NCBI RefSeq assembly: GCF_006517255.1
Contig: NZ_CP041185.1
Span: 3,534,001-3,598,000, forward strand
Source: Janthinobacterium tructae
Lineage (GTDB): Bacteria; Pseudomonadota; Gammaproteobacteria; Burkholderiales; Burkholderiaceae_D
Length of the DNA: 64,000 nt
Direction: 5' to 3'
The position numbers and the translations under genes are program-made. Below are positions 1 through 64,000 of the stretch, one piece after another. Under the pieces are notes generated by a model. That model saw nothing but the letters and a program-made list of their open reading frames with translations. It had not been told where the DNA came from and ran no database searches. Positions within the stretch are counted from its first letter, which is position 1. Every line of letters begins with the position of its first letter.

Positions 1-123
1 AGCTCGCTGGTTCTGGAAGGCACGGGCCCGCTGATGTTCCACGCCATGTCGGAGCCGCTGGCACCTGTCGTCTGGCTCAACCACGACATCATCGCGCGCC
101 AGCTGAACTCGGTTCACAACTGA
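1..123 (+). CDS. C-terminal end of an unidentified protein
   Basis: The window opens inside a reading frame that runs in frame from base 1 to a TGA at 121-123, giving about 40 residues ending in LNSVHN. The piece is mildly hydrophobic and shows no motif I recognise, so no function is assigned. A strong hairpin follows about 30 bases after the stop, consistent with a real gene end. The rest of the gene lies upstream of the window. Confidence 0.5.
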   Translation, partial: SSLVLEGTGPLMFHAMSEPLAPVVWLNHDIIARQLNSVHN

Positions 124-155
124 GCTTGATGTAGCGTAAGGCAAGCTGCACCACA

Positions 156-186
156 CCGACGGCCCGGCTCATCCCCGGGCCGTCGG
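156..186. terminator. Hairpin between two convergent genes
   Basis: A perfect 12-bp stem (CCGACGGCCCGG pairing with CCGGGCCGTCGG) with a 7-base loop lies between the stop of the plus-strand gene and the stop of the minus-strand SDR gene. The T-tract on the plus side is weak (CGTTTCTG). It probably terminates or insulates both convergent transcripts. Confidence 0.6.
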
Positions 187-202
187 CGTTTCTGCGCATG
201 CT

Positions 203-967
203 TTATGCGCGCACGATCGACACGCCGCCATCGGCCAGCAGCGCCGTGCCGGTGGTGAAGCTCGACGCATCGGACGCCAGGTACAGCGCCGAGCTGGCGA
301 TCTCGTCCGGCGTAGCCAGGCGTTTCAAGGCATGCAAGCCCGCCACGAAGGCCTGCGCCTCGGGCGTATTCGCCACTGCCCGTCCCAAGGGCGTATCGGT
401 GCCGCCCGGCAGCAGGGCATTCACGCGGATGCCCGCCGCGCCATACTCGGCCGCCAGGGCCTTCGTCAAGCCGATCACGCCCGCCTTGCTGGCGGCATAC
501 GCCGCCATGCCGGCCATGCCCAGCGTATGGCCAACAAACGTGGAGGTGAAGATCAGCGAGCCGCCGCCGCGCGCCACCATCGCAGGCAGCTGGTACTTGG
601 CCGCCAGGAAGGCACTGGTGAGATTGGTATCGACCGCCGCTTGCCAGTCTTCCAGTGCAATCTCCGGCGTGGGCCCCATGGGACCCAGGGTGCCCGCATT
701 ATTAAAAGCGATATCGAGGCCGCCAAAGCGTTGCAGCGCCAGCGCCACGGCCCCTTGCGCGCACGCCTCGTCGCCCACATCGCCGGCGCAGGCCACGACC
801 TGCGCGCCGCCGTCCGCCAGCTGCGCCACCAGCGCATCGAGTTCCTTCCGCCGCCGCGCCACCAGCACCAGTTGCGCGCCATGGCGAGCGAACAGGCGCG
901 CCGCCGCACGGCCGATGCCCGAGCTGGCGCCCGTGATGATGGCGACCTTGTTTTCCAGTTGTTGCAT
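203..967 (-). CDS. SDR family NAD(P)-dependent oxidoreductase
   Basis: A 254-residue classical short-chain dehydrogenase/reductase. The start chosen is the ATG at 967, giving MQQLENKVAIITGASSGIG, because GGAGGGA sits just upstream of it; a longer frame runs back through the tRNA gene and is not credible. The Rossmann nucleotide-binding motif TGASSGIG is at residues 12-19, NNAG is near residue 90, a Ser lies in FTSTF, and the catalytic YxxxK is in YAASK. The C-terminus LLADGGVSI is typical of the family. It probably reduces or oxidises a small alcohol or ketone; the substrate cannot be read from sequence. It stands alone, convergent with the partial gene at 1-123. Confidence 0.9.
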   Translation of the reverse strand: MQQLENKVAIITGASSGIGRAAARLFARHGAQLVLVARRRKELDALVAQLADGGAQVVACAGDVGDEACAQGAVALALQRFGGLDIAFNNAGTLGPMGPTPEIALEDWQAAVDTNLTSAFLAAKYQLPAMVARGGGSLIFTSTFVGHTLGMAGMAAYAASKAGVIGLTKALAAEYGAAGIRVNALLPGGTDTPLGRAVANTPEAQAFVAGLHALKRLATPDEIASSALYLASDASSFTTGTALLADGGVSIVRA

Positions 968-1098
968 GGGGTATCCCTCCAGGTAGTGAAGGGACACGAT
1001 AGGACGGCTGGCCAGCCGCGGCACTCCGCTTCTTGCGCTGGAATCGGTGTCTTCAACGATTATTAATGCTGGTGTAAAACACACGCCAAGCATAAAAC

Positions 1099-1127
1099 TT
1101 GCCAGATTGTGACAAATCAGTGATAAT
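1099..1127 (+). promoter_or_regulatory. Promoter of tRNA-Leu
   Basis: TTGCCA at 1099-1104 and GATAAT at 1122-1127 are separated by exactly 17 bases, a close match to the sigma-70 consensus. The -10 box ends 12 bases before the first base of the tRNA at 1140. Confidence 0.7.
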
Positions 1128-1139
1128 GCGTCTCGCGTT

Positions 1140-1226
1140 GCCGGGATGGCGGAATAGGTAGACGCACGGGACTCAAAATCCCGCGCTGGAAACAGCGTGC
1201 CGGTTCGATTCCGGCTCCCGGCACCA
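1140..1226 (+). tRNA. tRNA-Leu (anticodon CAA)
   Basis: An 87-base tRNA with encoded CCA. The acceptor stem pairs GCCGGGA at the 5' end with TCCCGGC before ACCA. The anticodon arm is CGGGA-CTCAAAA-TCCCG, giving anticodon CAA, which reads UUG leucine codons. The long variable arm (GCGCTGGAAACAGCGT) is typical of class II tRNA-Leu, and the T loop is TTCGATT. A promoter precedes it and an intrinsic terminator follows. The genes downstream are AT-richer and accessory-looking, and tRNA-Leu 3' ends are common integration sites, but I see no second copy of the 3' end in the window. Confidence 0.97.
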
Positions 1227-1251
1227 CCAGACACATCGAAAAAGTACCGAT

Positions 1252-1295
1252 AAAGCCATTAAATCCAATAAAATCAAGGATTTAGTGGCTTTTTT
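1252..1295 (+). terminator. Intrinsic terminator of tRNA-Leu
   Basis: AAAGCCATTAAATCC (1252-1266) pairs with GGATTTAGTGGCTTT (1278-1292) with one G-T pair. The T-run TTTTTTC follows directly. It sits 25 bases after the tRNA and fits a rho-independent terminator. Confidence 0.85.
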
Positions 1296-1439
1296 CTTGT
1301 CCGTTCATTCCGAACACCCGCGATTATTCCCGATAGCGCTGCAGCGATGCCGCCATGAACCGCCTGCCGCTGCTGCCCTAGCCGCAGCGGGGAATTGCGG
1401 CCGCATCACTGAACAGCGGCCGACGATTCCTTGCCATCA

Positions 1440-1682
1440 TCAGTAGCTCATTTCCAGTCCGGCCACCCTGACAACGAAGAAGGTGACGATCCCCAAGGCC
1501 AGGAGCGATAGCATGAAGACTGCGACCACCTTGCCGCTGGCGCGCAGCACCGCGCGGTTCTGCTTCGCCTTATCCTGATCCTTCTTCCCTTGATCGTAAT
1601 GCCACTTGATGGCGAAGAACATGCCCGTGCCGAGCACGAGAGCCTTGAAGGTAACTAAGACTATGGGGGTCCAATCGATCAT
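1440..1682 (-). CDS. Small two-helix membrane protein, unknown function
   Basis: An 80-residue protein starting MIDWTPIVLV. The ATG at 1682 is preferred because GGAAAG lies about 10 bases upstream; a GTG ten codons earlier is possible. Two hydrophobic segments (about residues 5-24 and 52-72) flank a very basic, Lys/Gln/Asp-rich loop containing HYDQGKKDQDKAKQ. This suggests an inner-membrane protein with a positively charged cytoplasmic loop. It resembles no family I recognise. It lies in the AT-richer block behind the tRNA and stands alone. Confidence 0.6.
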   Translation of the reverse strand: MIDWTPIVLVTFKALVLGTGMFFAIKWHYDQGKKDQDKAKQNRAVLRASGKVVAVFMLSLLALGIVTFFVVRVAGLEMSY

Positions 1683-2004
1683 TTTGAGTCTTTCCAGTCT
1701 ATTACTTGACACTATCTATCGTGAGGAGCACTACCTCAAAATGCTGCTTCAGCAGCTTCTGTTCAAACCATCGCCCAGACATCCTGTTTGACTCTTTCAT
1801 TATATCCACCTATGAAATAACAATGGCATCGGGCGCAGTGATTGGCCGAATGCGGATGAGAGAGGAGAAAACCTCAGCGACTGCCATGCAAGGATGCTGC
1901 TGTACGTTCTGAAGCATACTACTTCAAAACAATTTCCATACATTGAGACAAAATGTCCCAGTTGAAAACCATGCAAGATGATCATTTTTGCTATCTGCTT
2001 GCCG
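1683..2004. other. Intergenic stretch, no gene seen
   Basis: About 320 bases between the small membrane protein and the MocR remnant. It is clearly AT-richer than the rest of the window and holds several short overlapping frames on both strands without ribosome sites or recognisable domains. It looks like decayed or regulatory DNA. Confidence 0.5.
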
Positions 2005-2223
2005 TGATTGGCCGGGAACAAAGGGCCACGTTTTGTGCAGATTGCGGATGCGTTGCAGGCGGCGCGGAAGACGGCCTGCATGTATGGCTCGATTTGCCGG
2101 CGTACTGGCACTCCTCACCGCTTGCGAGTGCAGCCGCTAGCTCCGGCATCGCAGTCACACCATGGCTTCGCGATAGAGCAGGCTTTCAAGCCGGTCGTGA
2201 GCGCAGTTTGCCTGCCAGCTTGA
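2005..2223 (+). pseudogene. Decayed remnant of a MocR (GntR/aminotransferase) regulator
   Basis: Three fragments in order resemble a MocR-type regulator but cannot be read as one frame. First, KGPRFVQIADALQAA resembles the start of the GntR winged helix. A shift to another frame then gives EDGLHVWLDLPAYW and SGIAVTPW, resembling the C-terminal part of the PLP-fold domain. A shift back gives GFAIEQAFKP and AVCLPA, the usual chain end. Almost the whole body of about 400 residues between the N- and C-terminal pieces is missing, so the gene has an internal deletion plus frameshifts. Identification is by eye from family pattern. Its 3' end overlaps the membrane gene on the other strand. Confidence 0.5.
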
Positions 2224-2635
2224 GACCTTCATGGAAATTCCGGCTCATTAGGAAAAGTTGTACCAGGCCGGCCGACAGTTCGAGTACCTGAACCACATAA
2301 AACAGCGTATCAAACTCGGCAACGGCAGACTTGCTGTAAAGATATAGTGCTGACGGTAGCATCACCAACAGCCCGTTGATCCCGATGAAGCGCATACGCT
2401 TCTTCTTTTGTTCCACTAACCGGCCCTTGCGTGTCTTGCCCAGCGCGAAGCCTGAGCTGCCCGTTAGCCCCATCGCGCAAACAAGTATGGCCAAACCATA
2501 GACCGCAATGGCATGTTTGACCGCAACGACCGCAGTTTGATCTAGAAACAGCTCAGATACCAAGGTGGATGTCCAGAAAGTGGCGATGGTCAGCATGGCC
2601 GTCGTACCAGCGATTGCATGGATAACAGGTTTCAC
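2186..2635 (-). CDS. Four-helix membrane protein downstream of a MarR regulator
   Basis: A 149-residue integral membrane protein. Hydrophobic segments lie near residues 6-30, 38-60, 84-104 and 110-130, with a basic loop (GKTRKGRLVEQKKKRMR) after the second. I recognise no named family. It begins directly after the stop of the MarR gene (2638), so the two are almost certainly co-transcribed, and the regulator probably controls this protein. Its C-terminal coding region overlaps the MocR remnant on the opposite strand. Confidence 0.75.
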   Translation of the reverse strand: MKPVIHAIAGTTAMLTIATFWTSTLVSELFLDQTAVVAVKHAIAVYGLAILVCAMGLTGSSGFALGKTRKGRLVEQKKKRMRFIGINGLLVMLPSALYLYSKSAVAEFDTLFYVVQVLELSAGLVQLFLMSRNFHEGLKLAGKLRSRPA

Positions 2636-2637
2636 GG

Positions 2638-3108
2638 TTAGGCTCCTTGTTTGGGAAGTGGTTCATTCAGGCGGGTATAAAGAGTGTTCAGCAGCCGTAC
2701 CGCACTCTCAAGCTCGGGAAGTTCCAGCCCCTCAGCCAATGCGTTGACCCACGTGGCCTGAAGCGCCATCGCCTTATCAAAAGCTTGCCTTCCTTCCTCT
2801 GTCAAAGCATGGAGTGGCGAGCGTGCATGACGTGGATTTTGGTGAATATCGAACAAGCCTTCGTCGAGCATCCGGTTGAGTTGTTTCTGAACACCTTGTC
2901 GTGTGATGCCCATCGCCTCAGCAATCTGCGGGGTGGTCAACGGCTTACCGGCGAGCGCGACCGCGCCCAGTATCTGCCAGCGCGCACTAGTGAGTTGGAG
3001 TGGGGCAACCAGATGGTCCCCATTTTCCAGGAGACGGGCGTTGACGCGAAATATGGTGATCATGATGTCGCTGAGGACGGCTGCTTCGATTCCGTGATGA
3101 GAAGACAA
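2638..3108 (-). CDS. MarR family transcriptional regulator
   Basis: A 156-residue regulator if started at the TTG at 3108, chosen because AAGGAG lies 8 bases upstream (3117-3122); earlier in-frame starts lack such a site and would run into the operator. The winged helix spans about residues 40-110 and includes PLTTPQIAEAMGITRQGVQK as recognition region, followed by the wing HQNPRHARSP. N- and C-terminal helices would form the dimer. It is the first gene of a two-gene operon with the membrane protein at 2186, and a perfect inverted repeat upstream suggests autorepression. The ligand is unknown. Confidence 0.85.
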   Translation of the reverse strand: MSSHHGIEAAVLSDIMITIFRVNARLLENGDHLVAPLQLTSARWQILGAVALAGKPLTTPQIAEAMGITRQGVQKQLNRMLDEGLFDIHQNPRHARSPLHALTEEGRQAFDKAMALQATWVNALAEGLELPELESAVRLLNTLYTRLNEPLPKQGA

Positions 3109-3162
3109 GGCAATTGCTCCTTGGTGGCATTGGTTAGCGGATAAGATGGTAACCAGTTTCCA

Positions 3163-3186
3163 ATATTGACAACTAGCTGTCAATAT
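3163..3186 (-). promoter_or_regulatory. Palindromic operator/promoter of the MarR operon
   Basis: ATATTGACA (3163-3171) and TGTCAATAT (3178-3186) form a perfect 9-bp inverted repeat with a 6-base spacer, about 55-80 bases upstream of the MarR start. Each arm also contains TTGACA, the consensus -35 box, one on each strand. A MarR dimer bound here would block polymerase. The site is inferred from symmetry and position. Confidence 0.6.
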
Positions 3187-3488
3187 ATTTCTCAGCACGC
3201 TCTTCTGGCGTGGACGCCTGCAGGCGGGTCTTCAATGGCTGTCTCATCTGCTTGCGCGGCGCACCGAGTCGTTCAGCGCTGCTGCGGTTTACCTGTCCAG
3301 GCAACACGGTGCTTCATCCGGGAGTTCTGGCAATGCGATCGCACACTGATTTGCTGCCGCAGTGTTTATTTATCATGAGATCAGGCGCGAAAGTGAAGAG
3401 ACGGGAAGAAAGCTACGTCAGCCGTGCAGCACAACGTCCGCTCTGGCGGCGCAAGCGGGCACAGCAGCAGGGAAGCTACCGCCTTCAA
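3187..3488. other. Intergenic stretch, no gene seen
   Basis: About 300 bases between the MarR operator and the 3' end of the NnrU gene. Short frames exist on both strands, but none has a ribosome site or recognisable domain. The base composition moves back toward the GC-rich average of the window. Confidence 0.45.
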
Positions 3489-4067
3489 CTAGCCAAACGG
3501 CCGCACGCCAAACAGCACGCCGTGCAGCCAGAACGCCAGCAGCAGCCACAGCGCGCCCCCGGCGCCGATGGCGATCACGGTGCCGGGCATGGTGCCACCC
3601 TGGTAGCGGGTGCCGGCCGCGCGGTCGCGCCGCACGGCGGCATACAGATCCACTGACGACCAGGCGAGGAAGCCGCCGAACAGCAGCACGTCGGCCACGC
3701 TGCCGTTGGCCAGCAGATGCGCCACGGCCCAGAGTTGCGTGCCCAGCAGCATGGGGTGGTGCACCCAGGTCTTGATGCGGTTGCGCGGTACATTGGCCGC
3801 CGCCAATAAAATCAGCGAGAACAGCATCAGCAGGCCGCTGGCGTGGCGCAAGCCCATGGGCGGCGCCCACAGCACCTGTGGCTGCTGGCGCGCCAGGGCG
3901 TAGCCCCAGATGATCAGACCCAGCCCGACAAACGCCACGAGCGAATACAGCCCCTTCCAGCGCTTTTCGCCGAGGCGCGCCAGTTGGGCGCTGCGCCAGC
4001 CGTCGGCGACGATACGCACCGAGTGCAAGCCCAGGAATAACAGCAAACCGAGTATCAGCACCGTCAT
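3489..4067 (-). CDS. NnrU family membrane protein
   Basis: A 192-residue multi-pass membrane protein of the NnrU family, beginning MTVLILGLLLFLGLHSVRI. Family signatures include the LGLHSVRI start, WGYALARQQP, the HPMLLGTQLWAVAHL segment with conserved His residues, and LANGSVADVLLFGGFLAWS. About five to six helices are visible. NnrU homologues are linked to nitrite/nitric-oxide reduction in some bacteria; no denitrification gene is present here, so the role is open. The start lies only 21 bases from the repeat at 4089-4264. Confidence 0.85.
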   Translation of the reverse strand: MTVLILGLLLFLGLHSVRIVADGWRSAQLARLGEKRWKGLYSLVAFVGLGLIIWGYALARQQPQVLWAPPMGLRHASGLLMLFSLILLAAANVPRNRIKTWVHHPMLLGTQLWAVAHLLANGSVADVLLFGGFLAWSSVDLYAAVRRDRAAGTRYQGGTMPGTVIAIGAGGALWLLLAFWLHGVLFGVRPFG

Positions 4068-4088
4068 CGTCTTCCCTCCCAGTCAATA

Positions 4089-4264
4089 CTAAGTAACCCC
4101 CAATAAATTATTGTGATTTCTGACTTCCATAACTGGCGCTCTGCAAGGTGGCCGACGAGGCTTGCCCGCTGCTAGCAGTGCTCGCACTGCTAGCAGCGGG
4201 CGCCTTGCATAGCATCCGGTTCTGTTCGTCATAATTTCACAATAATTTCCTGAGGATTACTTAG
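4089..4264. repeat. Terminal-inverted-repeat element, copy 1 (176 bp)
   Basis: The element begins CTAAGTAA and ends TTACTTAG. The first 28 bases match the reverse complement of the last 28 at 24 positions. The centre holds a perfect 18-bp stem (4164-4181 with 4184-4201, loop TC) built on GCCCGCTGCTAGCAGTGC. A second copy lies at 13102-13265, with the first 45 bases identical and the right arm identical but for one base; copy 1 has about 12 extra bases in the middle. No coding capacity. It resembles a MITE or Correia-like element. It lies between two minus-strand genes, just upstream of NnrU. Confidence 0.85.
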
Positions 4265-4308
4265 CTAGCGAGCATAGACGACGCCATGGCCGGCGTCGTC
4301 CGCGCAGA

Positions 4309-4701
4309 TCAACGTTCCTCGCGATAGTAGTCGCAGCCCTCGAACGTGGTGCGCAGCGCCTGCTGCAGCTGGGCGTAGCGCTCCGGCGTCAAATTGAAAC
4401 GCACGTCGATCTGGCCGTCGTCATCCATCTGCATGGCTGCCTCGGCATCCATCTGCACGGACAGGCGGTTCGGATGCAAAATCACGGCGTGCATGTGACC
4501 ATACCAGGCAAATTCCTGGCCGCAATATTCAATATAGGGTTCGTCCATGCCCATGGCGACGTCCTGCTCGTCATACTCGTCTGCGCGCTGCAGCATCAGG
4601 TAGACGGGCGCGCCTTTGCCGGCCGGTGCTGCCAGGGTGGTGATCAGGGCGTCGTCTTCATTCATAACGGACAACTCGGTGGCGGTAAATCCTGCGGACA
4701 T
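4309..4701 (-). CDS. Imm10-like immunity family protein
   Basis: A 130-residue acidic soluble protein starting MSAGFTATELSVMNEDDAL. The central region (DEPYIEYCGQEFAWYGHM) and the C-terminal LTPERYAQLQQALRTTF recall the Imm10 family, thought to protect against polymorphic or contact-dependent toxins. The match is from memory of family pattern and is moderate. No toxin gene is adjacent, so it would be an orphan immunity gene. It is divergent from the GNAT gene at 4830; a TATAAT box at 4791-4796 lies between them. Confidence 0.55.
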   Translation of the reverse strand: MSAGFTATELSVMNEDDALITTLAAPAGKGAPVYLMLQRADEYDEQDVAMGMDEPYIEYCGQEFAWYGHMHAVILHPNRLSVQMDAEAAMQMDDDGQIDVRFNLTPERYAQLQQALRTTFEGCDYYREER

Positions 4702-4829
4702 GGCGTGCTTTCAACAAATAGGGGGATGACGCCACCATAGCGCAAAAGCGGTGCAAACAACATGGCGCGCGGCGAATAAAGCGTGCCGCCTATAATGGTC
4801 ATTCCATCCATATTGCACAGGAGAGCGCC

Positions 4830-5246
4830 TTGACCGCAGCATCGCCCTACACCATTCGCCTGGCCATCCCCGCCATCGCCACCTACCAGTTGCTGCGCGT
4901 TGCCGCCGGCCTGAGCGCGAAAAGCACGGAGGCGGCGGCCAAGGGCTTGCCCAACTCCCTGTTTGCCGTGCAAGTGCTGCTGGGCGACGAAGTGGTGGGC
5001 ATGGGCCGCATCATCGGCGATGGCGGCTGCTTCTTCCAGGTGGTCGATATCGCCGTGCTGCCGGCCCACCAGGGCAAAGGCCTGGGCAAGCTGATCATGC
5101 GCGAAATCCGCCAGTTCATCGACAGCGACGTGCCGGAAAGCGCATATGTCAGCCTGATCGCCGATGGCCAGGCGCAAGACCTGTACGCGCAATTCGGCTT
5201 CAGGCACACGGCGCCCGCCTCCGTCGGCATGGCGCTGAAACGCTAG
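4830..5246 (+). CDS. GNAT family N-acetyltransferase
   Basis: A 138-residue GCN5-related acetyltransferase that transfers acetyl from acetyl-CoA to an unknown amine. Translation starts at TTG (4830) behind AGGAGAG. The core is present: the beta-strand FFQVVDIAVLPAHQGKGLG holds the acetyl-CoA pyrophosphate loop (QGKGLG, about residues 85-90), followed by helix KLIMREIRQF and the late motif DLYAQFGF. The next gene follows after only 7 bases, so the two are likely co-transcribed. Confidence 0.88.
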   Translation: MTAASPYTIRLAIPAIATYQLLRVAAGLSAKSTEAAAKGLPNSLFAVQVLLGDEVVGMGRIIGDGGCFFQVVDIAVLPAHQGKGLGKLIMREIRQFIDSDVPESAYVSLIADGQAQDLYAQFGFRHTAPASVGMALKR

Positions 5247-5253
5247 GCGCCCG

Positions 5254-6000
5254 ATGCCTGCCTGGCTGCTGAGTAGCATGGCGCTGGCGCTGCTGTTGAG
5301 CGCCGCCGCCTGGCGCGCCGAGCGCACGCTGCAGCGGCGCGGGCACGCGACGCGCTGGCTGTGGCTGGCGGCCATCGCCGCGTCCGCCATCGTGCCGCTG
5401 GCGTGGCTGCCAGGCGTGCTGGCAGCCATGCCGGCGGAACAGGCGCAGCTGAAGCTGGGCTGGTTTGTCTTATCCAGCGGCATGCTGCTGCTATTGGCGC
5501 TACGCAGCGTCTGGCTGCTGTCGCACCAGCGCCGCTGGCAGAAAACATCGTTACTGGGCACGCCCGTGTACTTGAGCGGCGGCATCGGCCCTTGCGTGGC
5601 GGGGCTGCTGCGACCGCGCATCGTGATGCCCGTCTGGCTGCAACTGATTCCTCCCCGGCAACAGGCGCTGCTGCTGGCGCACGCACAATGCCGGCTGGCC
5701 GCACGCGACCCGCAGCTGCTGGCCCTGGCCTACGCCTTGATCGTGCTCATGCCGTGGAACCTGCCCCTGTGGTGGCAGCTGCACCGGCTGCGCTTTGCCA
5801 TCGAAGTCGATAGCGACGCGCGCATGCTGGCGCAAGGCCACGCGTTGCGCGACTATGCCACGGTGCTGCGTCGGCACGGCCAGTATTACTCGGGCTTGAC
5901 GGGCGCCGCACCCATCGTGCTGGGCGACCCGCGCGCACTGCGCCGGCGCCGCCATCTGATGGCCAGATTTACCGGGAAGCCGGCGGCGAACTTGCTATAG
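5254..6000 (+). CDS. M56 (BlaR1/MecR1-like) membrane peptidase homologue with degenerate active site
   Basis: A 248-residue protein with three N-terminal hydrophobic segments, then a cytoplasmic domain of the M56 antirepressor-peptidase family. The family signature GIGPCVAGLLRPRIVMP (about residues 110-126) is clear, and LAARDPQLLALAYALIVLMPW follows as in BlaR1. The zinc motif HExxH is replaced by HAQCR at residues 143-147, so it lacks the catalytic Glu and second His; E184 and D188 downstream remain. It is probably not an active protease. There is no penicillin-sensor domain and no BlaI repressor nearby. It follows the GNAT gene by 7 bases. Confidence 0.7.
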   Translation: MPAWLLSSMALALLLSAAAWRAERTLQRRGHATRWLWLAAIAASAIVPLAWLPGVLAAMPAEQAQLKLGWFVLSSGMLLLLALRSVWLLSHQRRWQKTSLLGTPVYLSGGIGPCVAGLLRPRIVMPVWLQLIPPRQQALLLAHAQCRLAARDPQLLALAYALIVLMPWNLPLWWQLHRLRFAIEVDSDARMLAQGHALRDYATVLRRHGQYYSGLTGAAPIVLGDPRALRRRRHLMARFTGKPAANLL

Positions 6001-6064
6001 TAGCGGCAACGCCGCGCGGCGCGCCCGCGTTCCCGGCTCCCCCCTTAGAAATCAGAGAGATACC

Positions 6065-6565
6065 ATGCTTTACCTGCTTGCCATCGTGATCGTCATCGCC
6101 CTGCTGTACTACGTCTTCAGCGGCCGCACGCCCGTCAAACCGCTGCACAAGCCGCTCGTTTCGGTACGCCAGTACGTGCCGGCGATTCCCGCAGGCGCAC
6201 CGGCGCACCACTGGAACGACGAGGGGCGCTTTGCGTCGGAAGTGGAAAACGAAGCGATGTACCAGAGCGCCATCGCCAAACTGGCCGGCGAACACGGTCC
6301 CGGCAACGCGGAAGAAAAATGCCTGGCCCTGCTCGTCTGCGACGATGCCAATCCGTTCCAGGACAAGGCCATCGCCGTCTTCATCGATGGCCAGCTGGTC
6401 GGCTACCTGTCGCACAACGACGCCCTGCGCCTGCGCCGCAACCTGGGCCGCATGGACCTGGTCGGACAGCTGACCTCGTGCGACGCCGTCATCCGTGGCG
6501 GCGGCCTGTGGAACGGCAAGCGCCTGTCGTATGCCGTCTGGCTGGACTTGCAGCCCTACAATTAA
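6065..6565 (+). CDS. Membrane-anchored HIRAN-like domain protein
   Basis: A 166-residue protein starting MLYLLAIVIVIALLYYVFSG, a single N-terminal membrane anchor, with GAGAGAT as ribosome site. The soluble part contains VENEAMYQSAIAKLAG, ALLVCDDANPFQDKAIAVF and IDGQLVGYLSHNDALRLRR, the pattern of a HIRAN-like fold (DNPFDxNAVAV and GxxVGYL). HIRAN domains bind DNA ends or stalled forks in helicases; the role of stand-alone anchored versions is unknown. The ending YAVWLDLQP recurs in such proteins. Confidence 0.55.
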   Translation: MLYLLAIVIVIALLYYVFSGRTPVKPLHKPLVSVRQYVPAIPAGAPAHHWNDEGRFASEVENEAMYQSAIAKLAGEHGPGNAEEKCLALLVCDDANPFQDKAIAVFIDGQLVGYLSHNDALRLRRNLGRMDLVGQLTSCDAVIRGGGLWNGKRLSYAVWLDLQPYN

Positions 6566-6874
6566 GTGAACTCCCGCCACGGCCAGCGTTGTTGCGTCAC
6601 ACAAAGAAGTGCCGACACGATGCTGCCGACGCCGATGCAGACCACTGGGAGGGCAAGGAGTTCAAGACCATTATCGCTGGCTGCACGGCGAGCATATTGA
6701 TGCATATCAAGCAGATTGGCACTTTCTGGCGATAACCTTGCAGAAGGCCATCGCCTGTCTCTTTTTGACCCATATCAAGTCCAGCAAAAAAAAACCGCCG
6801 TCCGGCACGGCAATGCTGGACTTGCCCGTGTTGTCGTTCTAGCCTTGTTGTCATCCTGACTAGCGAATGACACC
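6566..6874. other. Intergenic stretch, no gene seen
   Basis: About 310 bases between the HIRAN-like gene and the universal stress gene. Frames on both strands are short, lack ribosome sites and resemble nothing I know. A run of nine A residues lies near 6787. The stretch probably contains the promoter of the stress gene near its right end. Confidence 0.4.
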
Positions 6875-7711
6875 ATGGCTTACAAATCCATCCTCGTCCA
6901 CGCCGACCTGTCGCGCCATGCGCCGCAGCGCATCGCCATCGCGGCGCGGCTGGCGCACGCGCACCAGGCGCACCTGATCGGCGCGGCGATGACGGGCCTG
7001 TCGCGCTTTACCCTGGAAAACAACCGCGGCATGCGCGGCGGCGCCGTCGCGGCGCAGATCAACGCCCTGCACGGGCAGGCGGAACAGGCGCTCGACCAGT
7101 TCGAAACGCTGGCGCGCCAGGCCGGCGCCGTCTCGCTCGAACGGCGCCTGATCGAAGACGATGAAGATGGCGGCATGGCCATCAGCGCCCGCTACAGCGA
7201 CTTGACGGTGCTCAGCCAGCACGACGCCAGCGAAGCGCTGCCCGGCGCCATGAGCGACCTGGTGCCGTACGTGATGCTGAACGCGGCCCGCCCCGTGCTG
7301 ATCGTGCCGCGCGGCGGCCAGTTTGCGGAAGTCAACAACACCGTGGTGGTGGCCTGGGATGGCAGCATGGAAGCGACGCGCGCCATCGGCCACGCCCTGC
7401 CGCTCTTGCGCGCGGCGCGCCTGGTGGTGCTGGCCCTGCTGCACCCGCCGGCCGGCCATGCGCAGCCGGCCCGCCATCCGGGCGCCGACATCGCCGCCTA
7501 CCTGAGCCGCCATGGCGTGCCCGTGGAAGTGCGTCCCGCCATCGCCACGGGCGACATCGGCGCGGCGCTGCTGGCCATGGCCGCCGAAGTGCGTGCAAAC
7601 CTGCTGGTAATGGGCGGCTACGGCCACGCCCGCTTCCGCGAAATCCTGCTGGGCGGCGTCACGGAAACCGTGCTGCGCCAGATGACCTTACCGGTGCTGA
7701 TGGCGCACTGA
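6875..7711 (+). CDS. Universal stress protein, tandem UspA domains
   Basis: A 278-residue cytoplasmic protein made of two UspA domains. The first (about 1-147) starts MAYKSILVHADLS and has diverged from the ATP loop. The second (about 155-278) starts NNTVVVAWDGSMEA and keeps the ATP-binding pattern GGYGHARFREILLGGVTET. Such tandem proteins help survival under starvation, oxidative or respiratory stress. The gene is monocistronic, ending in a hairpin shared with the convergent maeB gene. Confidence 0.92.
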   Translation: MAYKSILVHADLSRHAPQRIAIAARLAHAHQAHLIGAAMTGLSRFTLENNRGMRGGAVAAQINALHGQAEQALDQFETLARQAGAVSLERRLIEDDEDGGMAISARYSDLTVLSQHDASEALPGAMSDLVPYVMLNAARPVLIVPRGGQFAEVNNTVVVAWDGSMEATRAIGHALPLLRAARLVVLALLHPPAGHAQPARHPGADIAAYLSRHGVPVEVRPAIATGDIGAALLAMAAEVRANLLVMGGYGHARFREILLGGVTETVLRQMTLPVLMAH

Positions 7712-7716
7712 CGTAA

Positions 7717-7752
7717 AAAAGCCGCGCCACCCTGGCGGATGGCGCGGCTTTT
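7717..7752. terminator. Bidirectional terminator between usp and maeB
   Basis: AAAAGCCGCGCC (7717-7728) pairs with GGCGCGGCTTTT (7741-7752) around a 12-base loop. A-runs on the left and T-runs on the right serve both strands. Confidence 0.88.
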
Positions 7753-7771
7753 ACCGAAGAACAGCTAGCGC

Positions 7772-10090
7772 TTAGACTTTACGCTGCGCCACCGCGTCTA
7801 CCACGCACAAGGCCGTCATGTTGACGATGCGGCGCACGGTGGCCGATGGCGTCAGGATGTGCACGGGCTTGGCGCAGCCGAGCAGGATCGGGCCCACGGC
7901 GATGCCGTTGCCGGCGGCCGTTTTCACCAGGTTGTAGGCGATGTTGGCCGATTCGATATTCGGCATGACCAGCAGGTTGGCATCGTGCTTCAGAGCCGAG
8001 TTTGGCATGATTTTTTGACGCAGCTTGCTGTCGAGGGCCGTATCGCCGTGCATTTCGCCGTCGATTTCCAGGTCCGGCGCGCGTTCCTTGATGATGGCCA
8101 GCGCGGCGCGCATCTTTTGCGCCGAGGCGCTGTCGCTGGAACCGAAGTTCGAATGCGACAGCAGGGCCGCGCGCGGCGACAGGCCGAAGCGGGTCATCTC
8201 TTCGGCGGCCATGATGGTGATCTCGGCCAACTGCCCGGCATCCGGGTTTTCGTTGACGTGCGTGTCGACCATCACCAGTTGGCGCTCCGGCATGATCAAG
8301 ACGTTCATGGCCGCGTAGACATTGCTGCCGGCGCGCTTGCCCAGCACCTGGTCGATGTATTTCAGGTGCAGCTGGGTGGTGCCGAAGGTACCGCAGATCA
8401 TGCCGTCGGCGTCGCCCTTGTGGATCATCATCGAACCGATCAGGGTATGGCGGCGGCGCATTTCCAGCTTCGCGTATTCCTCGGTGACGCCCTTGCGGCT
8501 GGTCATCGCGTAATACGTGTTCCAGTAATCGCGATAGCGCTCGTCGAAGTCCGGGTTGATGACGTCGAAATCGACGCCTTGCTTGAGACGCAGGCCAAAC
8601 TTCTGGATGCGCGCTTCGAGCACGGGTGGACGGCCCACCAGGATAGGACGCGCCAGTTTTTCATCGACGACCACTTGCACGGCACGCAGCACGCGCTCTT
8701 CTTCGCCTTCGGCGTAGACGATGCGTTTAAGTTCGACCGGCGTGGATTTGGCCATCAGGAACAGCGGCTTCATGAAAGTGCCGCTGCGGTAGACGAATTG
8801 CTGCAGACTGTCCGCGTACGCTTGCAAGTCCTTGATCGGACGCGTGGCGACGCCCGATTCCTCGGCCGCCTTGGCGACGGCCGGGGCGATCTTGATCAGG
8901 AGGCGCGGGTCGAACGGCATCGGGATCAGGTATTCAGGACCGAACGACAGGTTGCTGATGCCGTAGGTGGTGGCGACGATGTCCGACTGCTCGGCATGCG
9001 CCAGGTCGGCGATCGCGTGCACCACGGCGATCTCCATTTCGCGCGTGATCGTCGTCGCGCCGCAATCGAGGGCGCCACGGAAGATGTACGGAAAGCACAG
9101 CACGTTGTTGACCTGGTTCGGATAGTCCGAACGGCCCGTGGCGATGATGGCGTCGCTGCGCACGGCCTTGACTTCTTCCGGCAGGATTTCCGGATTCGGA
9201 TTGGCCAGCGCCAGGATCAGCGGGTTCGGCGCCATCTTGCGCACCATGTCCTGTTTCAGCACGCCGCCGGCGGACACGCCAAGGAAAATGTCGGCATCGG
9301 GGATGACTTCGCCCAGGGTGCGCAGCGGCGTGTCTTGCGCGAAGCGTTCCTTGTCCGGGTCCATCAGTTCCGTGCGGCCCTTGTAGACGACGCCGGCCAG
9401 GTCGGTGACGTAGATGTTTTTCAGCGGGAAGCCCAGGTCGACGATCAGGTCCAGGCAGGCCAGCGCTGCGGCGCCCGCACCCGACACGACCAGCTTGCAG
9501 TCCTCGATTTTCTTGCCGACGGCTTTCAGGCCGTTCAGGATAGCCGCGCCGACGATGATGGCGGTGCCATGCTGGTCGTCATGGAAGACGGGAATCTTCA
9601 TGCGGTCGCGCAGCTGGCGCTCGATGTAAAAGCACTCGGGCGCCTTGATGTCTTCCAGGTTCACGCCGCCGAAGGTCGGTTCCAGCGAGGCGATGATGTC
9701 GACCAGCTTGTCCGGGTCCATCTCGTTGATTTCGATGTCGAAGACGTCGATGCCGGCGAATTTCTTGAACAGCACGCCCTTGCCTTCCATCACCGGCTTG
9801 GCGGCCAGCGGGCCGATATTGCCCAGTCCCAGCACGGCCGTGCCGTTGGTGATGACGGCCACCAGATTGCCGCGCGCCGTATATTTATAGGCATTCGCCG
9901 GATCGATGACGATTTCTTCGCACGGTGCCGCCACGCCTGGCGAGTAGGCCAGCGCCAGGTCGCGCTGGTTGGTCAGTTGTTTGGTGGGCGTCACGCTGAT
10001 TTTGCCGGGGCGCGGGCACTCGTGATATTCGAGTGCGGCCAAGCGCAATTGTTGACGCAATTCTTCTTTTTTATCAGATGACGAATCCAT
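7772..10090 (-). CDS. maeB: NADP-dependent malic enzyme (MaeB type)
   Basis: A 772-residue cytoplasmic enzyme that decarboxylates malate to pyruvate with reduction of NADP. The N-terminal malic-enzyme half (about 1-430) shows [20 protein letters not shown], the metal site FHDDQHGTA and the dinucleotide fold [15 protein letters not shown]. The C-terminal half (about 435-772) is a phosphotransacetylase-like domain, with [18 protein letters not shown] and [14 protein letters not shown], known to regulate hybrid malic enzymes through acetyl-CoA. Full length for the family. AGGAAGG precedes the ATG at 10090. A bidirectional terminator lies beyond the stop. It feeds pyruvate and NADPH from the TCA cycle. 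Confidence 0.95.
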
Positions 10091-10282
10091 GCTGTGCAGC
10101 CTTCCTGTTTGGTCGATCGGGTGTTCCGGATTTTATCAGACCGATTCTTTCAATTAGCTAGGTATTTTCCGCTAGCCACAGTCTGATATCACGAAAACGC
10201 ATAACCTAGCATTGTAAGGCCGTGCGGCGGCACAAACGTGCTGAGCAGGAAAAACTATCGAATTTTAGATTTCAATTAGTTT

Positions 10283-10651
10283 TCATGATAGACCGCCGGG
10301 GGCGCGCCACAGCGGCAAGGCCTCGACGGCGCGCTCGAGATCGTCCATCTCATCCGCGCCCAAGGTGGTGTCGAACGGTGCGGACAGGATGCTGCGCATC
10401 AGCGCCAGGCGCGTCGTGGCTTGCTCCTCGTCGATGAAGCGCGTGGTCTCCGCGCAATACTGCGCGCGGCGCAAGGCGTCGGCGCCGTCATCGTCGCCGT
10501 CGGGATAATAATGGCGGCCGATGTGATGCAGCGACTGCAGCAGGAATTCGATCTCGCGCAGGATGCGCAGCGCATCCTCGCCGGACAGCACGATGCGGCG
10601 GTTGGCGGGCAACAGGGACGACGGCATGGCCCGCTTATTCGAAATTGTCAT
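10283..10651 (-). CDS. Hypothetical acidic protein translationally coupled to a SUKH gene
   Basis: A 122-residue soluble protein if started at the ATG at 10651 (MTISNKRAMPSSLL), which overlaps the end of the upstream SUKH gene by 17 bases; an ATG at 10627 is an alternative. It contains a helical stretch EDALRILREIEFLLQSLHHIGR and an acidic DGDDDGADALRRAQYC. I recognise no family. The overlap indicates one transcript and coupled translation with the SUKH protein, so the two may act together. Confidence 0.6.
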   Translation of the reverse strand: MTISNKRAMPSSLLPANRRIVLSGEDALRILREIEFLLQSLHHIGRHYYPDGDDDGADALRRAQYCAETTRFIDEEQATTRLALMRSILSAPFDTTLGADEMDDLERAVEALPLWRAPGGLS

Positions 10652-11228
10652 CGCTGAGGAATGCATAGCCGTCATCGATCAGCATGTGCAGATAGGCGTC
10701 GAAGCTGTCGGCAATGACCTGGTAGTTGTCGGGATCGTGCAGGAAGCGCACCACCTGCCCGACCGTGCCCGACGCCGCGGGCGTGAAATCGACATACAGC
10801 CGCGAGGAGCCGCCATTGTTCATGCAATGCGAAAAACACAGGCGCTGGCCCTGCTTGATACCCGCGTCGATGCGGGCGTCGACGATGCCGGGATCTTCTT
10901 CCAGGTAATGACCATAGATCTCGGCGATGCTGCGCTGGTTCGCCTGTCCATCCTTGAGGATGCGTTCGACCGAACTCAGGTAATACGGATATTCGAACAC
11001 GTCCGAACCCAGCATGTACACCAGCACCCTGCCGCCCGCATAGTCCTGATAATAGGTGCCGTTATACTGGCCCAGCAGGCGCAGCAGGCTGTCCGGGCAC
11101 AGCGGATAAGCCTGGCGCAAGCTGTCCAGTTGCGCCGCGCTGGCGCCGCTGGCCAGCGCCAGCTCCGCCAGCGGCTCCGGCGGCATTGCCTGGCGCAATC
11201 CTTCTAAATAGTGGTCGACGAGGTTCAT
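10635..11228 (-). CDS. SMI1/KNR4 (SUKH) family protein
   Basis: A 197-residue soluble acidic protein of the SMI1/KNR4 superfamily. The region SLRQAYPLCPDSLLRLLGQYNGT is the hallmark helix-turn of SUKH proteins (YxxxxPxxLxxLLxxxNG), followed by beta strands (VLVYMLGS) and the C-terminal LYVDFTPAASGTVGQVVRF. Many bacterial SUKH proteins neutralise polymorphic toxins; others have unknown roles. No toxin gene flanks it, so it may be an orphan immunity protein. It overlaps the next gene on the same strand. Confidence 0.75.
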   Translation of the reverse strand: MNLVDHYLEGLRQAMPPEPLAELALASGASAAQLDSLRQAYPLCPDSLLRLLGQYNGTYYQDYAGGRVLVYMLGSDVFEYPYYLSSVERILKDGQANQRSIAEIYGHYLEEDPGIVDARIDAGIKQGQRLCFSHCMNNGGSSRLYVDFTPAASGTVGQVVRFLHDPDNYQVIADSFDAYLHMLIDDGYAFLSDDNFE

Positions 11229-11268
11229 CGCCGAAATATATCAGCTGGCCGGATACGCCATGCGCACG

Positions 11269-12462
11269 CTAGCGCGACTGGGCCAGCCGCGCCCCCGGCG
11301 CGAAGCGCACGGCGATCAGCAACAGCAGCACCACGCCGCCCGCCATCACCATCCATGCCTGGGCCAGGCTGGACGAGTGCTGGCGGATCAGGCCGGCAAT
11401 GAAGGGCATGCTGCTGGCGATGATGTAGCCGCCGCCCTGCACAAAGCCCAGCAGGGCGCCGGCGCCGGCCGGGTCCGCCACATGGTCCATGCTGACGATC
11501 AGCGACAACGGGAAAAGGGAACCGATGCCGCAGCCCAGCAGGATCACGGCGGGCAGCGCCAGGTGCGCCGGCGCCACGATCAGGCAGGCCAGGCCACCCA
11601 GCACGGACAACAAAACGGCCAGCAGCAGGATGCGGCGGTCGGGGAAGCGGTGGATGATGCTGGAAATCAGCAGTCCCGCCAGCACTTCCACCAGAGTCAG
11701 GGCACCGAGCAGCAAGCCGCTGTCGGCCGCGCTCCAGCCCAGTTCCGTGTAAAACGGCGGCAGCCAGGCCAGCACCAGCGTGTAGGCGCCCGTGCCGATA
11801 CCGAAAAACACCATCAGCAGCCAGGCACGGCCACTGCCCACGGGCAGACTGGCGCCCGCCCCGCTGGCCATGTCCACGCGCGTAGCGGCAGCGCGGCGCC
11901 ACAGCAGGGCGGCGGCCACGGCAGGCAGCGCCCACAAGGCCAGCAGCGCGTTCCAGCCCCAGCTTTGCGCCAGCGGCGAAGCGGACGCGGCGGCAATGGC
12001 CGCGCCGCCCATGATGCCGGTCGTATAAAACCCCATCAACTGGCCCGCCCGCGCGGGGAAATGGCGCTTGATGAAGGCTGGCAGCAAGGCTTGCACCAGT
12101 GCGATGCCCAGGCCGCCCAGGGCTGCCGTGGCGATCAGGCCGCCGCTGCCATGCAAGGGCCAGCGCAGCGCGCAGGCGGCAGCGATGATGGCGATGCCCA
12201 GCGAGATGCCACGCGCCACGCCCAGGCGGCGCTGCAGCTGCGCGCCCGCCAGCGCGCACACGCCCATGGCGAACACGGGCACGGTGGTCAGCAAGCCCGC
12301 GTCGGCATTGCTGATGCCCGTGCTGGCCTGGATGCTGTCGAGCAAGGGGCCGATGGCGGCCAGGATGGGCCGCAAGTTCAAGCCCAGCAGGATGATGGCG
12401 GCCACCAGCAGGGCCGAGGAAGCGGAAGAAGAAGGGGAAGCGGCAGGTCGTGCGGAAGGCAT
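11269..12462 (-). CDS. MFS transporter, CynX/NimT-like
   Basis: A 397-residue major facilitator protein with about twelve hydrophobic segments. The family start LLGLNLRPILAAIGPLLDSI and later GFYTTGIMGGAAIAAASASP match the CynX/NimT group of cyanate, nitroimidazole or drug transporters. AAGGA precedes the ATG at 12462. It is transcribed divergently from a MarR regulator, and palindromic sites lie between them, so expression is probably induced when a ligand releases the regulator. An efflux or uptake role for a small aromatic or organic acid is likely; the substrate cannot be read. Confidence 0.88.
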   Translation of the reverse strand: MPSARPAASPSSSASSALLVAAIILLGLNLRPILAAIGPLLDSIQASTGISNADAGLLTTVPVFAMGVCALAGAQLQRRLGVARGISLGIAIIAAACALRWPLHGSGGLIATAALGGLGIALVQALLPAFIKRHFPARAGQLMGFYTTGIMGGAAIAAASASPLAQSWGWNALLALWALPAVAAALLWRRAAATRVDMASGAGASLPVGSGRAWLLMVFFGIGTGAYTLVLAWLPPFYTELGWSAADSGLLLGALTLVEVLAGLLISSIIHRFPDRRILLLAVLLSVLGGLACLIVAPAHLALPAVILLGCGIGSLFPLSLIVSMDHVADPAGAGALLGFVQGGGYIIASSMPFIAGLIRQHSSSLAQAWMVMAGGVVLLLLIAVRFAPGARLAQSR

Positions 12463-12529
12463 GGGATAGTCCTTGCCTCGCTGGGAGGCACATGGTTTAA
12501 TGCGTCATCAACTATGACTCGATGAAAAG

Positions 12530-12559
12530 TATCTTAACATAAAGATAGAAATCTATCTT
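12530..12559. promoter_or_regulatory. Overlapping palindromic operators between MFS and MarR genes
   Basis: AAGATAGA-AA-TCTATCTT (12542-12559) is a perfect 8-bp inverted repeat. TATCTT-AACATA-AAGATA (12530-12547) overlaps it and is also perfect. Both lie in an AT-rich 120-base divergent intergenic region, 25 bases before the MarR ATG. This is the expected layout for a MarR repressor controlling both genes. Confidence 0.65.
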
Positions 12560-12583
12560 GAGGTCGAGATAAATGCATACCCC

Positions 12584-13105
12584 ATGACAACTACCCCGCA
12601 AGAACACACGCGCGCGCAATTTGCCGCAGCACAATGGCAGCGCGAATTGCCGCAGATGGATACGCATGCCATGCAACTGGTGGGCCAGCTGGGCACGGTG
12701 GCGCAGCTGATGGCGCGCGACTGGCTTAACCCGCTGTTTGCCGAACATGGCTTGCAACCGGGCGAATTCGACGTGCTGGCGACCTTGCGCCGCTCGGGCG
12801 CGCCCTATGCGCTGACGCCGACGGCCTTGTACGAGGCGGCCATGCTGTCCTCGGGCGGCATGACCAACCGCATCGACCGGCTGGAAGCGGCAGGCCTGAT
12901 CGAACGCCAGAAGCACCCGACAGACCGGCGCGGCGTGCTGGTGGCCCTGACGCCGAAGGGATTGGCACTGATTGACAAGCTGGTGCTGCTGCACGTGGAG
13001 AACGAACGCGCCATGCTGTCGGCGCTGAGCGCGGACGAGCAGCGCCAGCTCGACGAATTGCTGGCCAAGCTGCTGCAGGGCATGGCGCAGGCGAAGAAGG
13101 GCTAA
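12584..13105 (+). CDS. MarR family transcriptional regulator
   Basis: A 173-residue winged-helix regulator. After an N-terminal dimer helix, the core shows LQPGEFDVLATLRRSGAPYA, then LTPTALYEAAMLSSGGMTNR as helix-turn-helix, RIDRLEAAGLIERQKHPTDR as recognition helix and wing with the DxR motif, and a C-terminal dimer helix. It matches the subgroup of MarR proteins found beside efflux pumps, here the divergent MFS gene. The TAA stop at 13103-13105 lies inside the terminal CTAAGTAA of the repeat at 13102-13265. Confidence 0.9.
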   Translation: MTTTPQEHTRAQFAAAQWQRELPQMDTHAMQLVGQLGTVAQLMARDWLNPLFAEHGLQPGEFDVLATLRRSGAPYALTPTALYEAAMLSSGGMTNRIDRLEAAGLIERQKHPTDRRGVLVALTPKGLALIDKLVLLHVENERAMLSALSADEQRQLDELLAKLLQGMAQAKKG

Positions 13106-13265
13106 GTAACCCCCAATAAATTATTGTGATTTCTGACTTCCATAACCAGCGCTCTGCGGCGTTGCCCGCTGCTAGCAGTGCTCGCACTGCGTCGCAGTGG
13201 GCGCCTTGCATAGCATCCGGTTCTGTTCGTCATAAATTCACAATAATTTCCTGAGGATTACTTAG
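13102..13265. repeat. Terminal-inverted-repeat element, copy 2 (164 bp)
   Basis: Same element as at 4089-4264: CTAAGTAA at the left end, TTACTTAG at the right end, the same 45-base left arm and a right arm differing by one base. The central hairpin is degraded here (GCACTGCGTCGCAGTGGGC on the right side). It sits exactly between two convergent genes: the TAA of the MarR gene (13103-13105) and the TAA of the minus-strand gene (complement of 13262-13264) are both inside the element's terminal octamers. No target-site duplication is obvious. Confidence 0.85.
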
Positions 13266-13867
13266 GCGAGCAGCTGCGCCAGCTCGCGCAGCGCCGCATT
13301 GCCGCGCCGTGCCAGGCGCTGCAGTTCGGCAGGGTCGCGGCTGTCGTACAGGGCCTGGACATGGCCCACGCTGGCCGCGTGCAAGTCGATATCGCTGTCG
13401 CGGTCCGCCAGCTGGGCGTCGGCCACGTGCCCCTCGACCAGGGTCAGATAGTAATGGCGCGGCTTGCCGCGCAAGTTGGCGGCAAACTGCAGCACCAGGC
13501 CGCTGTCGAACAGCAGGGCGCCGCTGCGTCCTCCCTGTTCCAGCAGCACGCGAAACGCCGGCAAGGGCTGCCGCGCCGCGCGCAGGAAACCGGCAAGGTG
13601 CACCTGATAACCGAGGTCCAGACCATTCGCGCCCAGCTGACCGCGCTGCAGATACGCCTTGAACGACGCCTGCACCTGCCGCTTGCCCCTGCGGAACAGG
13701 CGCTCGTCCTCGTACAGGCACAGCTGGCCGCCGTCGCTGATGGCATCGAAACCCCACGCCACCAGTTCCTGCGCCTCGAAGGAGGCCAGGCCGACGGCTT
13801 GCGGGTCGCGCAGCCAGCCATGGTCGAGCCAGGATTGCAGCAGGTCGTGAATATCGGGAATGGGCAT
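13262..13867 (-). CDS. Hypothetical protein
   Basis: A 201-residue soluble protein starting MPIPDIHDLLQSWLDHGWLR. It has no signal peptide or membrane helix. The middle (YEDERLFRRGKRQVQASFKA) is basic and the last third Ala/Leu-rich. I recognise no domain. The last codon and stop are formed by the repeat element, so the original C-terminus may have been changed when the element arrived. It is divergent from thiL. Confidence 0.65.
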   Translation of the reverse strand: MPIPDIHDLLQSWLDHGWLRDPQAVGLASFEAQELVAWGFDAISDGGQLCLYEDERLFRRGKRQVQASFKAYLQRGQLGANGLDLGYQVHLAGFLRAARQPLPAFRVLLEQGGRSGALLFDSGLVLQFAANLRGKPRHYYLTLVEGHVADAQLADRDSDIDLHAASVGHVQALYDSRDPAELQRLARRGNAALRELAQLLA

Positions 13868-13956
13868 GGCAGATTGCTCGGCAGTGGAAAAGACCCGTAT
13901 TGTAGGCCAGCCTATAATAGCCGGGCCACACCATCACTCAACGCACAGACTACGCC

Positions 13957-14937
13957 ATGGCCCCACACGACGCGCTTTCCGAATTCGACCTGATCAAACA
14001 CTATTTCGTGCGCCAGCGCCCCGGCCGCGCCACCCTGGGCATCGGCGACGATTGCGCGCTGATGACGCCAAGTGCCGGCAAGCAGATCGCCATCTCCTCG
14101 GACATGCTGGTCGAGGACCGGCATTTCTTTGCCGGCGCCGACGCCCGCATGCTCGGTCATAAAAGCCTGGCCGTAAACCTGTCCGACCTGGCCGCCATGG
14201 GCGCGCGCCCCGTGGCATTTACTTTGGCGCTGGCGCTGCCGCAAGCCGAGCGCAGTTGGCTGGCCGGCTTTGCCGAAGGCCTGTTTGCGCTGGCCGACGC
14301 GTTTCATTGCGAACTGATCGGCGGCGACACTACCAAGGGGCCTTTGAATATCTGCATCACCGTATTCGGCGAACTGGCGCCGGGCCAGGCCCTGCGCCGC
14401 AGCGCTGCCGTGGCGGGCGACGATATCTGGGTCAGCGGCACGCTGGGCGACGCGCGCCTGGCGCTGGCCGGCTACCGCGGGGAACAGGAACTGGCGCCAG
14501 CCGAACTGCTGACGGCCGCCGCGCGCATGCACACGCCCACGCCACGCGTGTCGCTCGGTTGCGCCCTGGCCGAGCAAGGCCTGGCGCATGCGGCCATCGA
14601 CATTTCGGATGGCCTGGTGGGAGACCTCGGTCACATCCTGAAAGCGTCGCGAATGGGCGCCACCCTCGACGTCGACGCCCTGCCGGCCGGCCCCGTGCTG
14701 GCGCAGCAGGAAACCAGCCTGCGCCGCCGCTACACGGCCGCCGGCGGCGACGATTATGAGCTGTGCTTCACGGCGCCCACCTCGGCGCGCGAGGCCATCG
14801 CCGCGCTGGCGGCCAGCTGCGGCACACCCGTCACGCGCGTGGGTCGCATCGAGGCCCAATCAGGCTTGCGGCTGGTCGATGCGGCCGGCTTGCCGCTGGA
14901 TCTGGCCTTGAGTTCTTTCGACCACTTCAGCGAATAA
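13957..14937 (+). CDS. thiL: Thiamine-monophosphate kinase
   Basis: A 326-residue cytoplasmic enzyme that phosphorylates thiamine monophosphate to the active diphosphate cofactor. The AIRS-related fold is evident: SEFDLIKHYF at the start, metal/ATP motif GIGDDCAL, substrate loop SSDMLVEDRHF, HKSLAVNLSDLAAMGA, LIGGDTTKG, and the C-terminal DISDGLVGDL and AGGDDYELCF. Length is normal. A TATAAT box lies at 13913-13918 with no good -35. In many proteobacteria thiL is followed by pgpA; here the next gene is on the other strand. Confidence 0.95.
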   Translation: MAPHDALSEFDLIKHYFVRQRPGRATLGIGDDCALMTPSAGKQIAISSDMLVEDRHFFAGADARMLGHKSLAVNLSDLAAMGARPVAFTLALALPQAERSWLAGFAEGLFALADAFHCELIGGDTTKGPLNICITVFGELAPGQALRRSAAVAGDDIWVSGTLGDARLALAGYRGEQELAPAELLTAAARMHTPTPRVSLGCALAEQGLAHAAIDISDGLVGDLGHILKASRMGATLDVDALPAGPVLAQQETSLRRRYTAAGGDDYELCFTAPTSAREAIAALAASCGTPVTRVGRIEAQSGLRLVDAAGLPLDLALSSFDHFSE

Positions 14938-14944
14938 ACAAGCG

Positions 14945-17533
14945 CTAGCGCGCCGCCGCCCGCGCCAGCCCCGGCTGGTTCACCATCCAGTAGTGCTGGA
15001 AGGCCAGGCGGATGTTGTCGCGCAGCTGGGTGTCGTCCCACGGCTTCGTATAAAAACGGTAGATGGCGCCCCGGTTGATCGAGTCGAGCACCGCTTCGAG
15101 GCCCGTGTAGCCGGACAGGATGATGCGGATGGTTTCCGGGTACAGCTCTTTGACTTTGCTGAGGAATTCCGTGCCGCTCATGCTGGGCATGCGCTGGTCG
15201 CAGACGATCACGTGCACGCGGTGCAGGGCCAGCATTTCAAACCCTTCGGCCGGCGTGCTGGCCGTGAGGATCTGGTAGCCCTCGGGGCGGAACAGGCGGT
15301 GCAGCGAGGACAGCACGTTGACGTCGTCGTCGACGATGAGCAGGGTTTGCGCCGGCTGGGCAGCGGGATCGTGACCGGGCGGCAGGCCGGCGCCGGCGGC
15401 GATCATCTGCCCCAGTTCCAGCGCCGGCAGGGCGCGGCTGAAATAAAAGCCCTGGATCTCGTCGCAGCGGTTACGCCGCAGGTATTCGAGCTGCGGGCGC
15501 GACTCCACGCCCTCGGCCACCACGCTCAGTTTCAGACTGTGCGCCATGCTGACGATGGCCAGCGCGATGGCCGCGTCGTTCGGGTTGCTGGTAATGTTGC
15601 GCACGAAGGCGATGTCGATTTTCAGCTTGTCGATGGGGAAACGCTGCAAATACGCGAGGCTCGAGTAACCGGTGCCGAAATCGTCGATGGCCACCTTGAC
15701 GCCGATTTTCTTCAATTTGCCCAGCACGACGATGGTGCGCTCGGCGTTCGACATCAGCGCCGTTTCCGTCAGCTCCAGTTCCAGCAGTTCCGGCGCCACG
15801 CCGTACTGCGCCAGCGCGCGCGTCACTTCGCCTTCCAGGTCGCCTTCGGCAAACTGGCGGCTCGACACATTCACGGCCACGTGCACGGGCCCCACCTCGC
15901 TGTCGCGCCACTCGGCGATCTGGCGGCAGGCGGCCTGGATCACCCAGGTGCCCACGCGCACGATCAGGCCCGTGTCTTCCAGCACCGGCACGAATTCGGC
16001 CGGCGCCACCAGGCCGTAGCCGGGACGGCGCCAGCGCAGCAGCGCTTCCACGCCGCTGATGCGGCCCGTGCGCAAGTCCACCTTCGGCTGGTAGTAGAGG
16101 ATGAACTGCTCGTGTTCGAGCGCATGGCGCAACGCCAGTTCCAGGTCCAGGCGCGCCAGCACCTGCACATTCATGCCGGCCGTGAAAAAGCGGTAGCCGT
16201 CGCGCCCCGCCTGCTTGGCGCCGCCCATGGCCGTATTCGCGTATTTGATCAGCGTTTCCGGGTCGGTGGCGTCGTCCGGATACATGGCGATGCCGATGCT
16301 GGCCGTCAGGGTGGCCGCGTGGCCGCGCAAGTCGAACGGCGCGCGCAAGGCTTCGCGCACCTGGTTCGCTACCGCCACGGCTTCCTGCTGGTTGCGGCTC
16401 ATGGTCAATATGAGCGCGAATTCGTCGTTGCCCAGGCGCCCCACCGTGTCGCGCAGGCGCACGCATTCGACCAGGCGGTTGCTGAACTGGCGCAGCAGCT
16501 CGTCGCCCAGCGCCGCGCCCAGGGTATCGTTGATGCTTTTGAAGCGGTCGAGCGCGATGAACAGCACCACGATGCGCCAGCTTTTCTCTTGCGCCAGTTC
16601 GACGGCCTGGGCCAGCGTCTGGTAGAACAGGCTGCGGTTCGGCAGCCCCGTCAAGCCATCGTAATGGGCCAGGTGCTTCAGGCGCTCCTGCGCCTGGCGC
16701 CGCTCGCTGATGTCGCGCGCCACGGCGATCAGCAGCAGGCCACCCGTGACCGCAGCGCCCGGATAGCCGCCCGCCACGGGCGCCTGCGCATACCAGTGCC
16801 AGCCCAGTTCCACAGGCACCGGGCTCAGGTCGCGCCGCAGCAGTTCGCATTCCGTCACTTCCGTGGCCAGGTGGGCCGCGCCGCCCGGCAGCGCGGCCAG
16901 AGGCGGGGCCGGCGGCGACGGCAGCAGGGTGCCGGGCGCCAGCGCCAGCAGTTCGGCGCGCGCATAGCCGAGCAGGCGGCATGCGCCGTCGTTGACGTCG
17001 ACCAGGGTCATGCCCAGCACGTCGACGAGGAAGATGGCGTCGGTGGCGGCGTCCATGGCGCCGCGAAAGCGCTGCAGTTCGGCCGTGCGCTGGCCCACCG
17101 TGCGTTCGAGCAAGGTGTTGTAGTGACGCGCGGCGCGGTGCAGCAACCGCACTTCGAGCATGTTGCGGATGCGCGTGAGCACTTCGAGCGCGTCGAAGGG
17201 CTTGCTGATGAAATCGCGCGCGCCCGCTTCCAGCGCCGCCATCTTGGCGTCCGGGTCGGCGGCGATCACCAGCACGGGCAGGTAGCCTTCCAGTTCCAGC
17301 GGACGCAAGGCATCCATAACCTCGTAGCCGCTCATGCCGGGCATCACCAGGTCGAGGATGATCAGGTCAAACTGGTGGCGCTGGTGCAGGCCGGCCACGG
17401 CGCGCGCGTCGAGGGTGCTGCTGATGGCCGAGTAGCCGCCGCTGCCCAGCAAGTGCTCGAGCAGGCGCAAATTGACGTCCTGGTCGTCGACGATGAGAAT
17501 TTTCGCTGCATAGATATCGGCCTGGCTGATCAT
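14945..17533 (-). CDS. REC-PAS-GGDEF-EAL-REC c-di-GMP signalling protein
   Basis: An 862-residue cytoplasmic protein. In order: receiver (about 8-125, phosphoacceptor D61 in DLVMPGMSG), helical linker, PAS (about 155-275), GGDEF (about 283-450), EAL (about 465-710) and a second receiver (730-850, D779 in CDQRMPSMSG). The cyclase motif is GNDEF (368-372), so synthesis may be weak or lost. The phosphodiesterase motifs EALLRW, VNVSSRQ, ELELTET, DDFGTGYS and EGVE are intact, so it probably degrades c-di-GMP. Its start overlaps the stop of the hybrid kinase by 4 bases (ATGA), so that kinase is its likely phosphodonor. Confidence 0.92.
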   Translation of the reverse strand: MISQADIYAAKILIVDDQDVNLRLLEHLLGSGGYSAISSTLDARAVAGLHQRHQFDLIILDLVMPGMSGYEVMDALRPLELEGYLPVLVIAADPDAKMAALEAGARDFISKPFDALEVLTRIRNMLEVRLLHRAARHYNTLLERTVGQRTAELQRFRGAMDAATDAIFLVDVLGMTLVDVNDGACRLLGYARAELLALAPGTLLPSPPAPPLAALPGGAAHLATEVTECELLRRDLSPVPVELGWHWYAQAPVAGGYPGAAVTGGLLLIAVARDISERRQAQERLKHLAHYDGLTGLPNRSLFYQTLAQAVELAQEKSWRIVVLFIALDRFKSINDTLGAALGDELLRQFSNRLVECVRLRDTVGRLGNDEFALILTMSRNQQEAVAVANQVREALRAPFDLRGHAATLTASIGIAMYPDDATDPETLIKYANTAMGGAKQAGRDGYRFFTAGMNVQVLARLDLELALRHALEHEQFILYYQPKVDLRTGRISGVEALLRWRRPGYGLVAPAEFVPVLEDTGLIVRVGTWVIQAACRQIAEWRDSEVGPVHVAVNVSSRQFAEGDLEGEVTRALAQYGVAPELLELELTETALMSNAERTIVVLGKLKKIGVKVAIDDFGTGYSSLAYLQRFPIDKLKIDIAFVRNITSNPNDAAIALAIVSMAHSLKLSVVAEGVESRPQLEYLRRNRCDEIQGFYFSRALPALELGQMIAAGAGLPPGHDPAAQPAQTLLIVDDDVNVLSSLHRLFRPEGYQILTASTPAEGFEMLALHRVHVIVCDQRMPSMSGTEFLSKVKELYPETIRIILSGYTGLEAVLDSINRGAIYRFYTKPWDDTQLRDNIRLAFQHYWMVNQPGLARAAAR

Positions 17534-19560
17534 GGCGCGCCTGCTCCCTTTTGCCGGCGCTGCTGCGCCACATAGGCCAGCGTGCTGTTGATCGCCTCGG
17601 TAAATTCATCGAGGTTGATCGGCTTGGTCAGATAGCGATAAAAGCCCAGCGCCATGCTGCGCTCGACGTCGCCCGGCATGGCGTTGGCCGTCAGGGCGAT
17701 GACGGGGATGTGCGCCGTGCGCGGATCGGCGCGCAGCAGTTTCAGCGCGTCCGTGCCGTTCACATGCGGCAGGTTGATATCCATCAAGATCAGCTGCGGC
17801 AAATGCGTGCGCGCCATCTCCACGCCCAGGCGGCCATCCGTGGCCGTCAGCAGCTGCAATTGCGGGCAGTAGCGCACGATTTCCTCGACCAGGGTCAGGT
17901 TGGCGGGATTGTCTTCCACATATAGCAAGGTCACGGGGGCGCTGTTATCGAGCAGCGCGCCGGCCAGGTCCGGCCGCGGCAAGGACGGAGCGGCGGGAAT
18001 GGGCACGGCGTCGACCACGCGCAGCTCGATCCAGAAAATGCTGCCCTCGCCGGGCGCGCTGGAGACGCCGATGTTGCCATCCATCAATTCCACCAGGCGC
18101 TTGGTGACCACCAGGCCGATGCCGCTGCCTTCTTCCGTGCCGCCCTCCTGCCCCAGCCGGTTGAAGGGCTGAAACAGCAGCGCCAGCTGTTCGGCATCGA
18201 GCCCCACGCCCGTGTCGCGCACGCTGATGCGCACGCGTCCGCCCGCGTGCGGCGCGCACTCGATGGCCACCTGCCCCTGCTCGCGGTTGTACTTGAGCGC
18301 ATTCGACAGCAGGTTCAACAGAATTTGCTTGAGGCGCGTGCGGTCGGCCAGCACATTGAGGGGGCAGGCATCGGGGAAGGCCATGCCGATGCCGCGCTGG
18401 CTGGCGAGCGGCGCGATCATGTCGCGGCATTCCTGCAAGATGGCGTCCAGGCCCACCGGTTCCAGTGACAGGCTGACCGTGCCCGACTCCACCTTTGCCA
18501 GGTCGAGGATTTCATTGATCAAGGTCAACAAATGGCGCCCCGATTTGAGGATATGGCCGGCGAATTCCTTCTTTTGCTCCAGGGTCGACGGCAGGCGGTC
18601 GGAACTGAGGATTTGCGCGAAGCCCAGGATGGCGTTCAGCGGCGTGCGCAATTCATGGCTCATCGACGACAGGAAGGCCGACTTGGCATAGTTGGCGCTG
18701 CGCGCCTCTTCCATCGCCATGGCCAGTTCGCCATTCGTCATTTCCAGCTGCATCGTGCGCTCGTGCACGCGCACTTCCAGTTCCTGGTTCAGGCGCATGA
18801 CTTCCTGCTGCGCCTCGGTGCGCTGCTCGCCTTCGCGCGCCAGTTCGCCGTTCGAGCGTTCCAGCGCGTGCGTGCGCAGCTCGATCTCGGCCAGCATCTT
18901 GTTGAAGGAATCGACCAGCTGCGCCACTTCGTCGTCGCTGAGCTTGCGCGCGCGGCGCGAGTAGTCGCCCGTCTCGATCACTTCGCGCGCCACATCGGCG
19001 ATATCGAGGATGGGCTGCGTGATGACGAAATCGAGGCGGCGCAGCAGCAGCAAGGCCACCAGCAGCGCCAGCACCGTCACGCCCAGCGCGATGGCCAGAT
19101 AATCGGCCGTGCGGCCGGCCAGCTCATAATCGGCGCGCAGATACACGGTGCCCAGCAGCTCGCCATTGTCGACGATGGGCTTGAACAATTCCACCGAGCT
19201 GCCGGCGATGCTGACACCTTCCTTGCCCACCTTCGCCGGCAGCGCGCCCACGCGCTCATTTGCGCGGTAGCTGGCAAACAGGCTGCCATCGGCCTTGTAC
19301 AGGGCGCCGGCCGTCACGCGCGGGCGGATGCGCATCAGGTTGAGGTTTTCCAGCGCCAGGCGTTCGTCGTCGAAGGCCAGCGCGGCCGAACTCATGTGCC
19401 CCAGCAGCTCGGCCTGGGTACTGATATCGGCCACCAGGTTGCGGTGATAGGCGCGCAAGTCGTAGACGACGATGGTGCCCAGCGAAATGACGAGCGCCAC
19501 CAGGGTGGTCAGCAAGACCACCGACATCAGCTTGTGGCGGATGGAACGCAGTCGCAGCAT
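17530..19560 (-). CDS. Hybrid sensor histidine kinase (HAMP-HisKA-HATPase-REC)
   Basis: A 676-residue inner-membrane kinase. One membrane helix (about 12-33) and another (about 154-174) flank a periplasmic sensor of about 120 residues resembling CHASE8. Then come HAMP (175-230), a coiled coil (230-290), HisKA with H302 in SSMSHELRTPLN, the ATPase domain with N-box LLNLLSNALKYN, DTGVG and GSGIGL, and a receiver with D594 (MDINLPHVNG). It is the middle gene of a three-gene operon with a YfiR-like periplasmic protein upstream (2-base gap) and a c-di-GMP output protein downstream (4-base overlap). The YfiR-like protein is a candidate ligand for its sensor. Confidence 0.93.
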   Translation of the reverse strand: MLRLRSIRHKLMSVVLLTTLVALVISLGTIVVYDLRAYHRNLVADISTQAELLGHMSSAALAFDDERLALENLNLMRIRPRVTAGALYKADGSLFASYRANERVGALPAKVGKEGVSIAGSSVELFKPIVDNGELLGTVYLRADYELAGRTADYLAIALGVTVLALLVALLLLRRLDFVITQPILDIADVAREVIETGDYSRRARKLSDDEVAQLVDSFNKMLAEIELRTHALERSNGELAREGEQRTEAQQEVMRLNQELEVRVHERTMQLEMTNGELAMAMEEARSANYAKSAFLSSMSHELRTPLNAILGFAQILSSDRLPSTLEQKKEFAGHILKSGRHLLTLINEILDLAKVESGTVSLSLEPVGLDAILQECRDMIAPLASQRGIGMAFPDACPLNVLADRTRLKQILLNLLSNALKYNREQGQVAIECAPHAGGRVRISVRDTGVGLDAEQLALLFQPFNRLGQEGGTEEGSGIGLVVTKRLVELMDGNIGVSSAPGEGSIFWIELRVVDAVPIPAAPSLPRPDLAGALLDNSAPVTLLYVEDNPANLTLVEEIVRYCPQLQLLTATDGRLGVEMARTHLPQLILMDINLPHVNGTDALKLLRADPRTAHIPVIALTANAMPGDVERSMALGFYRYLTKPINLDEFTEAINSTLAYVAQQRRQKGAGAP

Positions 19561-19562
19561 GG

Positions 19563-20204
19563 TCAGGCGCCCCCCGTCTGCACGCGATAGGCGGCCAGCA
19601 GCATGCGCGCGCTGATGCGGATATGCGCCTGCGCCACGGGTTTCAGGGCCACGTCGAAGCGCACCTTGTCTTCGGCCATCACAAAATTGATCATGCTGCC
19701 CATCGCGTAGACCTCATCCGAATCGGACACCGTCAACAACGCCAGGCCACGGCTGGCGGCCAGCATTTCCTGCAGCGCCGTTTTTTCCAGTGCGCCCAGG
19801 TACAGCACGTGCAGCCCGGCCAGCGCTTCGCCGCGGCGCACTTTTTTTACTTGCACGGCGCGGCCGTTGACGCTGTGCCCTGCCACGCTCTGTTCGAGCT
19901 GCTCGGCCAGCGCATCGGCGCCCGCCACGCCGATCACCAGCGGGGAGTCGGGCCGGACAAAACTGCCGTCGGGCCACTCGACATAACCGGCAAACTTGTA
20001 CAGATACCCTGCCTTGACCTGGCGTTCCAGCTCGCCCGGCACCTGCGCCCGCGCCTCGGCACACAGCACGCCCAGGAGCAGCAATAGCCAGCCCAAGCGC
20101 AGGGAGCGGCGGCCGGCGCCGCGCACGGGGCGGCGCAGGGGGCCAGGATGACGCCACCAGGACCAGTTCAGAATTGCCATGACTACCGAGTAAAGAGAAT
20201 GCAT
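19563..20204 (-). CDS. YfiR family periplasmic protein
   Basis: About 213 residues from the ATG at 20204; an ATG at 20180 or a start further upstream (to 20297) cannot be excluded, as none has a clear ribosome site. A hydrophobic segment (LGWLLLLLGVLCAEARA) before QVPGELE marks a signal peptide. The mature part has the YfiR (DUF4154) pattern: QVKAGYLYKFAGYVEWP, SPLVIGVAGAD, VLYLGALEK, LLTVSD and INFVMAEDKVRFDVALK. In Pseudomonas YfiR represses a diguanylate cyclase from the periplasm in response to redox or envelope stress. Here it heads an operon with a hybrid kinase instead of YfiN. Confidence 0.85.
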   Translation of the reverse strand: MHSLYSVVMAILNWSWWRHPGPLRRPVRGAGRRSLRLGWLLLLLGVLCAEARAQVPGELERQVKAGYLYKFAGYVEWPDGSFVRPDSPLVIGVAGADALAEQLEQSVAGHSVNGRAVQVKKVRRGEALAGLHVLYLGALEKTALQEMLAASRGLALLTVSDSDEVYAMGSMINFVMAEDKVRFDVALKPVAQAHIRISARMLLAAYRVQTGGA

Positions 20205-20403
20205 ACGAAGGCGCGGCACCATGCCGCTTGCCGGTTCGGGCGATGCGCACCAGGGTGGCGCAGCGACAGAGCGCCTGCCGGCCCAAAGTGGTAGCAAATG
20301 TATAAAAGAGTGTACGCATTTTCGCTGTTACCGGGGAAAGTTTCTTTTACCGTTGAGCATGCTACAGTCTCGCCACCCTTACCACCGCATGCAGGAGTCC
20401 TCC

Positions 20404-20886
20404 ATGAGCAACGCACTCGCCCCCCTCTCCACCGCCGTCGGCCTGGCCTTGCAGGCGAAGGGCCTGCTGCTGGCCACGGCCGAATCATGCACGGGCGGCG
20501 GCGTGGCCCAGGCCGTCACCGACATCAGCGGGTCGAGCGCCTGGTTCGAACGGGGCTTCGTCACCTATTCCAACGGGGCCAAAAGCAGCATGCTGGGCGT
20601 GCCCGCCGAGCTGATCGCCGCACACGGCGCCGTCAGCGAGGAAGTGGCCGCCGCCATGGCGCAGGGAACGCTGGCGCACAGCGAGGCCCAGGTGGCCGTC
20701 TCGACCACCGGCATCGCCGGCCCCACGGGCGGCGTGCCCGGCAAGCCCGTCGGCACCGTCTGCTTCGGCTGGGCCATGGACGGTCGCGTGCAGACGCAGC
20801 GGCTGGTGTTTGCGGGCGACCGGCAAGCCGTGCGCGAGCAGGCCGTGGCGCACGCCCTGCGGGAACTGCTGCGCTTTATCCAGTAG
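20404..20886 (+). CDS. pncC: CinA-family nicotinamide-nucleotide amidohydrolase
   Basis: A 160-residue stand-alone CinA C-terminal domain, starting MSNALAPLSTAVGLALQAKG behind AGGAG. It deamidates nicotinamide mononucleotide to nicotinic acid mononucleotide, recycling NAD made into NMN by DNA ligase. Family motifs are LLATAESCTGGG, a STTGIAGPTGG loop and KPVGTVCFGW; the catalytic Ser is in ESCTGG. Length is normal for PncC. Its 3' end overlaps the convergent cyclase gene by 11 bases. Confidence 0.93.
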   Translation: MSNALAPLSTAVGLALQAKGLLLATAESCTGGGVAQAVTDISGSSAWFERGFVTYSNGAKSSMLGVPAELIAAHGAVSEEVAAAMAQGTLAHSEAQVAVSTTGIAGPTGGVPGKPVGTVCFGWAMDGRVQTQRLVFAGDRQAVREQAVAHALRELLRFIQ

Positions 20887-22663
20887 CGTCGGCGATGCAG
20901 GCGCGGTCGCGGCCCGCCTGCTTGGCCGCATACAGGGCGCTGTCGGCGCGCAGCAGCAAGTCGTGGCGGCCGGCGCCGTGGCGCGGGTATTCGGCGATGC
21001 CGGCCGAAAAGGTGCAGCCGGTCAAGCTGTGTGGCGCCTGCCGGATCAGCAACTGGCGATAGCGCGCGGCGATATCGTCGATCTTGTGCGCGGCGATGAC
21101 ACTGTCGGCTTCGCGCAACAGCAAGCAGAATTCCTCGCCGCCATAGCGGCACACCATGTCGCTGCCGCGCAGCTGGCTCTCCACCAGGCGCGCGAACTGG
21201 ATCAGCACTTCATCGCCAAAGTTGTGCCCGTAGGTGTCGTTGACGCGCTTGAAGAAATCCAGGTCGATGATGGCAATGGCCACGGGCGCATCCGCATCGG
21301 CCGCGTGCAGGATGGCATTGAGGCAGGTTTCAAAATGGCGGCGGTTGTACAGGCCCGTCAGGTGGTCGCGCATGGCCTGTTCCTTCAGGCTGTCCTGCAG
21401 CGAATTGACGTGCAGGATCTGGTGCGCCAGTTCGCGGTTCAGGTGCTCGAGCTTGACGTTTTCCGTCTCGCGCGCCGCCTGCAGCTCCAGCGCCTTGTCG
21501 CGCTCGGCTTTCAGGCTGTGCATTTCTTTTTCCAGGTTGCGCATCAGGCTGCGCGAGGCGCGCGCCGACTTGCTGCTGGCCTCGTAGGCGGCCTGGTATT
21601 GCTGCAGGAAGCCGTACGCCGCCTGCCATTCGCCCAGCTGGGCATTGATCTCGGCCAATCCCCGCAAAATCTGCTGCTGGTGAAACGGATTGCGCGTCCA
21701 GCTCAGCAGGCTGTGCGCCTGTGCCAGCGAGGCCAGCGCCTGCGCCGTCTGGCCCGCGTGCAGGTCCAGCTTGCCGCGCACCAGCCACGCATGCATCTGC
21801 TCTTCCAGGTCCTGGCCGCGGCGCGCATACTCTTCGGCGCGCAGCAGCAGTTGCAGCGCGCTGGCAGGCTGCCGCAGCAAGATGGCGGCGTGCGCGGCAA
21901 CGCAGAATAAAAAGGCGCGGACGGCCAGGTCTTCTTCCGGCCACTCGTAAAACGGTTCCACCAGCGCCAGCGCCTCGGCCGGCTTGCCCGTAGCCAATAA
22001 ACACATGGCCAGGTTGGCCGAGACGATGGTTTGCTGGTATTTGAGCTTTTGCGTGCCGATGATCTCGAGCGCCTCGACCAGCAGGGGGATGGCGTCTTCA
22101 TCGTTGCCCAGGTCATGCTGCGACGACGCCAGGTTCGACAGGCTGTTGACCCGGTGCGCGGGGCTGCCGAAACGTTCGGCGATGTCCAGCGCCAGCAAAA
22201 AATTGCGCGGGCCGTCTTGCGTATCGCCACGGTTCAGGGCATCGACGCCCAGGCGCGCATACAGCATGAACTTGTGCAGCGAGTCGGGTATCTGCGCGGC
22301 CTGGCTGCGCGCTTGCAGGAAATGCTGCTCGGCATCGGCAAAGTCGCCGCGCCGGCTCGCATACGCGCCCTGCAGGGCAGCCACTTCCATGCCCCCTTCC
22401 AGGTCGCCGCTGTGCTGGAAATACACGCGCAGGCGCTCGCACGACGGTTCGGCCTCGCCAGCGTAATACGCCAGCCAGCAATGATTCAGTTCCGCATACG
22501 CGCCGCCGCGCGCATACTGTTGTCGTTGCGCCGCCGCCAGCGCCATCTGCGTCAGCCGGCGCGCCTGGCGGCGGTTGCCGACCAGGCAAGACAGGGCTTG
22601 CTGATTCAAACGGTCAATGTCGGCTTTATCGAGACTGGAGATCGGCACTGCGTCCTCGTTCAC
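20876..22663 (-). CDS. TPR-repeat diguanylate cyclase
   Basis: A 595-residue cytoplasmic protein. Residues about 15-360 form a series of tetratricopeptide-like helical pairs, followed by a coiled coil (365-430) and a GGDEF domain (433-590). The active-site motif is GGEEF (508-512), and the product-inhibition I-site RGSD (499-502) sits five residues before it, so it should make c-di-GMP and be feedback-inhibited. There is no membrane segment or signal peptide. TPRs probably sense a partner protein. Convergent with pncC, with an 11-base overlap of the 3' ends. Confidence 0.92.
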   Translation of the reverse strand: MNEDAVPISSLDKADIDRLNQQALSCLVGNRRQARRLTQMALAAAQRQQYARGGAYAELNHCWLAYYAGEAEPSCERLRVYFQHSGDLEGGMEVAALQGAYASRRGDFADAEQHFLQARSQAAQIPDSLHKFMLYARLGVDALNRGDTQDGPRNFLLALDIAERFGSPAHRVNSLSNLASSQHDLGNDEDAIPLLVEALEIIGTQKLKYQQTIVSANLAMCLLATGKPAEALALVEPFYEWPEEDLAVRAFLFCVAAHAAILLRQPASALQLLLRAEEYARRGQDLEEQMHAWLVRGKLDLHAGQTAQALASLAQAHSLLSWTRNPFHQQQILRGLAEINAQLGEWQAAYGFLQQYQAAYEASSKSARASRSLMRNLEKEMHSLKAERDKALELQAARETENVKLEHLNRELAHQILHVNSLQDSLKEQAMRDHLTGLYNRRHFETCLNAILHAADADAPVAIAIIDLDFFKRVNDTYGHNFGDEVLIQFARLVESQLRGSDMVCRYGGEEFCLLLREADSVIAAHKIDDIAARYRQLLIRQAPHSLTGCTFSAGIAEYPRHGAGRHDLLLRADSALYAAKQAGRDRACIADATG

Positions 22664-22861
22664 ACTCTGGGGGTGGATTTTTCACACAAAACTTGCTCTA
22701 TATCAATGGTATCCTGATTAACATCATAACCAGATTCGCTGTCCCGCATGGCATATTCGCAAACGATTGTGGTAAAAATGCCAGTCGTGGCCTGGCCAGG
22801 CGCCCGCGCCGCTGTCACGAATCTTTGATTGTCACTGACGCAACAACTTGGAGTAGTCGCA

Positions 22862-23590
22862 ATGCAAAACACGGTACATTTCATCCTGCAGGGCAAGGGC
22901 GGCATCGGCAAGACCCTGGTATCGACCCTGCTGGCCCAATGGATAGGCGGCAAGGACGACACGCCCTTGCGCTGCTATGACACCGATCAGGAAAACGCCA
23001 CGTTCTCGCGCTACAAGGCGATGCAGGTCAAGCACGTGCCCGTGATGACGGATGCGCGCAACATCGACCCGAAACGCTTTGACGCGCTGATGATCGACAT
23101 CCTCGAAACAGACGGCAACTGCGTGATCGACAATGGCGCGAATACCTTTTCGCCGCTGATGGGCTATCTGCTGGAAAACGATTGTTTCTCGCTGCTGGAA
23201 GAATCGGGCCGCAAGGTGTACATCCACACCATCGTCGGCGGCGGCGACACCTTGCACGATACGGCCACGGGTTTTGTCGCCACGGCGCAAGCGACGAAAG
23301 TGCCGCTGGTACTGTGGCAAAACGAACACTTCGGCCTGCTGCAATCGGCGTCCGGCAAGCAGTTTATCGAATCGCAGTCGTATGCCGACAACCGCGCGCG
23401 CGTCAAGGGCAGCATCACCTTGAGCCAGCGCAATCCCGACACCTTTGGCGCGGATGTCAAGAAAATGAATACGGCACGCCTGACGATGCAGGAAGTGATG
23501 CAGAACGACAAGTTCAACATCATGGAAAAACAGCGCATCAAGGTTGTCTACCGCGACATCTTCGAACAACTCGACAAGGTGCAATGGTAG
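22862..23590 (+). CDS. TraL-like P-loop NTPase (conjugation-type)
   Basis: A 242-residue ParA/MinD-like ATPase. The start at ATG 22862 has GGAG upstream and gives MQNTVHFILQGKGGIGKT, with the Walker A motif at about residues 11-18. CYDTDQENATFSRYKAMQV corresponds to the switch region of the IncP plasmid TraL family, and VIDNGANTFSPLMGYL is the Walker B-like region. TraL is required for RP4 conjugation, but its mechanism is poorly known. The next gene, a TraM-like protein, starts at the base after this stop. No relaxase, coupling protein or type IV secretion gene lies in the window, so the pair is a chromosomal orphan. Confidence 0.72.
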   Translation: MQNTVHFILQGKGGIGKTLVSTLLAQWIGGKDDTPLRCYDTDQENATFSRYKAMQVKHVPVMTDARNIDPKRFDALMIDILETDGNCVIDNGANTFSPLMGYLLENDCFSLLEESGRKVYIHTIVGGGDTLHDTATGFVATAQATKVPLVLWQNEHFGLLQSASGKQFIESQSYADNRARVKGSITLSQRNPDTFGADVKKMNTARLTMQEVMQNDKFNIMEKQRIKVVYRDIFEQLDKVQW

Positions 23591-23953
23591 ATGGACCAGC
23601 ACAAACTGCGCAGCCATGTGTTCGACAAGACGGGCATCAAGATCGACGTCGATGACCCGATATTCGCCCTGGTGGCGCTGAACGAAGCGGTGCTGGCGGA
23701 AACCGTCGAGCGCCAGCTGGCCCTGCTGGACGCCGCCACGCAGGCGCTGGCGGCGCAAGCGCGCGCGGCGGGCGGCTTGCCTGAGCTGCCGCCCGCGTCC
23801 TTGGCCAGCCTGGCCAGCCCTGCCGATAATGCGGCGGCGCCAGCCGCCGGCTTTACGCCGCGCGAATGGCGTTTGCTGGGCGCGGCCGCCATCGTCTCCG
23901 TCGCCTGCGCGCTGCTGGTGCTGGGCGGCGCGGCCCTGCTTTATAAACTGTAG
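23591..23953 (+). CDS. TraM-like small protein with C-terminal membrane anchor
   Basis: A 120-residue protein directly following the TraL-like gene with no spacer. The N-terminal half KIDVDDPIFALVALNEAVLA matches the pattern of TraM of IncP-type plasmids (DDPI, then an NE-containing helix), followed by a helical region. An Ala/Pro-rich linker leads to one C-terminal membrane helix (about 97-118, ending LLYKL). Plasmid TraM has a similar tail-anchor layout. The pairing and order match plasmid traL-traM, supporting both calls; the function is unknown. Confidence 0.55.
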   Translation: MDQHKLRSHVFDKTGIKIDVDDPIFALVALNEAVLAETVERQLALLDAATQALAAQARAAGGLPELPPASLASLASPADNAAAPAAGFTPREWRLLGAAAIVSVACALLVLGGAALLYKL

Positions 23954-24033
23954 CACCGAGCGTAGCACTGTCGCGCTGCGCCAGCCACGAGCGAAGCGCA
24001 GCGTCTTCCCCCCACCCTAGCCTGGAAGCATGC

Positions 24034-26862
24034 ATGAAACCGATCAAATTGCTGGCCATACCCGCCCTGTTGCTGTCGCTGTACGGCGTCCCCCTGAGCC
24101 TCGCCCACGCCGCCGCTGCGGCAGTCGCGACTGCAGCCACGAGCGTGCCAAATGTTGCGTACGAAAAATACACGCTGCCGAATGGCCTCGACGTGATCCT
24201 CGTGGAAGACCATAAATTGCCCGTCACGGCTGTCAATGTCTGGTATCACGTGGGTCCGGCCAATGAAGCGCCCGGCCTGACGGGCTTTGCGCACTTGTTC
24301 GAGCACATGATGTTTGCCGCCACCAAGCACGTGCCGCGCGGCATGGCCGACCAGTTGCTGGAAGGGGCGGGCGCCACCGATTCGAACGGCAGCACGGATT
24401 TCGACCGCACCAATTATTTCGACACGGTGCCGTCGAACCAGCTGGAACTGGCCCTGTGGGCCCATTCCGACCGCATGGGCTACCTGCTCGACGTGCTCGA
24501 CCAGACGGCGCTGACGAACCAGCAGGACGTGGTGCGCAACGAACGCCGCCAGAGCGTGGAAAACGCACCGTATGGCATCGTGCAGGAAGCCCTGTACCAC
24601 CAGCTGTTCCCGAAGACCCACCCGTATTACGCCAGCGTCATCGGTTCGCATGCGGACATCCAGAACGCCAAACTGGCCGACATCAAGGAATTCTTTACCA
24701 AATACTATGGTCCCAGCAATGCCAGCCTGGTGATCGCCGGCGACATCGACAAGGCGAAAACCAAGCAACTGGTCAACAAATACTTCGGCAGCTTCAAGAG
24801 CGGCCCCGCCGTACCGAAACCCGATGTGGTGACGCCGCCCATCACGCAGGAACGCCGCATCGTGGTGCAGGACCGGGTCGAGTTGCCGCGCGTCTTCATG
24901 GCCTGGCTGACGCCGTCCGCCTACGCCAAGGATGACGCGGAACTGTCGATGGCCGCGCACATCCTGGCCGGCGGCAAGTCCAGCCGCCTGTATAAATCGC
25001 TGGTGTACGACAAGCAGATCGCGCAGGACGTGGGCGCGAACCAGAGCTCGAACGCCCTCACCTCGGTGTTCAGCGTGGACGTGACGGCCCGCCCCGGCCA
25101 CCAGCCCGAGGAAATCGAGCAAGCCATGCAGGCGGAGCTGGAGCAATTGCGCGCCAAGGGGCCCAGCGAGAAGGAAATCGAGCGAGCCCGCAACAGCATC
25201 GAGACGAGCATGCTGAGCCAGGTGGAAAAAGTGGGCGGCAACGCCAACCTGATGAACCAGTACAACCAGTACCTGGGCGACCCCGGCTACCTGGGCAAGG
25301 ATATCGAACGCTACCGCCAGGTGACGGCGGCCGGCGTGCAGCGCGCCGTCGACACCTACCTGACAAACCAGGCGCGCGTGGTCGTGTACGGCGTGCCGGG
25401 CACGCCGGACCTGGGAGCGGAAGTGCCGACGCCGGCGCCGGGCAAGGTCAAGGCGGCACCGGGCACGGCCATCAATGCGGACGAGCCGTGGCGTAACAAG
25501 GTGCCGGCCGCCGGTCCCGCGCCGAAGATCGTGCTGCCGCAAGCGACGTCCTTCACGCTGAGCAATGGCTTGACCGTGATCCACAATTACAACCCGGCCG
25601 TGCCGCTGATTTCCAGCCAGCTGGTGGTGAAAAGCGGTTCGGGCGCCAATCCGCTGGCGCAGCCGGGCTTATCCAGCTTTACGGCACAACTGCTGCAGGA
25701 AGGCACGGCCACGCGCAGCGCGCCGCAGATCGCCGACGACGTGGCGCAGCTCGGTGCTTTCCTGGGCACGGGTTCCGGCGCGGATGCCTCGTTCGCCCAG
25801 CTGACGTCGCTGAAAACCACCTTCCCGCAAGCGCTCGACGTACTGGCCGACGTGGTGCAGCACCCGCAATTCCCTGCGGCGGAAGTGGAGCGCCAGCGCG
25901 CCAGCCGCATCGGCGAACTGGCGCAGCAGCGCGAAAACGCGGGGGCCGTGGCGGCCCGCGTGGAAGCGGCCGCCCTGTATGGCCCGCAACATCCGTACGG
26001 CACTATCCAGCTGGGCACGGAAGCGGCCCTGAAAGCCACCAGCCGCGCCGACCTGCAGGCGTTCTGGCAGCAGCATTACGTGCCCAACAATGCGGCCCTG
26101 ATCGTCTCGGGCGACATCGGCGCTGCGCAATTGAAGGCGCTGGCCGAAGCCAAGTTCGGCAGCTGGAAGGCCGGTACGGTGGCGCCTTCCGTGACGGCGG
26201 CGCCGGCCACGACGAAAGCCAGGCTGATCCTCGTCGACAAGCCGGGCGCGCCGCAGACGGCCGTACGCCTGTCGACCATCGCCGTGGCCCGCACGACGCC
26301 CGATTATGCGCCGCTGCAAGTAATGAATGCGGCGCTGGGCGGCTTGTTTACGAGCCGGCTGAGCAATAATCTGCGCGAAGAAAAGGGGTACACGTATGGC
26401 GTGCGCTCGCAATTCCAGTACCGCAGCCAGCCAGGCCCATTCTCGATTGCCGCCGGCGTGCGCACCGATGTGACGGGGCCGGCCGTGTCGGAAACCTTCA
26501 AGGAAATCCGTGCCATGATCGCCAAGCCGTTAACGGCCAAGGAATTGTCGAATGCGCGCAATTCGCAGGTGCTGTCGCTGCCGGGCCAGTTCGAGACGAA
26601 TGCCAGCATCAGCGCCAGCATGGCCAACGTGTATATCTACGGCCTGGGCCTCGACTACTACGCCACCCTGCCGCAGCGCTTTGCGGGCGTGACGGACAAG
26701 CAGGTGCAACAGGTGGCGAAGAAATACCTGCAGCCGGAAAAGCTGATCGTCATCGGCGTGGGTGACAAGGCGAAGATCGCCCCGCAATTGTCCAAGCTGA
26801 AACTGGCGCCCGTGGAATTGCGCGATGCCGAAGGTAACCTCAAGGAGGGTAACGCCAAGTAA
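24034..26862 (+). CDS. M16 family zinc peptidase (pitrilysin/insulinase type), two-domain
   Basis: A 942-residue secreted peptidase. A signal peptide (about 1-26, cut near AHA) is followed by two M16 halves. The first (about 45-480) has the inverted zinc motif HLFEH at 87-91 and the distal Glu region NERRQSVENAPYG. The second (about 520-930) lacks HxxEH and would be the inactive partner that closes the chamber. KGYTYGVRSQF near residue 785 is typical of the second half. It probably degrades peptides in the periplasm. It stands alone downstream of the TraL/TraM pair. Confidence 0.92.
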   Translation: MKPIKLLAIPALLLSLYGVPLSLAHAAAAAVATAATSVPNVAYEKYTLPNGLDVILVEDHKLPVTAVNVWYHVGPANEAPGLTGFAHLFEHMMFAATKHVPRGMADQLLEGAGATDSNGSTDFDRTNYFDTVPSNQLELALWAHSDRMGYLLDVLDQTALTNQQDVVRNERRQSVENAPYGIVQEALYHQLFPKTHPYYASVIGSHADIQNAKLADIKEFFTKYYGPSNASLVIAGDIDKAKTKQLVNKYFGSFKSGPAVPKPDVVTPPITQERRIVVQDRVELPRVFMAWLTPSAYAKDDAELSMAAHILAGGKSSRLYKSLVYDKQIAQDVGANQSSNALTSVFSVDVTARPGHQPEEIEQAMQAELEQLRAKGPSEKEIERARNSIETSMLSQVEKVGGNANLMNQYNQYLGDPGYLGKDIERYRQVTAAGVQRAVDTYLTNQARVVVYGVPGTPDLGAEVPTPAPGKVKAAPGTAINADEPWRNKVPAAGPAPKIVLPQATSFTLSNGLTVIHNYNPAVPLISSQLVVKSGSGANPLAQPGLSSFTAQLLQEGTATRSAPQIADDVAQLGAFLGTGSGADASFAQLTSLKTTFPQALDVLADVVQHPQFPAAEVERQRASRIGELAQQRENAGAVAARVEAAALYGPQHPYGTIQLGTEAALKATSRADLQAFWQQHYVPNNAALIVSGDIGAAQLKALAEAKFGSWKAGTVAPSVTAAPATTKARLILVDKPGAPQTAVRLSTIAVARTTPDYAPLQVMNAALGGLFTSRLSNNLREEKGYTYGVRSQFQYRSQPGPFSIAAGVRTDVTGPAVSETFKEIRAMIAKPLTAKELSNARNSQVLSLPGQFETNASISASMANVYIYGLGLDYYATLPQRFAGVTDKQVQQVAKKYLQPEKLIVIGVGDKAKIAPQLSKLKLAPVELRDAEGNLKEGNAK

Positions 26863-26864
26863 GA

Positions 26865-27266
26865 CTAGCGGCGCTTGAACAGCGCCAGCTTGTCGATGAA
26901 CGCCGCCACGGCCACACCGGCCGTGTAGGCGATCAAGTCGGCCCAGCCGAAGGTGGAACCGAGCACCAGGTGCCCCAGCGGATGCGCGCGCAGCGCGACG
27001 AGCCAGGGCGCCTGGACCAGCTGGCCGAATTCCACGGCAAAGCAGATCAGCAAGGACCACAAAGCCAGCTGCCACGTGCGCATGCGCGTGGCGATGGCGC
27101 CCAGTGCAAAGACGATCATCATGGCCCACAGGGCGTCGCCCGGATATTTGCCAAGCGCGGCGGGAAGAAATTGGGGATAAGCGCGCGAGGCTAGGCCCAG
27201 CGCGATGACAGCCACGGTTGCGCCCACCTGCAGCAGGCGGCGGCGTTCAGGTTTTACCAGGAACAT
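26865..27266 (-). CDS. DUF2809 family membrane protein
   Basis: A 133-residue inner-membrane protein from the ATG at 27266 (MFLVKPERRR); a GTG at 27284 is possible. About four helices are visible. GLASRAYPQFLPAALGKYPGDALWA and the CFAVEFGQLVQAPWL segment match the DUF2809 pattern (GLxxR, KYxGDxLWA, ExxQ). The C-terminus HLVLGSTFGWADLIAYTAGV carries the conserved G-F-x-W-x-D. The function is unknown; distant similarity to VanZ-like proteins has been suggested for such families. It is convergent with the M16 gene, with a 2-base gap. Confidence 0.75.
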   Translation of the reverse strand: MFLVKPERRRLLQVGATVAVIALGLASRAYPQFLPAALGKYPGDALWAMMIVFALGAIATRMRTWQLALWSLLICFAVEFGQLVQAPWLVALRAHPLGHLVLGSTFGWADLIAYTAGVAVAAFIDKLALFKRR

Positions 27267-27410
27267 ATTTCCATTCAAAGACACAATTCGGGCCGAACCA
27301 TTGCGGCCCGTCCGATATTGTACTGCGCCTGCCCTGCCTGCCTGGCGCCTATTTCGCTATGACAAGTTCAAGCGGGGCCACCTGCGCAGCCCCGCCGGAC
27401 GGATAGGTTC

Positions 27411-28343
27411 TCAGTCGCCCAAGCCCGCATACAGCGCCGTGCTCAGGTAGCGCTCGCCAAACGACGGGATGATGGTGACGATGGTCTTGCCTGCGTTTTC
27501 CGGGCGGCGCGCCACTTGCAGGGCGGCCCACAGGGCGGCACCCGACGAGATGCCGACCAATAAACCTTCATCGCTGGCGGCCATGCGCGCCGTGGCGAAC
27601 GCATCGTCGTTCTTCACGCAGATGATTTCGTCGTAGATGGCCGTGTTCAAAATCTGCGGCACGAAACCGGCGCCGATGCCCTGGATCGGGTGCGGACCCT
27701 TGGTGCCTTTCGACAGCATCGGCGACGCTTCCGGTTCCACGGCAATCACTTGCAGACCGGGCTTGCGTTCCTTCAACACTTCGCCGATGCCGGTGATCGT
27801 GCCGCCCGTTCCCACGCCGGCGACGACGATATCGACTTGTCCATCCGTATCGCGCCAGATTTCCTCGGCTGTCGTGGCGCGGTGGATGGCGGGATTGGCC
27901 GGATTGTTAAATTGCTGCAGCATCAGGTAGTGCGGCTCGGCCGCCACCATTTCCTCGGCCTTGCGGATGGCGCCCAGCATGCCTTCGCTGCCCGGCGTGA
28001 GCACCAGCTCGGCGCCGTAGGCGCGCAGCAGGATGCGCCGTTCGCGGCTCATGGTGTCGGGCATGACCAGGGTGCAACGGTAGCCGCGCGCGGCGCAGAC
28101 CATGGCCAGCGCGATGCCCGTGTTGCCACTGGTAGGCTCGACGATGATGGTATCGGCATGGATCTTGCCAGCGGCTTCGGCCGCAACGATCATGGACAGG
28201 CCGATGCGGTCCTTGACGCTGTGCGCGGGATTGTAGAATTCGAGTTTGGCCAGGATGGTGGCCACACTGCCGGCGGCGATGCGGTTGATGCGCACCAGGG
28301 GAGTGTTGCCGATCAGTTCAGTGACGTCGTTGGCGATGTTCAT
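27411..28343 (-). CDS. cysK: Cysteine synthase (O-acetylserine sulfhydrylase)
   Basis: A 310-residue PLP enzyme that joins O-acetylserine and sulfide to cysteine. Start at ATG 28343 behind [18 protein letters not shown] opens the chain; the PLP lysine is in [11 protein letters not shown]; the substrate loop is [12 protein letters not shown]; the PLP phosphate loop is [14 protein letters not shown]. The C-terminal GIGAGFVP and [11 protein letters not shown] are present. Motifs fit the CysK type better than CysM. Its stop is followed by a short intergenic gap to a DUF2809 gene. Confidence 0.93.
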
Positions 28344-28392
28344 GGGAGTCTCCACAGCAATTACAGAAGAATCCAGTCTACCGCTTTTTCAC

Positions 28393-28415
28393 GGCAGCGC
28401 ACGTGGTGCGCTGCC
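28393..28415 (-). terminator. Hairpin between FKBP and cysK genes
   Basis: GGCAGCGCAC and GTGCGCTGCC form a perfect 10-bp stem with a 3-base loop, 12 bases after the FKBP stop. There is no T-run on the minus strand, so it is an attenuator, partial terminator or mRNA-stabilising hairpin. Confidence 0.4.
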
Positions 28416-28427
28416 GAAACTGAACAA

Positions 28428-28892
28428 TTACTTCACGTCCAGCAATTCCACGTCGAAGATCAGTGCCGAGTTCGGCGGAATGTCGCCATTGCCGGCGCCG
28501 CGCGGGCCGTAGGCCAGTTCGCCTGGAATGATCAGGGTGCGCTTGCCGCCCACTTTCATGCCGGCTACGCCCTGGTCCCAGCCCTTGATGACCATGCCCT
28601 TGCCGAGCGGGAAGTCAAACGGGCCACGGCCCACGGAGCTGTCGAACTTCTTGCCGCGCGAATCTTTCGCCAGGGGACGGTACAGCCAGCCCGTGTAGTG
28701 CACGGTGACGTTATTGCCGGCGGACGCTTCCTTGCCGGTGCCAACCTTGTTGTCGATCACGATCAGTTTATCGGCGACAGGGCCGGGACTCAGCGAGACG
28801 GCGGAGGCGGGAACAGGCGCTGGCGCCTGTGCCTGCGCCAGCGACGCGGCGACGGAGCAGATCAGGGCAAACAAAACGGAGCTACGCGTCAT
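28428..28892 (-). CDS. FKBP-type peptidyl-prolyl isomerase, exported
   Basis: A 154-residue protein starting [20 protein letters not shown], a signal peptide cut near AQA, then a Pro/Ala-rich linker and one FKBP domain (about 40-154). The conserved FKBP motifs are [59 protein letters not shown] and [16 protein letters not shown]; active-site aromatics are intact. It would accelerate proline isomerisation during folding in the periplasm. It lies upstream of cysK on the same strand, separated by a hairpin. Confidence 0.93.
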
Positions 28893-28954
28893 GATGTATT
28901 CTTTCAGTGAGTTTCGGTGAGATCTCTGCCAATGCGAGTGGGCAGGGAAGGCCA

Positions 28955-29515
28955 ATGATAGCAAACCGCTGCAACGATAGGAAAAACTTGTCGCTCGATA
29001 CATACGCTCCCCGCCTGTTTTACGCGCTATGGCCCGATGCGGCCACGCGCACGGCCCTGCTCGCCTGGCAGGCGCGCTTGCAAGGCAAGCCCGTGCGCGC
29101 CGAGAAACTGCACCTGACCCTGGCCTTCCTGGGCCAGCGCCCGGCCAGCGAGCTGCCGGCCCTGCAAGATATCCTGGCGCACACACCGGCGCATCCCATC
29201 CCCTTGCTGTTCGATCACGCCAGCCACTTTGCGCAACTGGCGCTGACCTGGGCCGCGCTGGCGCAGCCCTCGCCCGCCCTGCTGGACTTGCGCACGGCCT
29301 GCATGCACGGCCTGGCGCAACAGGGACTCGCGCCCCGCTTCGAGCACGACCGCTTTACGCCGCACGTGACCCTGGCGCGCCAGGCGCCGCCGCCGGCCAG
29401 CCAGGACTTTGCACCCATCGCCTGGCAGGCGGACGAACTGGTGCTGGTGGAATCGCTGAAAAGCAGCGGCGAGTACCGCATCCTGGCCAGCCGCAAGCGG
29501 ATTCAAACAGCGTGA
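28955..29515 (+). CDS. thpR: RNA 2',3'-cyclic phosphodiesterase (2'-5' RNA ligase family)
   Basis: A 186-residue 2H phosphoesterase. The ATG at 28955 follows GGGAAGG; a shorter start is possible. The two catalytic HxTx motifs are HLTLAFLG (around residue 50) and HVTLARQ (around 145), arranged in the usual symmetric fold, with RLFYALWPD at the start. It hydrolyses 2',3'-cyclic ends of RNA to 2'-phosphates. Divergent from the FKBP gene and convergent with tcdA, with one base between their stops. Confidence 0.9.
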
Positions 29516-29516
29516 C

Positions 29517-30380
29517 TCAGGCGGCGTCCGGCACTGGCACTGGCACTGGCACTGCGGCAACTTTATCCTGGCGCAAGCTTTTCAGCGCATGGGCGGCCGC
29601 CACCATGCCGAAGCTGGCCGTCACCACCACGCTGGAACCGAAACCGGCACAGTTCAGGCCCGTGACACCGGCGGGCGCGCTGCCATCAATGGCGCATGCT
29701 TCGGCGCTCTCGGGCGTGCTCAGCGGCTCCATGGAAAACACGGCGTCAACATTGAATTTGTTTTTCACGCCACGGGGAAACCCATATTCGGTGCGCAACA
29801 GTTTGCGTACGCGCTTGAGCAGCGGTTCCTGCTCCGTTTTCGACAAATCGCGCACGGCGATCAGGGTCGGGTCCGTCTGCCCGCCAGCGCTGCCGATGGT
29901 CAGCATGGGAATGTTGCGCGCACGGCAATACGCGATCACGGCCGCCTTGGCCTTGGCATTGTCGATGGCGTCGACCAGGTAGTCGAAATCGCGCCCGCCC
30001 AGCAATTGCTCCAGATTATCGGGGGCAATAAAATCCTCGATCTGCGTGACCTGGCACAAGGGGTTGATCAGCTCGATACGTTCAGCCAGGGCCGTGATCT
30101 TGGCCTTGCCGATGGTGTCGCTCATGGCCTGGATCTGGCGATTGATATTCGATTCGGCAACATTGTCGAGGTCGATCAGGGTCAGGCGGCCGATGGCGCT
30201 GCGCGCCAGCGCTTCGACGATCCAGGAACCGACGCCGCCCACGCCGATGACACACACATGGGCGGCGCGGAAACGTTGCAACGCGGGGGCGCCGTACAGG
30301 CGGGCAATGCCGCCGAAACGCCGGTCAAAATCGATCTCGGTCAAGTCCATGGAAATTAGTTCATTGGTGGAGGTATGCAT
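29517..30380 (-). CDS. tcdA: tRNA threonylcarbamoyladenosine dehydratase
   Basis: A 287-residue ThiF/E1-like enzyme that cyclises the t6A37 modification of tRNA using ATP. The nucleotide loop is GVGGVGSWIVEALARS, preceded by RRFGGIARLYG. DLDNVAESNINRQ is the adenylate pocket and DAIDNAKAKAAVIAYC follows. Length is normal. The ATG at 30350 (MDLTEIDFDRR) is an equally likely start. The C-terminus ends in a Val-Pro repeat from a 6-base tandem repeat. The t6A pathway gene tsaC also lies in this window, at 36768. Confidence 0.92.
   Translation of the reverse strand: MHTSTNELISMDLTEIDFDRRFGGIARLYGAPALQRFRAAHVCVIGVGGVGSWIVEALARSAIGRLTLIDLDNVAESNINRQIQAMSDTIGKAKITALAERIELINPLCQVTQIEDFIAPDNLEQLLGGRDFDYLVDAIDNAKAKAAVIAYCRARNIPMLTIGSAGGQTDPTLIAVRDLSKTEQEPLLKRVRKLLRTEYGFPRGVKNKFNVDAVFSMEPLSTPESAEACAIDGSAPAGVTGLNCAGFGSSVVVTASFGMVAAAHALKSLRQDKVAAVPVPVPVPDAA
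29530..29553. repeat. Hexanucleotide tandem repeat in the tcdA 3' end
   Basis: Four exact copies of GGCACT lie in the last codons of tcdA and encode Val-Pro repeats just before the stop. The unit is a multiple of three, so copy changes would alter only tail length. Confidence 0.8.
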
Positions 30381-30492
30381 GGCGCCATTTTAACGGACAC
30401 TGCGCTGGCAGATATTCTAAAATAGCCGAATTGACACAGCGACAAGCTGCACTGTCGCCATGCCCCCACACCGCCCACCACGAGAACTCGCC

Positions 30493-31701
30493 ATGACCTC
30501 TCCCCTGTTCGACTCCGTTCCCGGCTTTGACCAGCCCATCGCCGTGCTCAAGCATTGCCACGACAAGATCCGCAAGCAGCTGACGACCTTGCAAAACCTG
30601 CTGGGCCACCTGGGACAGAACGGCAACACGCCGGAAGCGCAGCAGGCGGCAAAGGCGGTGTTGCAATATTTCAATAAAGCCGCCCATCTGCACCATGATG
30701 ATGAAGAGCAAGACCTGATGCCCATGCTGCAGGCGACGGCCACGGGCGAGGACGCGGCCCTGCTGGCCACCCTGGTGCCGGAAATCCTGGCCGACCACCA
30801 GCGCATGGACCAGGCCTGGCTGACACTGCGCCCGGAACTGGACGCCATCGCCGCCGGTACGGACTCGCAGCTGTCGCATGATGGCGTGCGCGACTATATC
30901 GCCGCCTACCAGGCCCACATGGCCAAGGAAGAAGGACAACTGGCACCGATGGCCAAGCGCCTGTTCAGCGCGCAGCAGATGGAGCAGCTGGGCACGGCCA
31001 TGCAGCGCCGCCGCGGCATCGCGCCCGATGCGCCGGAAGCGCCCGCAGTGCCGGACGCGGCCGCCGTGCTGGCAGCCATGCGCACCGATTACGTGCAATC
31101 GAGTCTGAGCGAGACGGATGTGCTGGCAGATCCCATCGCCATGTTCCAGAAATGGTTTGCCGAAGCCGTCAAGGCCCAGGTGATGGAGCCGAACGCGATG
31201 GACTTGTCCACCGTCACTCCTGATGGCAAGCCCAGCTCGCGCATCGTGCTGATCAAGCAGTTCGACGAGCGTGGCTTTACCTGGTACACGAATTACCACA
31301 GCGACAAGGGCCAGCAGCTCGATCACAATCCCAACGCCGCCCTGCTGTTCTTCTGGCGCGAGCTGGAGCGGCAAGTGCGCATCGAAGGCACGGTGGTGAA
31401 AACCACGGCGGCCGAGAGCGACGAGTATTTCAATGTGCGCCCCCTGCAAAGCCGCTTGTCGGCGATTGCCTCGCAGCAAAGCGCGCCCATCGATAGCCGG
31501 GCCACGCTGGAAAGCCATTACGAAGCGGTGGCCGCCGCCCTCGGCGACGCCCAGCCGCCGCGCCCGGCCCACTGGGGTGGCTACCGTCTGCAGCCGGAGC
31601 GCATCGAATTCTGGCAGGGACGCCGTTCGCGCTTCCACGACCGCATCGTGTTTACGCGCGGTGCCGACGGGCAATGGAGCATGCAACGCTTGCAACCCTG
31701 A
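30493..31701 (+). CDS. pdxH: Hemerythrin-like domain fused to pyridoxamine 5'-phosphate oxidase
   Basis: A 402-residue cytoplasmic fusion from the ATG at 30493. Residues about 10-160 form a hemerythrin/HHE four-helix bundle with candidate iron ligands H21 or H23, H67/H68 with E71/E72 (HHDDEEQDL), H102 (DHQRMD) and H142 with E146 (HMAKEE). After an Ala/Pro linker (about 175-192), residues 195-402 are a complete FMN-dependent PdxH: MRTDY, GKPSSRIVLIKQFDERGFTW, FFWRELERQVRIEG and the signature EFWQGRRSRFHDR. PdxH oxidises pyridoxine/pyridoxamine phosphate to PLP using O2. The iron domain could sense or buffer oxygen for it. PdxH alone is about 210 residues. Confidence 0.9.
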   Translation: MTSPLFDSVPGFDQPIAVLKHCHDKIRKQLTTLQNLLGHLGQNGNTPEAQQAAKAVLQYFNKAAHLHHDDEEQDLMPMLQATATGEDAALLATLVPEILADHQRMDQAWLTLRPELDAIAAGTDSQLSHDGVRDYIAAYQAHMAKEEGQLAPMAKRLFSAQQMEQLGTAMQRRRGIAPDAPEAPAVPDAAAVLAAMRTDYVQSSLSETDVLADPIAMFQKWFAEAVKAQVMEPNAMDLSTVTPDGKPSSRIVLIKQFDERGFTWYTNYHSDKGQQLDHNPNAALLFFWRELERQVRIEGTVVKTTAAESDEYFNVRPLQSRLSAIASQQSAPIDSRATLESHYEAVAAALGDAQPPRPAHWGGYRLQPERIEFWQGRRSRFHDRIVFTRGADGQWSMQRLQP

Positions 31702-31828
31702 GCAAGCTGGTCAAGGCGGCGCAAAGCAAGCTGGTCAATATAGGTGTAGGCTATGAGGATAGAAGTTACTAAATGACATTGTTTCTCAATTTGCGGCCCC
31801 AGCAGGGGGCGCTGCATTGGAGGCCATT

Positions 31829-33064
31829 TTGTTTGTACAAAACCAACTCAAGTCCTGGATCGCCAGTATCCGCAGCAAGACCGCCTTGCCGCTGCGCATA
31901 GAATTGTGGAACGGCCAGCATGTCGACCTGTCCAGCGAGGCGCCCAGAGTCACGATCCGCCTGCCGACCGTCGCCTCGGCCCGCTATCTGCTGAACCCCT
32001 CGCTGGCCAATCTGGGCTCGGCCTACGTGGAAGGCAATATCGAGGTCAAGGGCACGGCGATGGACATGATTGCCATCTGCAATGCCCTGGCCCGCAATAC
32101 CTTGAAGCCGGAAGGCAAGCTGGCCCGCATCGTGCGCAGCTTTACGCACGACAAGAGCAAAGATGCCGAAGCCATCCGCTACCACTACGACGTGTCGAAC
32201 GCGTTCTATGAACAGTTTCTCGACCCCGCTCTCGTGTATTCCTGTGCCTATTTCGAACATGGCGATGAAACGCTGGCGCAGGCGCAAGTCAAGAAGATCG
32301 ACCATATCCTGAAGAAAATCCAGCTGCAGCCGGGCCAGACCCTGCTCGACATCGGCTGCGGCTGGGGCGCGCTCGTCATCCGTGCCGCGCAGCAGTATGG
32401 CGCCCGCTGCGTGGGCGTGACCCTGTCGGAAAACCAGTACGCGCTGGCGCGCGAGCGCGTGGCGGCGGCCGGACTGTCACACCTGATCGAGATCCGCCTG
32501 CAAGACTACCGCGACGTGACGGGGCAGTTCGACCGCATCACCAGCGTGGGCATGTTCGAGCACGTGGGGTTGAAACATTTACCCGACTACTTTTCCATCA
32601 TCCACAAGCTGCTGGCGCCGGACGGCATGGCGATGAACCACGGCATCACCTCGACCGACCCGGAGAATGGCGAAACGCCGTATGGCGGCGGCGAATTCAT
32701 CGAAAAATATGTGTTTCCGCACGGCGAGCTGGCGCACATCGGCAATGTACTGAAAACCATGCAGCAAGGGGGACTGGAAGTGCTGGACGTGGAAAACCTG
32801 CGACGCCACTATGCGCGCACCTGCGCCCTGTGGACGGAGAACTTCGAAGCCAACGCCGAGCAAATTCGTCCGCTGGCGGGCGAGCGGCGCTTCCGCATCT
32901 GGCACGTCTACCTGGCCGGCTGCGCCTATGCCTTCGAGCAAGATTTGATCAGCCTGTACCAGATCGTCTGCGTGAAGGCAGGCCGGCGCTCTTCCACGCT
33001 ACCCTGGTCGCGCAACTACATGTATGCGCACGATGCCAGACCCGCACCGGCGCTCACGCCCTGA
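31829..33064 (+). CDS. cfa: Cyclopropane-fatty-acyl-phospholipid synthase family methyltransferase
   Basis: A 411-residue SAM-dependent enzyme that methylenates unsaturated acyl chains of membrane lipids. The TTG at 31829 is chosen because GGAGG lies five bases upstream. An N-terminal lipid-binding domain (about 1-120) precedes the catalytic part: RYHYDVSNAFYEQFLD, YSCAYFEHGDETL, SAM loop LLDIGCGWGALVI, SVGMFEHVG and the C-terminal YFPHGELAHI-like VFPHGELAHIG. Bicarbonate-site residues are conserved as far as visible. It typically acts on entry to stationary phase or in acid. Monocistronic, convergent with msrA. Confidence 0.92.
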   Translation: MFVQNQLKSWIASIRSKTALPLRIELWNGQHVDLSSEAPRVTIRLPTVASARYLLNPSLANLGSAYVEGNIEVKGTAMDMIAICNALARNTLKPEGKLARIVRSFTHDKSKDAEAIRYHYDVSNAFYEQFLDPALVYSCAYFEHGDETLAQAQVKKIDHILKKIQLQPGQTLLDIGCGWGALVIRAAQQYGARCVGVTLSENQYALARERVAAAGLSHLIEIRLQDYRDVTGQFDRITSVGMFEHVGLKHLPDYFSIIHKLLAPDGMAMNHGITSTDPENGETPYGGGEFIEKYVFPHGELAHIGNVLKTMQQGGLEVLDVENLRRHYARTCALWTENFEANAEQIRPLAGERRFRIWHVYLAGCAYAFEQDLISLYQIVCVKAGRRSSTLPWSRNYMYAHDARPAPALTP

Positions 33065-33091
33065 CAGGCGCGCGCAGCGCCGAGGGCTGCC

Positions 33092-33625
33092 TCACTTCAG
33101 ACGCCCCGCATACATGGCGCGGAATTTCTCCACCTTGGGCGCGACGACCAGCGCGCAATAGCCCTGCAAGGGGTGCCGTGCGACATAATTCTGGTGGTAA
33201 TCCTCGGCCAGGTAAAAGGTGGCTGCCGGCGCCAGCTGCGTGACGATGGGCGCATCCCACACGCCGGCCATCTCGGCCAGCACCTTGCACGCCACGCTTT
33301 CCTGTTCGGCCGACTGGTAATAGATGACGGAGCGAAATTGCGTGCCGACATCGTTGCCCTGCCGGTTCAGTGTGGTGGGGTCGTGCAGCGTGAAAAAGAT
33401 TTCCAGCAAGTCGTGGTAGGCGATGACAGCGGGATCGAATTCCAGGCGCACCACTTCCGCGTGGCCCGTGTCGCCCGTGCACACCTGTTCATACGTGGGA
33501 TCGGGCACGCTGCCGCCCGTGTAGCCGGATGTGACGCGCGTTACGCCGCGCACCTCTTCATACACGGCAGCAAGGCACCAGAAACAGCCGCCGCCGAATA
33601 CCGCCACTTCCATCTGTTGATTCAT
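33092..33625 (-). CDS. msrA: Peptide methionine sulfoxide reductase A
   Basis: A 177-residue enzyme that reduces methionine-S-sulfoxide in proteins. The start at ATG 33625 (MNQQMEVAVFGGG) has GGGAGGA upstream. The catalytic motif GCFWC holds the nucleophilic Cys; GYTGGSVPDPTYEQVCTGDTGHAE is recognisable in part as the family core, and EDYHQNYV is near the C-terminus. No signal peptide, so cytoplasmic. No msrB domain is fused. Convergent with cfa. Confidence 0.95.
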   Translation of the reverse strand: MNQQMEVAVFGGGCFWCLAAVYEEVRGVTRVTSGYTGGSVPDPTYEQVCTGDTGHAEVVRLEFDPAVIAYHDLLEIFFTLHDPTTLNRQGNDVGTQFRSVIYYQSAEQESVACKVLAEMAGVWDAPIVTQLAPAATFYLAEDYHQNYVARHPLQGYCALVVAPKVEKFRAMYAGRLK

Positions 33626-33801
33626 GATGTCCTCCCGCAATGCTGCTACGACTTATCATTTCACTACTGTAACGCAAAGTGCTGTGGCCTGCAGTGCCGC
33701 TTGAAAAGGCGCGTGGCGCATCGCACATCAGCGTACGCCGGCCACGATTGCGCTGGCGCGGCCGATTTTTGGCATAATGTCAGCAAATAGACAGGTCAAC
33801 C

Positions 33802-34308
33802 ATGAACACACGCTCCCCCCGCGCGCCAGCGCAAGAATTCGATACGACACATTTCCGTCAGGCATTGTCGCAATTTGCCACCGGCGTGACGGTCATCACC
33901 ACGCGCCTGGCCGACGGCAGTTTCCGCGGGTTGACGGCCAGTTCCTTCAATTCCGTCTCGCTGTCGCCGCCCTTGGTGCTGTGGAGCCTCGGTTCCGTGG
34001 CGAACAGCATGCCCATTTTCAGCGGCAACTCGCATTACGTCATCAATGTGCTGGGCGCCGAGCAGGCGGAACTGGCGCAGCGCTTCGCGCGACGCACGCC
34101 GAATCCCTTCGACGACGTCGAATACGAATTGTCGCGCACGGGCCAGCCCATCCTGAAAGGCGCGTCGGCCTGGTTCGAATGCCATAACCGCAGCCGCTAT
34201 CCGGAAGGCGACCACGTCATTTTCGTGGGCGAAGTGGAGCAATGCGCATTTGCCGCGCAGCCGCCCTTGATCTTCCACAATGGAAAGTTCAATACACCGC
34301 CAGCCTGA
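33802..34308 (+). CDS. Flavin reductase family protein
   Basis: A 168-residue FMN-binding split-barrel protein with AGGTCAACC before the ATG. HFRQALSQFATGVTVITTR and GLTASSFNSVSLSPPLVLWSL form the flavin phosphate site; FAVNVL-like HYVINVLGAEQ and the ending HVIFVGEV complete the domain. It probably supplies reduced FMN or FAD to a monooxygenase; no such partner is adjacent. A terminator follows. Confidence 0.9.
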   Translation: MNTRSPRAPAQEFDTTHFRQALSQFATGVTVITTRLADGSFRGLTASSFNSVSLSPPLVLWSLGSVANSMPIFSGNSHYVINVLGAEQAELAQRFARRTPNPFDDVEYELSRTGQPILKGASAWFECHNRSRYPEGDHVIFVGEVEQCAFAAQPPLIFHNGKFNTPPA

Positions 34309-34320
34309 GCGGGACAAAAA

Positions 34321-34342
34321 AAAATCCGCCGAGGCGGATTTT
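34321..34342. terminator. Bidirectional terminator
   Basis: AAAATCCGCC and GGCGGATTTT form a 10-bp stem with a 2-base loop, preceded by an A-run and followed by TTTT. It serves the flavin reductase gene on plus and the OmpW gene on minus. Confidence 0.9.
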
Positions 34343-34347
34343 TTATT

Positions 34348-35034
34348 TTACAGCGTAAAGTTGTACCCGATGCTGATACTCACGGCAACCGGGTCGAGCT
34401 TGATGTCCTGCGTCTGCCCCGTCGAGAATTTCGCCTTGGTTTTCAGGTAAGTCTTGACCACGGCCACGTCAGCAAACCAGCGCTCGTTGATGGCCACGGT
34501 GCTGCCGACCACCAGGCTGCCCGTCAGCTTGTTGTCCATGCGGTAGGTGACTGGTTTTCCACCCGGATCCAGCAAGGCCGTCATCTGGCCCGAGCCTTTT
34601 TCTTTCTGGAAGTAGGCATACGTCAAGCCTGCGCCCACGTAAGGGCGGATCATCGCATTGGGCTGGAAGAAACGATACTGGACGAAGGCCGTTGGCGGCA
34701 AGGCTTCGGCCGTCCCCAGCTTGCCCGTGCCCTTGATCGAACCGTCGCCCATCAGGTCGTGCTTGTAGGGCACGCCCAGGATCATTTCAGCGGAAATATT
34801 GTCCGTAATCATGTAGGCAAAGGTCAGGATGGGCTTGGTATCGGCCTTGACGTCGGCTTTCGTACCCGGCAGTGCAGGTGCGGAAATGTCGCCACTGTCC
34901 ACGTGCGGCGTGATCTTGTTGAGGCCAACCTTGGCCATCCAGGTACCGGCACTTTGCGCCGAGGCGCCCGTCGCCACGGTCATCGCGGCAACTGCGGCCA
35001 GTACGCGCACGGCGGTATTCAAATGATTCTTCAT
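34348..35034 (-). CDS. OmpW family outer-membrane protein
   Basis: A 228-residue outer-membrane beta-barrel starting MKNHLNTAVRVLAAVAAMTV, with a signal peptide cut after GASA; AGGAGA precedes the ATG at 35034. Family features: TWMAKVGLNKITP, ITDNISAEMILGVPYKHDL, GTAEALPPTAFVQYRF, IRPYVGAGLTYAYF and the closing YNFTL with a C-terminal aromatic-X-Phe-type strand. OmpW forms an eight-stranded barrel with a hydrophobic channel and is linked to stress and small hydrophobic solutes. It lies downstream of the lipoprotein gene on the same strand. Confidence 0.92.
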   Translation of the reverse strand: MKNHLNTAVRVLAAVAAMTVATGASAQSAGTWMAKVGLNKITPHVDSGDISAPALPGTKADVKADTKPILTFAYMITDNISAEMILGVPYKHDLMGDGSIKGTGKLGTAEALPPTAFVQYRFFQPNAMIRPYVGAGLTYAYFQKEKGSGQMTALLDPGGKPVTYRMDNKLTGSLVVGSTVAINERWFADVAVVKTYLKTKAKFSTGQTQDIKLDPVAVSISIGYNFTL

Positions 35035-35133
35035 CTTGTCTCCTGATTCAGTATGTGCGGAGTGTTCCGCTATCGAGTCTTGTCGCTGCCGGCACCGGCC
35101 GCGCCTCCCAGGCACAGCCGGTGCGGCCATCCC

Positions 35134-36525
35134 TTACAGCCAGCCCCGCACGACCATGTCCTTGGCCACATAACGGGCCAGCAGCAGGTTGTTGAACGGC
35201 GTAGGATGCACATCGTCGGCATACGAGTAGTGGCTGACATCGCCCGCTTTCAGGTTCGTGCCGTTGCACACCAGCGAGCTGCCCAGGATATTGCCTGGCG
35301 CGGTCAGGTCGCATGCCGTCTCGCTGACATTGGTCAAGCCATACGGGCCGGGATTGACACCCTGGTCATGGCTGACGGCAAACACGTCGACCAGCAAGAC
35401 TTTCGCATTGCTGCTCAGGCCGCCGCTCAGTTCACCATTGAAGGCGCTGACCATGGCGTTGATGAGCGCCTTGGTATTGGCATCCTTGCTCAGGCCCGAT
35501 GGCGTACCGGCCACGTCCGGCAGGTTGTTGACCACCACATAATTGGCGCCTTTGGCAATGATCTGGTCCTTGACCAGCGCTACCAGTTCGGTACCCGCTT
35601 GTTTCATGGAGGCAACCAGCAACGGACCCTGGGCCGCAGCGTAATCGGCACCGGCCTTGGCGCCGGCAGCATTGCCCGTCACCGTCGCATCGGCTTGTGC
35701 TTTGGTGACCAGCGGACCATACACGGCAGGCGAAGCGGCCGCTGTATTGCCGGCAATCACGGCAGCTTGCACGGCGGCGCCGACGATGGTCGTCGAGGTG
35801 GCGCCTGGCGCCGCGCTGGCCGTCTTGACGGCGGCGCCGATGGCAGCCGCTGCCGTGGCAGGGTTGGTGGCGCCGGCCGCCAGAGCCATGGTCAGATTGG
35901 TGGCGAAAGCCTGGGCGCCTGCGGTCGCACCCGCCGCCTTGCCAGCGGCGGTCGCACCCGCCTGCAATGCACCCAGCTGGTACAGCACGTCGTTACCGCC
36001 AGCCATCACGAACACGGCTTCCGTGCCGCTGAACTTGCCACCGGACACGGCCAGGTGGTTCGCGATCTGCGTCACCACGGGCACGGTCAGGGCACCGAGT
36101 TCGCTGCCGGTCGCCTGGTTGTTCGGGCCAACCGGATTGGTCACGCGCGAGCCGCCCATGGCGTAGCCGTAGCAACCGGCATGCTTGACGCGCGGCACGG
36201 CCAAGCCCTTCAAGGCATTGCCTTCCAGGCCAGTCTCGGCGGCGCATGGTGCGGCCAGGCCGAATTGCGCGGCCAGGTGCTCGGTCCAGTTCTTGCCCGT
36301 CAGTTCAGGATTGATCTTGGTATTGTCGCCATTGATGGTGAACTTGCCGCCACCTTTCGCCAGCACCGTGCCGACGGCATACGAACCGACATCGGACAGG
36401 CTGTCGCCGAACGACACCTGCGCCGTGTATTTGACTTTCAAGGTTTGATCACCGCCACTGGCGCCGCCGCAACCTGCCAGGACAGCCGCAGCCAGCACGG
36501 CCAGCGCGAATTTTGTTTGATGCAT
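35134..36525 (-). CDS. SGNH/GDSL-family lipoprotein esterase with Ala-rich insert
   Basis: A 463-residue lipoprotein with lipobox LAGC (Cys19). The SGNH catalytic blocks are present: block I SFGDSLSDVG (Ser42), GGND at 176-179 and DDVHP at 437-441 with the catalytic Asp/His. It probably hydrolyses esters or lipids at the outer membrane. Between blocks III and V, residues about 186-300 form a low-complexity Ala/Gly/Thr-rich stretch (DNA about 35626-35970), longer than in ordinary GDSL esterases. It lies about 100 bases upstream of ompW on the same strand. Confidence 0.88.
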   Translation of the reverse strand: MHQTKFALAVLAAAVLAGCGGASGGDQTLKVKYTAQVSFGDSLSDVGSYAVGTVLAKGGGKFTINGDNTKINPELTGKNWTEHLAAQFGLAAPCAAETGLEGNALKGLAVPRVKHAGCYGYAMGGSRVTNPVGPNNQATGSELGALTVPVVTQIANHLAVSGGKFSGTEAVFVMAGGNDVLYQLGALQAGATAAGKAAGATAGAQAFATNLTMALAAGATNPATAAAAIGAAVKTASAAPGATSTTIVGAAVQAAVIAGNTAAASPAVYGPLVTKAQADATVTGNAAGAKAGADYAAAQGPLLVASMKQAGTELVALVKDQIIAKGANYVVVNNLPDVAGTPSGLSKDANTKALINAMVSAFNGELSGGLSSNAKVLLVDVFAVSHDQGVNPGPYGLTNVSETACDLTAPGNILGSSLVCNGTNLKAGDVSHYSYADDVHPTPFNNLLLARYVAKDMVVRGWL

Positions 36526-36743
36526 TTTGTCTCCTCGGTCTTTTTTCTGGTTTCTAAACGAACGGGCGTGCTATTCGCTACCCAACTAATATGCCATCGT
36601 TCCTCGGGCTTGTATAGAAAATATGCTTTAAAAATCAACGAAATAACAACACCGCCGGCGCCCTGTCACGAGCGGGTGATCGCATGAATTATGGAGGATA
36701 TAAGATGTTTCGGGGCAAGCATCGCTATTGCGCTGCATCAAGA

Positions 36744-36765
36744 AAAAGCCCCTTGCGGGGCTTTT
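36744..36765. terminator. Intrinsic terminator
   Basis: AAAAGCCCC pairs with GGGGCTTTT around TTGC. It lies just beyond the stop of tsaC (minus strand) and should end the pur-tsaC transcript. Confidence 0.85.
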
Positions 36766-36767
36766 CA

Positions 36768-37811
36768 TTATGCGGATAGAAACTGCTGCAAGATACCACT
36801 TGAGCCGAACGCGGCGCGCCGCAAACGGTCATTCACGCCCAGCCACTCGGGGCCGGTAGGCGGTGCTTCGACGAGTATCAGCTCGGCGCCGACCTGGTCC
36901 ATCGTGCGCAGCGAGGCATACAGCGCGTGTGCGTAATTTTCCGGGCTGGCCGCCAGGCGCACGCTGGCGCTGGCCGGCGGCAAGTCCGAGTAATGGATCA
37001 GGGCCACGCGACGCCCGTCGTTGAGCAGGCGGTTCAAGGTGGCGCACACGTCGTCGCTGTGCTGCATCGCAACAGGCGTGTGCGGTGCGTAGTGCGATTC
37101 CAGCGTGCCCGAGGCGCGCGGCGCGGCCGCGTCCGCCACGGCCGGTGCGCGGCCAATCACGGCGGCGATCTGTTCGCTGCTGATATGGCCGGGACGCAAC
37201 AGCACGGGACCGTGCGTGGCCAGGCGCGACAGGTCGACGATGGTCGACTCGATACCGACCTCGCTCTGGCCGCCATCGAGGATCTGGCCCAGCAGGCCGC
37301 TGTCCAGTTCCGCCGCGAATTCATCGCGCACATGCTGCGCCGTGGTGGGGCTGACGTTGCCAAATTTGTTCGCCGACGGCGCCGCCAGGCCGCCCTTGCC
37401 ACCCTTGAAGGTGCGCAGCAATGCGATAGCCACCGGATGCGATGGGCAGCGTAAGCCCACCGTATCCTGGCCGCCGGAAACGGCGTCAGGAATATGCGCG
37501 GCGCGCTTGACGATCAGGGTCAGCGGACCGGGCCAGAAAGCGGCCACCAGTTGCTGCGCCTCGGGCGGAAGATCATCGGACCAGTGTGCCAGGTCGGCAT
37601 CGGGCGCCACGTGCACGATCACGGGGTGGTCCGAGGGCCGCCCCTTGGCTTCATAGATGCGCGCCACGGCGGCCGGGTTTTCCGCATCGGCGCCCAGTCC
37701 GTACACGGTTTCCGTCGGAAAAGCGACGAGGCCGCCCGCTTCCAGCACGGCGGCGGCCGCTGCCAGGTCTTGTGCGGGCACGCTCACGGCGCGATTCCCA
37801 GGATCAGGCAA
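36768..37811 (-). CDS. tsaC: L-threonylcarbamoyladenylate synthase (Sua5 type)
   Basis: A 347-residue long-form Sua5. It makes threonylcarbamoyl-AMP from threonine, bicarbonate and ATP for tRNA t6A. The YrdC domain (about 10-205) has [43 protein letters not shown] and [14 protein letters not shown]; the C-terminal Sua5 domain (about 240-347) begins after [14 protein letters not shown]. The ATG at 37811 overlaps the 3' end of purK by 28 bases; a GTG nine codons later would nearly remove the overlap. Last gene of the pur operon, before a terminator. Confidence 0.92.
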
Positions 37812-38980
37812 GCGTCGCGCAGGCGCTGCTGCGCCTCTGGCAAGGTGGCCGCGATGAAGGTCAGGTGGCCCATCTTGCGGCCACGGCGCGGATCGTCCTT
37901 GCCGTACAGATGCAGGCAGGCGCCCGGCAGCGCCAGCACCTGATCCCAGGCCGGTTCGATGGCGGCATCACTGCCGTCGGCAAACCAGGCGTCGCCCAAG
38001 ATATTGAGCATCACGGCCGGCGAATGCTGGCGCACGTCGCCCAGCGGCAGGCGCGCCATGGCGCGCACCTGCTGCGCGAACTGGCTGGTGACGCAGGCAT
38101 CCATCGTGTAATGGCCGCTGTTGTGCGGACGCGGCGCCATTTCATTGACCACCAGGCTGCCATCTTCCAGCACGAAAAATTCGATGCACAGCACGCCGAC
38201 ATAACCGAGTTCGGCAACCATGGCTTGCGCCGCGCGCTGCGCCCTGGCGGCGCAGTCGTCCGACACGTTCGGGCCCGGCACGGTGGTGGTAAACAGCACG
38301 CCGTCGCGGTGCACGTTTTCGGCGATCGGATACACGACCGATTCGCCGTCCACGCCGCGCGCCGTCAGCACGGACACTTCATACGCCAGCGGCAGCATTT
38401 TTTCCAGCAAGCAAGTTACTTCGCCCATTTCCGCGAACGCGACGCGCACTTCGTCGCGCGTGCGCACGCGGAACTGGCCCTTGCCGTCATAGCCCATGCG
38501 CACGGTTTTCAAAATGCCCGGCAGCAAGTCGTCGGCGATGGCATCGATGTCAAGCTGCGTGGCGATGACCGTATGCGGCGCCGGCAGCACGCCGGATTTG
38601 GCCGCACAGTCGACAAAGAAACGCTTTTCCGCGATGCGGTCCTGCGCCACCGACACGCCGTGGGCGTTGGGGGCGACAAACACGCGTTCGGCCAGGCGCG
38701 ACAGGCTGTCGGCCGGCACGTTTTCAAATTCCGTGGTGACGGCCAGGCATTGCGCCGCCAGGGCGTCAAGCCCGGCTGCATCGCTGTAGCCGGCATTGAC
38801 CAGCCGCTGTGCCACCTGCCCCGCAGGGCAGGCGTCCGATGGCTCCAGTACGGCCACCTGATAGCCCATGCTCTGGGCGGCCTGGGCAAACATGCGGCCG
38901 AGCTGGCCGCCGCCCATCACGCCCAGCCACGCCGGTGGGTTGGCGGCGGGCAGCAAGGGGGAAGTCGATTTACTATTCAT
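37784..38980 (-). CDS. purK: 5-(carboxyamino)imidazole ribonucleotide synthase
   Basis: A 398-residue ATP-grasp enzyme that carboxylates AIR to N5-CAIR in purine synthesis. [18 protein letters not shown] is the N-terminal nucleotide-like loop; [12 protein letters not shown], the ATP-grasp strands ([10 protein letters not shown]) and the metal site [29 protein letters not shown] follow in pattern. It lies 15 bases downstream of purE, whose product converts N5-CAIR to CAIR, so the two enzymes are co-expressed. Confidence 0.95.
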
Positions 38981-38995
38981 TATTTTTCAAACACA

Positions 38996-39493
38996 TTAGT
39001 CAGGCAAGACCATGGCCTTGGCGGCGGCCGTTTGCGTGGTACGGAAGGCTTCGAGCTGGTCGGCCAGGGCGTCGTCATTGGCGGCAAGCATCGCCACCGC
39101 CGTCAGCGCCGCATTCGCCGCGCCCGCTTCGCCGATGGCGAAGGTGGCGACCGGTACGCCCTTGGGCATTTGCAGGATGGACAGCATGGAATCTTCGCCG
39201 CGCAAGTATTTCGACGGCACGGGCACGCCCAGCACGGGCACGATGGTCATCGCCGCCACCATGCCAGGCAGGTGGGCCGCGCCGCCGGCGCCGGCGATGA
39301 TGGCGCGCAAGCCGCGCGCGCGCGCGCTTTTCGCGTACGCATACATCTCGTCGGGCATGCGGTGCGCGGAAATGACTTGCGCTTCGTACGGCACGCCAAA
39401 CTGTTTCAGGATGGCAACCGCGTTCTGCATCACTTCCCAGTCCGAGGACGAGCCCATGATGACGCCGACCAGCGGCTTATTCTGCTCGCTCAT
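38996..39493 (-). CDS. purE: N5-CAIR mutase (AIR carboxylase catalytic subunit)
   Basis: A 165-residue enzyme converting N5-CAIR to CAIR. The signature [10 protein letters not shown] begins the chain; [18 protein letters not shown] carries the substrate-binding SAHR motif; [16 protein letters not shown] and [20 protein letters not shown] are family blocks. Bacterial class I PurE length. It follows purC after a single base and precedes purK. Confidence 0.96.
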
Positions 39494-39494
39494 C

Positions 39495-40388
39495 TCAGGC
39501 CTTCAGCTTCTCGCCCGTCAGGCGTTCGATGGCTTCGAAGTACTTGGCCTGGGTTTTTTCGATGACGTCGGCCGGCAGCGCTGGCGCCGGTGCGGTCTTG
39601 CCCCAGGTCAGTGTTTCCAGGTAGTCGCGCACGAATTGCTTGTCGAACGACGGTGGCGAGATGCCGGGCTGGTAGGAATCAGCGGGCCAGAAGCGCGACG
39701 AATCGGCCGTCAGCACTTCATCCATCAGATGCATCACGCCATTGTCGTCGAGGCCGAATTCGAACTTGGTGTCGGCGATGATGATGCCGCGCGTGGCGGC
39801 GTATTCGGCGGCCGTCTTGTACAGGGCAATGGCCACGTCGCGCATCTTGGCAGCCAGATCCGCGCCGATGCGCTCTTCCATTTCCGCAAAGCTGATGTTT
39901 TCGTCATGCTCGCCCAGCTCGGCCTTGGCCGCCGGGGTGAAGATCGGTTCCGGCAGTTTTTCCGCCTGTTGCAGGCCGGCTGGCAACTTGATGCCGCAGA
40001 TGCTGCCTGTATCTTGATAGTCTTTCCAGCCCGAACCGATGATGTAGCCGCGCACGACCGCCTCGACCATGATGGGTTTCAAGCGCTTGGCCACCACGGC
40101 GCGGCCCTTGACCTGCTCCACTTCATCGGGCGCCACCACCGATTCCGGCGCCACGCCAGTCAGGTGATTCGGCACGATATGGCCCAGTTTCTCGAACCAG
40201 AAGTCACTCATCTGGTTGAGGACCTTGCCCTTGCCGGGGATAGGCTCGTTCATGACGACATCGAAGGCCGACAGGCGGTCCGTAGTGACGATCAGGATCT
40301 TGTCGTCGCCGACGGCGTAGTTGTCGCGGACCTTGCCGTGGCCCAGCAATGGCAGGGAGTGGATGGAAGTCTGATAGAGGCTGTTCAT
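39495..40388 (-). CDS. purC: SAICAR synthase
   Basis: A 297-residue enzyme joining aspartate to CAIR with ATP to form [25 protein letters not shown] is the nucleotide-binding start, [18 protein letters not shown] follows, and FKKT-like [15 protein letters not shown] and [14 protein letters not shown] blocks are present (read here as [19 protein letters not shown]). It is first in the purC-purE-purK-tsaC run. No strong ribosome site is seen before the ATG at 40388. Confidence 0.95.
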
Positions 40389-40496
40389 AGCGGGGGGAAT
40401 AGTTGGATGAAACGAAACCGGCAGGCAGGGAAGGCGCCCGCCGGTCGAGAAAATCGGGCACGGAGATGCAGCTTCCGGCCCGTTCCAGACAGAATT

Positions 40497-41561
40497 TTAC
40501 TTCACAATTTGCGACAGCTCGCCGGCCTTGTAGCGTTCGGCCATTTTTTCCATCGTGATGACCTTGATTTTCGACGCCTGGCCTTCGCAGCCGAATGCCT
40601 GCATGCGGGCGCGCACGATTTGCTCTGCAGCAAGACGGGCTGGCTTGAGGTAGTCGCGCGGGTCGAATTTCGACGGGTTTTCAAACAGGTACTTGCGGAT
40701 CGCGGCCGTCATGGCCAGGCGGATATCGGTGTCGATGTTGATCTTGCGCACGCCGTGACGGATGCCTTCCTGGATTTCTTCCACTGGCACGCCGTAGGTT
40801 TCCTTCATGTCGCCGCCGAATTCGCGGATGATGGCCAGCAATTCCTGCGGTACCGACGAGGAACCGTGCATCACCAGATGGGTGTTCGGGATGCGCGCGT
40901 GGATTTCCTTGATGCGGTCGATGGCCAGGATGTCGCCCGTCGGCTTGCGCGTGAATTTATACGCGCCGTGCGAGGTGCCGATGGCAATCGCCAGGGCGTC
41001 GCACTGGGTGCGCTGCACGAAGTCGGCCGCTTGCGCCACGTCCGTCAGCAGTTGCTCGCGGGTCATGGTGCCGTCGGCGCCGTGTCCGTCTTCCTTGTCG
41101 CCCTTCATGGTTTCCAGCGAACCGAGCACGCCCAGTTCCGCTTCCACCGTCACGCCGATGGCGTGCGAGAATTTCACCACTTCGCGCGATACTTCCACGT
41201 TGTATTCGTAGGAAGCAACCGACTTGCCGTCCGCTTCCAGCGAACCGTCCATCATCACGGATGTGAAACCCGAGCGGATGGCGGCCATGCAGACGGCCGG
41301 CGACTGGCCGTGATCCTGGTGCATGACGACGGGAATGTGCGGATACGCTTCGACGGCGGCGTCGATCAGGTGACGCAGGAAGGCTTCACCGGCGTACTTG
41401 CGCGCGCCAGCGGACGCTTGCATGATCACCGGGCTGTTGAGCGCATCGGCGGCAGCCATGATGGCTTGCACTTGCTCCAGGTTGTTGACGTTGAAAGCAG
41501 GAATGCCATAACCGTTTTCGGCGGCATGGTCCAGCAGTTGACGCATGGATACGAGAGACAT
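40497..41561 (-). CDS. fba: Fructose-bisphosphate aldolase, class II
   Basis: A 354-residue zinc-dependent aldolase of the Calvin-type subgroup that splits fructose 1,6-bisphosphate. [19 protein letters not shown] starts the chain; VVMHQDHGQ carries the zinc-binding His and catalytic Asp; [15 protein letters not shown] and [11 protein letters not shown] contain further zinc ligands; [12 protein letters not shown] closes the site. GGAG precedes the ATG. It lies between pyk and purC on the same strand, giving a glycolysis-purine gene run. Confidence 0.95.
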
Positions 41562-41643
41562 GGTAATACTCCAGATAACAATAGAAACCGTTGCGGCGCT
41601 TCGCGGTGGTCAATAACCGCGCCAGCGCCTGAATTCTTGGACC

Positions 41644-43092
<1,449 letters not shown>

Positions 43093-43206
43093 AGGAGTCC
43101 TTGTGCGCGAGCGAAGGTGAGCAAGACCTGGCGGCTGAACCGCCCGGCAAGGTAAAAGCGCAGCGATCAGGCTGCGCTTGGTACTGAACTGCTGACTGCT
43201 GCTGAA

Positions 43207-44418
43207 TTAAGCAGCACGCTGCATCAGGATTTCAACGGCGGGTAGAGTCTTGCCTTCCAGGAATTCCAGGAAAGCGCCGCCGCCCGTCGAGATATAGCTG
43301 ATTTTATCGGTAATGTCGTATTTGGCAATCGCCGCCAGGGTGTCGCCACCACCGGCAATCGAGAAAGCTTTCGACTCGGCAATGGCCAGCGCCAGGGTCT
43401 TGGTGCCGTGACCGAACTGGTCGAATTCGAACACGCCGACCGGGCCGTTCCACACGATGGTGCCGGCAGCGGCGATCTGCTGCGCCAGCAGGGCCGCCGT
43501 TTTCGGGCCGATATCGAGGATCATGTCGTCGTCCGCCACGTCGGCCACGTCCTTGACGGTAGCGGCGGCCGTAGGCGAAAACTCCTTGGCACACACGACA
43601 TCGACGGGAATCGGTACTTGCGCGCCGCGCTTGGCCATGATCTCGATGATGGCCTTGGCTTCTTCGACGAGTTCCGCTTCCACCAGCGACTTGCCGACGT
43701 TCAAGCCAACGGCTTTCATGAAGGTGTTGGCAATGCCGCCGCCAACGATCAGATTATCGACCTTGTCGGACAGGGCTTTCAGGATGGTCAGCTTGCTCGA
43801 TACTTTCGAACCGGCAACGATGGCCAGCAATGGACGGGCTGGCGCGTGCAAGGCTTTGCCCAGCGCATCGAGTTCGGCGGCCAGCAGCGGGCCGGCACAG
43901 GCGACAGGGGCGAACTTGGCGATGCCGTGCGTGGACGCCTCGGCGCGATGGGCCGTGCCGAACGCATCATTGACGTAGATATCGCACAGCTTGGCCATTT
44001 TTTGCGCCAGTTCATCGCTGTTTTTCTTTTCGCCCTTGTTGACGCGCACGTTTTCCAGCAGGACGACCTGGCCGGCAGCCAGGTTTTCCAGCCCGGCGCC
44101 GTCGATCCAGTTTTGTTTCAGTGCCACTTCCTGGCCCAGCAGTTCGGACAAGCGTGCCGCCACGGGTGCCAGGCTGTCGGCCGGCTTGAACTCGCCTTCC
44201 GTCGGACGACCCAGGTGCGACGTCACCATGACGGCAGCGCCAGCGTCCAGGGCGGCGCGGATGGCCGGGACCGAAGCGCGGATGCGGGTATCTTCGGTGA
44301 TCTTGCCACTGTCATCTTGCGGGACGTTCAGGTCGGCGCGGATAAACACGCGCTTGCCTTGCAGTGCATTTTGGGCGATCAAATCTTGCAGACGGATGAA
44401 GTTGAGAACAGCTGACAT
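43207..44418 (-). CDS. pgk: Phosphoglycerate kinase
   Basis: A 403-residue glycolytic kinase. The start is the ATG at 44418 ([13 protein letters not shown]); the frame stays open upstream but without family similarity. [74 protein letters not shown] and [12 protein letters not shown] are conserved blocks, the last holding the ATP site. It is the first of the minus-strand pgk-pyk-fba series. Confidence 0.96.
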
Positions 44419-44495
44419 GGCGATCCAGATGACGAGTGGAAGGAAGTGCGCTATTTTACCGCAATGACCAGAGCAAATCCCCGATTTGTCCTGCT

Positions 44496-44846
44496 TTACT
44501 GAAAAACATGCAACAGTCGCAAGCCCGTGAAAACCAGCATGCCAAACACGATGGTTTGCAACATATTGCGGCGGATCACGAAAAAGAGCGTGGCGGCAAT
44601 ACCTGACAAGAGTTTCAAATTCGACAATTCGAAGTACACTTGCTGCCCCTCCATCAGCATGTCGGGCGCGATGATGGCCGCCAGCGCGCAGGCCGGCGCA
44701 AAGCGCAGCATCTCGTTGATCCTGCGCGGAATACTGATGTGATGGCCGACCAGCCAGAAGGTGCTGCGCGTGGCGGCCGTGGCCACCACCAGCACGGCGA
44801 TGGCGATCCACACATCGGCCCTGCCCCAATCGATGCCGTCAAACAT
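44496..44846 (-). CDS. azlD: AzlD family branched-chain amino acid transport subunit
   Basis: A 116-residue protein with about four membrane helices. [40 protein letters not shown] matches the AzlD core (RxxP, LRFxPxAxLAAIxxP). With AzlC it forms an exporter of branched-chain amino acids. Its start overlaps the end of azlC by 8 bases, so the two are translationally coupled. Confidence 0.88.
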
Positions 44847-45585
44847 GGCGTTTGTTCCATTTCTCGGTCAATTCTTCCACGGCCATGGCACTGACCATGC
44901 CCACCACGACGGCCACCAGCAAACCCAGCTTGTATGGCAAGCCAAACGCCAGCACGGCCACCGTGCCCGCCACCAGCACGCCGCACAGGGCGGCGCGGCT
45001 GAGGATCAGCGGCACCGTCACGCACAGGATCGCCAGGGTACCGGCAAAACCCAGCCCCCATTCGGCCGGCACGACGGCGCCCAGCACGATGCCGATGAAG
45101 GAACCGATCTGCCAGGCCAGCCAGTTGGGGTAAATCAGCCCCTTGAGGAAGGGCAGCTTGGCCGGGTCCGGCGTTTCATGGGGATAGCGCTGCAGGAACA
45201 GGCCCACGGTGATATCGCCCGCCACATAGCCGAGCGCAAAGCGCTGGCGCCACGGCAGATGGGAAAAATGCGGGGCCAGCAACACGGAAAAGATGACAAA
45301 ACGCAAATTAACGACGAGCGCCGTGGCGAAGATCACCCACACAGGCGCCTGCGCGGCCAGCAGCGGCAGCGAGGCCAGCTGGGCCGAACCGGCAAAGACA
45401 AACAGGGTCATCGCCCCCGCCTGCACTACCGTCAGACCGCTTTTCACCATGGCCACGCCCACCACCATACCCCAGGCGGCAATGCCCAGCAGGGTGGGCG
45501 CGCCCAGGTTCAGGCCAGCGCGCCAGGCGTCTTTCAGCAGGGCGTCTTCCTTGGCGGCCGGGACGGCGTTCACGCGGGTGTGCAT
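44839..45585 (-). CDS. azlC: AzlC family branched-chain amino acid exporter
   Basis: A 248-residue inner-membrane protein, start taken at ATG 45585 (MHTRVNAVPAAKEDAL); an ATG 16 codons upstream is possible. FRAGL-like WRAGLNLGAPTLLGIAAWG, FVFAGSAQLASLPLL and ALVVNLRFVIFSVLLAPHF are family hallmarks; about seven helices are visible. AzlCD exports branched-chain amino acids or their analogues. It is upstream of azlD with an 8-base overlap. Confidence 0.9.
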   Translation of the reverse strand: MHTRVNAVPAAKEDALLKDAWRAGLNLGAPTLLGIAAWGMVVGVAMVKSGLTVVQAGAMTLFVFAGSAQLASLPLLAAQAPVWVIFATALVVNLRFVIFSVLLAPHFSHLPWRQRFALGYVAGDITVGLFLQRYPHETPDPAKLPFLKGLIYPNWLAWQIGSFIGIVLGAVVPAEWGLGFAGTLAILCVTVPLILSRAALCGVLVAGTVAVLAFGLPYKLGLLVAVVVGMVSAMAVEELTEKWNKRHV

Positions 45586-45844
45586 GCGCGCCCCCGGCAG
45601 GCTGAGTGTGGTAACTGCACAACAATGGTGCATGGCGACAAGGGCGGCAACGGTGATACCGGCAAGGCAAATCCAGTCAGTGTGGCGCTGCAGCTGCCAT
45701 CTTTCCGCAAAAAAAACGCGTCGCAGCCGCAGATGATCGAGCCGCCATTTTAGCCATGATTTTTGCTGTCTGCCTGAATCCGTTAAAATCGTGCTTTTGG
45801 CAGCAGCCGACTTCCTTCCATACAGCCTCACGGAGCATGACAAG

Positions 45845-46039
45845 ATGACAAAAACCACCCAGCCAGCGGTCGAACTCGACGGTAAAGACTTGCCAGCCCA
45901 CTGCCCTAACCCGGCCATGCCGCTGTGGTCGTCGCATCCGCGCGTGTTTCTGGAATTCAACAAAGACGGTATCGCCAAGTGCCCCTACTGCGGCACGGCG
46001 TATACCCTGAAGGAAGGCGCCAGCGCCGGCCATCATTAA
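45845..46039 (+). CDS. zf-CHCC zinc-finger protein
   Basis: A 64-residue protein with the zf-CHCC pattern: PAHCPNPAMPLWSSHPRV supplies Cys and His, and KCPYCGTAYTL supplies the Cys pair. It is related to the NDUFS6 zinc subunit of mitochondrial complex I and is common in proteobacteria as a small stand-alone gene. GGAG lies ten bases before the ATG at 45845, and an intrinsic terminator follows, so it is monocistronic. Confidence 0.9.
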   Translation: MTKTTQPAVELDGKDLPAHCPNPAMPLWSSHPRVFLEFNKDGIAKCPYCGTAYTLKEGASAGHH

Positions 46040-46048
46040 ACTGCCCAG

Positions 46049-46075
46049 CGGCGCGCCCCCAGCGCGCCGTTTTTA
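46049..46075 (+). terminator. Intrinsic terminator of the zf-CHCC gene
   Basis: CGGCGCGC pairs with GCGCGCCG (46049-46056 with 46062-46069), followed by the T-run TTTTTATTT. It lies 10 bases after the stop. Confidence 0.85.
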
Positions 46076-46097
46076 TTTGCACCAGCCAGGAGTCGTC

Positions 46098-46523
46098 ATG
46101 AAACGTCTGAAAGAACTCAATGGCAGCGCCGCCGAAGTCGAGGCGGCTTTCTACGATGCCTTGCACCGCGCCGACCTCGAAGCGCTGATGGCGCTGTGGG
46201 CCGACGATGAAGAAATCGTCTGCATCCACCCGGGCGGCGCCCGCCTGATCGGCCATGCCGCCATCCGCGCCTCGTGGGAAACCATTCTGGCGGCCGGCGG
46301 CCTGCACATCGTACCGGCGCAGCTGCACGAAACGCACAATTTGATGAGTTCGGTGCACACGGTGATCGAAGGCATCACCGCCGAAGAAGGCGGCCCGGCG
46401 CATCTGCTGGCGACAAATGTATATGTCAAGACGCCGCGCGGCTGGCGCATCGTGCTGCACCACGCCTCCGTCGCCCCCGGCGGCGCGCCGGCCGACGCCA
46501 CGGGAACGCAGATCCTGCACTGA
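46098..46523 (+). CDS. SnoaL/NTF2-like domain protein
   Basis: A 141-residue protein from the ATG at 46098, behind CAGGAG. VEAAFYDALHRADLEALMALWADDEE and CIHPGGARLIGHAAIRASW give the cone-shaped NTF2-like fold seen in SnoaL-like and ketosteroid-isomerase-like proteins; the end WRIVLHHASVAP is typical. The ligand or reaction is unknown. Its TGA overlaps the ATG of the next gene (ATGA-like overlap at 46523), so it is the first gene of a three-gene operon. Confidence 0.85.
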   Translation: MKRLKELNGSAAEVEAAFYDALHRADLEALMALWADDEEIVCIHPGGARLIGHAAIRASWETILAAGGLHIVPAQLHETHNLMSSVHTVIEGITAEEGGPAHLLATNVYVKTPRGWRIVLHHASVAPGGAPADATGTQILH

Positions 46524-47548
46524 TGTCCTTGCTTCTTTCCTATACCGCCCCGCTGTGGCTGCCCGGCGGCCACGCGCAGACGATTTATCCTGCCGTGTGC
46601 CTCGCCAAGCCGGCCGTGGCCTTCCGCCGCGAACGCTGGCAAGCGCCCGATGGCGACTTCGTCGATGTCGACCTGGTCGACGGCCAGCCGGGCCAGCCTT
46701 TCGTGGTGCTGTTCCACGGCCTGGAAGGCTCGTCGAACAGCCATTACGCGCGCGCCCTGATGAGCGAAGTGGCGGCGCGCGGCTGGTCGGGCGCCGTGCC
46801 GCATTTTCGCGGCTGCTCGGGCGAAGCCAACCTGGCGCCGCGTTTCTACCATTCAGGCGATGCGCAGGAAGTGGACTGGATCGTGCAGCGCCTGCGCCCG
46901 CGCGCCACGGGCAAGTTTTACGCGGCCGGCGTGTCGCTGGGCGGCAACGCCCTGCTGTGCTGGCTGGGCCAGTCGCAGCACCAGGCCGATTTCATCGATG
47001 CGGCTGCGGCCGTGTCCGCACCGCTGGACCTGGCGCAAGGGGGCAAGGCACTGTCGTCCGGCGCCAACCGGCTCTACACGCGCATGTTTTTGAACACGCT
47101 CAAACCCAAGTGCCTGGCCAAGCTGGAACAGTTTCCCGGCCTGTTTGCGCGCGACGCCATGCTGGCCGCGCGCGACTTGCACGCCTTCGACAATGTCGTC
47201 ACGGCGCCGCTGCACGGCTACCGCGACGCCGACGATTACTGGCACCGCGCCAGCGCCAAGCACGTCTTGCAGGACATCACCGTGCCGACTCTGGTGCTCA
47301 ATGCGCAGAACGACCCTTTCCTGCCCGGGCGCTTCCTGCCGCGCAGCGCCGCGCCGCAAGTCACACTCGAGTATCCGCGCCACGGCGGCCATGTCGGCTT
47401 TGCCGCTGGCAAGTTGCCGGGAAGCACACGCTGGCTGCCGCAGCGCCTGATCCATTTTTTTGAAGGCGGCAACACGGCGCCCTCTTCCCCGCGAAGCTGT
47501 CAGGCTGGCGGTGCACGCACTCACACGGAAAACGCTACACATGGATGA
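46523..47548 (+). CDS. YheT family alpha/beta hydrolase
   Basis: A 341-residue hydrolase. LWLPGGHAQTIYP at the N-terminus is diagnostic of the YheT family; VVLFHGLEGSSNSHYARALM forms the oxyanion region, GVSLGGNALLCWLG holds the nucleophile Ser, and ILNAQNDPF-like VLNAQNDPFLPGRF the acid; the catalytic His is in HGGHVGF. Overlaps both neighbours (46523 and 47541-47548, ATGGATGA), so translation is coupled. Substrate unknown, probably an ester or amide. Confidence 0.92.
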   Translation: MSLLLSYTAPLWLPGGHAQTIYPAVCLAKPAVAFRRERWQAPDGDFVDVDLVDGQPGQPFVVLFHGLEGSSNSHYARALMSEVAARGWSGAVPHFRGCSGEANLAPRFYHSGDAQEVDWIVQRLRPRATGKFYAAGVSLGGNALLCWLGQSQHQADFIDAAAAVSAPLDLAQGGKALSSGANRLYTRMFLNTLKPKCLAKLEQFPGLFARDAMLAARDLHAFDNVVTAPLHGYRDADDYWHRASAKHVLQDITVPTLVLNAQNDPFLPGRFLPRSAAPQVTLEYPRHGGHVGFAAGKLPGSTRWLPQRLIHFFEGGNTAPSSPRSCQAGGARTHTENATHG

Positions 47549-48131
47549 ACTCGTCAAACAGGCGCTGGCCAAATGGCCGAACGTGCCGCACTGCTACGGC
47601 TGGCTGGGCCTGGACGCGCGCGGCCACTGGCGCATGCGCGACCAGCAGGCGCAACAGCAACAACTGCCCGGAGACAAGATCGCCCATGCAGCGCTGTTGG
47701 GATTTATCAACCGCAATTACGACCATGACGACCGGGGCTGCTGGTTTTTCCAGAATGGCCCGCAGCGCGTCTACCTGAACCTGGAAGCGACGCCGTACAT
47801 CGCCCGCAGCGATCCGCAGCACGGTTTTATCTTGCAGACAGGCGTGCCGCTGGCGGCCATCGAGGCGGCGTATCTGTGCGACAACGGCGCGCTGATCTTG
47901 CGCAACGATCATATTGTCGCGCAGGTCGACGACCGCGACATGGCGCACGTGCTGCCAGCGCTGCGCGTCGACGGACAGGCGGCCGGCGACGAGGCCCTGC
48001 TGGCCTGGCTGGAGAATGGGCAGGGCAACTTGATGCTATTGCATGACGGCAAGGAGATTGCCGTGCAGCCGCTGGCCTATGCCAGCGTACCGCAGACCTT
48101 CGGCTTCCAGCGCGCGCCGCAAGCCGAGTAA
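47541..48131 (+). CDS. DUF2946 family protein
   Basis: A 196-residue cytoplasmic protein starting MDELVKQALAKWPNVPHCYG. The block YGWLGLDARGHWRMRD, then HAALLGFINRNYDHDDRGCW and FQNGPQRVYLNLEATPYI, matches a DUF2946-type family commonly encoded next to yheT in Burkholderiales. Function unknown. It overlaps the yheT stop by 8 bases and is convergent with the M48 protease gene, with 3 bases between the stops. Confidence 0.8.
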   Translation: MDELVKQALAKWPNVPHCYGWLGLDARGHWRMRDQQAQQQQLPGDKIAHAALLGFINRNYDHDDRGCWFFQNGPQRVYLNLEATPYIARSDPQHGFILQTGVPLAAIEAAYLCDNGALILRNDHIVAQVDDRDMAHVLPALRVDGQAAGDEALLAWLENGQGNLMLLHDGKEIAVQPLAYASVPQTFGFQRAPQAE

Positions 48132-48134
48132 GGC

Positions 48135-49808
48135 TTAACCCTTCTGATCTTTCAGCTGTTCGCGGCGCTTTTCCTGCAGTTCGCGCTCGCGCGCATCGAT
48201 CACGGCCTGGTCATAAAAGGTCGCGTCCGTCGACTTGCGGGCGATGGTCAGCTGGTCCAGCGCGGCCATGGTGGCGCCCTGCAGCACGTAGGATTCGGCC
48301 AGCGCCATGTGCTGCAAGGTCATCTTGCCCTGGTCCGCATAGGATTTCGCCAATAAATCATACAGTTCCGGCTCCTCCTTGTAGAGCTGCACCTGGTCGC
48401 GCAGATACAAGGTGGCCTGCTCCAGCTTGCCGGCAGCCATCAGCGCTTCCGCATACTGATGCGCAATGCCGCGCGACAGGGGAAACTGCTGACGCGCCGC
48501 ATCGGCCGCCGTCAAAGCTTGCTGCGCCACTTCCTTCTTCTGCGCCGGCATCAGCAGCACTTCCAGCCCCATCGCCGCCAGCAGCGAGTTCGGCGCCTGC
48601 GTGCCGCCCGAGGTAAACACATTCGGCCCGGCCGGCTTGTGCAGGGCGGCATTGGCGGCATCGAGTTCCTTCTGCGCCTCGGCTGGCTTGCCCTGCTTGA
48701 CGGCGACAAAGGACAAGCCGTAATGGGCTGCCACCACCTGGAAGCGGCTTTGCTGTTCCAGCTGCGTCTTGAAGACGGCCTTGGCATTCAACAGGCCTTG
48801 CACGCTTGCATCCTGCAGCACGCGGGCGCGCGCGCGGGCCAGGTGGAAACTCAGGCTGTCCGGACGCTGCTTGTAGGGCTGCTCGCGGATGCGCGCCTGG
48901 ATGTCGGCGATGCGTTCCGTCGTCAGCGGGTGGGTCTGCAGATAGGCCGGCATCAGGTCGCTGTACGAGCGGCTGGCCGCCTGCATGCGGCCGAAGAAGG
49001 CCACCATGCCGGTGGTGTCGAAACCGGCTTCCCCCATGATCTGGAAACCGATGCGGTCGGCCTCGCGTTCGGCGTCGCGGCCGAAGTTGAGCTGGCGCTG
49101 GATGGCCAGGCCCTGGCCGGCGGCAAACACGCCCAGCGCCACATCGCCGCCCGCGCGCGACGCGAGCGCCGCCAACAACATGGCCGCCAGCGGCATCAGG
49201 GCATCCTGGCGCTGCTGGCCCAGCATGCGCGCGATGTGGCGCTGCGCCACGTGGCCGATCTCGTGCGACAGCACGGATGCCAGTTCCGCCTCCGTTTGCG
49301 CCGCCAGCACCAGCGCCGAATGCACGCCGATGAAGCCGCCGGGCAAGGCAAACGCGTTCAACTGGGGATCGCGCACGGCAAAGAAGAAATAGTCGTAATT
49401 CGTTTCACCGCGCACGCTGGGGCGCGCCGCCACGAGGGCGTTGCCGAAAGTCTTCAGGTATTCCAGCAGCGGGGCATCGTCGAGGTAATCGCGGTCGCCG
49501 CGGATGCCGCGCATGATCTCCTCGCCGATCTTGCGCTCCATCGCCGGCGACAGGTCTTCGCGCGAGGTATCGCCCAGATTCGGCAGGTTCGGCGCTGGCG
49601 GCACGGCCAGCGGCGTCCAGCTGCCGGCCGGCTTGGCCACCGTGCTGGCGGCCGGCGCCGCAGACGTATAGGTTTGCGCCAGCGCAAACGGCGCCGCCAG
49701 CCACAATGCAGCCAGCATGGATGCGCGCCGGGAGCGGCGCGACCATGCCGCAGCGGTGTTTTCACGGACGATCGGAAGGGGAGTTTTTGAATTCACGGGT
49801 GCTATCAT
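48135..49808 (-). CDS. bepA: M48 family metalloprotease with TPRs (BepA-like)
   Basis: A 557-residue periplasmic zinc protease and chaperone of the BepA/YfgC type, involved in assembly and quality control of LptD and outer-membrane proteins. A signal segment (about 30-44, ending FALA) is preceded by a long basic N-region, so a later start is possible. The peptidase domain (about 85-310) has HEIGH at 182-186 and a downstream Glu ligand in [24 protein letters not shown] is characteristic. The C-terminal half (about 330-550) is TPR-like. Single gene, divergent from moaC. Confidence 0.9.
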
Positions 49809-49870
49809 ACCTTGTTAGCGGCGCCCATTCCCACGCGTGCCGCGCCCCACTCCTCACCTATTCTGACGCC

Positions 49871-50377
49871 ATGACAACAGCAGACAAGCAAGCCCCCGCC
49901 GGGGAACTGACCCATTTCGACGCCACGGGCCAGGCCCATATGGTCGATGTGGGCAGCAAGGAAGACACGCGCCGCAGCGCCGTGGCCGCCGGCACCATCC
50001 GCATGCAGCCCGCCACCCTGGCATTGATCATTTCCGGCAATGCGAAAAAGGGCGACGTGCTGGGCATCGCCCGCATCGCCGCCATCATGGGCGCCAAGCG
50101 CACCAGCGACCTGATTCCCCTGTGCCACCCGCTGGCCCTCACCCGCGTCACCGTCGACTTCGAAGTGGATGAAGCAGCCAACAGCGTGCACTGCCGCGCC
50201 CAGGTCGACACCACAGGCAAGACGGGCGTGGAAATGGAGGCGCTCACTTCCGTGCAGATCGGCTTGCTGACGATTTATGACATGTGCAAGGCCGTCGACC
50301 GGGGCATGGTCATGACCAACGTGCGCGTGCTGGAAAAACATGGCGGCAAGTCGGGCGACTGGCACGCCGAGGTGTAA
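49871..50377 (+). CDS. moaC: Cyclic pyranopterin monophosphate synthase
   Basis: A 168-residue enzyme of molybdenum cofactor synthesis that forms cyclic pyranopterin monophosphate. [50 protein letters not shown] and the C-terminal [20 protein letters not shown] with active-site Lys and Asp are all conserved. Length is normal. No other moa gene is adjacent. It is convergent with the next gene with no gap. Confidence 0.96.
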
Positions 50378-50758
50378 CTATGCTGCCTGGCGCGCCAGCC
50401 GGCCCAGGACGCGGCGCACGTCGCACAGCAGCCAGACGGCACTGGCCAGGCACAGCACGATGATGACCACGGACAGGGGCAAGTGGAATTGTTCCATCCC
50501 TGCCAGCGCAAAGCCGGCATGGATCAGACACGTTCCCACGCCCAGCGCGGCACACACACAAGCGTACAGGACCGCCCGCGGGGTGGCCAGCAGCACGTGC
50601 CGGTAACCGACGAGCACCAGGGTAATCGCCGCCAGGTTAAACACCAGGAAACCCTGCACGCCGCCCGGCACATGAAACATCTCCCACTCTTTCCAGTAGG
50701 CAGCGTCGATTTGATGCAGGATCAGGAACAACATGGTCCAGAAGTAGCTGCGTGGCAT
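50378..50758 (-). CDS. Four-helix membrane protein, unknown function
   Basis: A 126-residue inner-membrane protein, start at ATG 50758 (MPRSYFWTMLFLILHQIDAA). Four hydrophobic segments are visible. The block HQIDAAYWKEWEMFHVPGG is rich in polar and aromatic residues within the first helix pair and would be distinctive in a family search. No function can be assigned. Convergent with moaC. Confidence 0.7.
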   Translation of the reverse strand: MPRSYFWTMLFLILHQIDAAYWKEWEMFHVPGGVQGFLVFNLAAITLVLVGYRHVLLATPRAVLYACVCAALGVGTCLIHAGFALAGMEQFHLPLSVVIIVLCLASAVWLLCDVRRVLGRLARQAA

Positions 50759-50882
50759 AAGATTTACATTCGTCAATATTGACGCAATTGTAAAGCCAGA
50801 GCCGTGCGCCGGCACGCGCACAGGGCATTTTTCTATGCGAATATGAATTTCATTGATATAAGTGCTTTTTCAGCAAGAAATC

Positions 50883-51644
50883 ATGCATACTGCGATTCGA
50901 CAATTTCAAGATGAGCATCGCATGACTAGCAACAAGCCCGCCGCGGAAAACAAGCTCCAGGACTTCGAATTCGAGGCGATGAATCTGCAGGTGGGGGGAC
51001 GCATCCAGTTCATCACGCATCGCACCATCAAACCCATCCAGCATTTCTCGACCCTGATCGGCTACGTGAAGGACGAGTACCTGATCGTCAAGATCCCCAT
51101 GGAAAACGGTGCGTCCATCGTGCTCAACGAGGGCGACAAGCTGACCATCCGCGTGTTTTCCGGCGTCACCGTGTGTTCGTTTGCGTGCAGCGTGCTGCGC
51201 ATCTTCGGCCGCCCCCTCAATTATGTGCACCTGAGCTTTCCCGACGCCATCCAGGGCACCAGCCTGCGCACGGCGATGCGTGTGAAGGTGGACATTCCGG
51301 CGCAGCTGAGCTACCGCGACGTGGCGGCCGTGCCCGTGTTCATCGTCAACCTCAGCGTCTCGGGGGCGCTGATCGAGGCGCCCAGCATGCTCACGCCGGA
51401 CGACGAGGGCGTCGCGCTCAGCTTTACCCTGCTGGTGCAGCCGAACAAGCATCAGATGCGCGTCAATACGCGCGCGCGCATCCAGAACGTCAGCGTGGGC
51501 AAGCCGTCGAATGGCAATGCGGCCGAGGTCGCCGAAATCTATACATATGGCGTGCAATTCATCGACCTCGAACCGACCCACTACACCCTGCTGCAAAACC
51601 TCACCTATGAAGCGCTGATTGCGGACCGGCAAAAAATCGTCTGA
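50883..51644 (+). CDS. YcgR/PilZ domain c-di-GMP receptor
   Basis: A 253-residue protein (ATG 50883; an ATG at 50922 is also possible). The N-terminal YcgR-type domain (about 25-130) includes QVGGRIQFITHRT and YLIVKIPMENGASIVLNEGD. The C-terminal PilZ domain (about 135-250) carries the c-di-GMP motif R-x3-R (LRTAMRVKVD) and the second motif NLSVSGALIEAP. In enteric bacteria YcgR slows flagella at high c-di-GMP. It would be a receptor for the signalling proteins at 14945-22663. Convergent with the pilin. Confidence 0.85.
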   Translation: MHTAIRQFQDEHRMTSNKPAAENKLQDFEFEAMNLQVGGRIQFITHRTIKPIQHFSTLIGYVKDEYLIVKIPMENGASIVLNEGDKLTIRVFSGVTVCSFACSVLRIFGRPLNYVHLSFPDAIQGTSLRTAMRVKVDIPAQLSYRDVAAVPVFIVNLSVSGALIEAPSMLTPDDEGVALSFTLLVQPNKHQMRVNTRARIQNVSVGKPSNGNAAEVAEIYTYGVQFIDLEPTHYTLLQNLTYEALIADRQKIV

Positions 51645-51665
51645 CATGGGCGCGACAGGCGCCGC

Positions 51666-52130
51666 TCACTGCGTCGCCACCACCTTGGGAATATTGCTGC
51701 GGGTAATCACCTCCTTGGCCACAGGATTCGTCACGCTGGTGCTGTTAAACCAGGTCAGGCTGCTGGTGCCGAGCTGCAACTCCATGTTCACCGTCTGGCC
51801 GCCCAAGCCGCTGCCCAGGTCGCCCGCCAGGGTCAGCTCGATATCGCCCTTGTCGACCTTGGCACTGGCCACTTCGCGCGTGGCACTGAACACGGGGATG
51901 GCGCTGGGCACGGCCTCGGTGGGCGTGCTGCAGGCGGTAGCCGCTCCGCCATTTTCCTGCACGCACAGGGCCACGGCTGTCTTCAGCGGTGCGGCCGCCG
52001 CCAGCACGTTGCCGACCTTGGCCCGCATCGTATAGTCGCCGTACTGGGGAATGGCCACGGCCGCCAGGATGCCGGCGATGGCCACCACGATCATCAGTTC
52101 TATCAGGGTAAATCCGCTCTGCGCGCGCAT
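51666..52130 (-). CDS. pilA: Type IV pilin
   Basis: A 154-residue prepilin. The start at ATG 52130 follows GGAGGAG. The leader MRAQSG is cut before [20 protein letters not shown], the conserved hydrophobic helix with Glu5. The globular part has two Cys (CVQENGG and ACSTPTE), probably one short disulfide. No pilus assembly gene is adjacent, so it may be a major pilin located away from the pil machinery or a minor pilin. Confidence 0.92.
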
Positions 52131-52292
52131 CGTCTCCTCCCATGGTGCATTGCTCACGGCTGGTACGGTGCAAGCGCCATGCCAGCGGCGCGCCCGGGCA
52201 GAGGCGGCAACCGTGGAAAGAAAAGCGACACTTTTGGGCAGGTTCGGACCAGTTGCGTCGGCCCGGGCCGGAAAGCGGCCTGTCTTGCGGAC

Positions 52293-52321
52293 AAAAAAAA
52301 AGGAGCCGAAGCTCCTTTTTT
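52293..52321 (-). terminator. Terminator of the sucCD operon
   Basis: AAAAAAAGGAGC and GCTCCTTTTTT form a stem with a 5-base loop, 24 bases after the sucD stop. A- and T-runs on both sides make it bidirectional. Confidence 0.88.
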
Positions 52322-52344
52322 GTACTGCGTGAACCAGGCTGAAA

Positions 52345-53226
52345 TTACAGCATGGCTTTCAGCAGACGCGCCATTTCCGACGGGTTTTTGGTTACGGTGA
52401 TGCCGCAAGCTTCCATGATTTCCAGCTTGGCTTGTGCCGTATCGGCACCGCCCGAGATCAGCGCGCCGGCGTGGCCCATGCGCTTGCCTGGAGGAGCGGT
52501 CACGCCAGCGATGAAGCCGACGACCGGTTTTTTCATGTTGTCTTTGATCCAATACGCCGCGTTGGCTTCGTCCGGACCGCCGATTTCGCCGATCATGATG
52601 ACCGCGTCGGTATCTGGATCGTCATTGAACATCTTCATGATGTCGATGTGCTTCAGACCGTTGATCGGGTCGCCGCCGATGCCGACTGCCGACGATTGGC
52701 CCAGGCCCAGTGCGGTCAATTGACCGACTGCTTCATAGGTCAGGGTACCCGAACGCGATACCACGCCGATGCGGCCCTTTTTATGGATGTGACCTGGCAT
52801 GATGCCGATCTTGATTTCGTCTGGCGTGATCAGGCCTGGGCAGTTAGGGCCCAGCAGCAGCGTTTTGCTGCCCGACTTGGCCATGCGGTCTTTCAAGGCC
52901 ATCATGTCACGGACAGGAATGCCTTCGGTGATGCAAATAGCCAGATCCATTTCAGCTTCGACAGCTTCCCAGATCGCCGCTGCCGCGCCTGCTGGCGGCA
53001 CGTAGATCACGGAAACGTTGGCGCCGGTTTCTTGTTTCGCTTCGGTGACGCTAGCGAAAATAGGAATGCCTTCGAAGTCTTCGCCGGCTTTCTTCGGGTT
53101 CACGCCTGCCACGAAGGCAGCTTTGCCGTTCGCGTAGTCGCGGCAACCGCGGGTGTGGAACTGACCGGTCTTGCCGGTGATCCCTTGGGTTACGACTTTG
53201 GTATCTTTATTGATCAGAATGGACAT
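52345..53226 (-). CDS. sucD: Succinyl-CoA synthetase, alpha subunit
   Basis: A 293-residue subunit that carries CoA binding and the phosphohistidine. [18 protein letters not shown] opens the CoA domain, [18 protein letters not shown] follows, GPNCPGLI and the active-site [12 protein letters not shown] contain the conserved His. With SucC it makes succinate and ATP from succinyl-CoA in the TCA cycle. It follows sucC after 13 bases. Confidence 0.97.
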
Positions 53227-53239
53227 GTTGATTCCTTAA

Positions 53240-54409
53240 TTAAGCTTGACCGGCAGCAGCGGCAACGACGCTCTTGGCTGCATCTTCCATGGTGTCGGCT
53301 GCGATGATAGGCAGACCGGAATCGGCCAGCATCTTTTTGCCCAGATCTTCGTTGGTGCCCTTCATGCGCACCACCAGCGGAACGTTCAGCGAAACGGCTT
53401 TCACCGCGGCGATGACGCCTTCGGCGATCACGTCGCAACGCATGATGCCGCCGAAAATGTTCACCAGGATGGCTTTCAGGCCTGGGTTTTTCAGCATGAT
53501 CTTGAACGCTTCGGTCACTTTTTCTGCCGTGGCGCCGCCGCCGACGTCGAGGAAGTTGGCTGGCTCGCCGCCGAACAGTTTGATCGTGTCCATGGTGGCC
53601 ATGGCCAGGCCGGCGCCGTTCACCAGGCAACCGATGTTGCCGTCGAGCGAGATGTAGGCCAGGTCGAATTTCGACGCTTCGATTTCAGCTGGATCTTCTT
53701 CGTCCAGATCGCGCAGGGCGACGATTTCCGGATGACGGAACAGGGCGTTCGGATCAAAGTTGAACTTGGCGTCCAGGGCGATGACTTTGCCGCTGCCGGT
53801 GACGATCAGCGGATTGATTTCGGCCAGCGAGCAGTCGGTTTCCCAGTAGGCTTTGTACAGGCCTTGCAGGTTGACGCGGGCGTCGACGATGGAACCGGCA
53901 GGCACGCCGATTTTGGCGGCGATGTCGTCTGCCTGGGCATCGGTCAGGCCGACGCTAGGCTCGATGGTGACGTGGTGGATCTTCTCAGGGTGGCTCTCGG
54001 CCACTTCTTCGATGTCCATGCCGCCTTCGGACGAAGCCATCAGGACGATTTTCTGGGTCACGCGGTCGGTGACCAGCGAAACGTACAGTTCTTGTTTGAT
54101 GTCGGCGCCTTCTTCCACCAGCAGGCGGTTGACTTTCTGGCCTTCGGCGCTGGTCTGGTGCGTGATCAGCTGCATGCCCATGATCTGGTCAGCGTATTCT
54201 TTGACCTGTTCGATCGATTTTGCCACTTTCACGCCGCCGCCCTTGCCGCGGCCACCTGCGTGGATCTGCGCCTTGACGACCCATACCGGGCCGCCCAGGG
54301 TTTCCGCGGCCTTGACTGCCTCGTCGACGGACATGCACGGAATACCGCGTGGTACCGTCACTCCGAATTGCCGGAGGATTTCTTTGGCTTGATACTCATG
54401 GATTTTCAT
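53240..54409 (-). CDS. sucC: Succinyl-CoA synthetase, beta subunit
   Basis: A 389-residue ATP-grasp subunit. [20 protein letters not shown] is the standard start, followed by [18 protein letters not shown], the metal/ATP-binding AEINPLI, and [22 protein letters not shown] near the C-terminus. GGAAG precedes the ATG. It forms an operon with sucD. Confidence 0.97.
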
Positions 54410-54484
54410 GCTGGCTTCCCTTCTGATACTGATTTGTAAAAATACGGTTAGTGGTGCAAAAAAACAGGAAATACAGCGCCGGGG

Positions 54485-55045
54485 TCACGCTTTGGCTACC
54501 CAGCGCGGGTAGTACTGTGCAACTGCCCCGCCATCGGTGCGCAAGGCGTGACACTTGTCGAGTTGAAACGGCTTTTCATGCGACAAATCAGCATTCTCAC
54601 CGTCACGGGTCGACCAGACATCGCCGGCAAATGCCTGAACCGTCGCAGTCGGCAAGACTTGCGCCAGTTCGGTCAAATGGGTACAGCCAGCGATTCCCGC
54701 CAGGCGCTGTTTCAAGTCGCGGCGGAAATTCTTCAATAAATTCAAACCGATCAGCGCACTGTAAGCGGGGCCGATGGTATCGCAAAAACCGGGATAGGGC
54801 ACGGCATCGGAGGCGGCTTCGGCCTCGACGATGGTCAGTTCGCGATCGACGGTAATACGTAAATGGAGGTCATGCAGGGGAGTGCCGGCGGGACGGGGGC
54901 CGGAGGCCAGGGTCGCGTCATAGCTTTTGATATCAGTGATACGGGCGTCAATATCCCACAGGCCGTCGTCGCGCACATACGCTTGGACGTCGATAACGCG
55001 GGAGTGCCGTAGGGCGCGCCGGGATACGGGAGTTGACAGGGGCAT
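54485..55045 (-). CDS. DUF2889 family protein
   Basis: A 186-residue soluble protein of the DUF2889 family. MPLSTPVSRRALRHSRVIDV, LWDIDARITDIKSYD, HLRITVDRELTIVEAEA, and IGPAYSALIGLNLLKNFRRDLKQ are typical blocks; conserved Cys residues (PGFCDTIG, AGCTHLTEL) suggest a bound metal or disulfide. Function unknown. It lies upstream of sucC on the same strand, 75 bases away. Confidence 0.85.
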   Translation of the reverse strand: MPLSTPVSRRALRHSRVIDVQAYVRDDGLWDIDARITDIKSYDATLASGPRPAGTPLHDLHLRITVDRELTIVEAEAASDAVPYPGFCDTIGPAYSALIGLNLLKNFRRDLKQRLAGIAGCTHLTELAQVLPTATVQAFAGDVWSTRDGENADLSHEKPFQLDKCHALRTDGGAVAQYYPRWVAKA

Positions 55046-55334
55046 AAGACCGATGCCGCTTGCGCGGCCAAAATTTAGTAAGCAGCCATGTGCCTAAAGC
55101 ACGCCGTTCGCAGCTTCTACGAACAGCAACCGCACCTGCGGCGCCGCAAAAACCCTAAAAGTGTAGCACATTGCGCGCAGGTTGCGCCGCAACATAATTT
55201 TTCATTGCATCGTTAAAAACATTTCAAATTATAAATAGAAAACAGTGATTTTCATGAAGCCATTCACGAAACAAATGATTGATATCATAAAAATCACTAC
55301 CATCGTCATGCCGCGAGGTGTTTCGGCCTCAGCA
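55046..55334. other. Intergenic stretch, no gene seen
   Basis: About 290 bases between DUF2889 and the methyltransferase gene, strongly AT-rich near 55195-55300 (ATAATTTTTCATTGCATCGT and following). No ribosome site with a recognisable frame is seen. Part will be the promoter for the DUF2889 gene. Confidence 0.45.
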
Positions 55335-56873
55335 TCAATCGGCCACGCCCAGCGCCTGCAGGATGGGCAGCACGGTGACGCGGAAGCTTTCCGCCTGCAC
55401 GGCCAGTTCGGCCAGGTTGTCTTCTTCCGTCGTCAGCACCGTGCCATTGCGCACCATGGTTTGCTGCAGTGCGCGCAAAGCCTGCCAGGCAAATGCCGCC
55501 CAGGCGTCGGCCTCCTGATGCCCTTCCAGCCTGGCCAGCAGGAACAACTGTTGCAGATGCAACACACCGACGCCACCGCCCGTCACCGGGCTGGCCAGCG
55601 CGGCCAGGTCGGTGCGGCCCAGGGCCTTTCCCAGCAGATGCCGGTTCAGCCTGGCCGTGGCCGGCCGTGCCAGCGCGATCGCGGCGTCATCCTGCACCGG
55701 CGAGATGCAAGCTTTATGCGCCAGCACCAGCAGCATCTGCAGCAGGCTGCCCAGGTCAGCCAGACCGGCGGGCAAACGCTGTTGCAGTTCGGCTATGGTA
55801 TGCGGCTTGCCGTCACCGAGCAGCTCCAGCAGGGGGCCATACACGACCGGGTCCAGGTCGGCCTCGCCCAAGGCGCCCGTCACCTTCATGGTGATCTGCT
55901 CGACCGGCGCCACCAGCAGGATGCGTACGGCGCGCAGTGCGGCCGCCTGTTCATGGGCGCTCAGATTGCGGCGGCCCTTGACCCAGTAATCCTGGCGAAA
56001 CTGCCGGTTCAGCAGAAAATCGGCGGTGTTTTCGCGGAAAGTGGCATCCGGAATCTGCGCCAGGAAAGCCAGGTGTTCGGGCGAGAAATTGAGGGGAGCA
56101 ACATGATCGGAGTAGGCGGCCGAACCGGCAAACTCGAGCTTGACCCCGGCCAGCACCGGCTTGATGGCCGAAAACGATACCGGTTGCCAGTAATGATTGA
56201 AGTATTCGTGGGACAGGTAATTCGGATCCTGCTCGCTGAGCTGTTGCAGCCGCAGGGCGATGCTGGGATTGGCCAGCAGGTAGCGCGGCTTGATCTCCAT
56301 CATGCGGTTGACGAACAATAGCGCGCTGCCCACGCGCGTCAGGGAATCCTGCCCCGGCGCGCTCAGCACGCGGCTGTGCTGCTCCATCAGGTCGCGGATC
56401 GGCGCCATCGCCGCCCAGCCCGCTTGCGTGTTGTAGCTGATATACAGCACGCCGCCCGGCTTGAGCTTGCGCGCCAGGAAGTCGCTGATATGCGCCTGGT
56501 TTTCCGGCGAGATCCAGCTCCAGATACCGTGCAGGGCGATGAAATCGAAGTCCGGCAGGTCGCTGCGGGCGCAAAAATCCTGGAACGATTGCTCCGACAG
56601 CACGGCGCCATTGCCGGATACCTCGGCCAGTTCCTGCGCAAAGGCGGTCTGGGCCGGATTGAAATCGGTGCCATACCAGCGTGTGCCGGACGCTGCGGCA
56701 TGGATATTGACGGTCATGCCCTGGCCAAAGCCGAGTTCGCATGCGGTGCTGACCTTCGGCGGCTGTATGCCCCAGCTCAGCAGCAACAACTGTATGCGCA
56801 AGGGGTTCAATTCCGTGTAATAGCCGTAGGTGTATGCGGTTTCGGCCGTGTAGCCGGCATGCCAATTGCTCAT
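55335..56873 (-). CDS. SAM-dependent methyltransferase with methyltransferase regulatory domain
   Basis: A 512-residue protein. The class I methyltransferase fold occupies about 1-210: ACELGFGQGMTVNIHAAAS is the SAM loop, WYGTDFNPAQTAFAQE follows, DFIALHGIWSWI and LKPGGVLYISYNT are later motifs. The middle (about 215-300) resembles the methyltransferase regulatory domain, with NYLSHEYFNHYWQP. The last 200 residues are helical with a winged-helix-like GKPHTIAELQQRLPAG. Such proteins modify glycans or surface polymers in some species; the substrate is unknown here. Single gene. Confidence 0.8.
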   Translation of the reverse strand: MSNWHAGYTAETAYTYGYYTELNPLRIQLLLLSWGIQPPKVSTACELGFGQGMTVNIHAAASGTRWYGTDFNPAQTAFAQELAEVSGNGAVLSEQSFQDFCARSDLPDFDFIALHGIWSWISPENQAHISDFLARKLKPGGVLYISYNTQAGWAAMAPIRDLMEQHSRVLSAPGQDSLTRVGSALLFVNRMMEIKPRYLLANPSIALRLQQLSEQDPNYLSHEYFNHYWQPVSFSAIKPVLAGVKLEFAGSAAYSDHVAPLNFSPEHLAFLAQIPDATFRENTADFLLNRQFRQDYWVKGRRNLSAHEQAAALRAVRILLVAPVEQITMKVTGALGEADLDPVVYGPLLELLGDGKPHTIAELQQRLPAGLADLGSLLQMLLVLAHKACISPVQDDAAIALARPATARLNRHLLGKALGRTDLAALASPVTGGGVGVLHLQQLFLLARLEGHQEADAWAAFAWQALRALQQTMVRNGTVLTTEEDNLAELAVQAESFRVTVLPILQALGVAD

Positions 56874-56968
56874 CAGGTGTCCCGTATATCAAGTAAATAA
56901 GCTGGGACGCAACATGCGCAGCAGCAATTGGGCAGAATAACTGATCCTTGCTGTCAAGTTAACCAATA

Positions 56969-57424
56969 TTACTCGTCGTCGGGCTCCAGGCCTTTCAAGG
57001 CCACCTGCACGGCGCGCTGCGAAAAGCCGCGCTGCATCAGGAAGCGCACCTGCTTGTTGCGTTGCTCCGCATCCTGCGCCACTACACCGAATTTGCGGCG
57101 CCACACTTCGCAGGCGCGCGCGGTCTCGCCTTCGGCCAGGCCCGCCTTGAGTTCCTGCAGCGCTTCACCGCCTATGCCATGGCTTTGCAATTCCGCCATG
57201 ATGCGGCTATTGCCGAAACGGGCCGAGCGGCGGTGGATCAGCGATTCGGAAAAGCGCTCCTGCGACAGCCAGTTGGCTTGCTCCAGGCTGTCGAGCAAGG
57301 CTTCCACATCATCGCCTTCCTGCGCATGCCGCTGCAGCTTGCGCCGCAATTCCATGCGGCTATGCTCACGCATCGACAGAAAGCGGAGCGCCCTGCCCTT
57401 CAGGCTTAGTTGTACTGCAGCCAT
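56969..57424 (-). CDS. recX: Regulatory protein RecX
   Basis: A 151-residue helical protein. [18 protein letters not shown] and [29 protein letters not shown] are the first RecX repeat, and the [18 protein letters not shown] and [16 protein letters not shown] segments the later ones. RecX limits RecA filament growth. Here about 250 bases of palindromic repeat separate it from recA upstream, so it may have separate or attenuated expression. Confidence 0.92.
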
Positions 57425-57531
57425 ACACCCACCTTGTCTCTCATTCCACGATCACAGCACCCAAACACAATCGCCGCCCGGCGCAACAGCGCGGGACGGC
57501 GATCAGGGTCCAACCTTGCGGCAAGCCACGC

Positions 57532-57679
57532 GTAGGTCGGATTAGGCCCCTTGGGCCGTAATCCGACAACATTGTTGGCGTCTGATCCGACAACATTGCT
57601 GGCGTCTGATCCGACAACATTGTTGACGTCTGTGGTGTTGTCGGATTACGCGCGGCTTTGCCGCGCTAATACGACCTAC
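57532..57679. repeat. Palindromic repeat island with 24-bp tandem triplication
   Basis: An outer inverted repeat (57532-57545 with 57666-57679, one mismatch, GTAGGTCGGATTAG) encloses an inner perfect one (57557-57570 with 57637-57650, CGTAATCCGACAAC). Inside it are three 24-bp direct repeats at 57561-57584, 57585-57608 and 57609-57632 (unit ATCCGACAACATTGTTGGCG plus TCTG), with one or two base changes. The GTCGGATTA type of palindrome resembles dispersed REP-like sequences in betaproteobacteria. It lies between recA and recX and touches the last codons of recA. Confidence 0.85.
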
Positions 57680-58776
57680 TCTGGCTTGGCTTCCGCCTTG
57701 GCAGCCTTGTCGGCGGCTTTATCCGCTTTTTCCGGCTTTTCAGCAGCCAGCGGGGGCAGTTCACGCACGCCCAGCGAAGCGCGGACCTTGTTTTCGATCT
57801 CGCGGGCCAGCGCCGGACGCTCTTGCAGGAAGGCGCGGGCGTTGTCCTTGCCCTGGCCGATGCGTTCGCCGTTGTAGCTGTACCACGAACCGGATTTTTC
57901 CACGATCTTGGCATCCGAGCCCAGGTCCAGGATTTCGCCTTCGCGCGAGGTGCCGGCGCCGTACAGGATGTCGAAGTGCGCTTCCTTGAACGGTGGCGCG
58001 ATCTTGTTCTTGACGACCTTGACCTTGGTTTCGTTGCCGATCACTTCATCGCCGGACTTGATCGAGCCGGTGCGGCGGATATCGAGGCGCACGGAGGCGT
58101 AGAATTTCAGCGCATTGCCGCCGGTGGTGGTTTCAGGACTGCCGAACATCACGCCGATCTTCATGCGGATCTGGTTGATGAAGATGACCAGGGTATTCGT
58201 GCGGTTGATGGAACCGGTCAATTTACGCAGGGCTTGCGACATCAGGCGCGCTTGCAAGCCTGGCAGCGAGTCGCCCATGTCGCCTTCGATCTCGGCGCGT
58301 GGCGTCAGTGCGGCCACGGAGTCGATGACGACCAGGTCGACGCTGCCCGAACGCACGAGGGCGTCGCAGATTTCCAGTGCCTGCTCGCCCGTGTCCGGTT
58401 GCGAGATCAGCAATTCGTGCAGGTTCACGCCCAGCTTTTGCGCGTAACCGACGTCGAGCGCGTGCTCGGCATCGATAAAGGCGCAGGTGCCGCCGAGTTT
58501 TTGCATTTCAGCAATGGTTTGCAGGGTCAGCGTGGTTTTACCCGACGATTCAGGACCGTAGATTTCCACCACGCGGCCGCGCGGCAAGCCGCCTACGCCC
58601 AGCGCGATATCGAGGCCGAGCGAACCGGTCGACACGACTTGCACTTCTTCGATCACCGCGCTGGCATCCATGCGCATGACCGAACCTTTGCCAAACTGCT
58701 TCTCGATCTGCGCCAGTGCGGCGGCGAGCGCCTTGGCTTTTTCCGATGCGGGTACTACAGCTTTTTTATCGTCCAT
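57676..58776 (-). CDS. recA: Recombinase A
   Basis: A 366-residue recombinase for strand exchange and SOS activation. Start ATG 58776 ([17 protein letters not shown]). Walker [28 protein letters not shown] (Walker B) and loops [14 protein letters not shown] and [20 protein letters not shown] are conserved. The C-terminal tail is Lys/Glu/Ala-rich ([13 protein letters not shown]). Its last bases overlap the palindromic repeat. A LexA box is in its promoter. Confidence 0.98.
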
Positions 58777-58861
58777 ATGTTCTTTCAGCCGTTCTACAGT
58801 TGCGGACTCAGTGGAATCCGGCAGCCTGCGATAGCGCCAGTGGGTTAAATTCTTTACACAG

Positions 58862-58890
58862 ACAGTACTGTATAAAAAAACAGTGATCAA
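58862..58890 (-). promoter_or_regulatory. recA promoter with LexA (SOS) box
   Basis: On the minus strand TTGATC (58885-58890) and TACTGT (58862-58867) are 17 bases apart as -35 and -10. The LexA box TACTGTATAAAAAAACAGTG (58866-58885) lies between and over them, with CTGT-N8-ACAG as in E. coli. It is about 90 bases before the recA start. Confidence 0.9.
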
Positions 58891-59024
58891 TGCAAGCGGA
58901 ACGTGGATTTGTTTTGAAACAGATCAATACAAGCCTGTTTTTCACAAAAACTATCCACCTTGCGGGAAATGAAACACAATACAGACTTCAGATGTCCTGA
59001 TGTTGCAAGCATAGGAAGTGCACC

Positions 59025-59759
59025 ATGCGTATTTTACTTGCCGAAGATGACAGCGTGCTGGCCGATGGCCTGACCCGCTCGCTGCGCCAGTCCGGTTATG
59101 CCATCGACTACGTCAAGACCGGCCAGGAAGCCGATACGGCCCTGTCCACCCAGGAATTCGACCTGCTGATCCTCGACCTGGGCCTGCCGAAGATGTCCGG
59201 CCTGGAGGTGCTGCGTCGCCTGCGCGCGCGCGCTTCGCTGCTGCCGGTGCTGATCCTGACGGCCGCCGACTCCATCGAACAACGCGTGAATGGCCTCGAC
59301 CTGGGTGCCGATGATTATATGGCCAAGCCGTTCGCCCTGTCGGAACTGGAGGCAAGAGTGCGCGCCCTGACGCGCCGCGGCGCCGGCGGCGGCGCCACCG
59401 TCATCAAGCACGGCCCCCTCAGCTACGACCAGGTGGGGCGCAGCGCCTACATCAACGACCAGATGCTCGACCTGTCGGCGCGCGAACTGGGCTTGCTGGA
59501 AATCCTGCTGGGTCGCACCGGCCGCCTCGTCTCGAAAGAGCAGCTGGTCGACCACCTGTGCGAATGGGGCGAAGAAGTGTCGAACAACGCCATCGAGGTG
59601 TATGTGCACCGCCTGCGCAAAAAAATCGAGGTGGGCGGCGTGCGCATCGCCACCGTGCGCGGCCTCGGCTATTGCCTGGAAAAATACTCGGAAGCGGCGC
59701 GCCTGAACGCCGAAGCGGGCGAAGCGGCAGGCCCGGCCAGCGGCCCCGCCACCAAGTGA
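59025..59759 (+). CDS. OmpR/PhoB family response regulator
   Basis: A 244-residue regulator. The receiver (about 1-115) starts MRILLAEDDSVLADGL with phosphoacceptor D51 (LDLGLPKMSG) and Lys in YMAKPFALSE. The winged-helix output (about 125-225) ends VRGLGYCLEKY. Order and style fit the QseB/TctD subgroup. Its TGA overlaps the GTG start of the kinase that follows. It heads a four-gene operon with the kinase, DUF4212 and a sodium:solute symporter, whose expression it probably controls. Confidence 0.94.
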   Translation: MRILLAEDDSVLADGLTRSLRQSGYAIDYVKTGQEADTALSTQEFDLLILDLGLPKMSGLEVLRRLRARASLLPVLILTAADSIEQRVNGLDLGADDYMAKPFALSELEARVRALTRRGAGGGATVIKHGPLSYDQVGRSAYINDQMLDLSARELGLLEILLGRTGRLVSKEQLVDHLCEWGEEVSNNAIEVYVHRLRKKIEVGGVRIATVRGLGYCLEKYSEAARLNAEAGEAAGPASGPATK

Positions 59760-61288
59760 AGGCGCGCGAAGCGCCAGCGGACGAGGTGGACGACGACGAC
59801 TGGTTCGAGCCGCCCACCACGGAGCAGGATGACACCATCGAGCATTCGCTGTTTGGCGAAATCCTCGACTGGATGCTGGCGCCCTTGCTGCTGCTGTGGC
59901 CGATGAGCATCGCCATCACCTACCTGGTGGCCAAGGGCATCGCCAATCAACCGTTCGACCATGCGCTGGAAGACAGCGTGACGGTGCTGACGCAGCAGGT
60001 CAAGCAGGCCGACGGCGCACTGCTGCGCCGCGTGCCGGACAAGAACCGCAGCGGCCGCGACTTCCTGCGCGCCGACGATGTCGACACCCTGTATTACCTG
60101 GTGGTGGGCGGGCGCGGCGAATACCTCGACGGCGACCGCGACTTGCCGCCGCCGCAAGACCCCGACAAATACCGCAGCGGCATGGTGCTGTTTCGCAATG
60201 ACACCATCCACGGCACGCCCGTGCGCGTGGCGTTTACCTATCTCGACATGCCGTCCGGCAGCGACGACGAACCGCGCCGCACGCTGGTGCAAGTGGCGGA
60301 GACGCTGGAAAAGCGCGCCCAGCTGGCCAATGAAATCATCAAGGGCGTGATCTTGCCGCAGTTCATCATCCTGCCCGTGATCCTGGCCCTGGTCTGGTTT
60401 GCCCTGGCGCGCGGCCTGTCGCCGCTGGCACAATTGCAGGAGCGCATACGCGCCCGGCCGCCCGACGACCTCTCCCCCATCGAATCGGGCCAGGTGCCCG
60501 AGGAAATCACGCCACTGGTCGGTTCGCTCAACGAGATGCTGGCGCGGCTATCGCTGTCGATCGACATGCAGAAACGCTTCATCGCCGATGCCGCACACCA
60601 GATGAAAACGCCGCTGGCCGGCATGCGCATGCAATCCGAGCTGGCCCTGCGCCAGACCGACCACGACGAAATTCACCGCTCGCTGCTGCAGCTGGCGAAA
60701 AGTTCGGAAGCGGCCACGCGCCTGGTGAACCAACTGCTGGCCCTGGCGCGCGCGGAAAACCAGCCGCAGGCGGGCACGGCGTTCGAGCCGATCGAGCTGA
60801 GCGAACTGGCGCGCGGCGTGGTGCAGGACTGGGTGCAAGCGTCGTTTGCCCAGCATATCGACCTGGGCTTCGAGCAGCCCGCGTATTCGATCATGATTTC
60901 CGGCAATGCCATGATGCTGCGTGAACTGCTGAGTAATCTGATCGACAATGCCCTGCGCTACACGCCGGCTGGCGGCAGCGTCACGGTACGCGTGCGCAGC
61001 ACCCTGGAACTGGCCATCCTGGAAGTGGAGGATACGGGCCCCGGCATACCGCAGGCCGAGCGGGCGCACGTGTTCGAACGCTTTTACCGCATTCTCGGCA
61101 GCAATGTCGATGGCAGCGGCCTGGGCCTGGCCATCGTGCGCGAGATTGCCCAGCAGCATGGCGCCGAAGTCGATATTTTTAACAATCCGCGCGCGCAGTC
61201 GCCGAAGCTGCCGGGCACCCTGCTGCGCCTGAGCATCGCCCTGCTGTTGCCGGACGCGCCAGAAGAGGATGACATCACGTATGGATAA
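59756..61288 (+). CDS. Sensor histidine kinase (TctE/QseC-like)
   Basis: A 510-residue inner-membrane kinase. The GTG at 59756 overlaps the regulator stop (GTGA) and opens MKAREAPADE, an acidic cytoplasmic N-tail. A first membrane helix (about 41-60), a periplasmic domain (about 62-195) and a second helix (about 197-218) precede a HAMP-like region, HisKA with H281 (DAAHQMKTPLAGM) and an ATPase domain (LLSNLIDNALRYTP, EDTGPGIP, GSGLGLAI). Its sensor probably detects the substrate of the symporter in the same operon. Confidence 0.92.
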   Translation: MKAREAPADEVDDDDWFEPPTTEQDDTIEHSLFGEILDWMLAPLLLLWPMSIAITYLVAKGIANQPFDHALEDSVTVLTQQVKQADGALLRRVPDKNRSGRDFLRADDVDTLYYLVVGGRGEYLDGDRDLPPPQDPDKYRSGMVLFRNDTIHGTPVRVAFTYLDMPSGSDDEPRRTLVQVAETLEKRAQLANEIIKGVILPQFIILPVILALVWFALARGLSPLAQLQERIRARPPDDLSPIESGQVPEEITPLVGSLNEMLARLSLSIDMQKRFIADAAHQMKTPLAGMRMQSELALRQTDHDEIHRSLLQLAKSSEAATRLVNQLLALARAENQPQAGTAFEPIELSELARGVVQDWVQASFAQHIDLGFEQPAYSIMISGNAMMLRELLSNLIDNALRYTPAGGSVTVRVRSTLELAILEVEDTGPGIPQAERAHVFERFYRILGSNVDGSGLGLAIVREIAQQHGAEVDIFNNPRAQSPKLPGTLLRLSIALLLPDAPEEDDITYG

Positions 61289-61595
61289 GCCCAGCCTTCC
61301 CACGGCGCCGCTGCGGCCGGCGCGCACGCCCAGCCCCGAGCTGCAGGCGCGCCTCGACGTGCACTGGCACAAGACACGGCGCCTGACGGCCATCTTGCTG
61401 CTGATCTGGCTGCTGACGGGCTTCCTGACCGTGTTTTATGCGCGTGAACTGTTGCACCTGAACCTGTTCGGCTGGCCGCTGCCCTTTTATATGGCGGCCC
61501 AGGGCGCCTCGCTGGTGTATCTGGCCATCATCGCCTTCTATGCCTGGCGCATGCGACGCCTGGACCGGGATTTTCATGCCGAGGAGCAAACATGA
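61281..61595 (+). CDS. DUF4212 small subunit of a sodium/solute symporter
   Basis: A 104-residue protein with two membrane helices. The core ARLDVHWHKTRRLTAILLLI and LTGFLTVFYARELLHLNLFGWPLPFYMAAQG is typical of DUF4212, which accompanies VC_2705-type symporters. The ATG at 61281 overlaps the kinase stop (ATGGATAA), and the next gene starts inside its own stop. It probably stabilises the symporter. Confidence 0.92.
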   Translation: MDKPSLPTAPLRPARTPSPELQARLDVHWHKTRRLTAILLLIWLLTGFLTVFYARELLHLNLFGWPLPFYMAAQGASLVYLAIIAFYAWRMRRLDRDFHAEEQT

Positions 61596-63640
61596 GCGGC
61601 CAGCGCAGCTTCTTTGCGCGGCTGTGCCGCTACTACCTGCTGTTTACCGCCGGTTTCGCCGCCTTCCTGCTGGCCCTGTCGGTGCTGGAACAGGAAGGCA
61701 TGCCGCGCGCCTGGATCGGCTACCTGTTCATGCTGGTCACCATTACCCTGTACGCCACCATCGGCGTCATCAGCCGCACCTCGAACGTCACCGAATACTA
61801 TGTGGCGGGGCGCCGGGTGCCGGCCATGTTCAACGGCATGGCCACGGCCGCCGACTGGATTTCGGCCGCCAGCTTCATCAGCCTGGCCGGCGGCCTGTAC
61901 CTGAACGGCTTCGACGGCCTGGCCTTCATCATGGGCTGGACCGGTGGTTACTGCCTGGTGGCGCTATTGATCGCGCCCTATCTGCGCAAGTTCAGCCAGT
62001 ACACGATTCCCGACTTCCTCGCCGCCCGCTACGGCAGCGGCACCGACAAACGCGGCGCCAGCGTGCGCGTGGTGGCCGTGGCCGCCACCATCATCGTCTC
62101 GTTTACGTATGTGGTGGCGCAGATCTACGCCGTCGGCCTGATCGCCTCGCGCTTCACGGGCGTGGATTTTTCCGTCGGTATCTTCCTGGGCCTGGCCAGC
62201 ATCCTCGTTTGCTCCTTTCTGGGCGGCATGCGCGCCATCACCTGGACGCAGGTAGCGCAGTACATCATCATCCTGGTCGCCTTTCTGATTCCCGCCATGT
62301 GGCTGTCGGTCAAGCATGCGGACAATCCCGTGCCGCAGATCGCCTACGGCAAGGTGCTGCCGCAACTGAGCGCGCGCGAACACGTGCTGGAAACGGACCC
62401 GAAGGAAAACGAAGTGCGGGCCATCTTCCGCCAGCGCGCGCAAAGCTACCAGGCGCGCATCGCCGGCTTGCCCGGTTCCTGGGAGCAAGGCCGGCTGGCG
62501 GCCCAGCGCCAGCTCGATCATTTACGCCAGCGCAATACCTCGCTGTTCGATATCCGCAACGCGGAGCGCTACCTGATCGCCTATCCGAAAAGCCCGGACG
62601 AGGCACGCGTGCTGTGGCAGGCGGCGCAGGCGCAAAACCAGAAACGCGCCGAACCCATCATTCCGCACGCGCAGCCGTTTCCCGCCGCCGATCGCGAGCA
62701 ATCCGACATCAAGCGCAACAATTTCCTGGCCCTCGTGTTTTGCATGATGCTGGGCACGGCCGCCCTGCCGCATATCCTGATGCGATCCTACACCACGCCC
62801 TCCGTGCACGAAACGCGCGTCTCCGTCTTCTGGGCCCTGTTTTTCATCCTGTTGATCTATCTCACGATTCCTGCGCTGGCCGTGCTGGTCAAGTACGATA
62901 TTTACTCGGCACTGGTCGGCACGCAATACACGAACCTGCCCACCTGGGTGTCGTACTGGGCCAATGTGGACAAGCTCAGTCCCCTGATCAGCATCGTCGA
63001 CGTCAACCGCGACGGCATCGTGCAACTGGCGGAAATTTCCATCGATGCCGACGTGCTGGTGCTGGCCACGCCCGAGATCGCCGGCCTGCCCTACGTGATT
63101 TCCGGCCTGGTGGCGGCAGGCGGCCTGGCCGCCGCCCTGTCGACGGCCGACGGCCTGCTGCTGGCCATTTCAAATGCCCTGTCACACGATATCTATTACA
63201 AGGTGGTCGATCCCAGCGCCTCGACGCAAAAGCGCGTGACGATTTCCAAATTGCTGCTGCTGGCCGTGGCTTTCATCGCCGCCTATGCGGCTTCGCAAAA
63301 GCCGGCGGACATTTTGTCGCTGGTGGGCGTGGCGTTTTCCCTGGCCGCCTCGACCCTGTTCCCGCCGCTGGTGCTGGGCGTCTTCTGGCAGCGCGCCAAT
63401 TACCAGGGGGCGCTGGCCGGCATGCTGGCCGGCTTTGGCGTGTGCCTGTATTACATGCTGCACACCAGCACCATGCTCGGCGGCACCCCGGACGGCCAAT
63501 GGCTGCATATCGCGCCCATCTCGGCCGGCATCTTCGGCGTGCCCGCCGGCCTGGCCGCCGCCGTGCTGGTCAGCTGGCTGACACCGGCGCCGGGGCGCCG
63601 CAGCACGGGGCTGGTGGAACATATCCGGGCGCCGGAATGA
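61592..63640 (+). CDS. Sodium:solute symporter, VC_2705 subfamily (acetate permease-like)
   Basis: A 682-residue transporter of the SSS family with about 13 to 14 membrane helices. TSNVTEYYVAGRRVPAMFNGMATAADWISAASFISLAGGLY is the conserved N-terminal core as seen in ActP. A hydrophilic insert of about 130 residues (about residues 245-375) between helices is characteristic of VC_2705 proteins. LSTADGLLLAISNALSHDIYY is the sodium-site region. It overlaps DUF4212 by 4 bases. Likely substrate: acetate or another short carboxylate. Confidence 0.92.
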   Translation: MSGQRSFFARLCRYYLLFTAGFAAFLLALSVLEQEGMPRAWIGYLFMLVTITLYATIGVISRTSNVTEYYVAGRRVPAMFNGMATAADWISAASFISLAGGLYLNGFDGLAFIMGWTGGYCLVALLIAPYLRKFSQYTIPDFLAARYGSGTDKRGASVRVVAVAATIIVSFTYVVAQIYAVGLIASRFTGVDFSVGIFLGLASILVCSFLGGMRAITWTQVAQYIIILVAFLIPAMWLSVKHADNPVPQIAYGKVLPQLSAREHVLETDPKENEVRAIFRQRAQSYQARIAGLPGSWEQGRLAAQRQLDHLRQRNTSLFDIRNAERYLIAYPKSPDEARVLWQAAQAQNQKRAEPIIPHAQPFPAADREQSDIKRNNFLALVFCMMLGTAALPHILMRSYTTPSVHETRVSVFWALFFILLIYLTIPALAVLVKYDIYSALVGTQYTNLPTWVSYWANVDKLSPLISIVDVNRDGIVQLAEISIDADVLVLATPEIAGLPYVISGLVAAGGLAAALSTADGLLLAISNALSHDIYYKVVDPSASTQKRVTISKLLLLAVAFIAAYAASQKPADILSLVGVAFSLAASTLFPPLVLGVFWQRANYQGALAGMLAGFGVCLYYMLHTSTMLGGTPDGQWLHIAPISAGIFGVPAGLAAAVLVSWLTPAPGRRSTGLVEHIRAPE

Positions 63641-63693
63641 CGGCACCATGCAGCGCACGCGTCACAACAATGCTCGTTGACTCATATTAATTT

Positions 63694-63724
63694 AATGATA
63701 ATATGTTGCCTTAAGATAATTCTC
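63694..63724 (+). promoter_or_regulatory. AT-rich Fur-like sites upstream of an S9 peptidase
   Basis: AATGATAATATG (63694-63705) and GATAATTCTC (63715-63724) resemble halves of a Fur box (GATAATGATAATCATTATC consensus). They lie 12-42 bases before the ATG at 63736. Iron regulation is inferred from pattern only. Confidence 0.4.
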
Positions 63725-63735
63725 AAAAGGGAAAC

Positions 63736-64000
63736 ATGTTTACCAGGTATTTTTATGTGGTGCTATGCATTTCCTTGAACGCGCTGCTCACTGCGCCATC
63801 CGCCTCGGCGTTCGATGCGGCGCCCGCGCCAGCTGCGATGCAGACGGCAGCGAGCGCATTGATTCCCATTGAGAATTTTTTTGAAAGCAGCGCCTTCAGC
63901 GGTGCCATCATCTCGCCCGACGGCCACCGCCTGGCCGTGCGCGTTGCCCTCCCCGGGCAGCGCGTGCGCCTGGCCGTGCTGGAACTGGCAAGCATGCAAG
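63736..64000 (+). CDS. S9 family peptidase, N-terminal fragment (runs off the window)
   Basis: An open frame from ATG 63736 to the window end, 88 residues visible. A signal peptide (MFTRYFYVVLCISLNALLTA, cut near ASA) is followed by IPIENFFESSAFSGAIISPD and GHRLAVRVALPGQRVRLAVL, the start of the beta-propeller of prolyl-oligopeptidase-like peptidases. The catalytic part lies outside the window. AAAGGGAAAC precedes the ATG. Confidence 0.75.
   Translation, partial: MFTRYFYVVLCISLNALLTAPSASAFDAAPAPAAMQTAASALIPIENFFESSAFSGAIISPDGHRLAVRVALPGQRVRLAVLELASMQ

Follow-up and report, generated by a model that had tools for sequence, protein, structure and literature searches.

The nearest precedents for the insertion reported here are RUP, the BOX elements and MITEPsy1. 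RUP of Streptococcus pneumoniae is a 107-bp non-autonomous MITE of IS630-Spn1, with IS630-like ends, a TA target and stop codons in all six frames (PMC2229807). BOX elements encode the stop codon of a gene in 36 cases, with no strong evidence of truncation (PMC3049150), and MITEPsy1 of Pseudomonas syringae is a MITE of 100 bp with CTAG or YTAA as its insertion target (PMC3189936). More broadly, members of the IS630/Tc1/mariner family such as IS630 and ISY100 are described as targeting TA and duplicating it (PMC2170065). The element studied here has the TA target and its duplication in common with IS630 and ISY100; however, the latter are autonomous and encode a transposase, whereas our element is a non-coding sequence of 158 bp. 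It stands beside RUP as an IS630-type MITE with a TA target. Like the BOX elements it supplies stop codons without evident truncation, although the description of these gives no target-palindrome rule, whereas in the present case the change from TAG to TAA follows from CTAG plus the terminal A of the element. MITEPsy1 differs in duplicating 4 nt and in its kinship to ISPsy2 of the IS5 family, the common trait being the CTAG target. Among the titles and abstract openings searched, no insertion into overlapping convergent stop codons is described. Searches in these wordings gave no paper joining Janthinobacterium with MITE and insertion sequence, or miniature inverted-repeat with Oxalobacteraceae, the family name for the genus.

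The window, that is the whole stretch of 64,000 nucleotides that was analysed, corresponds to positions 3534001-3598000 of a single-contig genome of 6.31 Mb (G000). Our proposal, which we hold with high confidence, is that an IS630-related MITE inserted in the TA of a CTAG shared by the stop codons of two convergent genes, changing TAG into TAA twice and leaving both proteins unchanged. The locus offers a case at base resolution of a transposon that splits two overlapping convergent genes with both proteins intact, and a simple, checkable rule, namely that a TAG or TAA stop survives when a TA target is joined to an element whose terminal base is A or G. The features are collected in Table 1.

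Table 1. Features of the insertion locus and of the second copy in the window (feature; position; strand; basis or remarks)
Second copy of the same MITE	4089..4264	+	core 4092-4261, 170 bp; genome match and copy alignment
MarR-family regulator gene, 173 aa	12584..13105	+	Pfam PF12802 4.1e-14, PF01047 2.2e-12
Target C of CTAG	13102..13102	.	C in 76/93, T in 15/93 sites (among the matches listed)
TAA stop of the MarR-family gene	13103..13105	+	TA from the target, A from the element
Target TA, left duplicate	13103..13104	.	one TA in empty sites, two in filled sites
MITE core	13105..13262	.	158 bp, AGTAACCCC...GGATTACT, largely self-complementary; copy alignment and fold of 13102-13265
Left terminal inverted repeat arm	13105..13132	+	inverted-repeat comparison
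Right terminal inverted repeat arm	13235..13262	-	inverted-repeat comparison; with the flanking CTA, 23/30 ungapped match to one genus IS630 end
Convergent gene, 201 aa	13262..13867	-	no Pfam match at E<=0.001
TAA stop of the convergent gene	13262..13264	-	TA from the target, A from the element
Target TA, right duplicate	13263..13264	.	one TA in empty sites, two in filled sites
Target G of CTAG	13265..13265	.	G in 80/93, A in 9, C in 4 (among the matches listed)

The first-pass annotation had recognised a repeat at 13102-13265, and this was borne out; the sequence starts with CTAAGTAA and ends with TTACTTAG. Nine copies matching most of its length, this one included, are present in G000 (the remaining rows of the match table are reverse-strand matches to the same copies or short matches at chance level), and 35 of 40 genomes of the genus, G000 included, match it at E<=1e-6. 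An exact 46-nt end of the element was found in 18 stretches of named genomes, all of them Janthinobacterium, which makes this almost certainly the genus of the window. In a family-level sample, with two candidates scored per genome, matches occurred in 61 of 294 genomes and 12 of 44 genera. Many of the matches outside the genus (G066, G242 and G151, for example) cover only the centre of the element, at about query positions 48-117, as if the core hairpin were common to other repeat families of the bacterial family; such centre-only matches may be other elements. The second copy in the window lies about 9 kb from the first, is intergenic and is flanked by CTA and TAG.

We aligned 118 copies, a part of the genus matches (9 from G000, 29 as the best of each other genome and 80 further among the matches listed), and reduced them by flank similarity to 93 distinct sites with one representative each, a reduction which leaves a few near-identical flanks split (L173, L181). 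The core measures 158 bp in 70 of the 93 distinct cores among the matches listed, and the arms at 13102-13132 and 13235-13265 are 84% complementary across 31 nt. From the aligned copies together with the empty sites it follows that the target is CTAG, that TA is duplicated and that the element proper is the 158-bp core. The element is thus short, non-coding and multi-copy with terminal inverted repeats, and we assign it as a MITE of IS630/Tc1-mariner type in Janthinobacterium. Two other target schemes were tried and rejected. Duplications of 4 to 8 bp outside CTAAG, sought by eye, seemed plausible in some of the nine G000 copies (CGTA, ACGT) but fail in most of them, and the empty sites show a 2-bp TA; an IS5-type origin with a 4-bp YTAR duplication, as in MITEPsy1, does not fit a left end that reads CTA plus A and not CTAG plus element. 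An Rfam search of the element returned two miRNA matches only, far below the gathering score. In a small group of copies (L008, L205, L207, L208 and L049) positions 8-12, in the CTAAG numbering, are occupied by other bases (CTAAGTAGGTCG or close to it, TTCAGTAAGTAC), both arms being changed with the complementarity of the ends mostly kept.

IS630 reportedly prefers the TA in CTAG, according to the title of the 1991 work of Tenzen and Ohtsubo, and the same preference is found in the family of the window MITE. Among the matches listed, the left triplet is CTA at 66 of 93 sites and TTA at 11, the right triplet is TAG at 77 and TAA at 8, and CTA and TAG occur together at 56; TA stands on both sides at 74 sites, C precedes at 76 and G follows at 80. 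The other 19 sites, where one side at least has no clean TA, are attributed, without proof, to decay or misplaced ends. Three further pairs of empty and filled sites show CTAG becoming CTA...TAG, at the sites of L026 (empty in G021, GGCCTAGCC), L003 (empty in G012, GGCCTAGCC) and L009 (empty in G019, CGCCTAGAC; the left end of the filled copy now reads CCA), bringing the loci with TA duplicated between empty and filled state to four. At the L003 and L009 sites the place of CTAG is taken in other relatives by TTAG or CTAA, still with one TA, and for this reason the exact pre-insertion letters at the three further sites are those we infer; in the L003 comparison three of eleven loci (L254, L258, L260), with anchors at the wrong place, were left out. 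In G005 the L026 site provides a second case with both stop codons on one CTAG. The target also appears asymmetric relative to the element, C following the right-hand TAG at 60 of 93 sites against 252 of 592 in the background (p=2e-5), and the mirror base G preceding the left-hand CTA at only 33 of 93 sites among the matches listed.

The MarR locus was inspected in G000 and 29 relatives (30 loci from 33 genomes with a match). A blastn search with the element located it at this locus in G000 and in 0 of the 29 relatives, and the empty site of G039 reads, letter for letter as predicted, AAGGGCTAGGCGAG, where the junctions in G000 read AAGGGCTAAGTAAC...GATTACTTAGGCGAG. In 26 of the 29 relatives the two genes converge, their last sense codons being separated by 2 to 12 nt. 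In 22 this spacing is 2 nt, so that both stops overlap in one YTAR tetranucleotide: CTAG, with TAG on both strands, in 8, TTAA in 8, TTAG in 4 and CTAA in 2. The remaining three relatives have a broken convergent frame (G008), a longer overlap (G024) or no convergent gene found (G027). That the element might instead be an older fixed part of the intergenic region, lost in the relatives, is an account for which we found no supporting point; it is contradicted by the 29 inspected relatives that are without the element, 22 of them with stops still overlapping, and by the presence of the same family at 93 distinct sites among the matches listed, and we assign it a negligible probability.

The analysis of the protein ends bears on the suggestion of the first-pass annotation that insertion had replaced the original C-termini, for which it had named the comparison of orthologues beforehand as the refuting test. 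The relatives, all without the element, end the MarR-family protein at query residues 171-173, within two residues of the same place, with a TAA or TAG of their own (28/28); in G027 a TAG ends it one residue later. For the convergent protein, 27 of 28 relatives extend to query residue 201, three having one residue added and G024 more. In 26 of the 28 it ends either at the identical residue or at the next one, the exceptions being G008, with its broken frame, and G024, where it runs on. The suggestion of replaced ends is therefore not supported: on either strand the insertion turned a TAG into a TAA, and both proteins stayed as they were, which corrects the idea that stop codons borne by an element imply replaced C-termini. 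The genes, which overlapped by 4 nt before the insertion, are now 156 nt apart.

Thus, we propose that the CTAG was the former shared end of the two convergent genes; as a palindrome it reads TAG on both strands and would have held both native stop codons. Insertion into its TA by an IS630/Tc1-mariner reaction would duplicate the TA and place the terminal A of the element behind each copy, and in this way TAG would be turned into TAA on both strands. The two stops had been read correctly in the earlier annotation, and its statement that both come from the element is right for the third base, A, while T and A belong to the target in each. Likewise, both stops do lie inside the terminal octamers that it had singled out for containing TAA in both directions, but the outer CTA and TAG of these octamers are target sequence. 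The insertion would presumably have been neutral for fitness.

Regarding the source of the transposition activity, DDE_3 transposase matches were found in 10 of 40 genomes of the genus, and a search of G000 gave no IS630 transposase or DDE_3 match. At 11 of 20 loci, measurement gave IS630-type elements 1070-1071 bp long and bounded by YTAAGTA ends, corresponding to 10 distinct elements given that two loci cover one element; the remaining loci are incomplete or end differently. The intact 332-aa transposase of L123 is classified as IS630 by NCBIfam with 215.9 bits (cut-off 100) and carries DDE_3 and HTH domains, and that of L116 is split between one open frame of 156 aa and another of 174 aa. 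The outer ends of the MITE are shared with these autonomous IS630-type elements of the same hosts, located in other genomes of the genus. For the right end of the MITE, an ungapped comparison with one end of this IS type, the best-matching pair by visual choice, gives agreement at 23 of 30 positions; after removal of the first five positions 18 of 25 agree, a value reached by 0 of 100000 shuffles, again for a pair picked by eye. Exact identity between the ends of MITE and IS630 extends at most over the first 7 bases (CTAAGTA) and over ATTGTGAAT. The element is a non-autonomous relative of a Janthinobacterium IS630-family insertion sequence, presumably mobilised in trans by such a transposase. 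The distribution of DDE_3 matches and the search result in G000 count against the proposal, and given these the mobilisation would be past, or the enzyme has now been lost or was missed. The analysis thus describes a MITE family of Janthinobacterium for which an IS630 relative is present in the same genus.

The earlier annotation had further proposed that the element carries outward-facing stop codons and is selected for landing at gene ends, an explanation that, taken with the replacement of both protein ends, we judge improbable. The TAA found at the junction on both sides speaks for it, and so does the raw distribution of the copies. Genes were called with our own simple codon-usage caller, and two G000 copies have a gene context without a clear verdict. 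Among the matches listed, the 93 sites divide into 31 on a stop codon, 7 in a gene interior and 55 in intergenic sequence; the background comprised the 296 CTAG sites in 864 kb from four genomes (G000, G030, G012, G004), a few of them internal to MITE copies, with 31 on stops, 84 inside genes and 181 between genes. Of the element sites, the other 62 are not on a stop. With equal flanks the excess on stops amounts to 31/93 against 29/279 (about 10%; p=1e-6), and before matching stop against intergenic sites gives p=1e-4 and stop against convergent intergenic sites 31:6 versus 29:9 (p=0.57). Regions without called genes hold 77 of 280 background sites against 7 of 93 element sites. Once the background is matched (called genes on both sides, gaps <=600 bp) the significance is lost: stop against intergenic becomes 31:45 versus 29:73 (OR 1.7, p=0.11), or 21:25 for CTA/TAG-only sites (p=0.06), and stop against sites within 50 nt of a gene 3' end 31:12 versus 29:12 (OR 1.07, p=1.0). 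The depletion of interior sites among the copies (7/93 versus 79/280, p=1.5e-5) is as purifying selection predicts, and the protein ends unchanged with respect to the relatives also argue against this explanation. What stands of the earlier interpretation is that the element completes the present stops and that about a third of the sites lie on stop codons; the matched comparisons give no significant excess in favour of selection for gene ends, and the replacement of protein ends is not supported.

The simplest reading is that insertions within genes are purged and that insertions on TAG stops, being silent, are tolerated, so that target chemistry and purifying selection are the simplest account of the site pattern. 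In all, 40 gene ends lie inside an element end, and 32 of them use the TAA at position 2, that is the rebuilt native stop; the other 8 end at later positions (1 at 6, 2 at 16, 1 at 26 and 4 at 34) and are truncated or altered, and six more genes stop just ahead of the element. With CGA in place of CTA at its left junction, copy L184 has lost the rebuilt stop, and the gene there continues as far as a stop at element position 26. A further reading, rather unlikely in our opinion, is that CTAG-targeting elements with a terminal A use TAG stops as a safe harbour, which perhaps shaped the ends of the element. In these genomes base composition predicts about ten times as many CTAGs as are present (2969 expected versus 296), and CTAG reads TAG on both strands, so that an element beginning with A would restore a stop on either side wherever one is hit. 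If this reading were true, such elements would find their ideal site where convergent genes share their stops.

The element folds to one long hairpin on either strand, at -71.4 and -85.1 kcal/mol, far better than shuffles (z -9.5 and -11.6), and it sits exactly between convergent genes. Both facts would suit a hairpin kept as a bidirectional terminator or as an RNA-stabilising structure, which we nevertheless regard as unlikely. In the 93 copies 67 cells carry changes on both sides of a pair against a shuffle mean of 11.4, a figure inflated by shared ancestry, and 95% of cells pair, as do 93.5% in shuffles; the covariation of the hairpin is therefore suggestive but confounded by relatedness. 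Against such a function, the hairpin is not followed by a U-run, and on neither strand did the terminator scan give a site within the element, its sole terminator-like site being at 13025-13008 on the minus strand, outside the element; moreover, only 6 of the 55 intergenic copies lie between convergent genes, and of the 30 loci inspected that of G000 alone carries the insertion. The element may have an effect on transcription. As for how common the arrangement of overlapping stops is, 9 of 120 called convergent gene pairs in the 864 kb from G000, G030, G012 and G004 overlap by exactly 4 nt.
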